Shown: positions 1 through 40,749 of the stretch, piece after piece
How the letters are laid out: each line of letters opens with the position of its first letter
Numbering within the stretch: the stretch's first letter is position 1
Assembly: GCA_017555745.1 (NCBI GenBank)
Contig: JAFZFU010000087.1
Location: 1 to 40,749, forward strand
Length of the DNA stretch: 40,749 nucleotides
Direction: 5' to 3'
Origin: Bacteroidales bacterium
Lineage (GTDB): Bacteria > Bacteroidota > Bacteroidia > Bacteroidales > P3
Program-made: the position numbers and the translations under genes
Notes under the pieces: generated by a model
The model's database searches: none
What the model was told of the DNA's origin: nothing
Seen by the model: the letters and a program-made list of their open reading frames with translations, nothing else

Positions 1-108
1 CGAAAATAAATCAAAAACATTTTTAATAACCCCAATACCGCTTTTTAAAAGTCCTTCCTTTTAGGGGAGGATTTAGGAGAGGCTAAAAAGGTATGGCATT
101 CTTATGTC

Positions 109-136
109 AACCTTCAACGGAGTTCACCGTAAGGTT
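109..136 (-). terminator. possible hairpin at the pyrD stop codon
   Basis: An inverted repeat (AACCTT/AAGGTT plus ACGG/CCGT with a 2-nt bulge) lies over the pyrD stop. No U-run follows it directly on the minus strand, so it is only a weak terminator candidate. A second small dyad (TCCTTCC / GGGGAGGA) lies at 51-70. No gene is seen from 1 to 134. Confidence 0.3.
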
Positions 137-1034
137 ACATTATACCTATTATATCGTTTATATTTTTGATATTATGTCGATCGAGATATTCTTGTATTCC
201 ATCAATTACTTTTATTGTTATAGTTGGGTCTATAAAATTGGCTGTTCCTATCTCTATGGCTGTAGCACCTGCCATAAGAAATTCTAAAGCATCGTTGGCA
301 GATGATATTCCTCCAAGTCCTATAACCGGTATTTTTACTGCTTTGGCTACTTGCCAAACCATACGCACTGCTACTGGCTTTACTGCAGCACCCGATAAAC
401 CTCCTGTGATGGTTGATAGAATAGGTTTACGACGTTCCACATCTATGGCCATTCCCAGCATTGTGTTTATCAGTGATACAGAGTCGACACCTGCTCCTTC
501 TACAGCTAATGCTATTTCGGCTATATTGGTTACGTTTGGAGTTAGTTTTACAATCAATGTTTTGTCGTATACTTTACGTACTTCACTTACTACTTGTGCA
601 GCCATTTCCGGATTTGTACCAAATCCCATACCTCCCTTTTTTACGTTTGGACACGATATGTTTAATTCTATGGCAGGTATGTTGTCGAGGGCGTTTATTT
701 TTTCGGCTGTTTGGCAGTATTCATCAATGGTGGAACCCGAAACGTTTACTATCACATTAGTGTCGAAATGGCGTATACGTGGATATATCTTACTGCAAAA
801 CGCATCAACTCCCACATTTTGTAGTCCCACAGCATTTAGCATACCTGATGGTGTTTCAGCCATGCGTGGATAAGGATTACCTTCTCTGTGGCTTCCTGTA
901 GTGCCTTTTACTATTATCCCACCAAGACGGTTGATGTCGATAAAATCAGAAAATTCTTCACCATAACCGAATGTCCCGGAGGCTGTCATTACAGGGTTTT
1001 TAAGTTTTAATTTATGTATATTTACTTCTAACAT
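135..1034 (-). CDS. pyrD: dihydroorotate dehydrogenase B (NAD+), catalytic subunit
   Basis: This enzyme oxidises dihydroorotate to orotate in pyrimidine synthesis, using FMN, and works in the cytoplasm with the PyrK electron-transfer subunit. The 299-aa product has the normal class 1B length. Visible motifs are the N-terminal [12 protein letters not shown] stretch, the substrate/FMN region [12 protein letters not shown], the active-site loop NISCPNV with the class 1B catalytic cysteine (Cys128), and the C-terminal FMN phosphate-binding segment GLGGISS...EIGTANF. It lies 49 bp downstream of pyrK on the same strand, so the two are probably co-transcribed, as expected for subunits of one heterotetramer. 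The start [14 protein letters not shown] fits the family without extra residues. Assignment to class 1B rests on the active-site cysteine and on the adjacent pyrK. Confidence 0.96.
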
Positions 1035-1083
1035 TGCTTATCTATTTTTTTATTTGTTGTTTGTTTTAAAACTATGGATATTA

Positions 1084-1854
1084 TTAGCTGTTACTCCATT
1101 TTACCAAATCTTTGGCATTGAATACCGGACCTTCTTTGCATACGCATTTATGACCATTGTCGGTGTCTGCCACACAGCATAAGCAAGCTCCTATTCCGCA
1201 AGCCATAGAGTTTTCGAGCGATACTTCGCATTCAATCCCTTTTTCATTGGCATATCGTGCTATGGCTTTCATCATTGGATTGGGACCACAGGTTATTATT
1301 CTGTCGTAAGGTTGCGAAAATATAGTATGTGTTGTAACTAATCCTTTTTCGCCAAGACTGCCATCTTCGGTAGAAAAGTATACTTCGGCAAAGGGTTTAA
1401 ACTCATCTTTTATTGGTATTAGATTGGCTGTACGTCCTCCTAAAAGCACTTTGGTGCGTATGCCTTTTGCAGCGTAGCATCGTGCAGTGTGTAGTAATGG
1501 TGCTAATCCGCATCCACCACCTACCAATAAAACGTTGTTGCCTTCTGTCGAAAATCCTTTTCCTAATGGATATACGAGGTTTAGTTTATCGCCAACTTCG
1601 AGTTGCGATAATGTAGTAGTACCTTTTCCTACTATTTGTATAAGTAGTGATATGGTATTGTCTTGTGTGTCTACATCGTGTATGGATATAGGACGACGTA
1701 GGTATACGTTTTTGTTGTCTTTAACTTCTACTTCTACAAATTGTCCTGGAGTTATTTCCGGTAAAACATCGGGGTGTTTTAATACTAATTTGAAGTATTG
1801 TTGCCCGTATGTTTGTTTTTCTACAATGGTAAAATCTGATATATATTTCTTCAT
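1084..1854 (-). CDS. pyrK: dihydroorotate dehydrogenase electron transfer subunit
   Basis: PyrK carries FAD and a [2Fe-2S] cluster and passes electrons from the PyrD FMN to NAD+. The 256-aa protein has the ferredoxin-reductase fold order: an FAD-binding beta-barrel with YLRRPISIHD, a nucleotide-binding domain beginning LLVGGGCGLAPL, and a C-terminal cysteine cluster (CGIGACLCC ... C, about residues 219-239) that binds the 2Fe-2S centre. It lies between recQ (60 bp upstream) and pyrD (49 bp downstream), all on the minus strand. The gene has the usual length and no visible damage. The start MKKYISDFTIVEKQ is the natural N-terminus for the barrel. Confidence 0.95.
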   Translation of the reverse strand: MKKYISDFTIVEKQTYGQQYFKLVLKHPDVLPEITPGQFVEVEVKDNKNVYLRRPISIHDVDTQDNTISLLIQIVGKGTTTLSQLEVGDKLNLVYPLGKGFSTEGNNVLLVGGGCGLAPLLHTARCYAAKGIRTKVLLGGRTANLIPIKDEFKPFAEVYFSTEDGSLGEKGLVTTHTIFSQPYDRIITCGPNPMMKAIARYANEKGIECEVSLENSMACGIGACLCCVADTDNGHKCVCKEGPVFNAKDLVKWSNS

Positions 1855-1914
1855 AATTTCTTTAATTTCGTTATTGTTGGTAATGTATAAAAAGATTATA
1901 ATTACTAATTAAGT

Positions 1915-4143
1915 TTATCTGTAGTCTGAAAGGAATTTTATTCTCATTAGTCTTATTTCTTCTTCGGAGTACCCCTCTTCGGTAAGTTCGTCTATGGCAT
2001 CTTGCACATTTCCGCTTTTACTTTCCATAAAGTAATCGTAGATGTCATCGCGGTGTTCTTCCTCTATGTAATCATCGATATAGAAGTCTATGTTAAGCTT
2101 CGTGCCTGATGATATGATGTGTTCCATTTCAGTTAGAAGCTCATTCATAGTAAGATTCTTACCCTGGGCGATGTCTTCCAAAGATATTTTTCGGTCTATG
2201 CATTGTATGATGTACACTTTGTTGACCGATTTGTTGGCTACCGAGCGTACCAATATGTCTTGTGGACGTTCTATTTCGTTTTCTTTCACATATTCCTTTA
2301 TAAGTTCTATAAAGGGTTGACCATACTTTTTGGCCTTATTTATTCCTACGCCTATTATCATACTCATTTCTTCAACTGATGTGGGGTATTGTATTGTCAT
2401 ATCCTTCAATGAGCGTTCTTCGAATATGGCGTGAGTAGGAGCCTTTTCTTGTTTGGCTATTGTGCGAAGGAGTGCTTTTAGTTGTACAAACAATTCTTCA
2501 TCTCCTACGCTGCTACCACCATTTGCATGTATCGAAACTACTTCTTCGTTTGCTTCTTCGGAATAGTCGTGGTCGCAAGGAACGTATATCGGATACGGAT
2601 TTTTGATATATTTTTGTCCTGATGGTGTTATTTTTAGCACACCAAAGCTTTCAATATCTTTTGTTATAAATCCTTCGAATAGTGCTTGGCGTATTATGGC
2701 TTTCCAATACAAATCGTTGCGGTCGGTGCCTTTGCCAAACTCGTCGAGTAGGTGGTGTTTATATGTTTTGGTATGAGAATTGTATCGACCTAATATTACG
2801 TCTAGTATTATTTTAGATTTAAATGATTGTTGGGTGGCAAGTATTGTTTCCAACATGTATACCATTTCTTCTTTCGATTCAATTTTATCTTTTGGGTTTA
2901 TGCAGTTGTCGCAGCATCCGCAGTTTTCTACAGAATATTCTTCTCCAAAATATCTCAGCATATTTATTCTTCGGCAAACCGACGATTCGGCATACGATAC
3001 CATTTCTTGTATTAATTGGTTGGCCATTTCTTGTTCTGCCACATTTTTGTCGTTGAAGAATTTATATAGTCGTTCTACATCTTGGTCAGAGTAGTATGCT
3101 ATGCATTTGCCCTCGCCACCATCGCGTCCTGCACGTCCTGTTTCTTGGTAGTAACTTTCGAGACTTTTTGGTATATCGTAGTGTATTACAAATCGTACAT
3201 CAGGTTTGTCGATACCCATACCGAATGCTATTGTGGCCACTATTACGTCTACCTCTTCCATCAAGAATTTATCTTGATTTTCGTTTCGAGTTTTATTGTC
3301 CATGCCTGCGTGGTATGGTAGAGCTTTTATGTTGTTGACGTTTAGTAGTTCGGCTAACTCTTCTACTCTTTTGCGTGTAAGACAGTATATTATTCCTGAT
3401 TTGTTTGGGTTTTCTTTTATAAAGCGAATTATCTCTTTATGTAGTTGCATAGTGTTGCTCGACTTTGGTCGAACTTCATAGTATAAGTTAGGTCTGTTAA
3501 ATGATGAAATAAATAGATTAGCTTCTTCCATTTTAAGGTTTTTGACGATATCTTGTTGTACCTTAGGAGTGGCAGAGGCTGTAAGTGTGAGTATCGGAGC
3601 TTGATTGTTTATGTTGTCGATAGCTGCTCGTAGTTTACGGTATTCCGGTCTGAAATCATGTCCCCATTCCGAAATACAATGCGCTTCATCTATGGCGAAA
3701 AATGATATGTGTAGTTGTTTTAGTAGTTCTACAGTGTCGTCTTTCGATAGCGTTTCGGGTGCTATGTATAGTAGTTTGGTTTGACCCAAAAGTATATCAT
3801 CTTTCACTTCTTTTATTTGTATTCGTGATAGTGATGAATTTAGAAAATGAGCTATAGTGTCGTTGCCCGAATTGTAGCGTACTGCATCAACTTGGTTTTT
3901 CATCAATGCAATGAGTGGAGATACCACAATAGCCATGCCCTCCAATATCATTGCAGGTAGTTGGTAGCATAACGATTTGCCACCACCTGTAGGCATTATT
4001 ACAAATGTGTCTTTTCCATCCAAAATACTGCGAATTATTGCTTCTTGTTCGCCTTTGAATTGGTTAAAACCAAATGTTTTCTTCAATATTTCTTGAAGAT
4101 TTATTGTAGTATCGTTTTTCTTTTCGTCTGATTGTATTGTCAT
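1915..4143 (-). CDS. recQ: ATP-dependent DNA helicase RecQ
   Basis: RecQ is a superfamily 2 3'-5' helicase used in recombination and replication-fork repair. The 742-aa protein shows, in order, the RecQ motif 0 region (FGFNQFKGEQEAI), Walker A (MPTGGGKS, about residues 50-57), the DEAH box followed by the aromatic-rich loop (AIDEAHCISEWGHDF, about 149-163), motif VI (QETGRAGRDG), the RecQ-Ct zinc site (C..RINMLRYFGE...CGCCDNC), a winged-helix region and an HRDC-like domain near residue 560-640. A long acidic tail follows. It is transcribed away from kdsD across a 125-bp divergent region; a minus-strand -7 box is at 4168-4175. It may be the first gene of a recQ-pyrK-pyrD transcript. Confidence 0.96.
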   Translation of the reverse strand: MTIQSDEKKNDTTINLQEILKKTFGFNQFKGEQEAIIRSILDGKDTFVIMPTGGGKSLCYQLPAMILEGMAIVVSPLIALMKNQVDAVRYNSGNDTIAHFLNSSLSRIQIKEVKDDILLGQTKLLYIAPETLSKDDTVELLKQLHISFFAIDEAHCISEWGHDFRPEYRKLRAAIDNINNQAPILTLTASATPKVQQDIVKNLKMEEANLFISSFNRPNLYYEVRPKSSNTMQLHKEIIRFIKENPNKSGIIYCLTRKRVEELAELLNVNNIKALPYHAGMDNKTRNENQDKFLMEEVDVIVATIAFGMGIDKPDVRFVIHYDIPKSLESYYQETGRAGRDGGEGKCIAYYSDQDVERLYKFFNDKNVAEQEMANQLIQEMVSYAESSVCRRINMLRYFGEEYSVENCGCCDNCINPKDKIESKEEMVYMLETILATQQSFKSKIILDVILGRYNSHTKTYKHHLLDEFGKGTDRNDLYWKAIIRQALFEGFITKDIESFGVLKITPSGQKYIKNPYPIYVPCDHDYSEEANEEVVSIHANGGSSVGDEELFVQLKALLRTIAKQEKAPTHAIFEERSLKDMTIQYPTSVEEMSMIIGVGINKAKKYGQPFIELIKEYVKENEIERPQDILVRSVANKSVNKVYIIQCIDRKISLEDIAQGKNLTMNELLTEMEHIISSGTKLNIDFYIDDYIEEEHRDDIYDYFMESKSGNVQDAIDELTEEGYSEEEIRLMRIKFLSDYR

Positions 4144-4167
4144 TAATCTATTTCTTTCAAAAACTCA

Positions 4168-4209
4168 CAAAATTATTCTTCCAAAAACGCAAATATTTTC
4201 GTAATTTTG
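4168..4209. promoter_or_regulatory. divergent recQ/kdsD promoter region
   Basis: A minus-strand TAATTTTG (4168-4175, for recQ) and a plus-strand TAATTTTG (4202-4209, for kdsD) both match the Bacteroidota -7 box TAnnTTTG. Neither has a clear TTTG at the proper -33 distance, so only the -7 elements are supported. Confidence 0.5.
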
Positions 4210-4268
4210 CGTCCGATTTCTGATTGTAAAGTTAAGAATAATTTTTTATACTACAAAATATTTTTGTC

Positions 4269-5237
4269 GTGAAAACAAATAATGAAATAAAAGAAATTGC
4301 TATTCAGGTAATTAAAAAAGAAAAAAAAGCTATCGAAAAATTGGAAAAATACGTCGATAATGACTTTTCGGAGGCCGTAAAAACCATTTTTTCGACCAAA
4401 GGACGCGTTATTATTACCGGTATTGGAAAGAGTGCAAATATCGGTATGAAGATAGTGTCTACTCTTAATTCTACAGGTACTCCCGCTATATTTATGCACG
4501 CTGCTGATGCTATACATGGTGACCTTGGTATTATACAAAACGACGACGTGATTATATGTATTTCGAAGAGCGGAAACACTCCCGAAATAAAGGCTTTGAT
4601 ACCTTTGATAAAAAACACATCAAATCCTTTGATAGCCATAGTGGGCAATACCGAATCGTTTTTGGCTACACAAGCCGATTTGGTTCTTAATACTACCGTC
4701 GATGAAGAAGCCGATCCAAATAATTTGGCTCCTACAACAAGTACCACGGCTCAGTTGGTGATGGGAGATGCTTTGGCTGTGGCTTTATTGCAGTGTCGTA
4801 AGTTTACCGCTCAGGATTTTGCCAAATATCATCCCGGTGGAGCATTGGGAAAACAATTATACTTGAGAGTTGAAGATTTGTATAAGCAAAACGACAGACC
4901 TATGGTTACGCCTACAACAGGTGTGCGTGACATTATCTTGGAAATGACGTCGAAGCGTTTGGGTTGTGCTGTGGTGGTGCAAAACGATAGGGTAGAGGGT
5001 ATAATAACCGATGGCGATTTAAGACGAATGATGAAAGCCAACGACTCTTTCGCTCATTTGCAGGCAAAGGATATAATGACGGTCAGTCCTAAAACAATAT
5101 CCGAAGGAGAATATGCCACTAAAGCATTGGCTATGATGCGCACCTCGTCGATAACACAACTTATAGTGGCCGACAACGAAAATAGATATCTAGGAGTGGT
5201 GCATTTACACGATATTTTACGTGAAGGAATATTGTAA
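4269..5237 (+). CDS. kdsD: arabinose-5-phosphate isomerase (KpsF/GutQ family)
   Basis: The enzyme interconverts ribulose-5-phosphate and arabinose-5-phosphate, the first step towards Kdo for lipopolysaccharide. The 322-aa protein has an N-terminal SIS sugar-isomerase domain (GRVIITGIGKSANIG, then SKSGNTPEIKALIP, about residues 45-125; EADPNNLAPTTST near 145-160) followed by two CBS domains (about 205-320, with IITDGDLRRMM). The start codon is GTG: no in-frame ATG occurs before the SIS core, and translation from GTG gives the usual N-terminal helix. It is divergent from recQ and appears to be monocistronic. The standard two-CBS architecture makes the KdsD call safer than GutQ, although the two are hard to separate by sequence alone. 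Confidence 0.92.
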   Translation: MKTNNEIKEIAIQVIKKEKKAIEKLEKYVDNDFSEAVKTIFSTKGRVIITGIGKSANIGMKIVSTLNSTGTPAIFMHAADAIHGDLGIIQNDDVIICISKSGNTPEIKALIPLIKNTSNPLIAIVGNTESFLATQADLVLNTTVDEEADPNNLAPTTSTTAQLVMGDALAVALLQCRKFTAQDFAKYHPGGALGKQLYLRVEDLYKQNDRPMVTPTTGVRDIILEMTSKRLGCAVVVQNDRVEGIITDGDLRRMMKANDSFAHLQAKDIMTVSPKTISEGEYATKALAMMRTSSITQLIVADNENRYLGVVHLHDILREGIL

Positions 5238-5394
5238 AAAAAATGACAAAAAACACCTCGAAATTGGTGTGAAAATAGAATTTTTAAGGCAAAAAATACT
5301 CGAAAATTGCTCAAAACAACAAAAAATATGCCTCTTTCAAATACTTGATAGATAGTATGCTAAAAAATATTTTTAAAAATAATTGCCAAAATAG

Positions 5395-5425
5395 TTGTTT
5401 GAATCAAATAAAAGTAGTAATTTTG
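5395..5425 (+). promoter_or_regulatory. promoter of the tRNA-Lys pair
   Basis: TAATTTTG at 5418-5425 is an exact Bacteroidota -7 box. TTGTTTG at 5395-5401 supplies a -33-like element (spacing 19 from TTGT or 16 from TTTG). The first tRNA starts 33 bp downstream. Confidence 0.65.
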
Positions 5426-5457
5426 CAACCTCAAACGAAGAGAAAAAAACACGGTTT

Positions 5458-5530
5458 GACTAAGTAGCTCAGCAGGTAGAGCACATCCCTTTTAAGGATG
5501 GGGTCCTGGGTTCGAATCCCAGCTTAGTCA
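5458..5530 (+). tRNA. tRNA-Lys (anticodon UUU), copy 1
   Basis: The 73-nt cloverleaf is complete: acceptor stem GACTAAG/CTTAGTC, D arm GCTC/GAGC, anticodon stem CATCC/GGATG with loop CTTTTAA (anticodon TTT), and T arm CTGGG-TTCGAAT-CCCAG. The discriminator base is A. The 3' CCA is not encoded. Confidence 0.97.
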
Positions 5531-5557
5531 CAAATGATATTGTTGTTTGATAGGTTA

Positions 5558-5630
5558 GACTAAGTAGCTCAGCAGGTAGAGCACATCCCTTTTAAGGATG
5601 GGGTCCTGGGTTCGAATCCCAGCTTAGTCA
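5558..5630 (+). tRNA. tRNA-Lys (anticodon UUU), copy 2
   Basis: This copy is identical over all 73 nt to the tRNA starting 100 bp upstream, with a 27-nt spacer between them. They most likely share one promoter and transcript. A T-run follows at 5634-5640 and may help end transcription. Confidence 0.97.
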
Positions 5631-6004
5631 CGCTTTTTTTATGATAGTGGTTAAACTGATGAATTATTAGATTTGTCAGTTTTTTTTTATCTCCAAAATA
5701 TAATTAATACCAATAATAATCCTCTGTTTACTCGTTTACTTGTTTACCCCTAAATCGGGATTGCAGACAACGGCTATAAGCTGGTGTCAAATTTCGTAGG
5801 CTAAGTAGGGTTGGGCGGTTCTCCTTTCCTCAATGCTATCTGCTGTTTCGAATAAGTAATTATTGTTTACATATTTGTTTGTTTATTATTTGTTTATGGT
5901 TAAAGAAAAAGCCGATAGAAAATCTGTTTTTATTCAGAATAATCTATCGGCTTTGGGAATTGATGGCTATAGGGGGGGAGCCATTATGAATTATGGTATA
6001 AAAA
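5631..6004. other. intergenic region without a supported gene
   Basis: A T-run follows the second tRNA. The stretch 5727-5748 contains the word gtttactcgtttacttgttt, which resembles words in other intergenic repeat regions here (28133-28145, 29424-29450). The only distinct structure is the hairpin at 5908-5954. Confidence 0.6.
5903..5954 (-). terminator. hairpin terminator of the minus-strand gene at 6005-6385
   Basis: A perfect 12-bp stem (AAAGCCGATAGA / TCTATCGGCTTT) encloses a 23-nt loop. Read on the minus strand, the stem runs into TTTTTCTTT. It lies 50 bp beyond the stop codon of the minus-strand gene. Confidence 0.7.
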
Positions 6005-6385
6005 CTATTTCTTCAGTACAAAACTTTCCAAGGCACCACCTCTGCCACATTCTCTTACCACAACTATCGATGCGGTATCTTTGTTGTTGTCCACTATTTT
6101 TATTTTTAATTTCCGGGTGTATACTTCATTGCCTATATCCACCCAATCAGAGGCTTTTTCTACCTTTATGCCATCCAATTTAAATTTAGTGTTCTCCACT
6201 GCTATACCACAGTTGCCATGAGTAGTTTCGAATTGTACTACAAGTACATATTCTTCGCCTACCTTTACTTTTGAGGGTTTTACTGTTTTACCTTTACTGT
6301 CTTGTAACTCAAAGGTGATGCTGCAAGCAAATGCCGATACTGCTGTTGCACAAAATATAAGCAGTGTAATAAAAAGTTTTTTCAT
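6005..6385 (-). CDS. small secreted protein of unknown function
   Basis: The product is not recognised as a named family. The chosen start (MKKLFITLLIFCATAVSAFA) gives 126 aa with a clear Sec signal peptide of about 20 residues. The open frame continues upstream to 6532, but that stretch would bury the signal peptide, so it is not included. The mature part begins with a cysteine (CSITFELQDSKGK) and is predicted to be beta-rich; a lipoprotein is possible, although the residues before the Cys (AFA) are a poor lipobox. Two other cysteines occur (HGNCGIAVE, RECGRGGAL). It is divergent from the HKC repeat gene at 6548 and ends at a hairpin terminator. Confidence 0.72.
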   Translation of the reverse strand: MKKLFITLLIFCATAVSAFACSITFELQDSKGKTVKPSKVKVGEEYVLVVQFETTHGNCGIAVENTKFKLDGIKVEKASDWVDIGNEVYTRKLKIKIVDNNKDTASIVVVRECGRGGALESFVLKK

Positions 6386-6547
6386 CTTTAAGAGTGTATT
6401 ATTAATCAAATTTGTTTTTATGCTAATTAGTAACTTTCGTGGTGAAGATATTACGCAAAAAATCAATTTTTTTGACTTTGGCGCAAAAGGTATTACAAAA
6501 AATGCTACCAAAATAATAGAAACGTAAAACATTAAATATAGAATAAA

Positions 6548-7042
6548 ATGAAAAAAATGATTGCATTAGCAACAGCTATCTGTCTATCGTTCGGAATAGC
6601 AGTGGCACAAAATGTTGCTCCTCAAAAAGAGGTTAAAACCGAAAAAACTCATAAGTGTTCGCACGATGGTAAAGACCACAAATGCAGCAAGGATGCAAAG
6701 GAAAAAGACCATAAGTGCAAAAATGGTGCCGACCACAAATGTAGCAAAGACGCTAAAGCTAAAGATCACAAATGTTCGCACGATGGTAAAGACCATAAAT
6801 GCAGCAAGGATGCTAAAGGTGCCGACCACAAATGTAGAAAAGACGCTAAAGCTAAAGATCACAAATGTTCGCATGATGGTAAAGACCATAAATGCAGCAA
6901 GGATGCTAAAGGTGGCGATCACAAATGTAGCAAAGATGCCAAGGGCGCTGACCACAAATGCAGCAAAGACGCTAAAGCTAAAGACCATAAGTGTTCGCAC
7001 GATGGTAAAGACCACAAATGCAGCAAAGACGCTAAAAAATAA
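6548..7042 (+). CDS. secreted His/Cys/Lys-rich repeat protein, putative metal binder
   Basis: The 164-aa product begins with a Sec signal peptide (MKKMIALATAICLSFGIAVA, cleavage near AQN). The rest is almost entirely a low-complexity array in which HKC occurs 13 times, in units of 8-11 residues such as DHKCSKDAKAKD and HKCSHDGKD. Three kinds of unit (SHDGKD, SKDAKAKD, SKDAKGAD) alternate in a higher-order pattern, which suggests growth by duplication. The His-Lys-Cys-x-x-Asp pattern and the export signal suggest extracytoplasmic binding of a soft or borderline metal such as Zn, Cu or Ni; this is inference. It lies just upstream of an ECF sigma operon that includes a metal-sensor-like protein. 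A strong terminator follows. Confidence 0.8.
   Translation: MKKMIALATAICLSFGIAVAQNVAPQKEVKTEKTHKCSHDGKDHKCSKDAKEKDHKCKNGADHKCSKDAKAKDHKCSHDGKDHKCSKDAKGADHKCRKDAKAKDHKCSHDGKDHKCSKDAKGGDHKCSKDAKGADHKCSKDAKAKDHKCSHDGKDHKCSKDAKK
6640..7040 (+). repeat. in-gene tandem repeat encoding HKC units
   Basis: The repeat array of the secreted protein has 13 HKC-coding units of about 24-33 bp. Blocks built around ttcgcacgatggtaaagacc recur four times at roughly 110-bp intervals. The reading frame is conserved throughout. Confidence 0.85.
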
Positions 7043-7052
7043 ATAAACGGAT

Positions 7053-7106
7053 AGGAATTAGGAGTTGTTTTATGACGTTGTTGTCGGGCTCCTAATTCCT
7101 TTTTTT
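7053..7106 (+). terminator. rho-independent terminator after the HKC repeat gene
   Basis: A perfect 12-bp stem (AGGAATTAGGAG / CTCCTAATTCCT) with a 24-nt loop is followed by six T residues. It separates the repeat-protein gene from the sigma-factor operon. Confidence 0.9.
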
Positions 7107-7140
7107 CTGTAAATTTTAGACTATTTCTAAAATAAAAATG

Positions 7141-7148
7141 TATCTTTG
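7141..7148 (+). promoter_or_regulatory. -7 box upstream of the ECF sigma operon
   Basis: TATCTTTG matches the Bacteroidota -7 box exactly. A good -33 TTTG is not seen 19-21 bp upstream, so another sigma factor (perhaps the encoded one) or an activator may be needed. Confidence 0.5.
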
Positions 7149-7235
7149 TAGAACACATTAGAGATGTCGAAAAAGTGATACTCTTTTTTATATCAATGTG
7201 TTGTGTATGTTAATGTGGTTTTTAAAAGAGCATAA

Positions 7236-7787
7236 ATGACCCAAAAATACAGCGAAGAAGAAATAATAAAAGCATTAAAAAACAGAGATTCCGAAGCATT
7301 CAGGTATGTATATCAAAAATATTATGCCAAAATAAAATCGGTAAGTTATGGTGTTGTGCATAACAACGAAGATGCCGAAGATATTGTGCAGGAGGTATTC
7401 ATCGATTTGTATGATTCGTTGTCTCGGTTCAAAGAGCAGTCGTCGCTTTCTACATGGTTGTATCGTATAGCACTAAACAAGAGTTACAACTTTTTGCGTT
7501 CGAAAAAAATACGTGATATTTTTACTCGTCTCGAAGAAAGGTTGTCGCAGCATCCCGACCATAACGAAGATGAAGACGAAAAAAATAGACAGTTGACCGA
7601 TTTGCATCGTGCTATAGAGGCTTTGCCCGAACGTCAGGCTAAGGCATTCTCGTTGTTCTTTTACGAAAAAATGTCGCAAAAGGAAATAGCTGAGATAATG
7701 CAACTAAACTCGATAACTACGGTGGAACAATTGATATTTCGTGCCAAGCAGAATATCAGAAAGATGATGAAAATAAATGAAGATTAA
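7236..7787 (+). CDS. ECF-type RNA polymerase sigma factor
   Basis: The 183-aa protein has the two-domain layout of extracytoplasmic-function sigma factors. Region 2 (about residues 20-90) includes the core-binding/-10 segment DAEDIVQEVFIDLYDSL and FKEQSSLSTWLYRIALNKSYNFLRSKK. Region 4 (about 120-180) includes ALPERQAKAFSLFFYEKMSQKEIAEIM, the -35-binding helix-turn-helix. A charged linker (HNEDEDEKN) joins them. It is the first gene of a tight cluster with a one-TM protein 6 bp downstream and a metal-resistor-like membrane protein, an arrangement typical of a sigma factor held by a membrane anti-sigma. The target promoters cannot be stated. Confidence 0.93.
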   Translation: MTQKYSEEEIIKALKNRDSEAFRYVYQKYYAKIKSVSYGVVHNNEDAEDIVQEVFIDLYDSLSRFKEQSSLSTWLYRIALNKSYNFLRSKKIRDIFTRLEERLSQHPDHNEDEDEKNRQLTDLHRAIEALPERQAKAFSLFFYEKMSQKEIAEIMQLNSITTVEQLIFRAKQNIRKMMKINED

Positions 7788-7793
7788 AAACTA

Positions 7794-8117
7794 ATGGTTA
7801 TGAAAAAAGAAGATTTTGATGCTTTTTTGATGAATGCCATCGAAGATGATAAAAGAAATATAGGTTGCGATGAACAGAATTTCGATGTTATGTATAGCAG
7901 ACTTAGAAAACATCAAAAGAATGTTGACTCGCAAAAGAAGATGATAAACTATGGCGTATTGCCTGTTTTGATGATGGTGGTGGCGCTGAATATGTATCTA
8001 CTATTTAATCAAAACAATGAAACTCCAAAATTTGTGGAGGATGTCTTTGCCGAAGAAACTCTTATCAATAGCTCGGCTAACTATTTTAGCGAGGTGTTGC
8101 TTTCGGTTAATGAATAA
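7794..8117 (+). CDS. single-pass membrane protein, probable anti-sigma factor
   Basis: The 107-aa product has a soluble acidic N-terminal part (about residues 1-48), one transmembrane helix (VLPVLMMVVALNMYLLF, about 54-73) and a short C-terminal tail outside. No family is recognised by sequence. Its size, its topology and its position 6 bp after the ECF sigma gene suggest an anti-sigma factor whose cytoplasmic N-terminus holds the sigma factor, as CnrY does for CnrH. Two starts are possible: ATG 7794 or ATG 7800 (MKKEDFDAF); the second gives the more usual N-terminus. The function is inferred from context. Confidence 0.7.
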   Translation: MVMKKEDFDAFLMNAIEDDKRNIGCDEQNFDVMYSRLRKHQKNVDSQKKMINYGVLPVLMMVVALNMYLLFNQNNETPKFVEDVFAEETLINSSANYFSEVLLSVNE

Positions 8118-8178
8118 GTTATAACGTCTAATAACGTAAAACTCCGTTTTAGACAAAAAATATTGTAGAAAGAATATT

Positions 8179-8676
8179 ATGCAGAAGAAATATTTTGGAT
8201 TAATAATAGCAACAATACTAATTTTACTTGTATGTAATATAACGACATTGGTTTTATTGGTGTCGAAGCCGCCTCATCCTCCTGTAGGCGAGATGCACCA
8301 TAGTGGCGATAAAAAACATCATAAAGGTTGCATATTGAAAGAAAAATTACAACTTACACCCGAACAAACCATTGCTTTTGATAGCATAAAAACTGCCTAT
8401 CGCAAAAAAGCAAAAGAGATGGACAATCAGCTTAAACGAAATCAAAGAGAGTGTATATTGTTGCTTTCGAATGATGTGTGCGACACTTCGGCCATAAAAC
8501 TTGCTCGTAAGGCTGTTATCAATAGTCAAGATTCGTTGTTTACTATTATTATGAATCAGTATCAAGATTATAGAGATGTGTTGGATACTGCCCGCCAAGA
8601 ACAACTAAAAGAACTCTATCTTGAAATGTTTAAGTGCAAGGATTGTAAACATAAACATTCCGAATGCAAGCAATAA
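8179..8676 (+). CDS. CpxP/Spy/CnrX-like membrane-anchored periplasmic protein (heavy-metal resistor type)
   Basis: The 165-aa protein has an N-terminal membrane anchor (residues 5-29) followed by a periplasmic helical domain. An LTPEQ motif, characteristic of the Spy/CpxP/CnrX superfamily (LTxxQ), occurs near residue 58, and the helices are rich in charged residues. Two potential metal-binding patches stand out: MHHSGDKKHHKGC before the helical domain and CKDCKHKHSECKQ at the C-terminus. With the sigma factor and one-TM protein upstream it resembles the CnrY-CnrX-CnrH type of metal-sensing sigma control, in which the X protein senses metal in the periplasm. The metal specificity is unknown. 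Its last 13 bp overlap the start of the AlkD-like gene. Confidence 0.8.
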   Translation: MQKKYFGLIIATILILLVCNITTLVLLVSKPPHPPVGEMHHSGDKKHHKGCILKEKLQLTPEQTIAFDSIKTAYRKKAKEMDNQLKRNQRECILLLSNDVCDTSAIKLARKAVINSQDSLFTIIMNQYQDYRDVLDTARQEQLKELYLEMFKCKDCKHKHSECKQ

Positions 8677-9362
8677 CAGACGATATTCACTCTCGCTTAT
8701 ATGCATTGCAAGACTTGCAGTATGCCGATTTTGTGGCTAAACTGACACCGTCTGTAAGCAGAAAAACTATCATAGGTGTGCGTACTCCTGTGCTTCGAAA
8801 GTATGCAAAAGAATTGTGTGCAACACCCGAGGCTGCGGCTTTTCTAAACCTTTTACCTCATCGCTATTACGAAGAGAATAATCTTCATGCAATGCTGTTG
8901 CAGACTGTTAGTAAGGATATTGATGTGGTGTTGGAATATATAAATGCCTTTCTGCCTTATGTAAACAATTGGGCTACGTGTGATACTCTGCCGCCCAAAA
9001 TTTTCCGAAACCATCCCCACATAGTGCGCGATAATATAGACAAGTGGCTGAAATCAAACCATACTTATACTATCAGGTTTGGAGTCGTTACCTTGTTGCA
9101 ATATTTCCTCGATGATGATCTTTTCTCTCCCAACGATTTGGTTGTCCTCTCCGAAATCCATTCCGACGACTATTATGTCAATATGGCAATAGCCTGGTAT
9201 TATGCCACCGCTTTATCCAAACAGTATAACTCCACTCTGCCACTGCTTCAAAATATGGTGTTGGATAAATGGGTGCACAATAAAACGATACAAAAAGCCT
9301 GCGAGAGTTATCGTATCTCCCCCGAACAAAAAATATATCTTAAAAAATTGGTGCGTCGCTGA
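8664..9362 (+). CDS. DNA alkylation repair protein, AlkD-like
   Basis: The 232-aa protein belongs to the HEAT-repeat DNA glycosylases (DNA_alkylation family) that excise alkylated bases. Supporting segments are GVRTPVLRKYAKEL (about residues 38-51), RYYEENNLHAMLL, the central NNWATCDTLPPK followed by hydrophobic helices, and the C-terminal IRFGVVTLLQYFLDD and DYYVNMAIAWYYATAL blocks. It overlaps the preceding gene by 13 bp and is probably co-translated with it. The AlkD2-like subgroup seems likelier than AlkC. Catalytic activity cannot be judged from sequence alone. Confidence 0.88.
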   Translation: MQAITDDIHSRLYALQDLQYADFVAKLTPSVSRKTIIGVRTPVLRKYAKELCATPEAAAFLNLLPHRYYEENNLHAMLLQTVSKDIDVVLEYINAFLPYVNNWATCDTLPPKIFRNHPHIVRDNIDKWLKSNHTYTIRFGVVTLLQYFLDDDLFSPNDLVVLSEIHSDDYYVNMAIAWYYATALSKQYNSTLPLLQNMVLDKWVHNKTIQKACESYRISPEQKIYLKKLVRR

Positions 9363-9371
9363 TGCTCTTCC

Positions 9372-9452
9372 GGTAGAAGGTATAGAAGGTATAGAGAGTA
9401 TAGAAAGTATAGAAAGTATAGAAAGTATAGAAAGTATAGAAAGTATAGAGGA
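9372..9452. repeat. 9-bp tandem repeat (GTATAGAAA-type)
   Basis: About eight consecutive 9-bp units follow the AlkD-like stop codon: GTATAGAAG, GTATAGAGA, then several GTATAGAAA and GTATAGAGG. The open frames across it (repeated Ser-Ile-Glu) are a by-product of the 9-bp period. Confidence 0.9.
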
Positions 9453-9453
9453 A

Positions 9454-9670
9454 ACTTTCCGTGATTCCATAATTTCGGCTACCGCCCACTAGTAGTCTCG
9501 TAGTCTCCTTAAACCTTAACCATTAAACCTTAAACCAACTTTCCGTGATTCCATAATTCCGGCTACCGCCCACTAGTAGTCTAGTAGTCTCGTTGTCTTG
9601 TAGTCTCCTTAAACCTTAACCATTAAACCAAATTTCCGTAAATCCGGCACCGCCCACTAGTTGCCTCCTT
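9454..9670. repeat. degenerate 85-94 bp tandem repeat, about 2.3 copies
   Basis: Two full copies (starting near 9454 and 9538) and one partial copy (near 9631) share the order: ctttccgtgattccataat, ctaccgcccactagtagtct, cttaaaccttaaccattaaa. The copies differ by small indels in the tagtct run. Together with the 9-bp array this fills the 406-bp gap between 9363 and 9768; no gene is seen there. Confidence 0.8.
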
Positions 9671-9707
9671 TAAAACCAAGTTGACGAAAAGCAATTGTTA
9701 CACAAAG

Positions 9708-9739
9708 TTTGTTTATATGAAAAAAAAGTAGTAATTTTG
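9708..9739 (+). promoter_or_regulatory. promoter of the mntA-hepT locus
   Basis: TTTG (9708-9711), a 20-bp spacer and TAATTTTG (9732-9739) fit the Bacteroidota consensus exactly. The coding start follows 30 bp downstream. Confidence 0.85.
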
Positions 9740-9768
9740 CAAAATGAAAATATGTTGATTATAGCAGT

Positions 9769-10062
9769 ATGAAAACAACAAGCGAATATATAGATATCTT
9801 ACGACGATACAAGGAAACAAAAACAGCAGAATATGGTATTGTCAGTATTGGTATTTTTGGTTCGGTGGCTCGTGGTACTCATTCCGAAAATAGCGATATA
9901 GATATATGTGTAATACTTGAAAAACCTTCTATATTCAGAATGGTACACATAAAAGAAGAACTACAAGAACTTACAGGTGTGAATGTAGACATAATACGAT
10001 TGCGTGACAATATGGATTCCGTATTAAAACGAGACATTAAAAGAGACTGTATCTATGTGTAA
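9769..10062 (+). CDS. mntA: MntA-like nucleotidyltransferase antitoxin
   Basis: The 97-aa protein is a minimal nucleotidyltransferase. It carries the GSX10DXD signature (G31, S32, D43, D45) and a third acidic residue in VNVDII (D74). Proteins of this family neutralise the HEPN ribonuclease toxin HepT by adding AMP to it. The gene overlaps the start of the downstream hepT frame by 8 bp (ATG at 10055), the usual organisation of the pair. It has its own good promoter. The toxin partner is split by an insertion, so the antitoxin may now be an orphan, although it could act on another HEPN protein. Confidence 0.88.
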   Translation: MKTTSEYIDILRRYKETKTAEYGIVSIGIFGSVARGTHSENSDIDICVILEKPSIFRMVHIKEELQELTGVNVDIIRLRDNMDSVLKRDIKRDCIYV

Positions 10063-10640
10063 GGAATATATTTTGCATTCACTTCGGAAAATAGAAGAAA
10101 CATTGGTACGTATTATATCCAATTCCGAAAATATTATTACCGTTGATGATTATTATAAGGCAACTTCTAAAAATTGCTTTGCAAGTGATTTACGGAATTT
10201 TCTTGAGAAGATTCCTACTTTCTTTTGATTGAGCATAGCGGGCTATGCGATTGAAAAAGGAATAGAAAGATTCCAAGAAAAAACGTAAAGCACGCAAAAG
10301 TTTCAAAGAATACTTCTGAGTTTATACGAAACGTGAAATTTTTAGAAGTTGACATAAGGACCCTTCGGGTGTAGAACGATTGGAAAGTACATGCATGTTG
10401 CTTATTGCAATAGGCGAAAGCATAAAAGGTATAGACAAAACTACTGACAAAAAATTACTATCACATTATCCTGATATGGACTGGAAAGGAGTGATGGGAA
10501 TGCGTGATATAATAGCACATCATTATTTTGATTTGGATGGCGAAGTAGTATTTAATGTGGTGAAAATTGAACTTCCCAATATGCTGCAAATAATACGTAA
10601 AATGATTAACGATGTTGTAACAGATAATATCTCGTTGTAA
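10055..10640 (+). pseudogene. hepT: hepT-like HEPN toxin gene interrupted by a MITE
   Basis: The 5' part (10055-10158) encodes MCKEYILHSLRKIEETLVR and continues to ...VDDYYK; the 3' part resumes after the 195-bp element and its target duplication as DPSGVERLESTCMLL... to the stop at 10640. Removing the element plus one ATAA restores one continuous frame of about 128 codons. The toxin's catalytic Rx4HxY motif is intact in the 3' part (RDIIAHHY). As it stands the 199-bp insertion shifts the frame, so the full protein cannot be made. A TTG at 10380 opens a frame of 86 codons for the 3' part, but its translation is doubtful. Confidence 0.9.
10159..10353 (-). mobile_element. 195-bp MITE-like element, copy 1 (inside hepT)
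   Basis: Terminal inverted repeats are GGCAACTTCTAAAAATT at the left and its near-complement ending in GAAGTTGAC at the right. The flanks carry a 4-bp target duplication, ATAA (10155-10158 and 10354-10357). The element has no coding capacity and has a central palindrome (GCATAGC-gg-GCTATGC). It lies in the opposite orientation to the other two copies. Confidence 0.9.
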
Positions 10641-10840
10641 AACTATATATTCGAAGACAACGGACAACGGAGGCTGTCGCACCATTCGTTGACTAGTCGT
10701 TTCCTTAAATGTTAAACGCTAAGTCTTGAATTGTTAAATTGGGACTTGAAAATATGGCTGAAAAGGGTCAAAAATGACTTTTTTTCGTTGACAAAATTGC
10801 TGCCTTTGATGCTGAAAAATGGAGGGGAAAAGCAAAAAGT

Positions 10841-10906
10841 CCCCGATGGTTTTGTGTTTTCTCCCCGATGATTTTGTATTTTCTTCCCGATGGTTTTGTA
10901 AAACCC
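10841..10906. repeat. 22-bp direct repeat, three units (CCCCGATGGTTTTGT type)
   Basis: Units begin at 10841, 10863 and 10885. Each starts with (C/T)CCCGATG(G/A)TTTTGT and is exactly 22 bp long. There are no spacers between units. Confidence 0.85.
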
Positions 10907-10946
10907 CCGGGGTGTTTTTGAAAAATACCCCACTCTTCACCGAAAA

Positions 10947-11012
10947 ACACCCTATCGTCAACTTCACCACACCCTATCATCACGCAAACGACACCCTATC
11001 GTGGTGTAATAC
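10947..11012. repeat. 22-bp direct repeat, three units (ACACCCTATCGT type)
   Basis: Units begin at 10947, 10969 and 10991. Only the first 12 bp (ACACCCTATC(G/A)T) are conserved; the other 10 bp vary. The period equals that of the neighbouring array although the sequence differs. Confidence 0.8.
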
Positions 11013-11187
11013 AACCCCTGTTGATTTATTGGAAAACAACCTCTATTTGAATATCAGATGTTTACGATGATAACTCTGCTATATTGCCTTATTTCTCGCC
11101 AAAAATATCGCAGCATTCAAATACGCCATTCTCCATGTTAAATGATGCGGTGTTAAAATGTCGCAAAATTGTTAATGGGGTTCTTAT

Positions 11188-11382
11188 GGCAACTTCTAAA
11201 AATTCCACGTTTCAGTAAAATAGAAGAATTCTTCTTTAAACTTTTGCGTGCTTTACGTTTTTTGCCGAAATCTTTCTATTTCTTTTTCAATCGCATAGCC
11301 CGCTATGCTCAATCAAAAGAAAGTAGAAATCTTTTTAGCAAAATTCCGTAAATCACTTGCAAAGCAATTTTTAGAAATTGCC
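11188..11382 (+). mobile_element. 195-bp MITE-like element, copy 2
   Basis: Terminal inverted repeats GGCAACTTCTAAAAATT and AATTTTTAGAAATTGCC bound the element. A perfect 4-bp target duplication, TTAT, flanks it (11184-11187 and 11383-11386). It has the same length and central palindrome as the other two copies and no transposase gene. Confidence 0.92.
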
Positions 11383-11413
11383 TTATTTGAAACGTGCCGT
11401 TGGCGTGTCTCTA

Positions 11414-11453
11414 CGAAAAAACAACGGACAACATTCCGTTTGTTGTCCGTTGT
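11414..11453 (-). terminator. terminator of the left giant surface-protein gene
   Basis: On the minus strand a 13-bp stem (ACAACGGACAACA / TGTTGTCCGTTGT) with a 7-nt loop is followed by a run of T (plus-strand A run 11415-11420). The stem is the same as that of the right giant gene terminator. Several GACAACA direct repeats lie between it and the stop codon. Confidence 0.85.
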
Positions 11454-11485
11454 CTGTTGTCTGTTGTCTGTTGTCTGTTGTCCGT

Positions 11486-14400
11486 TTATTCTAAATTGAA
11501 TTCTATGGCGGGGTGTACGCATATTTTTATTTCGGCACTGCGTGAACAACCATTTTTAGTGATAGTTAAACGATACCAACCTTCATCTACAGTTTTATCT
11601 GCTGAAGTTATAGTTAAGGTATGTTTATTAACGGTCCATCTTCCATTGTAATCATTATGATCTGGACCTATCAGATCTGTAACATCAACGTATTCATCAT
11701 CTCCACCATTCTTATATTCCCATTTATAGCTTTCTCCGGAATTATAAATAAAATCATTGTTTGTTTGAGTTTCACCATTCATCTTCTTTGCCACAAGCTC
11801 GATAGTACTACCATCACAATAGCAATTGTTTTCGCCATCAGCATCACCTTGTATATAGAAATTTGGCCACGGTTCCGGTTTTACTACTATTTGAGCAGGA
11901 GTAGATTCTTTGCCACACAAGTTTGTAGCTTTAACTGTTACAGTTATTCCGTTAGTTTTATTAGCTTCCACATTGTATTTTCCATCTACAGCAGGTGAAC
12001 TTGTTTGTGTAACATCCACTTTTTTAATACCACAACTTTCGCCTGTAACATCTATAAGATCAGCCAAATTTGGCATTTCAAACGTTTCGCAGAAATAAGT
12101 AGGTATATTTATTGGTTGACCACCTGTTACAACCGGTACATTATTGTCAGCAACACTTATTAGGAATATTTTTTCTTCTATACATCCTGTTTCATTACTT
12201 TTTGCACGCACCGATACTCTCACGTCTCCACAAGTGTCAGGCATAGTAATATTGGCAGTATTATTATCTCCAAAACTACCACCGTCGAATGAATATGTAT
12301 AATCGCTCAAAGCTAATGCATTAGGAGGAGTAGCTTTATCTCTTAAAGATGTTACTGTAAAGGTAATTACCGAGCCCGGACAACATGTATAAATATTAAA
12401 CTGACCTGGTGTCAAGGTTGTTTCGCCTATTTTCAATTCTGCTCCTATTTCTATATCCAAATAGTCTTCTATTATAATGCTTCCCACCGAAGCCTTACAT
12501 CCATGTCCGTCTTCTACCATTATGCTATATGTACCTTGTTCTAGGCCTGTAAATTCTTTTGTAGGACTAGATTGAGTTGATTCGGTAGAAGTAGATGAAT
12601 TAGAGGATGTCATCACAAATTTATAATTACCTACAGATTTATCAGAATTAGTCACCGTAACCTGTATCTTACCATTAGGCTCATCACAATCGTTTATATT
12701 TGTTGGTTGGTGTGTTAATATCGGGTTGGCGTGAACAGTTATTGTGTTATGAGGTATAACCGCAGTACGACAACCGGCAGCATCAGTAACGGTATAGTTT
12801 ATAGTACTTGTATTTGAGTTATCCGGAATGGTTGTAGTATATGTAAGACGAGGATTTGGCGTACCGCTAGGTATATTAGGTATTGTAACATTGTCTATAC
12901 CCACTCCGTCGGCATCCAAATTCAGACTATAAGGAGCTGTACCTCCCGTTATTGTAGGAAGGTTAAATGTTACTTGTGTTCCCTGACAGCCGGTTTTACT
13001 ATCAAAATTTCCTAACTCGATTGGTATCAAAGGCGCAATGGTTATTTGCTCTGTTTTCTCACACTCGTAAGTTTCATCTTCTATGGTAATATCGTATATC
13101 ACATTATTAGATCCTGTATTAGCGGGTATTGGAAACTCATATACTCCACCACCTACGTTATTAGCTACTACCTCATTAGTACCATTCATATAGTATACCT
13201 TATAGTTGCCACTTCCATTGGTTATGGTAAATTGTATTTTAGCGTTAGTACCATCGCTACATCCATTAAATACCTTATAAGTGTAATTGAATGTCGGCTT
13301 AACCAATACTGCAAATACACCCATGTCCAAATTAAGTTGACATCCCCCAACCTCTGTTATAAGACGACGGAAATAGCTGTTCGATGTAAATGTTCCGTTT
13401 ACTGTATATTGGCATCCTACTTCATCAGGAGTTCCATCGTTGTTAACATCAATAGGACTCCAATTTATATTATCAGATGATTCCTGCCATATAAAACCTA
13501 TAGGATAAGAAGTAGTCTCATTATATTGCCAAGTGTAATTACCGGCTGTCCCCGTAACGTTTGAAGGACATGCACCTATTGTTGTATTGTTTACTGTTTC
13601 ATTACCACATACGGTTATTGAGGCATCGGTATGCGTTCCGGGATTAAAATCACCGCCTTCTTCTGCATATATGGCATCGGTATACACTATACCACATTCC
13701 GATATATATGCCCTGCGATACCAACCATTTGCTGCTACTGTATGCGATTCCGTTTGGTTGTCTAACGAGTTCCATCCTGTGCTACCTTCGGCAGGCTCGT
13801 TGCCTTCCACTCCTGCATGGAACTGCCATTGGTAATGAGCATCAGGATCTCCTCCACTTGCAGGATTAACCGACAATAACTTGGTTATCTCTAGAGAAAC
13901 ACTTGCTCCTTGATTAGAACAAGTTACTTTCTTTTTTTCGATATTTCCCGCCTCTAAATCATCGTATACAGTTAAATTGAAATAAATTTTTATTGGACAT
14001 CCATATTTTGAAAAACCATCCGCTTCAAAATTAGTCGATTCTGTCACTGTCATACCTGTTGGAGGATAAACATAAGTATGCGGTCCTTGACGTACTCCGG
14101 CGGTATCGTATGTATAATACGATTCTGTAAACTTATACACTGTGCCTTTACATACCGAATCTATTACCGTTCTATTTTGAGGTGCAAAAGCTATTACTCT
14201 ATCTTCTATAATATCTTCCACCATAGTTTCCTGACACAACTCGTTATTATATACAATGGAGAATATATGGGCCTCTATAATATGTTCTCCTATATGATCT
14301 ATATTTTTTACAAAATGAGTTTCGCCCGCTGCTACGTTTATACTTTCTCTTTCCACAGAACCTATACCATTGTCATATCTAAAATATACATCTATATGAT

Positions 14401-17050
14401 CCACATTAGTGGCATTTGAGTTTACGCTAAATCTGTAGTCAGTACCTGAACAGAAATGGTGATCGCTAGGTAGAGCCGACACATCAAGCACATAATTTGT
14501 ACCATTTTGATTGTTAGTTCCCACCATAAGATTACTACGGTATGGTATAGTAGCACAACCGGCATTGTAAGCGTAACCACGCCATTGTCCCAAACCATAA
14601 ACATGTATAACCATTTTATTGCGTTCGTTGCTTTCCAATGTGTATGTACCATGGCTTATTCGCACTCTGGCATATACATATTTATTATCACTACCGGCCA
14701 CATAGTTTGGAGTATTGTTTACATTATTGTCACTAAAGAAAAATCTACGAATATTATTTTCGTTATTCGTTGCCTCAAATGGTGGCGGAGTAAGGGTTAT
14801 CTGCTGCCCTTCTGCAATACCTTCAACCGGCATTACGATATTTACATAATGGTCATTTGCAGCAATGTTGGTAGCAGCAAAAGTCGAAAATGTAAGCTTT
14901 GCCAAACCACGCTCAACCGGTGCTATCCATATCATTGATGGCGCACCAATATCATCTCCCGCTTTTTGATATAAATAACACGCAACAGGCTTATTTGAAG
15001 TCAAATAATGAGCACCATCAGGAGGTAAATTCATTCGTACCGTTGTTACTCCTGCATTTAAGTCGTATGTATTATTATTGAATGTAAAAGTCGTATTATC
15101 CTCTTTGGCAGTAACAAATAAAAAGTCATCGTTATACCCCTTTGATGATGTAATGGCAAACTTTGTTCCCCAATTAGAAATAGGAAAAGCAGTTTCCATC
15201 AAGTGATCCTTATTTGAACCATCAACAGCTGTAACTGTATTTCCATTAAATACTGCGATGGTTTTACATTTATCTCTTTGATACTGCAATGTTGACTCCG
15301 TGCCATCGTAACGATCTACTACCGATACTTTGAGTCCTGAAAAATTATCAAGTAAATCAGTTTCACTACCATTACCTTTAATAAAGTAGGAATCCCCTTT
15401 ATTCAATATTATATCACAACTAGTAGGTGTGCTGGCAATTGGAGTTGTTGGCAACGATAATAGTGCCATCTTATTTGCATCACCTTCTATACGTACACGA
15501 GTATCGTTTTCTGTTGCTATTATCATAAAACATGGGTGACGATCCTCGGAGCTGGCACTGGTAGTACTTCCATTCAAATCCTCGTTTGTATAAGTCTGTA
15601 TCATGTATTCTACTCCTAACGCTGTAGTAGGAAGCACTACCGATGCATCAAACGAGTTATAAGCCTCGTTGGCTACATATAGCGATATATCAAATTCGGA
15701 AGTAACCAAAACAGTACGACGCATATAATCTTCATCAACGTCATAGTGATACACGTCACTTTCTTCCAATTCAACAATAGTAGTAGTGCCGGCTTCCACA
15801 GGAATAACCTCTTCTACAGGTCTACCGGTTCCCTCTCTGGCATAGTAATGAAATGTTACCGAGCCGGTCTGCGAAGAAGCTATTATGGCAGTATATTTAT
15901 GAATATTCCCTTTATTGTAGTAACCATTCTGCATAAGCGAGAAGTAGAACTCACGTCCTTGAGTAGATGGCGACACGCTAATGTCTCGATCGTTGGAATT
16001 TGCATATCTCAGTTTAAAGTCTTTAATAATCTCCCAACCACATGTCGGCGATGCCATATTATCGTTTACCGGTATTGCAGTCCAATAATATGTACCTTCG
16101 GGCATTAAAGGGATAAGATATTCCGGATTATCCGATGCCGGAATATAATTTGGTGTACCATTCATTAATGCATCTCTGTCGTTAGACACATATACATTAT
16201 ACCCTGTAGCACAAGGCACGGGATCCCAGCTAAGCCAACGACTTGTTACTTCTACTCCACCACGAGGGGTCATGGAATTAGGGTTTACACATGACAAATT
16301 ACTACACACCATAAAGGTACGTGGCTCGCAAGTAACAATACAACCATCTGCTATAAAAGTCAATGTCCAAGTATAAGTACCATCAGTTAAATTATTCAAT
16401 TCTAATAACTCGTCAGTTCCTGCGCTGTATGAACTAGATACTCCACCATCTTTGGTAACGGCAACGCTGTATGTGGCAGTACTAGATACCTCACCCCAAG
16501 TTAATGTGGCAGAACCAGAGCTAAGAGTTTCACTTAGAGTAGGGCATTCGGGGCAACATGATGGAGTTTCTATAGTAAAAGAGAAACCGGCAGGGGTACA
16601 GTTGGTTTTTCGGTTATTATCGATGTTATTAACAATCTGAAAAGTTGCCGACTGCCCGGATGCTATTTGTACATTATTTATTACTACTTGTCTTTCGTAA
16701 GTACCAGTACCATTCCTTGTATAACAAGCTGAATTAGAATAACCATTATTAGTATTGCCATTAGGATTATTATTAATTACCACATAATCGTAATCATTAC
16801 TTCTTTTCAACGTATTCACAGTAATACCACTTATCGTAATAGCCTGACCGGTATTATTAGTAAAGGTATACGAATCTTCAGTGGTGGCAGAAACATTGTA
16901 GGTTTTGCCACATTCAAAAGTTGCACCTTGGTTGGTTACATTAACCGTCTCTTGTCCCCAAACAGTAGCGAAATTTAACAATAGTAATAATGAAAGCAAA
17001 GCGGTTATCTTGCTTCGGAATGATGTTTTTGTTTTAAAAAGAGCACTCAT
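11486..17050 (-). CDS. giant secreted surface protein with IgGFc-binding-like and SprB-like repeats (left switch arm)
   Basis: The 1,854-aa protein starts with a Sec signal peptide (MSALFKTKTSFRSK...ATVWGQ). Next come fibronectin/Ig-like modules with cysteine pairs (about residues 150-350), a large domain like the IgGFc-binding protein family (from SPSTQGREFYFSLMQNG near 360 to VYGLGQWRGYAYNAG near 820), PKD/Ig-like modules (HYQWQFHAG) and SprB-like repeats (about 1250-1600; GCSDGTNAKIQFTITNGSG). It ends in a conserved module (PEPWPNF...NNCYC, final VHPAIEFNLE) shared with the right paralogue. No standard type IX secretion C-terminal domain was recognised. The Met at 17050 is preferred because it matches the paralogue; the frame stays open to an ATG at 17086. 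Its promoter region lacks a -33 box in this orientation, so it is predicted to be silent. Confidence 0.88.
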   Translation of the reverse strand: MSALFKTKTSFRSKITALLSLLLLLNFATVWGQETVNVTNQGATFECGKTYNVSATTEDSYTFTNNTGQAITISGITVNTLKRSNDYDYVVINNNPNGNTNNGYSNSACYTRNGTGTYERQVVINNVQIASGQSATFQIVNNIDNNRKTNCTPAGFSFTIETPSCCPECPTLSETLSSGSATLTWGEVSSTATYSVAVTKDGGVSSSYSAGTDELLELNNLTDGTYTWTLTFIADGCIVTCEPRTFMVCSNLSCVNPNSMTPRGGVEVTSRWLSWDPVPCATGYNVYVSNDRDALMNGTPNYIPASDNPEYLIPLMPEGTYYWTAIPVNDNMASPTCGWEIIKDFKLRYANSNDRDISVSPSTQGREFYFSLMQNGYYNKGNIHKYTAIIASSQTGSVTFHYYAREGTGRPVEEVIPVEAGTTTIVELEESDVYHYDVDEDYMRRTVLVTSEFDISLYVANEAYNSFDASVVLPTTALGVEYMIQTYTNEDLNGSTTSASSEDRHPCFMIIATENDTRVRIEGDANKMALLSLPTTPIASTPTSCDIILNKGDSYFIKGNGSETDLLDNFSGLKVSVVDRYDGTESTLQYQRDKCKTIAVFNGNTVTAVDGSNKDHLMETAFPISNWGTKFAITSSKGYNDDFLFVTAKEDNTTFTFNNNTYDLNAGVTTVRMNLPPDGAHYLTSNKPVACYLYQKAGDDIGAPSMIWIAPVERGLAKLTFSTFAATNIAANDHYVNIVMPVEGIAEGQQITLTPPPFEATNNENNIRRFFFSDNNVNNTPNYVAGSDNKYVYARVRISHGTYTLESNERNKMVIHVYGLGQWRGYAYNAGCATIPYRSNLMVGTNNQNGTNYVLDVSALPSDHHFCSGTDYRFSVNSNATNVDHIDVYFRYDNGIGSVERESINVAAGETHFVKNIDHIGEHIIEAHIFSIVYNNELCQETMVEDIIEDRVIAFAPQNRTVIDSVCKGTVYKFTESYYTYDTAGVRQGPHTYVYPPTGMTVTESTNFEADGFSKYGCPIKIYFNLTVYDDLEAGNIEKKKVTCSNQGASVSLEITKLLSVNPASGGDPDAHYQWQFHAGVEGNEPAEGSTGWNSLDNQTESHTVAANGWYRRAYISECGIVYTDAIYAEEGGDFNPGTHTDASITVCGNETVNNTTIGACPSNVTGTAGNYTWQYNETTSYPIGFIWQESSDNINWSPIDVNNDGTPDEVGCQYTVNGTFTSNSYFRRLITEVGGCQLNLDMGVFAVLVKPTFNYTYKVFNGCSDGTNAKIQFTITNGSGNYKVYYMNGTNEVVANNVGGGVYEFPIPANTGSNNVIYDITIEDETYECEKTEQITIAPLIPIELGNFDSKTGCQGTQVTFNLPTITGGTAPYSLNLDADGVGIDNVTIPNIPSGTPNPRLTYTTTIPDNSNTSTINYTVTDAAGCRTAVIPHNTITVHANPILTHQPTNINDCDEPNGKIQVTVTNSDKSVGNYKFVMTSSNSSTSTESTQSSPTKEFTGLEQGTYSIMVEDGHGCKASVGSIIIEDYLDIEIGAELKIGETTLTPGQFNIYTCCPGSVITFTVTSLRDKATPPNALALSDYTYSFDGGSFGDNNTANITMPDTCGDVRVSVRAKSNETGCIEEKIFLISVADNNVPVVTGGQPINIPTYFCETFEMPNLADLIDVTGESCGIKKVDVTQTSSPAVDGKYNVEANKTNGITVTVKATNLCGKESTPAQIVVKPEPWPNFYIQGDADGENNCYCDGSTIELVAKKMNGETQTNNDFIYNSGESYKWEYKNGGDDEYVDVTDLIGPDHNDYNGRWTVNKHTLTITSADKTVDEGWYRLTITKNGCSRSAEIKICVHPAIEFNLE

Positions 17051-17081
17051 TTGCCTATATTTTTTGTTAAAAAACTTGTTG

Positions 17082-17161
17082 TTCATACCTATATTTTATT
17101 GTACCATTATATGGTGGACACCAATGCTTGGCAACCACACATTTGGTTTGCAAAAGTAAAC
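17082..17161 (-). repeat. left inverted repeat of the invertible segment (80 bp perfect)
   Basis: On the minus strand, the 80 bp from 17161 down to 17082 are identical to 18447-18526 read on the plus strand. The match continues past the start codons into the signal-peptide codons (to about 17023) with one substitution and one T-run length change. The minus-strand -7 box TACTTTTG lies at 17151-17158. Small dyads inside (TGGTG-TC-CACCA; ACCAT-ATA-ATGGT) are candidate recombinase-binding sites. Confidence 0.95.
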
Positions 17162-17187
17162 CTGCATATATAATCCGTTTGCAAGGC

Positions 17188-17280
17188 ATGCGGTTTAGCA
17201 GTTAAAACTATGTGGTTTACCACCCCTAACTCCCATACTTTCGGGTCAAAAGTGTGGGAGTTTTATACCCTAAACCGCAT
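17188..17280 (+). promoter_or_regulatory. nested hairpin region upstream of the recombinase
   Basis: An outer 11-bp inverted repeat (ATGCGGTTTAG / CTAAACCGCAT) encloses a strong hairpin at 17228-17262 (AACTCCCATACTTT / AAAGTGTGGGAGTT) and a smaller GTGGTTTACCAC dyad. On the plus strand the inner hairpin is followed by TTTTAT, so it could stop or attenuate rightward transcription towards the recombinase. It could also be an accessory recombination site or a structured RNA leader. Confidence 0.6.
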
Positions 17281-17382
17281 AATTGTGTAGCACAACTTAT
17301 GTGCCCGGAAATAAAAACTATCTAAAGACAAAGATACCAAACAACATTCTAATGCGTAACTACTACATCTAATTTAATTTAA

Positions 17383-18348
17383 ATGATGAATACTTTTAAT
17401 ACAACTGCTTATTTCCGTCCGAAAGAGAAAGCTAATTGCCGAAAAAGAAGGGCTATAACGGTAAAAGATATTATTGTTTGCCGACAAGAAAAGATTAGAA
17501 AACATACCGAGATGGTAGACTTATCGCTGTTGAAGCATCTAGAAAGATTTGCCGGTAAGAACATCGATGTAAAAAACATAGATACAGACTTTTGCCATAG
17601 ATTTGCCGATTATCTTGTGGCTAAAGCCGGTATAAAGGCCAGTAGTGCCACCACTTATATGCAAAAACTACATGCAGTGTTGCAATATGCTGTTAGCATG
17701 GGTTTTATAAAAGAAAATCCTATGCCGCCTATAGGTAAACTCTTACCCAAGCATACAAGCACACAACGTGCCAACCTGGATGTAAAAGATATAGAGAAAC
17801 TTACATTGGCGTGTTGCCCACATTTGATAACCAAATTGGCTTTTCTTTTTTCGTGTTATACGGGGTTGCGACTATCGGATATAGAAACCCTTAAATGGGA
17901 TAACATACATAGATACAACGGCATGCAGATGTTGACAAAGATACAGGTGAAAACAAATAGCGAAGTGAATATACCTCTTGGCAAGCAAGCGTTGCATATA
18001 TTGAAACAAGTGAAAAGTATGCAACTCTCTTCCGGCGAAAATATATTCCCTTTGCATTCGCGCACCACCATATATTCCGACTTAAAGCAGTGGGCTGCAA
18101 ATGCCGGTATTGACAAACATATCACCTTCCACACTTCACGAATAACGTTTGTTACGCTCTCCATTTCGGCAGGTATCAACATGTATGTAATATCCAAGTT
18201 GTGCGGACATAAGGATATAAAAACCACACTCACCTATGCACGAATGATAGATGACACCTACCTATGTGCAATAACCATGTTTGAACGCATATTTAAGACA
18301 TATAAGAAGAAGCAAAAAAGCGTGCAAAGTGTTGAGTTATTAATATAA
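17383..18348 (+). CDS. tyrosine recombinase, probable invertase of the adhesin switch
   Basis: The 321-aa protein is a tyrosine site-specific recombinase of the type common in Bacteroidota. An N-terminal SAM-like DNA-binding domain (about residues 40-130) precedes the catalytic domain. The catalytic residues are visible: Arg163 (TGLRLSD), a beta-hairpin Lys near 190 (QVKTNSEV), His250 and Arg253 (HTSR), His276 (CGHKD) and the nucleophile Tyr285 (TYARM). No residue is missing, so it should be active. It lies alone between two inverted repeats that carry the promoters of two divergent surface-protein genes, so DNA inversion is the likely job. It points at the gene predicted ON. No good promoter was found directly upstream; ATG 17383 and 17386 are both possible starts. 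Confidence 0.95.
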   Translation: MMNTFNTTAYFRPKEKANCRKRRAITVKDIIVCRQEKIRKHTEMVDLSLLKHLERFAGKNIDVKNIDTDFCHRFADYLVAKAGIKASSATTYMQKLHAVLQYAVSMGFIKENPMPPIGKLLPKHTSTQRANLDVKDIEKLTLACCPHLITKLAFLFSCYTGLRLSDIETLKWDNIHRYNGMQMLTKIQVKTNSEVNIPLGKQALHILKQVKSMQLSSGENIFPLHSRTTIYSDLKQWAANAGIDKHITFHTSRITFVTLSISAGINMYVISKLCGHKDIKTTLTYARMIDDTYLCAITMFERIFKTYKKKQKSVQSVELLI

Positions 18349-18425
18349 ATATCAGCATTTAATGCCGTTGAGACGAAAAATATTGAACACTATATCAAAG
18401 TGTTGCGACAATTTAAGAAAATAAA

Positions 18426-18457
18426 TTTGTCTATTTCAAAAATAAAGTTTACTTTTG
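18426..18457 (+). promoter_or_regulatory. intact switch promoter of the right giant gene
   Basis: TTTG (18426-18429), a 20-bp spacer and TACTTTTG (18450-18457) form an exact Bacteroidota promoter. The -33 box lies inside the invertible segment, while the -7 box lies inside the inverted repeat. At the corresponding place beside the left gene the -33 position reads GCAA, so that promoter is incomplete. Confidence 0.82.
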
Positions 18458-18526
18458 CAAACCAAATGTGTGGTTGCCAAGCATTGGTGTCCACCATATA
18501 ATGGTACAATAAAATATAGGTATGAA
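18447..18526 (+). repeat. right inverted repeat of the invertible segment (80 bp perfect)
   Basis: This is the partner of the minus-strand repeat at 17082-17161, identical over 80 bp, with further near-identity to about 18586 and partial similarity through the signal-peptide codons. It contains the -7 box and the 5' leader of the right giant gene. Confidence 0.95.
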
Positions 18527-18560
18527 TAACAAGTTTTTAACAAAAAATATAGGCAAATGA
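18522..18560 (+). CDS. possible 12-codon leader peptide overlapping the giant gene start
   Basis: ATG at 18522 opens a frame reading MNNKFLTKNIGK and stops in the ATGA that starts the giant gene, an arrangement suited to translational coupling. In the left arm a T6 rather than T5 run puts the same leader in frame with the giant protein. Whether the leader is translated is unknown. Confidence 0.4.
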   Translation: MNNKFLTKNIGK

Positions 18561-21500
18561 GTGCTCTTTTTAAAACAAAAACAACCTTCCGAAGCAAGTT
18601 TTCTGCTTTGCTTTCATTATTACTATTGTTAAATTTCGCTACGGCATGGGGACAGACGACGATAAATATGACAGAGACTTCTAGAACTGTCGATGTAGGT
18701 TGTGGTAACACATACACTTTTCAGTTGCAAGCAAATAATGCAACCGCTACAAGAACGTATATATTTAGACCGGGTGCCAATACCTCGATAACTATAAGAA
18801 CATTTACATTTCATGCCGTAAGACAATACGCAAAGTCATACTGGTCATCAACAGATTTGCGTGATTATTTAGAGATAAGCTATGGTTCTACAACTCTCAC
18901 TTATGGTAATGATGATAATAATTGGGGGAATTCTTGTCATGAAATTCCAGGTACTGGATTCTTCTCTACTACTACTACTTACTATCATAAGAATGTAACA
19001 GTTCCGGAAATAACAGTTCCGGCAGGGGAAGAGGTTACATTTACATTCCATAGAAGTACCGATTATACTTCGGGAGGAAATTGTACAAAAGCTAACTTTT
19101 CTGCTACACTAGCAACTTCTATCTGTTGCCCAACTCTTACCGCTCCTACGGATGGTGAAGTTGTAGAAGCCTCAGATTCTGTAACTCTTACTTGGGAGGC
19201 TATGTCAGGTGTAACATCCTATGATGTGTATGTAAATAATGCTCGTGTAGCTCAAAGTGTACAGAATACATCATGTCAATATAGCGGATTAGTTGATGGT
19301 ACCACTTATAGATGGAAAGTAGTGCCTGCCGGTGCTAATGCAGCAAACTACAGCCATTGCAGCCCATACACATTCAAAGCGTGTAGTGGCATATCGTGTG
19401 CCACCAACCTGCAGCCTGCCGATGGCACTGTGCTTACCGATCGTTTGATAAGTTGGGATGCTGTGGAGTGTGCTTCGTCGTACGAAGTGTTTGTAACTCC
19501 TACTTCGGTACCTGTTACTCAAATGTATGCTAAAAACACCGACAATACATACAAATACCTTGTGGCAGAGCCTACCTCCACAGAATATCATCTTCCTATC
19601 CTTACCGAAGGCGAATATCGTTGGGTGGTACGCCCAAAAAACTCTTTTGCAGTAGCCCAAGGTTGCGAAACGCACACTTTTAAAATACAATACCAAGATG
19701 CCGACGATTTTGCCGTAACACCATCTACCCAAGGTACGGAGTTTTACTTCTCGCTTATGGAGAATGGATATCAAAGCAATGGAGGGAATGTATACACAGC
19801 TGTTATAGCACCTAAGGTAAACGCAGAAGTAACATTCCATTACTACGCTGATCCTACTCAAAATCAAACATACATTGTTAGTGCAGGAGCGACAAGAGAA
19901 GTAGACTTGCCGGCAACTTTGGTACACCACGATGGTGTTGGTAGTCAATATAATAATCGTACAGTGCGTGTTACTTCTAATAATCCTATTTCGTTATATA
20001 TAGCAAACGAGGCCAGATACTCGTTTGATGCCTCGATAGTATTGCCTACCACTGCATTGGGTACCGATTATATGATTCAAACTTACGAAAATGGAAATCA
20101 CACCACCGGTGCCGTAACCCCTACCAGTGCAAGTCCTTGTTTTATGGTTATAGCCAAGGATGATAATACACCAGTGCGAATAAGTGGCCCCGAAACTAAA
20201 ATTAATGCTTTACGACCTACACCATCGAATGTTGGCACAGATGCTACTACAGGGTTGAAATACTTTGATATTACACTAAACGAAGGTGAATCGTATTTTC
20301 TTAGAACGGATTGGAATTCTACCTCAGGTAGTAGTGTATTAGACCTTTCGGGTGTAAGGGTAGCTGTAAATCCTCAATCCTCGGAAGATGATTGTAAAAC
20401 AATAGCTGTATTTAATGGAAATACTCTAACCAGAATTCCTGCACCTAGTGGCATTACCAACAATATGGACCACATATTTGAACAGGCTTATCCTATCACT
20501 AACTGGGGTACAAAGTTTGCCGTTACTTCGTCTATGGGTTTCGAAGCTCCGGGTAACGGTGTTTCCGAAAGTGAAGAAAACGAATACATACGCATTACCG
20601 CTACCGAAGATAATACAGAGGTAAAGATAAATGGTACTGTTGTTGATAGCGATCTTGATGCAGGTGAAACATACGACTATGATTTATATCGTCCTGATGT
20701 GTCAGAAGATTATCCAAATGGAACTTCGTGCTATATCGAAACCAATAAGCCAGTAGCATGCTATTTGTATCAACGTTCGGGATATAATACCTCAGATTAC
20801 GATGGCGACCCCTCTATGGTATGGATAGCTCCTATCGAAAGAGGTATCGAAGATATTACTTTCTCTACTTTTGCAGCTGATGGTATTAATGCTAATAATC
20901 ATTTTGTAAATATAGTAATACCTATCGAGGCTATATCGGGTGGGCAGGCTGTTATGCTTAAGCGTCCCAGTGGCACTGAAGAAAATATCCGTAGCCGTTT
21001 TATGACCGGTACAGATTATAACTATGTAGAAGGTAGTGGTAATAAATATGCCTATGCCCGTCTAAACATAAGCCATGGTACCTATACCTTGCGAAGTATT
21101 GGCAAGGGTAAGATGGTTATACACACTTATGGTATAGGTGAAGTTCGTGGTTATGCCTATGCTGCCGGTAGCGAGGCGGTGCCTTATAAATCAAACTTTT
21201 TAGTGGGAGATGAAAACGGTGGTATAATAGATATTTCCACATTGCAAGACCCTGATTTTCATTTCTGTTCCGGTGCCGGAGCGGAATATACTTTTATGAT
21301 AAATTCCAATTCGCCTAATGTGGATAGTGTTAAAATAGATTTTGATGATGGTTCTCCTATAAAAACAATAGATTTAACTAAAAATCAAAAAAGTGTAACA
21401 CATAGTATGCCTAACCCGGGTCCTTACGAGATAACGGCACAAGTGTATTCTACCATATACAACAACGCATTGTGTCAAGAAGAAGTTATAGTGGAAACGG

Positions 21501-24145
21501 TAAGAGATTATGTGTTTATATTCTTTAACGAAGCAGAAACAATACGAGATACTGTATGTTATGGTACTGATTATACCTTTACAAGAAATTATTGGGTGTC
21601 CGATACTGATGGTAATCTGGAACAACGCACGTATACCGAGACTTTCCAAAATGTAACAGAGCAACGAACTGCTACTGTAACCGGATATTCGGAATATGGT
21701 TGCGAAATGAATATAACTTTTATATTGGATGTGTATTCCGAAATAACTGCCGGAACCATAACTCCCAACACAATTGAGTGTATGAGCGATGGTCACAATA
21801 TAGGCTTGTCGGTAGTGCAGTTGCAAAACAGTGTTTCTGCTACAAGCAACGACCCTAATGCTCACTACCAATGGCAAAAATCTACTACCGAATCCGGTCC
21901 ATGGGTAGATATTACAAACCAAACCGGCGAATCATATATAGTTACCGAAAACGGATACTATCGTCGTGCATATATTGCGGCATGTAGCACTGCTTATTCC
22001 AATGTGTTGCAAGCCGAGGCTTCGGGAACGTTTAATCCCGGTACACCTATCGATAATACTGTTAGAATATGCTCCTACGAAACTTTGCCACCAACCACTT
22101 TGGGCGTTCAACCCTCCAATACTGAATATGATGGAGAAGGCAATATGGTGCTTATAGGTGGCGGAGATTATAGAGTGTTGTTTCAATGGCAACAATCTAC
22201 GGATGGTGGTGCAACATGGAGAGATATAAATGGTGCAACATCACATAACTATACTCTTCCCACTTCATATACCCAATCTACATCGTTCCGCCGATTGATA
22301 ACAGAAGTGGGACCTTGTACTATCAATTTGAGTTCGGGTAACTATAATGTAGTGGTAAAACCAACATTTGAATACGAGAAGACAATTGTAAAAGGTTGCC
22401 CCGGCGAAAATAATGCGTCGGTAGAGTTCACCATTACAGGTGGTAGCGGTAGCTACAAGGTATATTATACCGAAACAGCAGGAAGTACCACTGTCGATTA
22501 TCTTGCCACATCGCTTGGCAATGGAAAGTATATATTCCGCAATCTTACAAACAGCGGTTCGGCATCGTACGCTTTTACAATAGAAGACGAGATACACGGA
22601 TGTGAGAAAACCGAAACTATAACAATCGGTGCACCCACTGCATTGAGTATAGGCAGTGCCACTGCTGTGGCAGGTTGCCAAGGTGCTACCATAAATATAG
22701 ATATTCCTGCAATAAGCGGAGGTACAGGAGAGGGTACTTATCGAATAGAAGTGGAATCGTCGGTATTAAATATAAATGAAGAGGTTACTGCCGATCCTTA
22801 TTCTGCCACCATACCCGGTGGTGCTGCTGCCGGCACTCATACCGTGATATATAAGGTGTTGGATGCCGCAGGATGCTACAAAACAAGCACTCAAAATGTT
22901 CTTACCATATACGCCAATCCGGTGTTGGCATTGTCTAAGACCAATATCTCAGATTGTCAAAATCCAAACGGAACTATTACAGCTACTGTAACAAATGCTC
23001 CTAATAGCAGTACCAGCTACACATATACTATAGATCCCGGTACTTCGTATGCGGGACAAGCATCGTATACATTCGACCATCTTTCGCACAACACATATAC
23101 CGTTACTGTAAAGGACAACCAACAATGTACTGCAGTCGGCTCGGTTACTATCGAAGATAACCTCGACCTTACAATAGCTACAAGTGTAACAGATATGGAG
23201 GATAATAGTATTCTTACCGATGGATTTAATGTAATATGCCCCAAAACTGAGTATAAGGTAAATGTAACCCAAGTAAACGGAGCAAACACTCCTGTATTGG
23301 ACGGCGAAACCTCGCAGTCGTTGTACCAATATTCTTTCGATGGAGGCAATACTTTCAGTACTGACTATTCATACACCACCATATCGCCTAATACATGCAA
23401 CAACCAAAACATAAATGTAGTGGTTATGGAAATGTCATCGCATTGCAAAGACGAACAGAATGTGCAGGTGATAGTGCAAGATTTGGAAGATCCCGTAATG
23501 GCACCTACTCTTACTGCTATAGAAAAGGAAGTGTACTTCTGCACACAATACACATTTGATATAGCAGATTATGCAAAAACAATATTAGATGCCACCAACG
23601 ACAATTGTGCTGCCAAAGCCGATTTGCAAGTAACAACTTCGCCAAGTATGCAATCGATAGTATTGTCTGTTTATAATGATGATAATAGTATTAAAACAAC
23701 CGATGTTACATTCACCGTTACCGACTTGTGTGGTAATGATAGCGAAAGAAAAATCACCATCACCCCCAAACCATGGCCAAACTTTAAAATAAACGGCACA
23801 GCTACAGATGGTACCGACAACAACTGCTACTGCCACGGCGATAATATTGTGCTTACTGCTGTGGTTGATAATGGAACAACAAATGGAGTTGCTATAGACG
23901 AAACAACGTATCCGGGAGCAACATACCAATGGTATAAGGGAACTGAAGCCATAACTGATGGAGATAAATATAGCGGTGCCACAACCAAAGAGTTGAAGAT
24001 AAGCTCAGCTATATCAACTGATGACGACCCAACTAATGGAGATGATGGAGTATACAAACTTGTTATCACCGATCCTAAAGGATGTAAAAAAGAAGCAACA
24101 ATAACAATCTGTGTACACCCCAATATAAAATTCAACTTGGAATAA
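18557..24145 (+). CDS. giant secreted surface protein with IgGFc-binding-like and SprB-like repeats (right switch arm)
   Basis: The 1,862-aa protein has a Sec signal peptide nearly identical to that of the left paralogue (MSALFKTKTTFRSKFSALL...), then fibronectin/Ig-like modules (about 190-380), an IgGFc-binding-like domain (from TPSTQGTEFYFSLMENG near 385 to TYGIGEVRGYAYAAG near 860), PKD/Ig-like modules (HYQWQKSTTESG near 1100), SprB-like repeats (from about 1270, GCPGENNASVEFTITGGSG) and a final module (PKPWPNF...NNCYC, VHPNIKFNLE). The body diverges clearly from the left protein while the domain order is kept. No type IX C-terminal signal was recognised. A role as adhesin or cell-surface filament is inferred. 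The complete promoter predicts that this is the expressed arm in the orientation given. Confidence 0.9.
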   Translation: MSALFKTKTTFRSKFSALLSLLLLLNFATAWGQTTINMTETSRTVDVGCGNTYTFQLQANNATATRTYIFRPGANTSITIRTFTFHAVRQYAKSYWSSTDLRDYLEISYGSTTLTYGNDDNNWGNSCHEIPGTGFFSTTTTYYHKNVTVPEITVPAGEEVTFTFHRSTDYTSGGNCTKANFSATLATSICCPTLTAPTDGEVVEASDSVTLTWEAMSGVTSYDVYVNNARVAQSVQNTSCQYSGLVDGTTYRWKVVPAGANAANYSHCSPYTFKACSGISCATNLQPADGTVLTDRLISWDAVECASSYEVFVTPTSVPVTQMYAKNTDNTYKYLVAEPTSTEYHLPILTEGEYRWVVRPKNSFAVAQGCETHTFKIQYQDADDFAVTPSTQGTEFYFSLMENGYQSNGGNVYTAVIAPKVNAEVTFHYYADPTQNQTYIVSAGATREVDLPATLVHHDGVGSQYNNRTVRVTSNNPISLYIANEARYSFDASIVLPTTALGTDYMIQTYENGNHTTGAVTPTSASPCFMVIAKDDNTPVRISGPETKINALRPTPSNVGTDATTGLKYFDITLNEGESYFLRTDWNSTSGSSVLDLSGVRVAVNPQSSEDDCKTIAVFNGNTLTRIPAPSGITNNMDHIFEQAYPITNWGTKFAVTSSMGFEAPGNGVSESEENEYIRITATEDNTEVKINGTVVDSDLDAGETYDYDLYRPDVSEDYPNGTSCYIETNKPVACYLYQRSGYNTSDYDGDPSMVWIAPIERGIEDITFSTFAADGINANNHFVNIVIPIEAISGGQAVMLKRPSGTEENIRSRFMTGTDYNYVEGSGNKYAYARLNISHGTYTLRSIGKGKMVIHTYGIGEVRGYAYAAGSEAVPYKSNFLVGDENGGIIDISTLQDPDFHFCSGAGAEYTFMINSNSPNVDSVKIDFDDGSPIKTIDLTKNQKSVTHSMPNPGPYEITAQVYSTIYNNALCQEEVIVETVRDYVFIFFNEAETIRDTVCYGTDYTFTRNYWVSDTDGNLEQRTYTETFQNVTEQRTATVTGYSEYGCEMNITFILDVYSEITAGTITPNTIECMSDGHNIGLSVVQLQNSVSATSNDPNAHYQWQKSTTESGPWVDITNQTGESYIVTENGYYRRAYIAACSTAYSNVLQAEASGTFNPGTPIDNTVRICSYETLPPTTLGVQPSNTEYDGEGNMVLIGGGDYRVLFQWQQSTDGGATWRDINGATSHNYTLPTSYTQSTSFRRLITEVGPCTINLSSGNYNVVVKPTFEYEKTIVKGCPGENNASVEFTITGGSGSYKVYYTETAGSTTVDYLATSLGNGKYIFRNLTNSGSASYAFTIEDEIHGCEKTETITIGAPTALSIGSATAVAGCQGATINIDIPAISGGTGEGTYRIEVESSVLNINEEVTADPYSATIPGGAAAGTHTVIYKVLDAAGCYKTSTQNVLTIYANPVLALSKTNISDCQNPNGTITATVTNAPNSSTSYTYTIDPGTSYAGQASYTFDHLSHNTYTVTVKDNQQCTAVGSVTIEDNLDLTIATSVTDMEDNSILTDGFNVICPKTEYKVNVTQVNGANTPVLDGETSQSLYQYSFDGGNTFSTDYSYTTISPNTCNNQNINVVVMEMSSHCKDEQNVQVIVQDLEDPVMAPTLTAIEKEVYFCTQYTFDIADYAKTILDATNDNCAAKADLQVTTSPSMQSIVLSVYNDDNSIKTTDVTFTVTDLCGNDSERKITITPKPWPNFKINGTATDGTDNNCYCHGDNIVLTAVVDNGTTNGVAIDETTYPGATYQWYKGTEAITDGDKYSGATTKELKISSAISTDDDPTNGDDGVYKLVITDPKGCKKEATITICVHPNIKFNLE

Positions 24146-24165
24146 AAACTGACAACAGATAACAG

Positions 24166-24213
24166 ACAACGGACAACAAGCCACACACGGAATGTTGTCC
24201 GTTGTTCTTTTCT
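24166..24213 (+). terminator. terminator of the right giant surface-protein gene
   Basis: The same 13-bp stem as on the left (ACAACGGACAACA / TGTTGTCCGTTGT), with a 14-nt loop, is followed by TCTTTTCT. GACAACA repeats precede it, as in the left arm. Confidence 0.85.
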
Positions 24214-24600
24214 GAGGCTTTGGGTTTGGCTTCGCTATCGCTACGCCGAATCTACGGAATCTACGGAATTATGGAATTATGGAATCACGGAATTATGGAG
24301 GGCTTCGCTAGTGCTTCGCCAGACTACGAGACTACTAGTCAACAAGACAACGAGTGGGGCTTCGCAAGGCTTCGCCGACAACAGACAACAGAACTTGGGC
24401 TTCGCAAGGCTTCGCCGACAACAGACAACAGAACTTGGGCTTCGCAAGGCTTCGCCAAACGACTACGTCGACTTGTAGTCTATAAAAAAGCAAAAAGAAA
24501 GCACTAGTAGTCTCGTAGTCTGCGAAGCTACAGCTGAGCATAATGCGCCAGCCACTTGTTGTCTCGTAGTCTTGTAGTCTGCGAAGCAAAATGTCGAATA
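24214..24600. repeat. mosaic intergenic repeat (element B), copy 1
   Basis: The stretch is built of repeated words: ggaattatggaat, gggcttcgcaaggcttcgcc (three times, two of them as 41-bp tandem units with gacaacagacaacagaactt), gacgtactcg-type dyads around gactacgtcgacttgtagtct, and gtctgcgaagctacagctga. Its ordered parts recur at 25512-25690 and 28140-28500. No gene is supported in this 539-bp gap apart from the promoter at its right end. Confidence 0.75.
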
Positions 24601-24620
24601 AGTTGTTTAGATAAATAAAT

Positions 24621-24651
24621 TTTGTTGATTCGAGAAAAAGTTGTATCTTTG
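24621..24651 (+). promoter_or_regulatory. promoter of the MNT/HEPN pair
   Basis: TTTG (24621-24624), a 19-bp spacer and TATCTTTG (24644-24651) match the consensus exactly. Translation starts 34 bp downstream. Confidence 0.87.
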
Positions 24652-24684
24652 CAGTCCGAAACAGATTTGTAAATTCTCATAAAA

Positions 24685-25008
24685 ATGAAACAAGATACCA
24701 TCGAAATATTATCTGCGGTTAAGCAAGAACTGCATAGCATAATTCCGGAAGGTAGCAAGATTTTGCTTTTTGGATCTCGAGCCCGAGGCACCGAGCGTTT
24801 GGATTCGGATTGGGATATCTTGGTTATTTTAAATCGCGAGGGTCGTGCTTCTATCGACGACTACAATACAATAGGCTATTCGATAAACACAGTGTTTTGG
24901 ATGATGAATTTTGATGTAAACACTATTATACAAACCGAAAGCGAGTGGAAAGCCAAAAGTTTTACTCCCTTTTACAAAAACGTAATGGAAGACGCTGTAA
25001 TATTATAA
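24685..25008 (+). CDS. MNT-domain nucleotidyltransferase, putative antitoxin
   Basis: The 107-aa protein has the minimal nucleotidyltransferase signature GSX10DXD (GSRARGTERLDSDWD; G30, S31, D42, D44) and a third acidic position in NFDVNTII (D77). It is paired with a HEPN-domain gene that starts 13 bp after its stop, so it probably acts as the antitoxin or modifying partner. It is only distantly similar to the mntA at 9769 and belongs to a different subtype. The gene has its own consensus promoter and is flanked by direct repeats of intergenic element B. Confidence 0.87.
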   Translation: MKQDTIEILSAVKQELHSIIPEGSKILLFGSRARGTERLDSDWDILVILNREGRASIDDYNTIGYSINTVFWMMNFDVNTIIQTESEWKAKSFTPFYKNVMEDAVIL

Positions 25009-25020
25009 TATAGGAATACT

Positions 25021-25425
25021 ATGAGTTTGACAGAAGAAGAAAAAAAACAGATAGTAGACTATCGTTTGGAGAAATCCAAAAAAACATTGGAAGATGCCAA
25101 AAAAGTAATTGAACTAGAAATGTGGGTAACAGCAGCCAACAGATTGTATTATGCTGCTTACTACGCAGTATCAGCATTACTTATAGTCAATAATATAAAC
25201 ACAAAAACACACGATGGAATAATCAGAATGTTTAATCAACATTTTGTCTATTCGGGAAAGATAGATAAAGAATTGGCACGACAATATAATTCATTATACA
25301 CTATGCGTCTTACCGGAGACTATGGCGACTGCTTCGATTTGCAAGAAAACGATGTTTTGCCGTTAGTAGAACCTGCCAAAGCATTTATCGCCAAAATTTG
25401 GGAAATGATAGAATCCAAGAATTAA
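25021..25425 (+). CDS. HEPN-domain protein, partner of the MNT protein
   Basis: The 134-aa all-helical protein shows the HEPN pattern: YRLEKSKKTLEDAKKVI (about residues 16-32), then AANRLYYAAYYAVSALL (about 39-55), and a C-terminal RLTGDYGDCFD segment (about 101-111). HEPN proteins of this subtype (COG1895-like) accompany MNT nucleotidyltransferases in toxin-antitoxin or defence modules. The canonical Rx4-6H ribonuclease motif of HepT is not evident; R-x-x-x-D-Y is present instead, so nuclease activity is uncertain. Unlike the damaged hepT near 10 kb, this pair is intact and follows its own promoter. Confidence 0.85.
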   Translation: MSLTEEEKKQIVDYRLEKSKKTLEDAKKVIELEMWVTAANRLYYAAYYAVSALLIVNNINTKTHDGIIRMFNQHFVYSGKIDKELARQYNSLYTMRLTGDYGDCFDLQENDVLPLVEPAKAFIAKIWEMIESKN

Positions 25426-25511
25426 GATAATCGATAAGAATAGTATTGGGTGTATTAGCCTACGCAATCCCGTATGCGGTAGCCGGCTCATTGCCCATTG
25501 CTCGTAGCTCA

Positions 25512-25690
25512 CTGCCGAAATTATGGAATTACGGAGGGCTTCGCTAGTGCTTCGCCAGACGACTACGTCGATTTGTAGTCTATAAAAAATAGTCTATAAA
25601 AAAGCAATCAAAAAAAACAAAAAGAAAGCACTAGTAGTCTCGTAGTCTTGTTGACTTGTAGTCTGCGAAGCTACAGCTGAGCATAATGCG
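25512..25690. repeat. mosaic intergenic repeat (element B), copy 2
   Basis: It repeats, in the same order and direction as 24284-24545, the words attatggaattacggagg, gcttcgctagtgcttcgcc, gactacgtcga, ttgtagtctataaaaaa, agaaagcactagtagtctcg and tgcgaagctacagctgagca. Together the two copies bracket the MNT/HEPN genes as direct repeats. Confidence 0.8.
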
Positions 25691-25708
25691 GCACCCTCCG
25701 TAGTCCTA

Positions 25709-26812
25709 CTAACTCAAACATTCCACAAGCAGGCGTGCTGTGGGTTCTATTATTTCGTCGTTGAAGTTGTATTGTGGGTGGTGGAGTTCGAGGCTGTCGG
25801 TGCCGGCTCCTATACCGAAGTATGCACCTTTGTAATGCTTGAGGTATTCGGCAAAGTCTTCGCTCCATCTGAAAGGGGTGTCTATCCATTGTATGGGCAT
25901 ACCTAGTTTTTGTGCCGCCCTGTGTATAGTCTCTACTTCCGCTGCGGAGTTGTCCACTGCCGCAAATGCCTCGCAGTATTCTATATGGTGAGTCAGGTTA
26001 TGTTGCAAACATATTTTGCTTATCTCGTTTTCGAGGTGTAGCAGTGTGGCGGTCATATTACAGTTGTTCCACGCTCTGAGGGTGTACATCACCTGTGCCT
26101 CGCCTGCCGATGTTCCGAAGGCAATATTGCCTATGCGTGTGTGTATGGGGGTGGCTTGCACCGCTTGAGGGTTGTCGCTAAGGTTGGCACACTCTTGGTT
26201 TATCATCATTATTATTTGAGCCACTGCCATGGTTGGGTTGATTCCCTTTTCGGGATGGGCGGCGTGTGTGGGGCGACCTTGCAGCGTTATGGTCATACCT
26301 ATTGATGCGGCGGCAAAGGTGTTGTGTTTTATTACCACGCAGCCTGTGTCGTAGTGCGGAAGGTTGTGGAACCCAAATATTTTGTCGATATTGTATTGTT
26401 TCAATATTTTGCTGTCTAATATTTTTCGTGCCCCTTGTCCCGTCTCTTCTTCGGGTTGGAATATAAGTATGGTGTTGCAGTGTGGTTTTAGGGAGTGTAT
26501 GAGCTCTGCGGTGCGTAGCAATATTGCTGTGTGCCCGTCGTGACCACATTTGTGCGATACTCCATCGGTGGCGGATATGTAGTCTTTATCCAATGTTTCT
26601 TTGATTGGCAGAGCATCTATGTCGGCTCGTAAAGCTATTGTTGGTGCAGTGTGTGTGGTCAGCCAAGCAGCCACCACACCATAACCGCCCACATTGGTGT
26701 GCAGATGAGTGGGGCAGAGCTCACGCAAGTGCTCCGCTATAAAGTCGTGTGTGTGCTTTTCGTTGCCCGACAGTTCGGCCATTCTGTGCAGTTGGTGTCG
26801 TATATGGGTCAT
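25709..26812 (-). CDS. M20-family amidohydrolase (M20D type)
   Basis: The 367-aa protein is a zinc-dependent amidohydrolase of the hippurate hydrolase/IAA-amino acid hydrolase group. Motifs seen: ALRADIDALPI (residues 60-70), metal-binding CGHDGH (89-94), catalytic and ligand glutamates in FQPEEETGQGA, HNLP, a dimerisation domain with PTHAAHPEKGINP, and the last metal ligand in LHHPQYNFNDE near the C-terminus. The substrate is probably an N-acyl amino acid but cannot be named. The frame is open up to 26944, which would overlap aroB by 28 bp; the Met at 26812 (MTHIRHQLHRMAEL) matches the family N-terminus and is preferred. It is downstream of aroB on the same strand. Confidence 0.9.
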   Translation of the reverse strand: MTHIRHQLHRMAELSGNEKHTHDFIAEHLRELCPTHLHTNVGGYGVVAAWLTTHTAPTIALRADIDALPIKETLDKDYISATDGVSHKCGHDGHTAILLRTAELIHSLKPHCNTILIFQPEEETGQGARKILDSKILKQYNIDKIFGFHNLPHYDTGCVVIKHNTFAAASIGMTITLQGRPTHAAHPEKGINPTMAVAQIIMMINQECANLSDNPQAVQATPIHTRIGNIAFGTSAGEAQVMYTLRAWNNCNMTATLLHLENEISKICLQHNLTHHIEYCEAFAAVDNSAAEVETIHRAAQKLGMPIQWIDTPFRWSEDFAEYLKHYKGAYFGIGAGTDSLELHHPQYNFNDEIIEPTARLLVECLS

Positions 26813-26916
26813 TTTAGGTTTCTTTTGGGGTTGAGGTTTAATGAGACAATTAGTGGGGCGTTTGCCGTAATTACGGAATTTTGGTTTTAATGATTTCCGT
26901 AAATCCGTAAATCCGT

Positions 26917-27975
26917 TTATCTCAAGTTCATTAATGCGTCGCATATTTCGTTTTCGGATACTGCCACATCTATTGTCGGCTCGCCTATTTGGTTTAGCAG
27001 TGTGCAGTATATGGTGTTGCCACTTTTCTTTTTGTCTGCCTTTATGTAGTTTATCAGTTCGGGCAGGGTGCCAAGAGCGTATTGCGGCACGTTTATTATC
27101 TTCGACACTATGTTCTTTATTCTGTTGTATTCTTCGTTGTCGAGGTTTAGTTTTTTTGTCGACAGATATGCCTCGCCTATCATCCCCAATGCTATTGCCT
27201 CTCCGTGAAGTAAGGGCTGTTGGTCGTGCGATAGGCTGTAGCTTTCTATTGCGTGACCAAGGGTGTGTCCCCAGTTCAGCATCTTGCGTATGCCTTTGTC
27301 GTAGGGGTCGGCTTTTACCACTGCCGCTTTTATCTGTGCCGCCGCTTTTACCATATCCATAGGCAGGGCTTCGCCGTTTAGCAGTTTGGTGCAGAATAGG
27401 TTGTATAGTTCCGGGTCGCCCACCATAAGTGTTTTCATCATCTCAAAGATACCTGCTGTATATTCACGGTCGGGTAGGGTGGTAAGGAAATCGGGTTCTA
27501 TGCACACTATTTCGGCACTGTGGAAGAAGCCTATCTGATTTTTTACCTCGCCGATGTTTACGGCGGTCTTGCCACCAATGGCGGCATCGGTCATTGCCAA
27601 CAAGGTGGTGGGGATATTAATATATCGTATTCCACGATGGTAGGCAGCAGCCACAAAGCCTCCCATATCGCTCACCATACCGCCGCCAAGGTTTACTATT
27701 ATGCTGTTGCTGTCGACGTCCATTTCGAGCAGTGCCTGCCATAGTTGCGATGCTATATCTATTGTTTTGTTGCTTTCGCCACTTTCTATCTCCAAAAACT
27801 CCGACTCCTGTAATGCCTCCACTTTGCTGATAAGCAATGCCAGACAGTGTTGAGAGGTGTTCTCGTCGGTTAATATGTAATAGCGGGCGTCGCTGTATTT
27901 CTTGCCTTTAAGTATTCGGTTTAGTTGCGATAACGACGATTGTCGTGATGGGAATATTATCTTCGATGGTTTCAT
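26917..27975 (-). CDS. aroB: 3-dehydroquinate synthase
   Basis: AroB converts DAHP to 3-dehydroquinate in the shikimate pathway, using NAD+ and a divalent metal. The 352-aa length is normal. Motifs include the NAD-binding GGGMVSDMGGFVAA (about residues 97-110), the NIPTTLLAMTDAAIGGKTAVN block, and the metal/substrate region LNWGHTLGHAIE with HGEA downstream. The start MKPSKIIFPSR is good. It is followed by the amidohydrolase on the same strand, 104 bp after the aroB stop. A minus-strand hairpin with a T-run lies only 36 bp upstream of the start codon. Confidence 0.96.
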   Translation of the reverse strand: MKPSKIIFPSRQSSLSQLNRILKGKKYSDARYYILTDENTSQHCLALLISKVEALQESEFLEIESGESNKTIDIASQLWQALLEMDVDSNSIIVNLGGGMVSDMGGFVAAAYHRGIRYINIPTTLLAMTDAAIGGKTAVNIGEVKNQIGFFHSAEIVCIEPDFLTTLPDREYTAGIFEMMKTLMVGDPELYNLFCTKLLNGEALPMDMVKAAAQIKAAVVKADPYDKGIRKMLNWGHTLGHAIESYSLSHDQQPLLHGEAIALGMIGEAYLSTKKLNLDNEEYNRIKNIVSKIINVPQYALGTLPELINYIKADKKKSGNTIYCTLLNQIGEPTIDVAVSENEICDALMNLR

Positions 27976-28010
27976 TTTCGTTCAAGTTAGGGGTTATCGT
28001 TGTTTGTTTT

Positions 28011-28042
28011 AAAAAAAAGCCCGATGCTTTTACACACCGAGC
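28011..28042 (-). terminator. minus-strand terminator or aroB leader attenuator
   Basis: On the minus strand, GCTCGGTG pairs with CATCGGGC (8 bp with G-T pairs) across an 8-nt loop and is followed by eight T residues. It lies 36 bp before aroB and 520 bp after the ZIP gene stop. It may be the original ZIP terminator, now separated by repeat insertions, or a leader attenuator of aroB. Confidence 0.6.
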
Positions 28043-28139
28043 CTCTCTCAAATTATTTGCAGTCATAAACGTGATAATATATATATTATTGTGTGGCTTT
28101 GAAAAAAAAGTCAATAGTAATATATATGGTGTTTACTTG

Positions 28140-28241
28140 TTTACCTGTAGCTTCGCAGACTACAAGACAACGAGTCCACGAGACAACAAGTGGGGCTTCG
28201 CTAGTGCTTCGCCAGACGACTACGTCGACTTGTAGTCTCAA
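28140..28241. repeat. mosaic intergenic repeat (element B), copy 3, left part
   Basis: It contains gtagcttcgcagactacaag, gtggggcttcgctagtgctt and gactacgtcgacttgtagtc, as in the copies at 24.3 and 25.5 kb. It is cut after gtagtc by the third MITE copy and resumes at 28437. Confidence 0.75.
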
Positions 28242-28436
28242 GGCAACTTCTAAAAATTCCACGTTTCGGATAAACAAAAGAGTGTTCTTTGAAACTTTTG
28301 CGTGCTTTACGTTTTTTACCGAAATCTTTCTATTTCTTTTTCAATCGCATAGCCCGCTATGCTCAATCAAAAGAAAGTAAAAATCTTTCTAGTAAAATTC
28401 CGCAAATCACTTGCAAAGCAATTTTTAGAAATTGCC
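28242..28436 (+). mobile_element. 195-bp MITE-like element, copy 3 (nested in element B)
   Basis: It has the same terminal inverted repeats (GGCAACTTCTAAAAATT / AATTTTTAGAAATTGCC), the same 195-bp length and the same orientation as copy 2. The flanks are TCAA and TATA, so the target duplication is imperfect, although the uninterrupted repeat at 25575 shows TATA at this point. Confidence 0.88.
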
Positions 28437-28500
28437 TATAAAAAAGCAATCAAAAAAAAAAGAAAGCACTAGTAGTCTCGTTGACTTGTAGTCCTAAAAA
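28437..28500. repeat. element B, copy 3, right part
   Basis: The stretch tataaaaaagcaatcaaaaa, then agaaagcactagtagtctcg and ttgacttgtagtc continues the order found uninterrupted at 25575-25665. It confirms that the MITE entered an existing repeat. No gene lies between 27976 and 28565. Confidence 0.75.
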
Positions 28501-28565
28501 ATACCCTCTATACAAACTTCTACCAATCTGTTTAATGTTTAGCTACGCAATGTGTGCACATCAGC

Positions 28566-29345
28566 CTACATAATATCCAGTATCATCATTAATACAAAAC
28601 CTATTGCTACACCTATGGTTCCTATGTTAGAGTGGTCGCCGTTTTGCGATTCGGGTATCAGTTCTTCCACTACCACGTATATCATAGCGCCAGCTGCAAA
28701 TGCCAACAGGTATGGGAATAGGGGCATCATTGTATCTATGAGTATTATTGTAAGAATGGCTGCTATTGGTTCCACCAATCCCGACAGTGCTCCGTAGAGG
28801 AATGATTTTTTGCGACTTACTCCGTCGCTATATAGTGGTAATGATATTATGGCACCTTCGGGGAAGTTTTGTATGGCTATACCTATGCTTAGTGCCAATG
28901 CTGCCGTGGTGGTTATGTTGCTTTGTCCGCTTATGGCTCCTGCCAATACTACGCCCACTGCCATTCCTTCGGGAAAGTTGTGCAGCGATATGGCAAACAC
29001 ACGCATAGTGCTGCGTTGCAGTTTGCTTTTTACCCCTTCGGGTTTGGTGGCGTTGAGGTGGAGGTGTGGTATGATGGTGTCTAATATTAATAGAAATGCC
29101 ATTCCGGCCAAGAAGCCTATTGCAGGTGGCATCCACGCAAAACGATAGTCTGTTGATGATACTTCGATGGAGGGGATAAGCAAACTCCACACCGAGGCGG
29201 CTATCATCACTCCCGAAGCAAAGCCTAACAAGAATTTTTGAAATCTGCCGCTCATTTGATGGCGTATCAAAAATACCATACCGGCTCCTAATAAAGTGCC
29301 TATAAAGGGTATAAGCAGTCCTATTGTTATTGTGTCGTTCATCAT
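28566..29345 (-). CDS. ZIP-family metal (zinc) transporter
   Basis: The 259-aa inner-membrane protein has about eight predicted transmembrane helices, with a variable loop (HLHLNATKPEGVKSK) after the third. The ZIP signature in TM4-TM5 is complete: HNFPEGMAVG and, about 40 residues later, IGIAIQNFPEGA, which carry the metal-binding His, Asn, Glu and Pro residues. EELIPE lies near the C-terminus. The family imports zinc and other divalent metals into the cytoplasm; it is closest to the ZupT/GufA type. ATG 29342 (MNDTITIG) is an alternative start one codon in. It stands apart from its neighbours, with repeat-rich spacers on both sides. Confidence 0.93.
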   Translation of the reverse strand: MMNDTITIGLLIPFIGTLLGAGMVFLIRHQMSGRFQKFLLGFASGVMIAASVWSLLIPSIEVSSTDYRFAWMPPAIGFLAGMAFLLILDTIIPHLHLNATKPEGVKSKLQRSTMRVFAISLHNFPEGMAVGVVLAGAISGQSNITTTAALALSIGIAIQNFPEGAIISLPLYSDGVSRKKSFLYGALSGLVEPIAAILTIILIDTMMPLFPYLLAFAAGAMIYVVVEELIPESQNGDHSNIGTIGVAIGFVLMMILDIM

Positions 29346-29384
29346 TTTTTGTTATATTTGAGCTCTAAGCTTTGAGTTTTTAAT

Positions 29385-29480
29385 TTATTCTCCGTAGTCC
29401 GTAGTCTGTGGTCCGTAGTCCCCAACAGGTAAACAAGTAAACAGGTAAACCGCTATATATTTCCGTAGTCTGTAGTCTTT
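29385..29480. repeat. short-word repeat between lysC and the ZIP gene
   Basis: It consists of repeated (tc)cgtagtcygtagtc words and the run caggtaaacaagtaaacagg. The same words recur at 5727-5748, 28133-28145 and in the element B copies. Confidence 0.6.
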
Positions 29481-30746
29481 TTACATTTCTGTCAACAGTT
29501 GGGCGGTTATGCGGCTGTGTTGTTCCAAGTATATTTTTCGGTGGTTTACTATTTCGTTAATTATTTTGGGGGTGTAGTAGCGTATAGTTATCAGTTGCAG
29601 ACCTTTGTTGTAGCGTATAGCGAAATCTTTTTGCAGTGTGGGTATCAGTTTGTCGAATACCAGGTGGTGGTCGTCGATACAAACAGAGAAGCTGAGCGCA
29701 GAGTTTTGTATCATATTCACTTTTATGCCTATATTAGCCATTTCGCCGAATATTTTTTGCAGATTGTCTTCGGCTATAAAACTGAAGTCCTTCGGCATAA
29801 TGGATAGCAGTATTTGGTTGTTTTTGAATATGTATAGTGGTGTTTCGGGGTCTACGTATGATGCGTTTTTGATTACCGATCCTTCTGATTGCGGCGTTAC
29901 AAACGATTTTACGTGTAGCGGTATTTCTTTATTTTGCAGTGGTTTTACCGTTTTTGGGTGAATAATAGAAGCGCCATAGTATGCTAATTCGATTGCTTCG
30001 TTGTATGGTATGGTGTTTATTTTGGTGGTGTTGGCAAAGAATTTTGGGTCGGCATTTAAGAACCCTGGTACGTCTTTCCATATAACCATGTCAGAGGCAT
30101 CGAGGCAGTATGCCAATATCGAAGCGCTATAGTCGGAGCCTTCACGTCCCAAAGTGGTGGTGGTGCCTTGCACCGACGAGGCTATAAAGCCTTGTGTTAT
30201 TACCAACCCGCTGTCGGATATAATGTTTTTCAAACTGTGGTTTACGCAACTTTGGGTCATTTCCCAGTCCACTTTTCCTTCACGATATGTGGCATCGGTT
30301 TTTATAACGGTGCGTATGTCTACCCACGTGTTGTTTACGCCTTTATGGTTAAGGTATAGACTTATAATGGTGGTGGATAGCAGTTCGCCTACCGATACTA
30401 TTTGGTCGTAGTTGTAGTTGTAGTCAAACGAGGGGTGCATTACCTGTTCTTCCAGTTGTGCAAAGAGTAGGTTTATTTGTTTATACACCTCTTGTGTGTC
30501 GTTTTCGAAAAGTTCGTCCACTATGTTGTAGTGATAGTTTTTTATTTTGGTTAGTGTTTCGGGTATGTTTTTTGGAGTATGAGTTTGATGATGAGGCACC
30601 AGCAGTTCGAGGTTGTTGGTGGTTTTACCCATAGCCGATACCACTACCACCAATGGGTCTGTGGCGTGTTGTTTAACTATTGCTGCCATATTTCGTACTG
30701 CGTCGGCACTGTTTACCGAAGCGCCTCCAAACTTGAATACTTTCAT
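29481..30746 (-). CDS. lysC: aspartate kinase
   Basis: The enzyme phosphorylates aspartate, the first step of lysine, threonine and methionine synthesis. The 421-aa monofunctional protein begins with the kinase motif KFGGASVNSADAVRNMA, followed by VVVVSAMGKTTNNLE, then FIASSVQGTTTTLGREGSDYSASILA (the substrate loop) and IHPKTVKPLQNKEIPLHVKSF. ACT regulatory domains occupy the last 120 residues or so (VNMIQNSALSFSVCID). It is a little shorter than typical aspartokinase III but complete. It is transcribed after gldD with a 35-bp gap, possibly as one transcript from gldE. Confidence 0.94.
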   Translation of the reverse strand: MKVFKFGGASVNSADAVRNMAAIVKQHATDPLVVVVSAMGKTTNNLELLVPHHQTHTPKNIPETLTKIKNYHYNIVDELFENDTQEVYKQINLLFAQLEEQVMHPSFDYNYNYDQIVSVGELLSTTIISLYLNHKGVNNTWVDIRTVIKTDATYREGKVDWEMTQSCVNHSLKNIISDSGLVITQGFIASSVQGTTTTLGREGSDYSASILAYCLDASDMVIWKDVPGFLNADPKFFANTTKINTIPYNEAIELAYYGASIIHPKTVKPLQNKEIPLHVKSFVTPQSEGSVIKNASYVDPETPLYIFKNNQILLSIMPKDFSFIAEDNLQKIFGEMANIGIKVNMIQNSALSFSVCIDDHHLVFDKLIPTLQKDFAIRYNKGLQLITIRYYTPKIINEIVNHRKIYLEQHSRITAQLLTEM

Positions 30747-30781
30747 CTTTTTGTTCCCTTTCTATGTTGTTTTTGTTGTTG

Positions 30782-31372
30782 TTATTTCCACTTTAATGTT
30801 TCTATCAGGTGTACTATGTCTTGGTGTATAAAGTCGTATACGGGTTGAAGCGAGTCGTAGTTAGGATTGCTGTTTATATAAAAAGCACCTCTCAGAAAGT
30901 GTTTTGTGCTGTCGGTAGCCCAAAATTGATATGTAGATGCTATCGACTTTCCTTTCAGGGTGTATGTGTTTGCGTATATGTGGTTGTCGTAGTCGTTGTA
31001 GCTTTGTTCGTGCACCCCCGATGCCATATTGTAATGTATAGCCACCATTTGGTGAGCGGTATCGGCTTCACCGGCCACTGTGCGTTTCCCGCCAAGTGTT
31101 TTGTAGGTTAAAAATACTGTTCCGTTGAATTGTGAGAATGTTAGATCTAAGAACTTAACGTCGTTGTCGTTGCGTTTAATTTTTATTTGGCTGTATTCGG
31201 GATATTCGAATGTAAACGGTAATATATTTGTGTCGTATAACTTATAGTCTTTTTCGGGCATTGTAATGCGATAAAAAGCTGATGGTTTAGGGGTGTAGTC
31301 GCCATCGCCGTTTGAGCAGCCCACTATGCCGAATGTGGCTATAAGTATGAGTGATAATATTCTGTTTTTCAT
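30782..31372 (-). CDS. gldD: gliding motility lipoprotein GldD homologue
   Basis: The 196-aa protein has a lipoprotein signal (MKNRILSLILIATFGIVGC, acylated Cys19). Its mature part carries GldD hallmarks: YTPKPSAFYRITMPEKDY at the start, FTFEYPEYSQI, then TYQFWATDSTKHFLRGAFY and a C-terminal HLIETLKWK. GldD is a cell-envelope lipoprotein needed for gliding in flavobacteria and is also kept in non-gliding Bacteroidota. It follows gldE by 46 bp, the conserved gldE-gldD order. The precise biochemical role is not known. Confidence 0.9.
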   Translation of the reverse strand: MKNRILSLILIATFGIVGCSNGDGDYTPKPSAFYRITMPEKDYKLYDTNILPFTFEYPEYSQIKIKRNDNDVKFLDLTFSQFNGTVFLTYKTLGGKRTVAGEADTAHQMVAIHYNMASGVHEQSYNDYDNHIYANTYTLKGKSIASTYQFWATDSTKHFLRGAFYINSNPNYDSLQPVYDFIHQDIVHLIETLKWK

Positions 31373-31418
31373 CGGTGTATTATTTTTTTAATTAAACATA
31401 TTTGTCAAAAATATAATC

Positions 31419-32723
31419 TTACCTGTTGTCGGTTATTTGTATTTTTTCTATCCTTCGGGTGTCGGCTTCCATTACCACGAAATCGAAGTCTTGAATTTTA
31501 ATACATTGTTTTACTTCGGGTATTGCACCTGCTGTTTCCAATATCAGGCCTGCCAATGTTTCGGCATCGCCACGTATATCGTCGAAGGTTTCGTCGGATA
31601 GTTCCATTATCTTGCAAAAGTCTATAATGGACGTTTTGGCTTCAAACAGATAAGTGTTGTCGGATATTTGTTTGTACGATGTTTCGTTTTTGTCGTATTC
31701 GTCGGTTATTTCGCCCACTATTTCTTCTATTATGTCTTCGAGAGTTGCCAACCCTGCCGTGCCGCCATATTCGTCCACCACTATGGCTACGTGTATTTTG
31801 TTTTCTTTAAAGTCGTGGAGCAGGTCGCTTACACTTTTGCTTTCAGGCACAAAAAAGGGTGGTCGTATAAGGTTATACCATTCCGATTGGTTGTTGCAGT
31901 TGTTCATCAGTGGCAATAGGTCTTTTACGTATAGTATGCCTTTAATGTTATCTATGGTTTGTTGGTATACAGGTATACGAGAGAAACCTGTTTCTTTGGC
32001 AATATCCAATATGTTGTTTACTGTCATATTTCGTTCTACAGCCACAAGATCGACCCTCGATTTCATTATCTCGCTTACCACCAAGTCGCCAAAACGCACT
32101 ATGCCTTTCAGCATCATTGTTTCGGTTTCCACATCGTCGCCACCTTCGGCTATCTCTATCATATCGCTTATCTCGTCACCCGAAAGGGCATTGGTGTTGC
32201 CGTTGGTGGGCTGATTGTTTACAAATTTGATGATGATGTATGCCAATGGCGAGAATATGATGTCTAATATCTTTATCAGCAATGCCCAGCGGCATACTAT
32301 ATCTACATCGTTTTTGTGTGCCAAATTGTATGGCAGACGTATGGTTAGCAATGCAAAAAGCATAAGGTATACGAGCACCGCCACCGACATAATAACAAAG
32401 TAATATGGTGTGCTATAGGGTATGGTACGTATAAAAAGTATTATGCCCATCATAAGCGAAAACCCTCTAAACGAGAGTGCCGAAAACTCTAATGATGTAA
32501 GTGTTTTGTTTTCGTTGTCGATAAGTTTGAGCAGTAGTGATGAGGTGGTGGTACCTTGTTTTTTAATTTCGCTGTAGTCGCTCCTGTTTATGCTGTCTAT
32601 TGCTCTGTAAAATAGTGTGGATAATGCCGACATTACAAATAAAAATATCATACCAACAGCGAGCATTATGTTGGTGAGGTTTAGCAAACTATGCGGCAGA
32701 GGCTCTGTTGTTATCACGTCCAA
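31419..32723 (-). CDS. gldE: GldE-like CNNM/CorC-type membrane protein
   Basis: The 434-aa protein has an N-terminal CNNM-type domain with three or four transmembrane helices (about residues 10-165), then a CBS pair (about 205-325, including SEIMKSRVDLVAVERNMTV and DEYGGTAGLATLEDIIEEIVG) and a C-terminal CorC/HlyC domain. These proteins are linked to magnesium or cobalt transport. Placement immediately before gldD identifies it as GldE. A start with TAATTTTG on the minus strand at 32746-32753 (with GTTG 20 bp further upstream) is a good promoter. The pair may be transcribed through lysC. Confidence 0.9.
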   Translation of the reverse strand: MDVITTEPLPHSLLNLTNIMLAVGMIFLFVMSALSTLFYRAIDSINRSDYSEIKKQGTTTSSLLLKLIDNENKTLTSLEFSALSFRGFSLMMGIILFIRTIPYSTPYYFVIMSVAVLVYLMLFALLTIRLPYNLAHKNDVDIVCRWALLIKILDIIFSPLAYIIIKFVNNQPTNGNTNALSGDEISDMIEIAEGGDDVETETMMLKGIVRFGDLVVSEIMKSRVDLVAVERNMTVNNILDIAKETGFSRIPVYQQTIDNIKGILYVKDLLPLMNNCNNQSEWYNLIRPPFFVPESKSVSDLLHDFKENKIHVAIVVDEYGGTAGLATLEDIIEEIVGEITDEYDKNETSYKQISDNTYLFEAKTSIIDFCKIMELSDETFDDIRGDAETLAGLILETAGAIPEVKQCIKIQDFDFVVMEADTRRIEKIQITDNR

Positions 32724-32745
32724 TATATTATATGTTTTCAGATTG

Positions 32746-32777
32746 CAAAATTACATTTATTTTTCGAGTATAACAAC
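32746..32777 (-). promoter_or_regulatory. promoter of gldE-gldD
   Basis: On the minus strand TAATTTTG (32746-32753) is an exact -7 box, and GTTG (32774-32777) lies 20 bp upstream in place of TTTG. Confidence 0.6.
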
Positions 32778-32886
32778 TTTTGTGCTAATTTTATTGTATC
32801 TGAAAAATAATATTTTTTTAATATCTTGATATGTAGTTTGTTGTAGCGTTAAGACAGGGTAAAATATAAAAAATATATATTTTTTG

Positions 32887-32917
32887 TTTGGAGTATGAGA
32901 AAAATGTATTATCTTTG
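32887..32917 (+). promoter_or_regulatory. promoter of the ABC/GIN/GntR operon
   Basis: TTTG (32887-32890), a 19-bp spacer and TATCTTTG (32910-32917) match the Bacteroidota consensus exactly. The palindrome at 32920-32941 covers the expected transcription start. Confidence 0.88.
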
Positions 32918-32919
32918 CA

Positions 32920-32941
32920 GTGTATTACAGCAATAATACAC
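32920..32941. promoter_or_regulatory. 22-bp palindrome, candidate operator of the GntR-family regulator
   Basis: Perfect 8-bp half-sites GTGTATTA and TAATACAC are separated by 6 bp (cagcaa). The dyad begins 3 bp after the -7 box. The GT...AC ends fit the general pattern of GntR-family operators, and the operon encodes such a regulator at 37249. Confidence 0.7.
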
Positions 32942-32972
32942 TAATGTGAAACAAATATAACATAATCAAAAT

Positions 32973-33800
32973 ATGATAGATATAAAAGAATTAAACTTTG
33001 CATACGGCAGTCAAAAAGTGTTTGAAAACATCAATTTGACCTTTACAGAAGGACATATTTATGGATTGCTTGGCGAAAACGGAGTTGGTAAAACCACTCT
33101 TTTGAAAATAATAAATGGTTTGCAATGTCCCAACCGAGGGGAATGTTTGGTTGATGGTAAAAAGCCATTCAGCCGCACTCCCGATTTTCTTCAGGAGATA
33201 TTTTTCTTGCCCGAAGGGGTAATAGCACCAAGTTATACCACACCTATAAAATATGCCGACAGCATAGGTGTTTTTTATCCAAATTACAGTCGTACTCTTT
33301 TCCTCGACCTTATACAGGAAATGGAGGTGGCGTATGATAAGAAGTTTGAACAACTATCGTATGGACAAAAAAAGAAAGCAATGTTTTGTTTGGCGGTAGC
33401 TCTCAAAACAAAATATCTTCTCCTCGACGAGCCTACCAATGGATTGGATATTCCAAGCAAGACCGATTTCCGTAGAATAATGGCACGCCATACCACTGAT
33501 GATACCATTACCATAATATCCACACATCAGGTAAAGGATGTAGAAAACCTTATCGACCCTATAGTGATACTGTCGAAAGACGATGTGCTTGTTAATGCTT
33601 CTATGGAAGAGATAGCTCAAAAGTTGTACTTTAGCTTCGATAGCGAACAGAACGACCAAGCTATTTATAGCGAAATGGTGCCCGGTGGATTTATCAACGT
33701 GATGCGCAATACCGATGCTTTGGAAAGCAATGTACTGATAGAGCCGTTGTTTAATACCGCAGTGAGAAACCGACAAATAATTAAAGAAATATTCAAATAG
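32973..33800 (+). CDS. ABC transporter ATP-binding protein
   Basis: The 275-aa ATPase has Walker A GENGVGKTT (residues 34-42), the ABC signature LSYGQKKKA (about 127-135) and Walker B with D-loop YLLLDEPTNGLD (about 148-159), followed by the switch histidine in ISTHQVKD. It lacks any membrane segment and must work with a separate permease; the best candidate is the protein at 36323. It is first in an operon ending in a GntR/YtrA-type regulator, which recalls the Bacillus ytr operon and other ABC-2 systems that respond to envelope stress. The substrate is unknown. Confidence 0.93.
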   Translation: MIDIKELNFAYGSQKVFENINLTFTEGHIYGLLGENGVGKTTLLKIINGLQCPNRGECLVDGKKPFSRTPDFLQEIFFLPEGVIAPSYTTPIKYADSIGVFYPNYSRTLFLDLIQEMEVAYDKKFEQLSYGQKKKAMFCLAVALKTKYLLLDEPTNGLDIPSKTDFRRIMARHTTDDTITIISTHQVKDVENLIDPIVILSKDDVLVNASMEEIAQKLYFSFDSEQNDQAIYSEMVPGGFINVMRNTDALESNVLIEPLFNTAVRNRQIIKEIFK

Positions 33801-33807
33801 GGCAACC

Positions 33808-34104
33808 ATGGCCGATTTAATAATAGGACTACTTTTCTTGGCGATAGGCATAGTACTTGCACTTGTATTGCCAACACCAAAGTTTAGCACGAAGAAATCG
33901 CTTTTGGTGAAAATGCTTAAAAGCGATGCACTGTGGAGTGAAATCTTTACGAATTTGGGATTAATAAGCATAGGAATATATTGTTTTGAACTCGAAACCA
34001 TAACATGGAAAAACGGAATATTCTTATTTATTTCAGTTCTCTCAATATCTGATGTAATAACAAGAATAATAAAAACAATAAAACAGTATAAAGAAACAAA
34101 ATAA
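33808..34104 (+). CDS. small membrane protein of the ABC operon
   Basis: The 98-aa protein starts 7 bp after the ATPase stop. It has an N-terminal helix (LIIGLLFLAIGIVLALVLP), a charged linker (KFSTKKSLLVKMLKSD), a second helix (about residues 46-60, NLGLISIGIYCF) and a third hydrophobic stretch (NGIFLFISVLSISDVI). No family is recognised. The tight spacing suggests an accessory membrane component of the transporter. Confidence 0.7.
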   Translation: MADLIIGLLFLAIGIVLALVLPTPKFSTKKSLLVKMLKSDALWSEIFTNLGLISIGIYCFELETITWKNGIFLFISVLSISDVITRIIKTIKQYKETK

Positions 34105-34140
34105 CCTTCAATCAAAATGAATAAATATGAATAAACGATA

Positions 34141-34168
34141 GAGGGCAAAATCAGATTTGCCCTCCTTA
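34141..34168 (+). terminator. intra-operon hairpin
   Basis: GAGGGCAAA pairs with TTTGCCCTC (9-bp stem, 6-nt loop), followed by the weak tail CTTATAAC. It lies between the small membrane gene and the first GIN gene, and may reduce or process the transcript. Confidence 0.6.
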
Positions 34169-34184
34169 TAACAAAAAAACGAAT

Positions 34185-35411
34185 ATGAATAGAACAAAAT
34201 ACTTAGCAATAGTAGTGGCAACAGCTTGCATAACTTCGTGCAATATGCTTACTGAAGACTACAAAGAATTTATCTCTAACCAGAGCGATGAGGTGCAAAA
34301 GATAAAATTATCGGGACCTATCGAAGTACGTAACATTGAGGTTGACGAGTTCAACGCCATAGAATCAGAGTTTGGCATTATGGATATCGAATACAGTCAA
34401 TCGGAGGGCGAACCTATGGTGCAACTTTGTTGTAACAACGAGATAATGGCTTTGGCTGATATATATGTTGACAATGAAGTGCTGTATATCGAAATGAACG
34501 ATAGTGTAGACTTCGAAGATATTCAATGGGAGATAGATAAAAACTATCAATGTATTCTTAAATGCAGTTCCAAACAACTGAAAAGTATAACCCAAAAAGG
34601 CAGTGGCAATCTGACACTTAAAACTGCCATTACAGGCGATGTTTTGGAAATAGACATGTCGGGAATGGGCGACCTCGAATGCTTGCAACCATTGGATGTT
34701 GAGGTGCTGAACATCTCGTCGAAAGGCAGTGGCAATGTTTATCTTTGTGGAAACTTAAACAGAGGTCAGATAGAGTTTTCGGGAATGGGCGATTTGAATA
34801 TCAACGGAACGCTATCGGCACAATACCTTGATGTGGAAATGAATGGTTCGGGCAATATAAAAATTTCCAAACCTATAACTATCGATACTTTAGAAATAGA
34901 AACTTCGGGAATGGGCAACGTGGATATAGATGGAACTATAAAGATAAAGGTGGCTGATATATCGATGTCGGGTTCCGGCAATATAAACGCCAATAGTCTG
35001 CATATAAATAATTTGAATATAGAAACTTCCGGAATGGGCAATGTAAATATTGATAGCTTTGATGGCGATAACATTGCAATAACATCGAGCGGTTCGGGCA
35101 ATACTACTATCAAAAAACTAAACTCAAAAGATATGCAACTATCTTGTTCTGGAATGGGCGATGTGAAAGTAAAAAAAGGTATTGCCACCAATGTGTCAAT
35201 AAACTATAGTGGCAGTGGCTCGCTCAACGCCAAAGGATTGTCTGCCGACAATATGCAGTTTGTTGCTTCGGGAATTGGCGACCATCGGATAGGAGAGGTA
35301 AAAAACTCGCTCAATGTAAAACTGCGAGACAAAACATCGCTCACCTATAGTGGCAACCCCGCATCCATAACAGAAAAAATAGGTAAAAAAGCTAAACTAA
35401 ACAAAAGATAA
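34185..35411 (+). CDS. lipoprotein with long GIN-domain (DUF2807-type) beta-helix
   Basis: The 408-aa protein has a lipoprotein signal (lipobox ITSC, Cys19). After an N-terminal part it consists of a striking alternation of G-S-G-N and S-G-M-G-(D/N) turns about every 20 residues (about 11-12 turns, residues 130-380), which is the pattern of the head-GIN-domain family and predicts a right-handed beta-helix. Such proteins sit on the cell surface or in the periplasm; their function is not defined. It is the first of two GIN-like genes placed between the transporter ATPase and its permease. Confidence 0.85.
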   Translation: MNRTKYLAIVVATACITSCNMLTEDYKEFISNQSDEVQKIKLSGPIEVRNIEVDEFNAIESEFGIMDIEYSQSEGEPMVQLCCNNEIMALADIYVDNEVLYIEMNDSVDFEDIQWEIDKNYQCILKCSSKQLKSITQKGSGNLTLKTAITGDVLEIDMSGMGDLECLQPLDVEVLNISSKGSGNVYLCGNLNRGQIEFSGMGDLNINGTLSAQYLDVEMNGSGNIKISKPITIDTLEIETSGMGNVDIDGTIKIKVADISMSGSGNINANSLHINNLNIETSGMGNVNIDSFDGDNIAITSSGSGNTTIKKLNSKDMQLSCSGMGDVKVKKGIATNVSINYSGSGSLNAKGLSADNMQFVASGIGDHRIGEVKNSLNVKLRDKTSLTYSGNPASITEKIGKKAKLNKR

Positions 35412-35420
35412 CCACAAGAT

Positions 35421-36233
35421 ATGAAAACGATGAATAAACTAAAAAGATATTTAATATTAGCTATACTGACACTTTTAGTGGGTGTTGTAAGTTCGTGTAA
35501 TGACGTAATATATACTGACGAAAGTATCGAAGAAGGCTTAAAATCGGGAGAGCTGACAAAGTTGGTTATAGATTCGGTATATTTTGATAAGATAGATGCG
35601 GCCGGTAAATTTTATATTGAGTATTCTCAAAGCAATGACGTTCCTTGTGTGGAGGCGATAGTAAAAACCAACGTTATGTCGGCATTGGATATACGTGTAC
35701 AAGATAGTACTCTTATAGCCAAAATAGCAGACTGCGACAGCATAGGGATGGACAAAAAAACATTCGACAGCATTCTTTGGGAAAATAAAAATATGGTATT
35801 GATTGTAAAATGTAATTCGCCAAATCTACATTCTGTACATACGATAAATAATCCTATAGTTAAGATTGTCTCCCTCTTTAAAGGCGATGAACTTAATGTA
35901 GATATGGAGGTAGGAGGTAAGTTTAAAAATGATGCTACTCTAAAAGTTAAAGAGCTAAACATCAAAACAAGTGGAGAAGTCAAAATTTTTGGAATGGTAG
36001 ATACAGCTAATATTCTTGTATTGGGTCGAGGTTGCATTAAATCACCCGGACTTGATATAGACAATTTGAATATGGATATATCAACAGATGACAATGGAAA
36101 GGATTGCAAAGTAGGAACTATAAACAAAACATTGAATTTACTTATAGTTGGTACAACTACTTTTACCTATAAAGGTACTCCAACTGTAATAAACAATTTT
36201 GTGGACGAAACATCAGAAGTAATAAATGAATAA
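35421..36233 (+). CDS. GIN-domain-like lipoprotein, second
   Basis: The 270-aa protein starts 9 bp after the previous stop and has a lipoprotein signal (lipobox VSSC, Cys26). The early segment FDKIDAAGKFYIEYSQSND parallels FNAIESEFGIMDIEYSQSEG of the upstream protein, so the two are paralogues. The later GSGN/SGMG turns are degenerate or lost (KTSGEVKIFGM is one remnant). It is probably a divergent companion rather than an equal copy. Function unknown. Confidence 0.8.
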   Translation: MKTMNKLKRYLILAILTLLVGVVSSCNDVIYTDESIEEGLKSGELTKLVIDSVYFDKIDAAGKFYIEYSQSNDVPCVEAIVKTNVMSALDIRVQDSTLIAKIADCDSIGMDKKTFDSILWENKNMVLIVKCNSPNLHSVHTINNPIVKIVSLFKGDELNVDMEVGGKFKNDATLKVKELNIKTSGEVKIFGMVDTANILVLGRGCIKSPGLDIDNLNMDISTDDNGKDCKVGTINKTLNLLIVGTTTFTYKGTPTVINNFVDETSEVINE

Positions 36234-36254
36234 ATAACCAATTGGCTTTTTTAG

Positions 36255-36326
36255 ATGAAAAGACAATATACAGAGCATATAAAAGTCCTCGTTGAAAAAG
36301 TCATCAATAAAAATAAAGAAATATGA
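36255..36326 (+). CDS. possible 23-aa peptide overlapping the permease start
   Basis: ATG 36255 opens MKRQYTEHIKVLVEKVINKN... and stops in the ATGA that starts the next gene. The overlap would allow coupled translation. There is no homology to support it. Confidence 0.3.
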   Translation: MKRQYTEHIKVLVEKVINKNKEI

Positions 36327-37174
36327 ATAATAATAAGTTTGATTTTTCGAGATTTAAAAAAGTAATCGTTTACGATTTTAATCAGTATCTTCGCCGCTAT
36401 GGTGTGGTGATGGCTGTTCTTATAGGATTGCCCACAATATTGGTGTGGCTATCGTCTCTATCTGTACTTTCGTGGGGTAGCACAGGATTAGATGATGTAA
36501 TGAATATATCTCCGGTAATACGCTTTTCGGCTATAACTTCGGGATGGAATTTGGCTATATTTTTGGCTCCTGCGTGGCTTTATGGCTTTATAAATATGAA
36601 GAAAGATGGTCCGCAATATGCCACACTACCTGCTACCTATCTTGAAAAGTTTTGTAGCATACTCTTTTATACTATTATTTTTACTCCTGTGGCGTATATG
36701 GCGGCAGCATTGTTGGTGGATATATTGCTTACCATTTTGCCTTTTGGAGGATACCAAGAGTTTATTTGGAACTTAAATTTATTAGAATATTATGACGATG
36801 TTTATTATGGCCTTAGTGAGGCTTTTACTGAAATGATGTTATCAAATAGTTGGATAAGCAATATATTGGGTGTGGTTGCATCATCGTCGCTTATGTTTTT
36901 CTTTTCCACAGTGTTCAAAAAACACAAATTGGCAAAAACATGTGCTTTGATTTTTGGCGTTTTCTTTGTACTTATGATAGCCTTCTTTGCCGCTATACCT
37001 TCCATACTGGTATATATAGGTGAAAACGGTGCATATTTCGAAGAACATTTTCTTCCATATGTTTCTGAACACATTATTCCTATCGTATATTATGGGATGC
37101 TAATATATGAAGTGGTACAAATCCTGGTATGCTACGTGTGGGGATATCATAGAATGAAGAGAATGAAATTTTAA
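36323..37174 (+). CDS. ABC-2-type membrane protein, probable permease
   Basis: The 283-aa product has about six hydrophobic segments: VVMAVLIGLPTILVWLSSL (about 28-46), the region near 75-90, FYTIIFTPVAYMAAALLVDI (about 112-131), a segment near 185-200, LIFGVFFVLMIAFFAAIPSIL (about 208-228) and one at the C-terminus. No cytoplasmic ATPase motif is present. Its position in the operon makes it the likely membrane partner of the ATPase at 32973. A soluble, charged loop (YYDDVYYGLSEAFTEM) lies in the middle. The family is not certain beyond an ABC-2-like exporter fold. Confidence 0.75.
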   Translation: MNNNKFDFSRFKKVIVYDFNQYLRRYGVVMAVLIGLPTILVWLSSLSVLSWGSTGLDDVMNISPVIRFSAITSGWNLAIFLAPAWLYGFINMKKDGPQYATLPATYLEKFCSILFYTIIFTPVAYMAAALLVDILLTILPFGGYQEFIWNLNLLEYYDDVYYGLSEAFTEMMLSNSWISNILGVVASSSLMFFFSTVFKKHKLAKTCALIFGVFFVLMIAFFAAIPSILVYIGENGAYFEEHFLPYVSEHIIPIVYYGMLIYEVVQILVCYVWGYHRMKRMKF

Positions 37175-37180
37175 TTATTT

Positions 37181-37230
37181 TTACTATCGGCTTAGGTTGG
37201 GGTGTTGCTTTTACTGATAGCCGATAGTAA
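37181..37230. promoter_or_regulatory. 12-bp inverted repeat between the permease and gntR genes
   Basis: TTACTATCGGCT and AGCCGATAGTAA are perfectly complementary with a 26-nt loop. No T-run follows, so a processing or regulatory hairpin is likelier than a strong terminator. Confidence 0.55.
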
Positions 37231-37248
37231 GATCTAAAAACTTAAAAT

Positions 37249-37605
37249 ATGGATTTTCACGAATTAAAACCAATATATAAACAGATAATAGACACCATAT
37301 ACGAGCGTGTGCTTACCTCGCAATGGAAAGAGGAGGAACGAGTGCCCTCGGTGAGAGAGATGGCGGCAGAGATGGGGGTAAACCCCAATACGATAATGCG
37401 TGCCTATGAACATTTGCAACGTCACAATGTGTTGCAAAACTCAAGAGGTGTGGGCAACTTTGTGTGTAAAAACGCACGTGTTACAGTTATGCAAATGCGT
37501 AAAGACGATTTTATCGAAAACCAATTGCCCGATATTTTTAAGCAGATAGATATGCTCGAAATACCGTGGCAACAGATAGATGAACTCTATAGAAATAGAA
37601 AATAA
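37249..37605 (+). CDS. GntR-family transcriptional regulator (YtrA subfamily)
   Basis: The 118-aa protein has the GntR winged helix-turn-helix (residues 1-75: IYKQIIDTIYERVLTSQWKEEERVPSVREMAAEMGVNPNTIMRAYEHLQ) and only a short C-terminal part, as in the YtrA subfamily that controls ABC-transporter operons. It lies in the operon it probably regulates, with the candidate operator at 32920-32941. Its C-terminal region (DFIENQLPDIFKQIDML) is likely a dimerisation helix. The ligand or signal is unknown. Confidence 0.92.
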   Translation: MDFHELKPIYKQIIDTIYERVLTSQWKEEERVPSVREMAAEMGVNPNTIMRAYEHLQRHNVLQNSRGVGNFVCKNARVTVMQMRKDDFIENQLPDIFKQIDMLEIPWQQIDELYRNRK

Positions 37606-37616
37606 CCAAAATATAT

Positions 37617-38249
37617 ATGATGATGAAAAAACAAATATTATTAGCCGCAATAGCACTTACAGCATTGGCGGCCACAACATCGTGTAGCAATACAAACGAA
37701 TGTGATATAAAAACCGAAACGGTGGTGTACATTGGGCCACAAGATTTTTCAACCGAAGATGAACTTATATTTACTGCCAGAAACGAAGCTATAATGAATG
37801 AGCTTGGAAAAGAATGCAAGGCAGGTCGTGTGTATACCATGGAAAAGATTTTCTACAAAGAAGTGGATGATAAACCTTTGCTTGGTTTTATACCTTATTA
37901 TTCCGAAAAGCATCATTGCGATATACGTGATTTGAAAGATGTTTGCAGTATAGAAGAACTTCTAAAACCTTTGAATGAAAACGATACAGTGTTTGAAAAA
38001 CTGAAAGAAGGCTATGTTTTGCATTTTCCCGAAAATACAGGAATGTCGGGACAATGGCTTGCTTTTGTGATAGACAGTAAGGAAAATCCGGAGCATATAC
38101 TATACGAATGTCCTATGCAGTTGGATACCATAGTGGGAAATCGTTATGGAATATACAACACTGCCCATCATCTTGAGAAGGGAGAGAGAATGACATTTAT
38201 AGTATCTACACCAAGCCATAGTAAGGTTGCGGGTATCAGATATTTGTAG
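37617..38249 (+). CDS. lipoprotein of unknown function
   Basis: The 210-aa product has a lipoprotein signal with lipobox TTSC (Cys23). Three Met codons at the start are possible; MKKQILLAAIALTALAAT (37623) is the most natural. The mature part contains acidic stretches and two GIVNT-like hydrophobic strands but no recognised domain. It starts 11 bp after gntR and is probably part of the same transcript. It is not recognised. Confidence 0.7.
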   Translation: MMMKKQILLAAIALTALAATTSCSNTNECDIKTETVVYIGPQDFSTEDELIFTARNEAIMNELGKECKAGRVYTMEKIFYKEVDDKPLLGFIPYYSEKHHCDIRDLKDVCSIEELLKPLNENDTVFEKLKEGYVLHFPENTGMSGQWLAFVIDSKENPEHILYECPMQLDTIVGNRYGIYNTAHHLEKGERMTFIVSTPSHSKVAGIRYL

Positions 38250-38271
38250 TTTGGTATAAACTTATCAACCG

Positions 38272-39315
38272 ATGATAATAAGTACAATGAAACGAGTAAT
38301 AGTAGCAATAGTTACAATACTAATTGCACACGCATCGATGGGGCAAAAATATTTCGAAGGCAAGGTTGTGTATCAAAACTCTACCAAAGGTTTTGGTAGC
38401 AACTCTATTGCCGAAGAACTCTATTATCGAAGTGATGGTAGTTATGTTTATTTGGCAAAAGGTCAGTCAATGAAACTAATATATCTTGCCGATAAGCATA
38501 CTACTTATACCATCAGTCAATTAAATGGAAAGACTACTATAATGTTTGATAGTACTACAGCTTCTTCTTCCACTATCATAGAACGTATATATCTCGATAC
38601 TGATACTGTTGAGAACAGAGAATGTATAAAAGTAAAAGGTAGTATTAAATCCGGCAAGATAAGAATGAATATCACTTCTTGGATTGATACAAACGTATGT
38701 GTACTAAATACATCATCGCCTACAGGTAAAGGTTTGGAAGTGAAAAATATAACTTCTATGAATCGGCAAACTATAAGTATGCAAGCAGTCAAAAAACTAA
38801 TCTCGATAGAAGCTATGCCCGTCGATGATACATTATTTGAACTTCCGACCGAAGAAGGGATAAAATGGATAGATATGGGTAGGATAGAGGATGGTGGAAC
38901 TAATTCGGCTGATAGTTTGACAAATGAATTTGCTTGGATAATGGAAGATAACTCTGCCGATAAAACGGAATATATAATAGAAACCACCGAAAGTTCATTC
39001 GATAGCGATATTAAAAGCGGTATAGTACTTGTAGATTTTTGGGCAAAATGGTGTGCACCTTGTCAATTGCTGACGCCAAAAATGGAACTTGTAGCTCAAA
39101 AACATCTCAATGATGTGAAAGTACTTAAAGTAGATGTGGATAAATGTAAGTCGTTGGCAAGAAAATATGATGCTAAGTTTATACCTATGGTGGTGGTAAT
39201 GAAAGATGGTAATGAGATTGGGCGTTTGGTAGGTGCCGATTTTCAAAATACAGATGACGTTATTTGGGAAAAAATAAATTCCATAATTAAAACTTCGCCT
39301 CTCGAAAGCAATTAA
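38272..39315 (+). CDS. exported protein with C-terminal thioredoxin domain
   Basis: Translation from 38272 gives 347 aa; the Met at 38287 (MKRVIVAIVTILIAHASMGQ) gives the cleaner signal peptide and is probably the true start. Residues about 25-230 form an unassigned beta-rich periplasmic domain resembling the GLPGLI-type proteins (KYFEGKVVYQNSTKG). Residues about 240-340 are a thioredoxin domain with active site WCAPC (VLVDFWAKWCAPCQLL) and the cis-Pro region KFIPMVVVMKDG. It could reduce or form disulfides outside the cytoplasm. It lies 22 bp after the lipoprotein gene, near the end of the plus-strand run, and is followed by a hairpin. Confidence 0.87.
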   Translation: MIISTMKRVIVAIVTILIAHASMGQKYFEGKVVYQNSTKGFGSNSIAEELYYRSDGSYVYLAKGQSMKLIYLADKHTTYTISQLNGKTTIMFDSTTASSSTIIERIYLDTDTVENRECIKVKGSIKSGKIRMNITSWIDTNVCVLNTSSPTGKGLEVKNITSMNRQTISMQAVKKLISIEAMPVDDTLFELPTEEGIKWIDMGRIEDGGTNSADSLTNEFAWIMEDNSADKTEYIIETTESSFDSDIKSGIVLVDFWAKWCAPCQLLTPKMELVAQKHLNDVKVLKVDVDKCKSLARKYDAKFIPMVVVMKDGNEIGRLVGADFQNTDDVIWEKINSIIKTSPLESN

Positions 39316-39372
39316 GATATAAGAGTAGTTTTGTGAAATTTAGTGTTATGGAATTTTAACCGCAAAGAAATG

Positions 39373-39417
39373 AAACTCCCTCGTAATGATGATATATTCA
39401 CATTGCGAGGGAGTTTT
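39373..39417. terminator. bidirectional terminator
   Basis: AAACTCCCTCG and CGAGGGAGTTT pair perfectly (11 bp), extended by CATT/AATG, with T and A runs on each side. It lies between the thioredoxin gene and the convergent radical SAM gene and can serve both. Confidence 0.85.
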
Positions 39418-39499
39418 GATATATAGTTGAACTAACACTATTTGTTGCTACTTCCAATTAAATTTTATTATATGTTTCAATACTCTAAAATATTCCCGG

Positions 39500-40749
39500 T
39501 TAACGGTTTAAAGAATGTTTTGGTACTTTGATATTAAACCATTTGTGTAGTGGTCGTTCAAAGCCTAAGCCATTCATATAATTGTATGTGGCAAAACGTA
39601 AGCCCTGTCCTACTGCTTCGAGGTTGTAGTCGAAATGGTAGTCGAAATCTATTTCATTGTTGCAAAACGCATTCGTTGCGTTAGTTGTATGCTTGGTGCC
39701 GTATTTTTGTGGGTCTTTGCCCGATGGGCTGTGTACCGTCATAGCGTAGCGGTGCCAAAATGCCGATTGTACTATGCCTTCTTCAAACATACGTCGCACC
39801 ACCTCCAATGCGTTGATGGTTTCTTGCAATGTTTCGGTCGGGAAACCATACATCAAATATACGTGTACCATAATGCCGGCGTTGGTTAGGTTGCGAGCTG
39901 CTGTTACTGTTTGTTCTATGCTTACTCCTTTATTCATTAGTTTTAGCAGTCGGTTTGAGGCTACTTCCAAACCTCCCGATACTGCTATACATCCGGCTTG
40001 TGCCATAAGGTAGCATAGTTCGGGAGTGTAGGCTTTTTCGAATCGTATATTGCCCCAAAAACTTGTGGCTATGTTGCGGTTTATTATTTCGAGTGATAGG
40101 TTTTTAAGCATTTGCGGACTCATGGCTTCGTCTACAAAATGGAATCCGCTTTGTCCCGTCTGCTTCATTATACTTTGCATTTTGTCTACAGCTTTGGCTG
40201 CCGTAGATGTTTCGTAGCGTGATATATAGTCGAGGCAGGTATCGCAAAAGGCGCATTTTGCCCAATAGCATCCGTGAGACAGCATCATCTTGTTCCATTT
40301 GCCGTTGCTCCATAGACGGTGCATGGGGTTGGTCATTTCGGCCATAGATATGTATTCGTTCATATCTAATCCCTCAAAGTTTGGTGAAGGGGTGTCGGCA
40401 AAGGCTAGGTTTTCGTCGTCGTTGTGGCTGTATGTTATATTGTCTTTCTCTATGTAATAGGTTCTTACAAGGTTGTTTGCAGTAATTTTGTTTTCGAATA
40501 GTTGTGCTATACGCAGTAGTGGCAACTCGCCATCATCGAGGGTTATATAGTCGGTGTATTTAAATATTCTTTTTTCGGATAGTGTACGACATTCTGTGTT
40601 GGCAAAGCCTCCGCCTATCACCACTTTAATGTTTGGGTGATGTGTCTTTATGTATTTTCCACATAGCAGTGCAGCGTATAGACAGCCGGGAAAAGGTACG
40701 GTCAGGCCTATTATATCGGGTTGTTGTTTGGCTATGTGCTTTTCCAATA
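39500..40749 (-). CDS. B12-binding-domain radical SAM protein (5' end beyond the window)
   Basis: The visible 415 residues run from inside the N-terminal cobalamin-binding domain (QPDIIGLTVPFPG, VVIGGGFANTEC, DGELPLLRI) to the stop codon. The radical SAM cluster motif is CYWAKCAFC (C-x4-C-x2-C, near residue 160 of the visible part), followed by FHFVDEAMSP and GGLEVASNRLLKLMNKG, and a C-terminal part ending KVPKHSLNR. The reading frame continues past the window edge, so the true start and the first residues are not seen; a TTG near 40747 is not a start. The C-x4-C spacing differs from the usual CxxxCxxC but is seen in related B12 radical SAM groups. The substrate is unknown. Confidence 0.88.
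   Translation of the reverse strand, partial: LEKHIAKQQPDIIGLTVPFPGCLYAALLCGKYIKTHHPNIKVVIGGGFANTECRTLSEKRIFKYTDYITLDDGELPLLRIAQLFENKITANNLVRTYYIEKDNITYSHNDDENLAFADTPSPNFEGLDMNEYISMAEMTNPMHRLWSNGKWNKMMLSHGCYWAKCAFCDTCLDYISRYETSTAAKAVDKMQSIMKQTGQSGFHFVDEAMSPQMLKNLSLEIINRNIATSFWGNIRFEKAYTPELCYLMAQAGCIAVSGGLEVASNRLLKLMNKGVSIEQTVTAARNLTNAGIMVHVYLMYGFPTETLQETINALEVVRRMFEEGIVQSAFWHRYAMTVHSPSGKDPQKYGTKHTTNATNAFCNNEIDFDYHFDYNLEAVGQGLRFATYNYMNGLGFERPLHKWFNIKVPKHSLNR

Follow-up and report, generated by a model that had tools for sequence, protein, structure and literature searches.

In the S-layer switch of Campylobacter fetus (sapA/sapA2), a single promoter sits on a DNA segment that can invert, flanked by two divergent surface-protein genes that are homologous and share identical 5' ends. 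That segment is about 6 kb long, carries secretion genes, inverts in a RecA-dependent manner and is not known to encode a dedicated recombinase. In the Hin system the promoter is also located on the segment, where it switches a single operon on and off; control of the other antigen is indirect. According to the section of PMC5903667 dealing with the Salmonella flagellar switch, the recombinase gene lies inside the invertible segment, as it does in the locus described here. Unlike the enzyme described here, which is a XerD-like member of the Phage_integrase family, Hin is a serine recombinase in the relevant sections of PMC5903667 and PMC11868660. A putative 844-bp invertible segment near fimbriae in Providencia stuartii likewise encloses its own recombinase ORF; its repeats are imperfect and 14 bp long, and the section on it in PMC5903667 mentions neither a divergent paralogue pair nor an overlap between promoter and recombinase arm. 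Self-contained invertible segments are already known from Hin and the putative Providencia segment.

Within the Bacteroidota, the sections of PMC4747536 used here describe tyrosine-recombinase invertible promoters in Bacteroides fragilis, namely IVp-I and IVp-II with BF2766/tsr19. The same sections give that system a tyrosine recombinase, a promoter with a -7 box of the form TAnnTTTG, inverted repeats and IVp control of surface-related operons, all of which are reminiscent of the present locus. Unlike the present arrangement, the B. fragilis recombinase gene is near IVp-I and its product also acts on a distant site, and the promoter orientations described turn operons on or off rather than choosing between two divergent paralogues (PMC4747536, same sections).

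The segment, its recombinase and its inverted repeats

The window, by which we mean the whole stretch of 40,749 nucleotides analysed, is contig C72 of a 2.38-Mb assembly (125 contigs) from a host related to ruminant-gut Bacteroidales. Between inverted repeats at 17082-18526 is a segment of about 1.3-1.4 kb containing a recombinase gene and one predicted promoter (Table 1). In common with Bacteroidota promoter invertons, the segment is bounded by inverted repeats, is linked to a site-specific recombinase, here through a gene on the segment itself, and carries an outward consensus promoter (18426-18457). As in the C. fetus type, the segment lies between divergent homologous genes whose 5' regions are identical; the either/or layout resembles S-layer switching and differs from it by the recombinase on the segment. 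The module is real and self-contained and has the anatomy of an inversion switch, here most likely an either/or selector. We place at roughly 80% the probability that the segment is inverted by its own recombinase, so that its promoter serves the left giant gene in one orientation and the right one in the other. This reading draws on the intact recombinase, the exact repeats, the single outward promoter with its one-sided -33 box, the dyad with its spacers, and homologous operons found at opposite ends of related segments.

Table 1. Positions of the features of the predicted switch and its flanking genes within the window
Feature	Position	Strand	Remarks
Left inverted repeat, exact 80 nt	17082..17161	-	Imperfect extension to about 16940
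Right inverted repeat, exact 80 nt	18447..18526	+	Imperfect extension to about 18667
Strong hairpin upstream of recombinase	17187..17281	.	Copy of dispersed genome repeat; 10 other folded switch loci without an equally strong fold
Tyrosine recombinase, 321 aa	17383..18348	+	On segment; catalytic residues present (domain search, alignment, XerD comparison)
-33 box TTTG	18426..18429	+	20 bp ahead of -7 box; the only one adjoining either repeat
-7 box TACTTTTG	18450..18457	+	Doubles as inner arm of predicted right recombinase site
TACTTTTG in left repeat	17151..17158	-	No -33 box at 19-21 bp; GCAA at 20 bp
Predicted right recombinase core TTTACTTTTG-CAAAC-CAAATG	18448..18468	+	Spacer 18458-18462; crossover position predicted
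Predicted left recombinase core	17140..17160	-	Spacer CAAAC likewise (17146-17150); crossover position predicted
Right giant gene, 1862 aa	18557..24145	+	Signal-peptide-like N-terminus; PF17517; predicted on as assembled
Left giant gene, 1866 aa from first ATG	11486..17086	-	PF17517; probable start 17050 (MSALFKT); predicted off as assembled
Terminator-like hairpin ACGGAATGTTGTCCGT after right gene	24187..24202	+	
Terminator-like hairpin ACGGAATGTTGTCCGT after left gene	11423..11440	-	

The first-pass annotation, made from the letters of the window, had described perfect 80-bp repeats enclosing a tyrosine recombinase with all catalytic residues, extending imperfectly into the signal-peptide codons of two divergent paralogous giant genes. 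Each of these points was recovered. With the imperfect extension the repeats total 222 bp at 93% identity, running through signal-peptide-like codons of both flanking genes and containing both starts, and their local alignment score of 245 compares with at most 31 in 40 shuffles. The recombinase has a Phage_integrase domain and a SAM-like N-terminal domain, and its top sequence match among solved structures is XerD. Residues R163, K190, H250, R253, H276 and Y285 occupy invariant columns in a 39-sequence alignment and align with like residues of XerD; from this alignment and from general knowledge of the family we take them to be catalytic. Among the NCBIfam matches listed were nine Xer, integron and integrase models, all scoring under their curated cut-offs.

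The two repeats differ by a one-base indel (17051-17086 versus 18523-18560). On the left, the gene could begin 12 codons further upstream (MNNKFFNKKYRQ-MSALF; window 17051-17086), and on the right the equivalent leader terminates in a TGA overlapping the ATG of the giant gene; leader-fused and unfused types both exist among the giant homologues. The only other match to the repeat in the genome (C81, 23 bp) is without a partner repeat of that kind and was discarded as a further recombinase site. The hairpin between the left repeat and the recombinase gene was rejected as a working component of the switch. This dispersed palindromic repeat has 24 genome matches including its own, some of which represent one site read on both strands, and of the 11 loci folded the window alone has a strong upstream fold (z -5.2, against -2.2 or weaker elsewhere). 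No Rfam match was found for it, and we regard it as a repeat inserted here, perhaps with an insulating effect.

The predicted recombinase site and predicted promoter

Alignment on TTTG of 30 repeat arms, from the window and related loci (15 loci in total), revealed a dyad with the consensus TTTACTTTTG-N5-CRAAAG. Its symmetry is maximal with a 5-nt spacer, where 5.8 of 8 positions match as opposed to 2.7 in shuffled arms, and falls to 3.3 and 3.5 at the neighbouring spacers of 4 and 6. The spacer takes 12 forms across the loci, yet is identical in both arms at all 15; permutation gave a mean agreement of 1.5, and none of 200,000 permutations reached 15. Tyrosine recombinases require spacer homology between their sites, and identical spacers within a locus are what that requirement would lead one to expect. 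Because the loci had been found by way of exact repeats, part of this identity is built in by selection. In a control, sites were therefore picked on each side by a leave-one-out matrix that ignored the spacer. Agreement was obtained at 14 of the 14 repeat-bearing loci tested as opposed to none of the 15 scored loci lacking repeats (four more were left out), with single arms of L204, L023 and L213 falling under their best shuffle. Any relation of the dyad to the CTnDOT integrase, whose attB core is GTANNTTTGC, would be speculative.

The Bacteroidales promoter consensus, as given in the portion of PMC8748976 used here, has a -33 box TTTG and a -7 box TANNTTTGY. Between 16500 and 19000 the full consensus is matched once: TTTG at 18426 is separated by 20 bp from TACTTTTGC at 18450, and the pair is directed toward the right gene from the 3' end of the recombinase gene. 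The left repeat carries TACTTTTGC too, but has GCAA in the -33 position, the nearest TTG being at 23 bp. When the segment is inverted in silico one promoter match remains, now directed toward the left gene. The annotation's reading of the -7 box in both repeats, of a -33 box on the right side only and of a promoter re-aimed by inversion was thus reproduced by the scan, and promoter function at 18426-18457 is predicted from this agreement with the consensus. A looser scan of 11000-25500 added two matches: one at 24621, which would serve a gene farther downstream, and one at 19895 within the right gene that points leftward (TTG, TATGTTTG) and counts against the switch reading.

Of the proposal that half of the promoter lies in the repeat and half in the segment, the first part stands, as the -7 box is within the repeat. 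Crossover is predicted just downstream of this box, which would be the inner arm of the site, and both boxes would then be on the segment side with the whole promoter on the moving side, so that inversion probably does not split it. Consistent with this, the far arm has not even the TA of a -7 box at L023, L206 and L213. The recombinase would act on the dyad TTTACTTTTG-CAAAC-CAAATG at the start of each repeat, exchanging strands within the 5-nt spacer or next to it. At both ends the segment-facing arm spells the -7 box TAnnTTTG, but a -33 box is present only at the end by the recombinase stop codon. A complete promoter would in this way travel with the segment, leaving at the other end a -7 box presumably non-functional alone. 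The assembled orientation would have the right gene expressed and the left one silent, and the reverse would hold once the segment had inverted; the benefit may be antigen or adhesin variation. In the literature searched, by a few queries with partial coverage, no description was found of a recombinase arm doubling as a -7 box.

Related loci and their neighbouring genes

A search of 190 genomes of the family (E up to 1e-45) located related recombinases at 26 places in 19 genomes, belonging to 2 of 12 genera. An order-level draw of 393 genomes gave no place beyond the window's own genome. Motif-bearing inverted repeats surround the gene at 15 of the 26 places and are absent at 10, L217 being left uncounted. 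The repeat pair is present at 10 of 11 places in the window's genus, the exception being L106, and at 5 of 15 places in the second genus. In a tree of the recombinases the repeat-bearing members do not form a single clade. At one of the 15 loci the arms are on separate contigs, C65 and C73. These contigs each end within one recombinase gene (L108 1-881, L111 1-232). Taken alone, the repeats of some loci are weak: L208 scores 25 against a shuffle maximum of 28 and L206 25 against 23, and L100 and L104 reach 34 and 33 (maximum 29 for both). The inverted repeat of L023 is 11 nt long.

On the recombinase-3' side, 14 of the 15 loci have a TTG ahead of TAnnTTTG at a distance of 19 bp, or 20 bp in the case of the window; on the other side none has one, and the chance of a -33 match per arm is about 5% on average. 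L105 and L109 are near-copies, and counting them once gives 13 of 14. The single exception is L025, with TTG at 23 bp.

For comparison, 63 of 160 loci from public genome and viral collections were scanned, comprising seven apparent family members and 56 more distant recombinases. The scan flagged TAnnTTTG repeats at just two loci, L020 and L025, already counted above as L103 and L211, and within 600 bp at none of the 56 more distant recombinases, a few of which have short flanks. Among the 80 loci listed on viral contigs the highest identity is 37%, and none of the 16 scanned has TAnnTTTG repeats. Six of the 56 distant loci (L039, L042, L054, L075, L123 and L124) have other inverted repeats of 12-50 nt from which the motif is absent. 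Three of these, in Muribaculaceae and Alistipes, hold recombinases between long repeats: L039 (19, 1389; 27 nt), L042 (3175, 4991; 50 nt) and L075 (9118, 11401; 38 nt), and are candidate inversion systems of another type, without TAnnTTTG.

At L106 (8869-10097) there is a clear left arm (score 27.0) and the right arm is missing (best 4.1); this is perhaps a locked or decaying switch. Among the matches listed, which comprise at least 120 related recombinases, many are on contigs of 1.2-1.5 kb, a length that breakage of the assembly at the switch repeats would produce. This was rejected as evidence of inversion, as an assembly built from short words is interrupted wherever a long exact repeat occurs.

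The genes adjacent to these loci are varied. L101 is next to a NusG-like gene, an M48 peptidase and Hsp70, L100 to an M48 operon, L102 to a tubulin-like gene, L104 and L023 to UDP-glucose dehydrogenase, L109 to HU, and L025 to FHA and FtsK genes and an OMP barrel. In the ORF lists, the window, L101, L104 and L025 have outward reading frames on each side, whereas several other loci have them on a single side and look like on/off switches. At C65/C73 the neighbouring beta-galactosidase and rhodanese genes both point into the segment, leaving no outward gene at either arm. Two pairs of loci carry homologous operons at opposite ends: L100 at the promoter end and L101 at the other (proteins 38-75% identical), and L023 at the promoter end and L104 at the other (74% identical). 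These may be flips or cases of separate recruitment. Flanking genes are common between species at two loci, L105/L109 and L106 with C73.

These comparisons bear on two further claims of the first-pass annotation. Of the readings considered, an either/or inversion switch that carries its recombinase on the moving segment has the best support, strengthened by the 15 loci, the one-sided -33 box, the spacers and the opposite-end operons, with the amendments that the promoter is probably unsplit and the locus is not a one-off. The suggestion that the arrangement might be undescribed has to be narrowed: the locus belongs to a family of at least 15 in two genera and its general layout has precedents, and what was found only in the window is the choice between two giant paralogues.

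The giant genes and competing readings

Each giant protein has one IgGFc_binding domain (PF17517) and, as read by eye, a signal-peptide-like N-terminus, and both are probably surface-exposed, judging from these N-termini. Past the repeats the two are divergent paralogues with 43% identity (757 of 1746 aligned residues). As they share signal-peptide-like starts and terminator-like hairpins, the two genes together resemble a unit duplicated in inverted orientation, with the segment at its centre. A search for giant proteins gave 46 matches among 7994 candidates scored, of which 40 were aligned to both window genes (P0124, P0137, P0163, P0167, P0168 and P0169 were left out). The family is a patchwork in which modules of 70-92% identity to the left or right gene neighbour modules of about 30-60% (P0142, P0151, P0160). 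P0142, for example, matches the right gene at 71% over 33-200 and 87% over 1750-1862, and the left gene at 70% over 200-400 and 77% over 1600-1750. Mosaicism of this kind would be expected of exchange between paralogues. In searches covering 6 genomes from the genus and 190 from the family, full-length giants were found only in the window's own genome, and no orthologous pair in opposite orientation was seen.

Such strong mosaicism, and repeats that reach into coding sequence, would also suit an expression site with an archive, in which the repeats mainly serve homologous recombination between the giants, one expressed and the other a donor of modules, and promoter inversion is minor or absent. 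We regard this as unlikely, as it leaves unexplained the intact recombinase, the dyad with its locus-specific spacers and the one-sided -33 box at loci lacking paired giants; mosaicism and inversion are moreover compatible and can operate together. Still less probable is that no switch exists, and that an inverted duplication of a giant gene happens to contain a resident integrase, with both giants expressed constitutively from a promoter within the repeats. A sigma70-type match, TTGCCA-17-TATAAT (11/12), is indeed present inside each 80-bp repeat (7 of 2000 shuffles), and a matching terminator-like hairpin ends both genes, as in a duplicated unit. However, the Bacteroidales consensus in the cited portion of PMC8748976 fits the site at 18426-18458 and not the sigma70-like site, and the plan of recombinase plus asymmetric promoter recurs at unrelated operons. 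Were sigma70-type promoters functional in the host, both giants would be on whichever the orientation.

The many unrelated contexts of the family, and the absence of an outward gene at C65/C73, could instead suggest a small transposable element, made up of a recombinase and two terminal sites with an outward promoter and seen where it has landed. This we hold to be the least probable of the accounts, since inverted sites with identical spacers give inversion and not excision by the ordinary chemistry of tyrosine recombinases, spacers differ between loci, and flanking genes are common across species at the two loci noted above.

Beyond the either/or switch in the window, a broader proposal, to which we give somewhat less than an even chance, is that the segment is a portable self-inverting cassette. 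The recombinase arm and the -7 box would be one and the same DNA, for which RNA polymerase and the recombinase would compete. In gut Bacteroidales of two genera the cassette would have been installed before many operons that are unrelated to one another (UDP-glucose dehydrogenase, Hsp70/M48, tubulin-like, HU), becoming in the window's species an either/or selector of two giant mosaic antigens. If this is true, one 1.3-kb module would supply the enzyme, sites and promoter for heritable either/or expression in Bacteroidales, and a promoter box within the recombination site would explain a live and a silent end with minimal sequence. Binding of the recombinase would be predicted to repress the gene being switched. 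Promoter switching would also be linked to a mosaic family of proteins of about 1,900 residues, which would give uncultured gut bacteria a strong system of antigenic or adhesin variation. Its small size would allow the module to be tested in laboratory Bacteroides.

Two giant homologues, P0143 and P0164, have longest contigs that are both 13,535, and for P0005 (an 88% recombinase match) and P0162 (a giant) the longest contigs are both 7,257; the two pairs have the look of a second and a third copy of the arrangement. In the window itself, the stretch at 24200-24600, between the terminator-like hairpin and the promoter match at 24621, is rich in repeats with GGCTTCGCAAGGCTTCGCC and ACAACAGACAACAG units.
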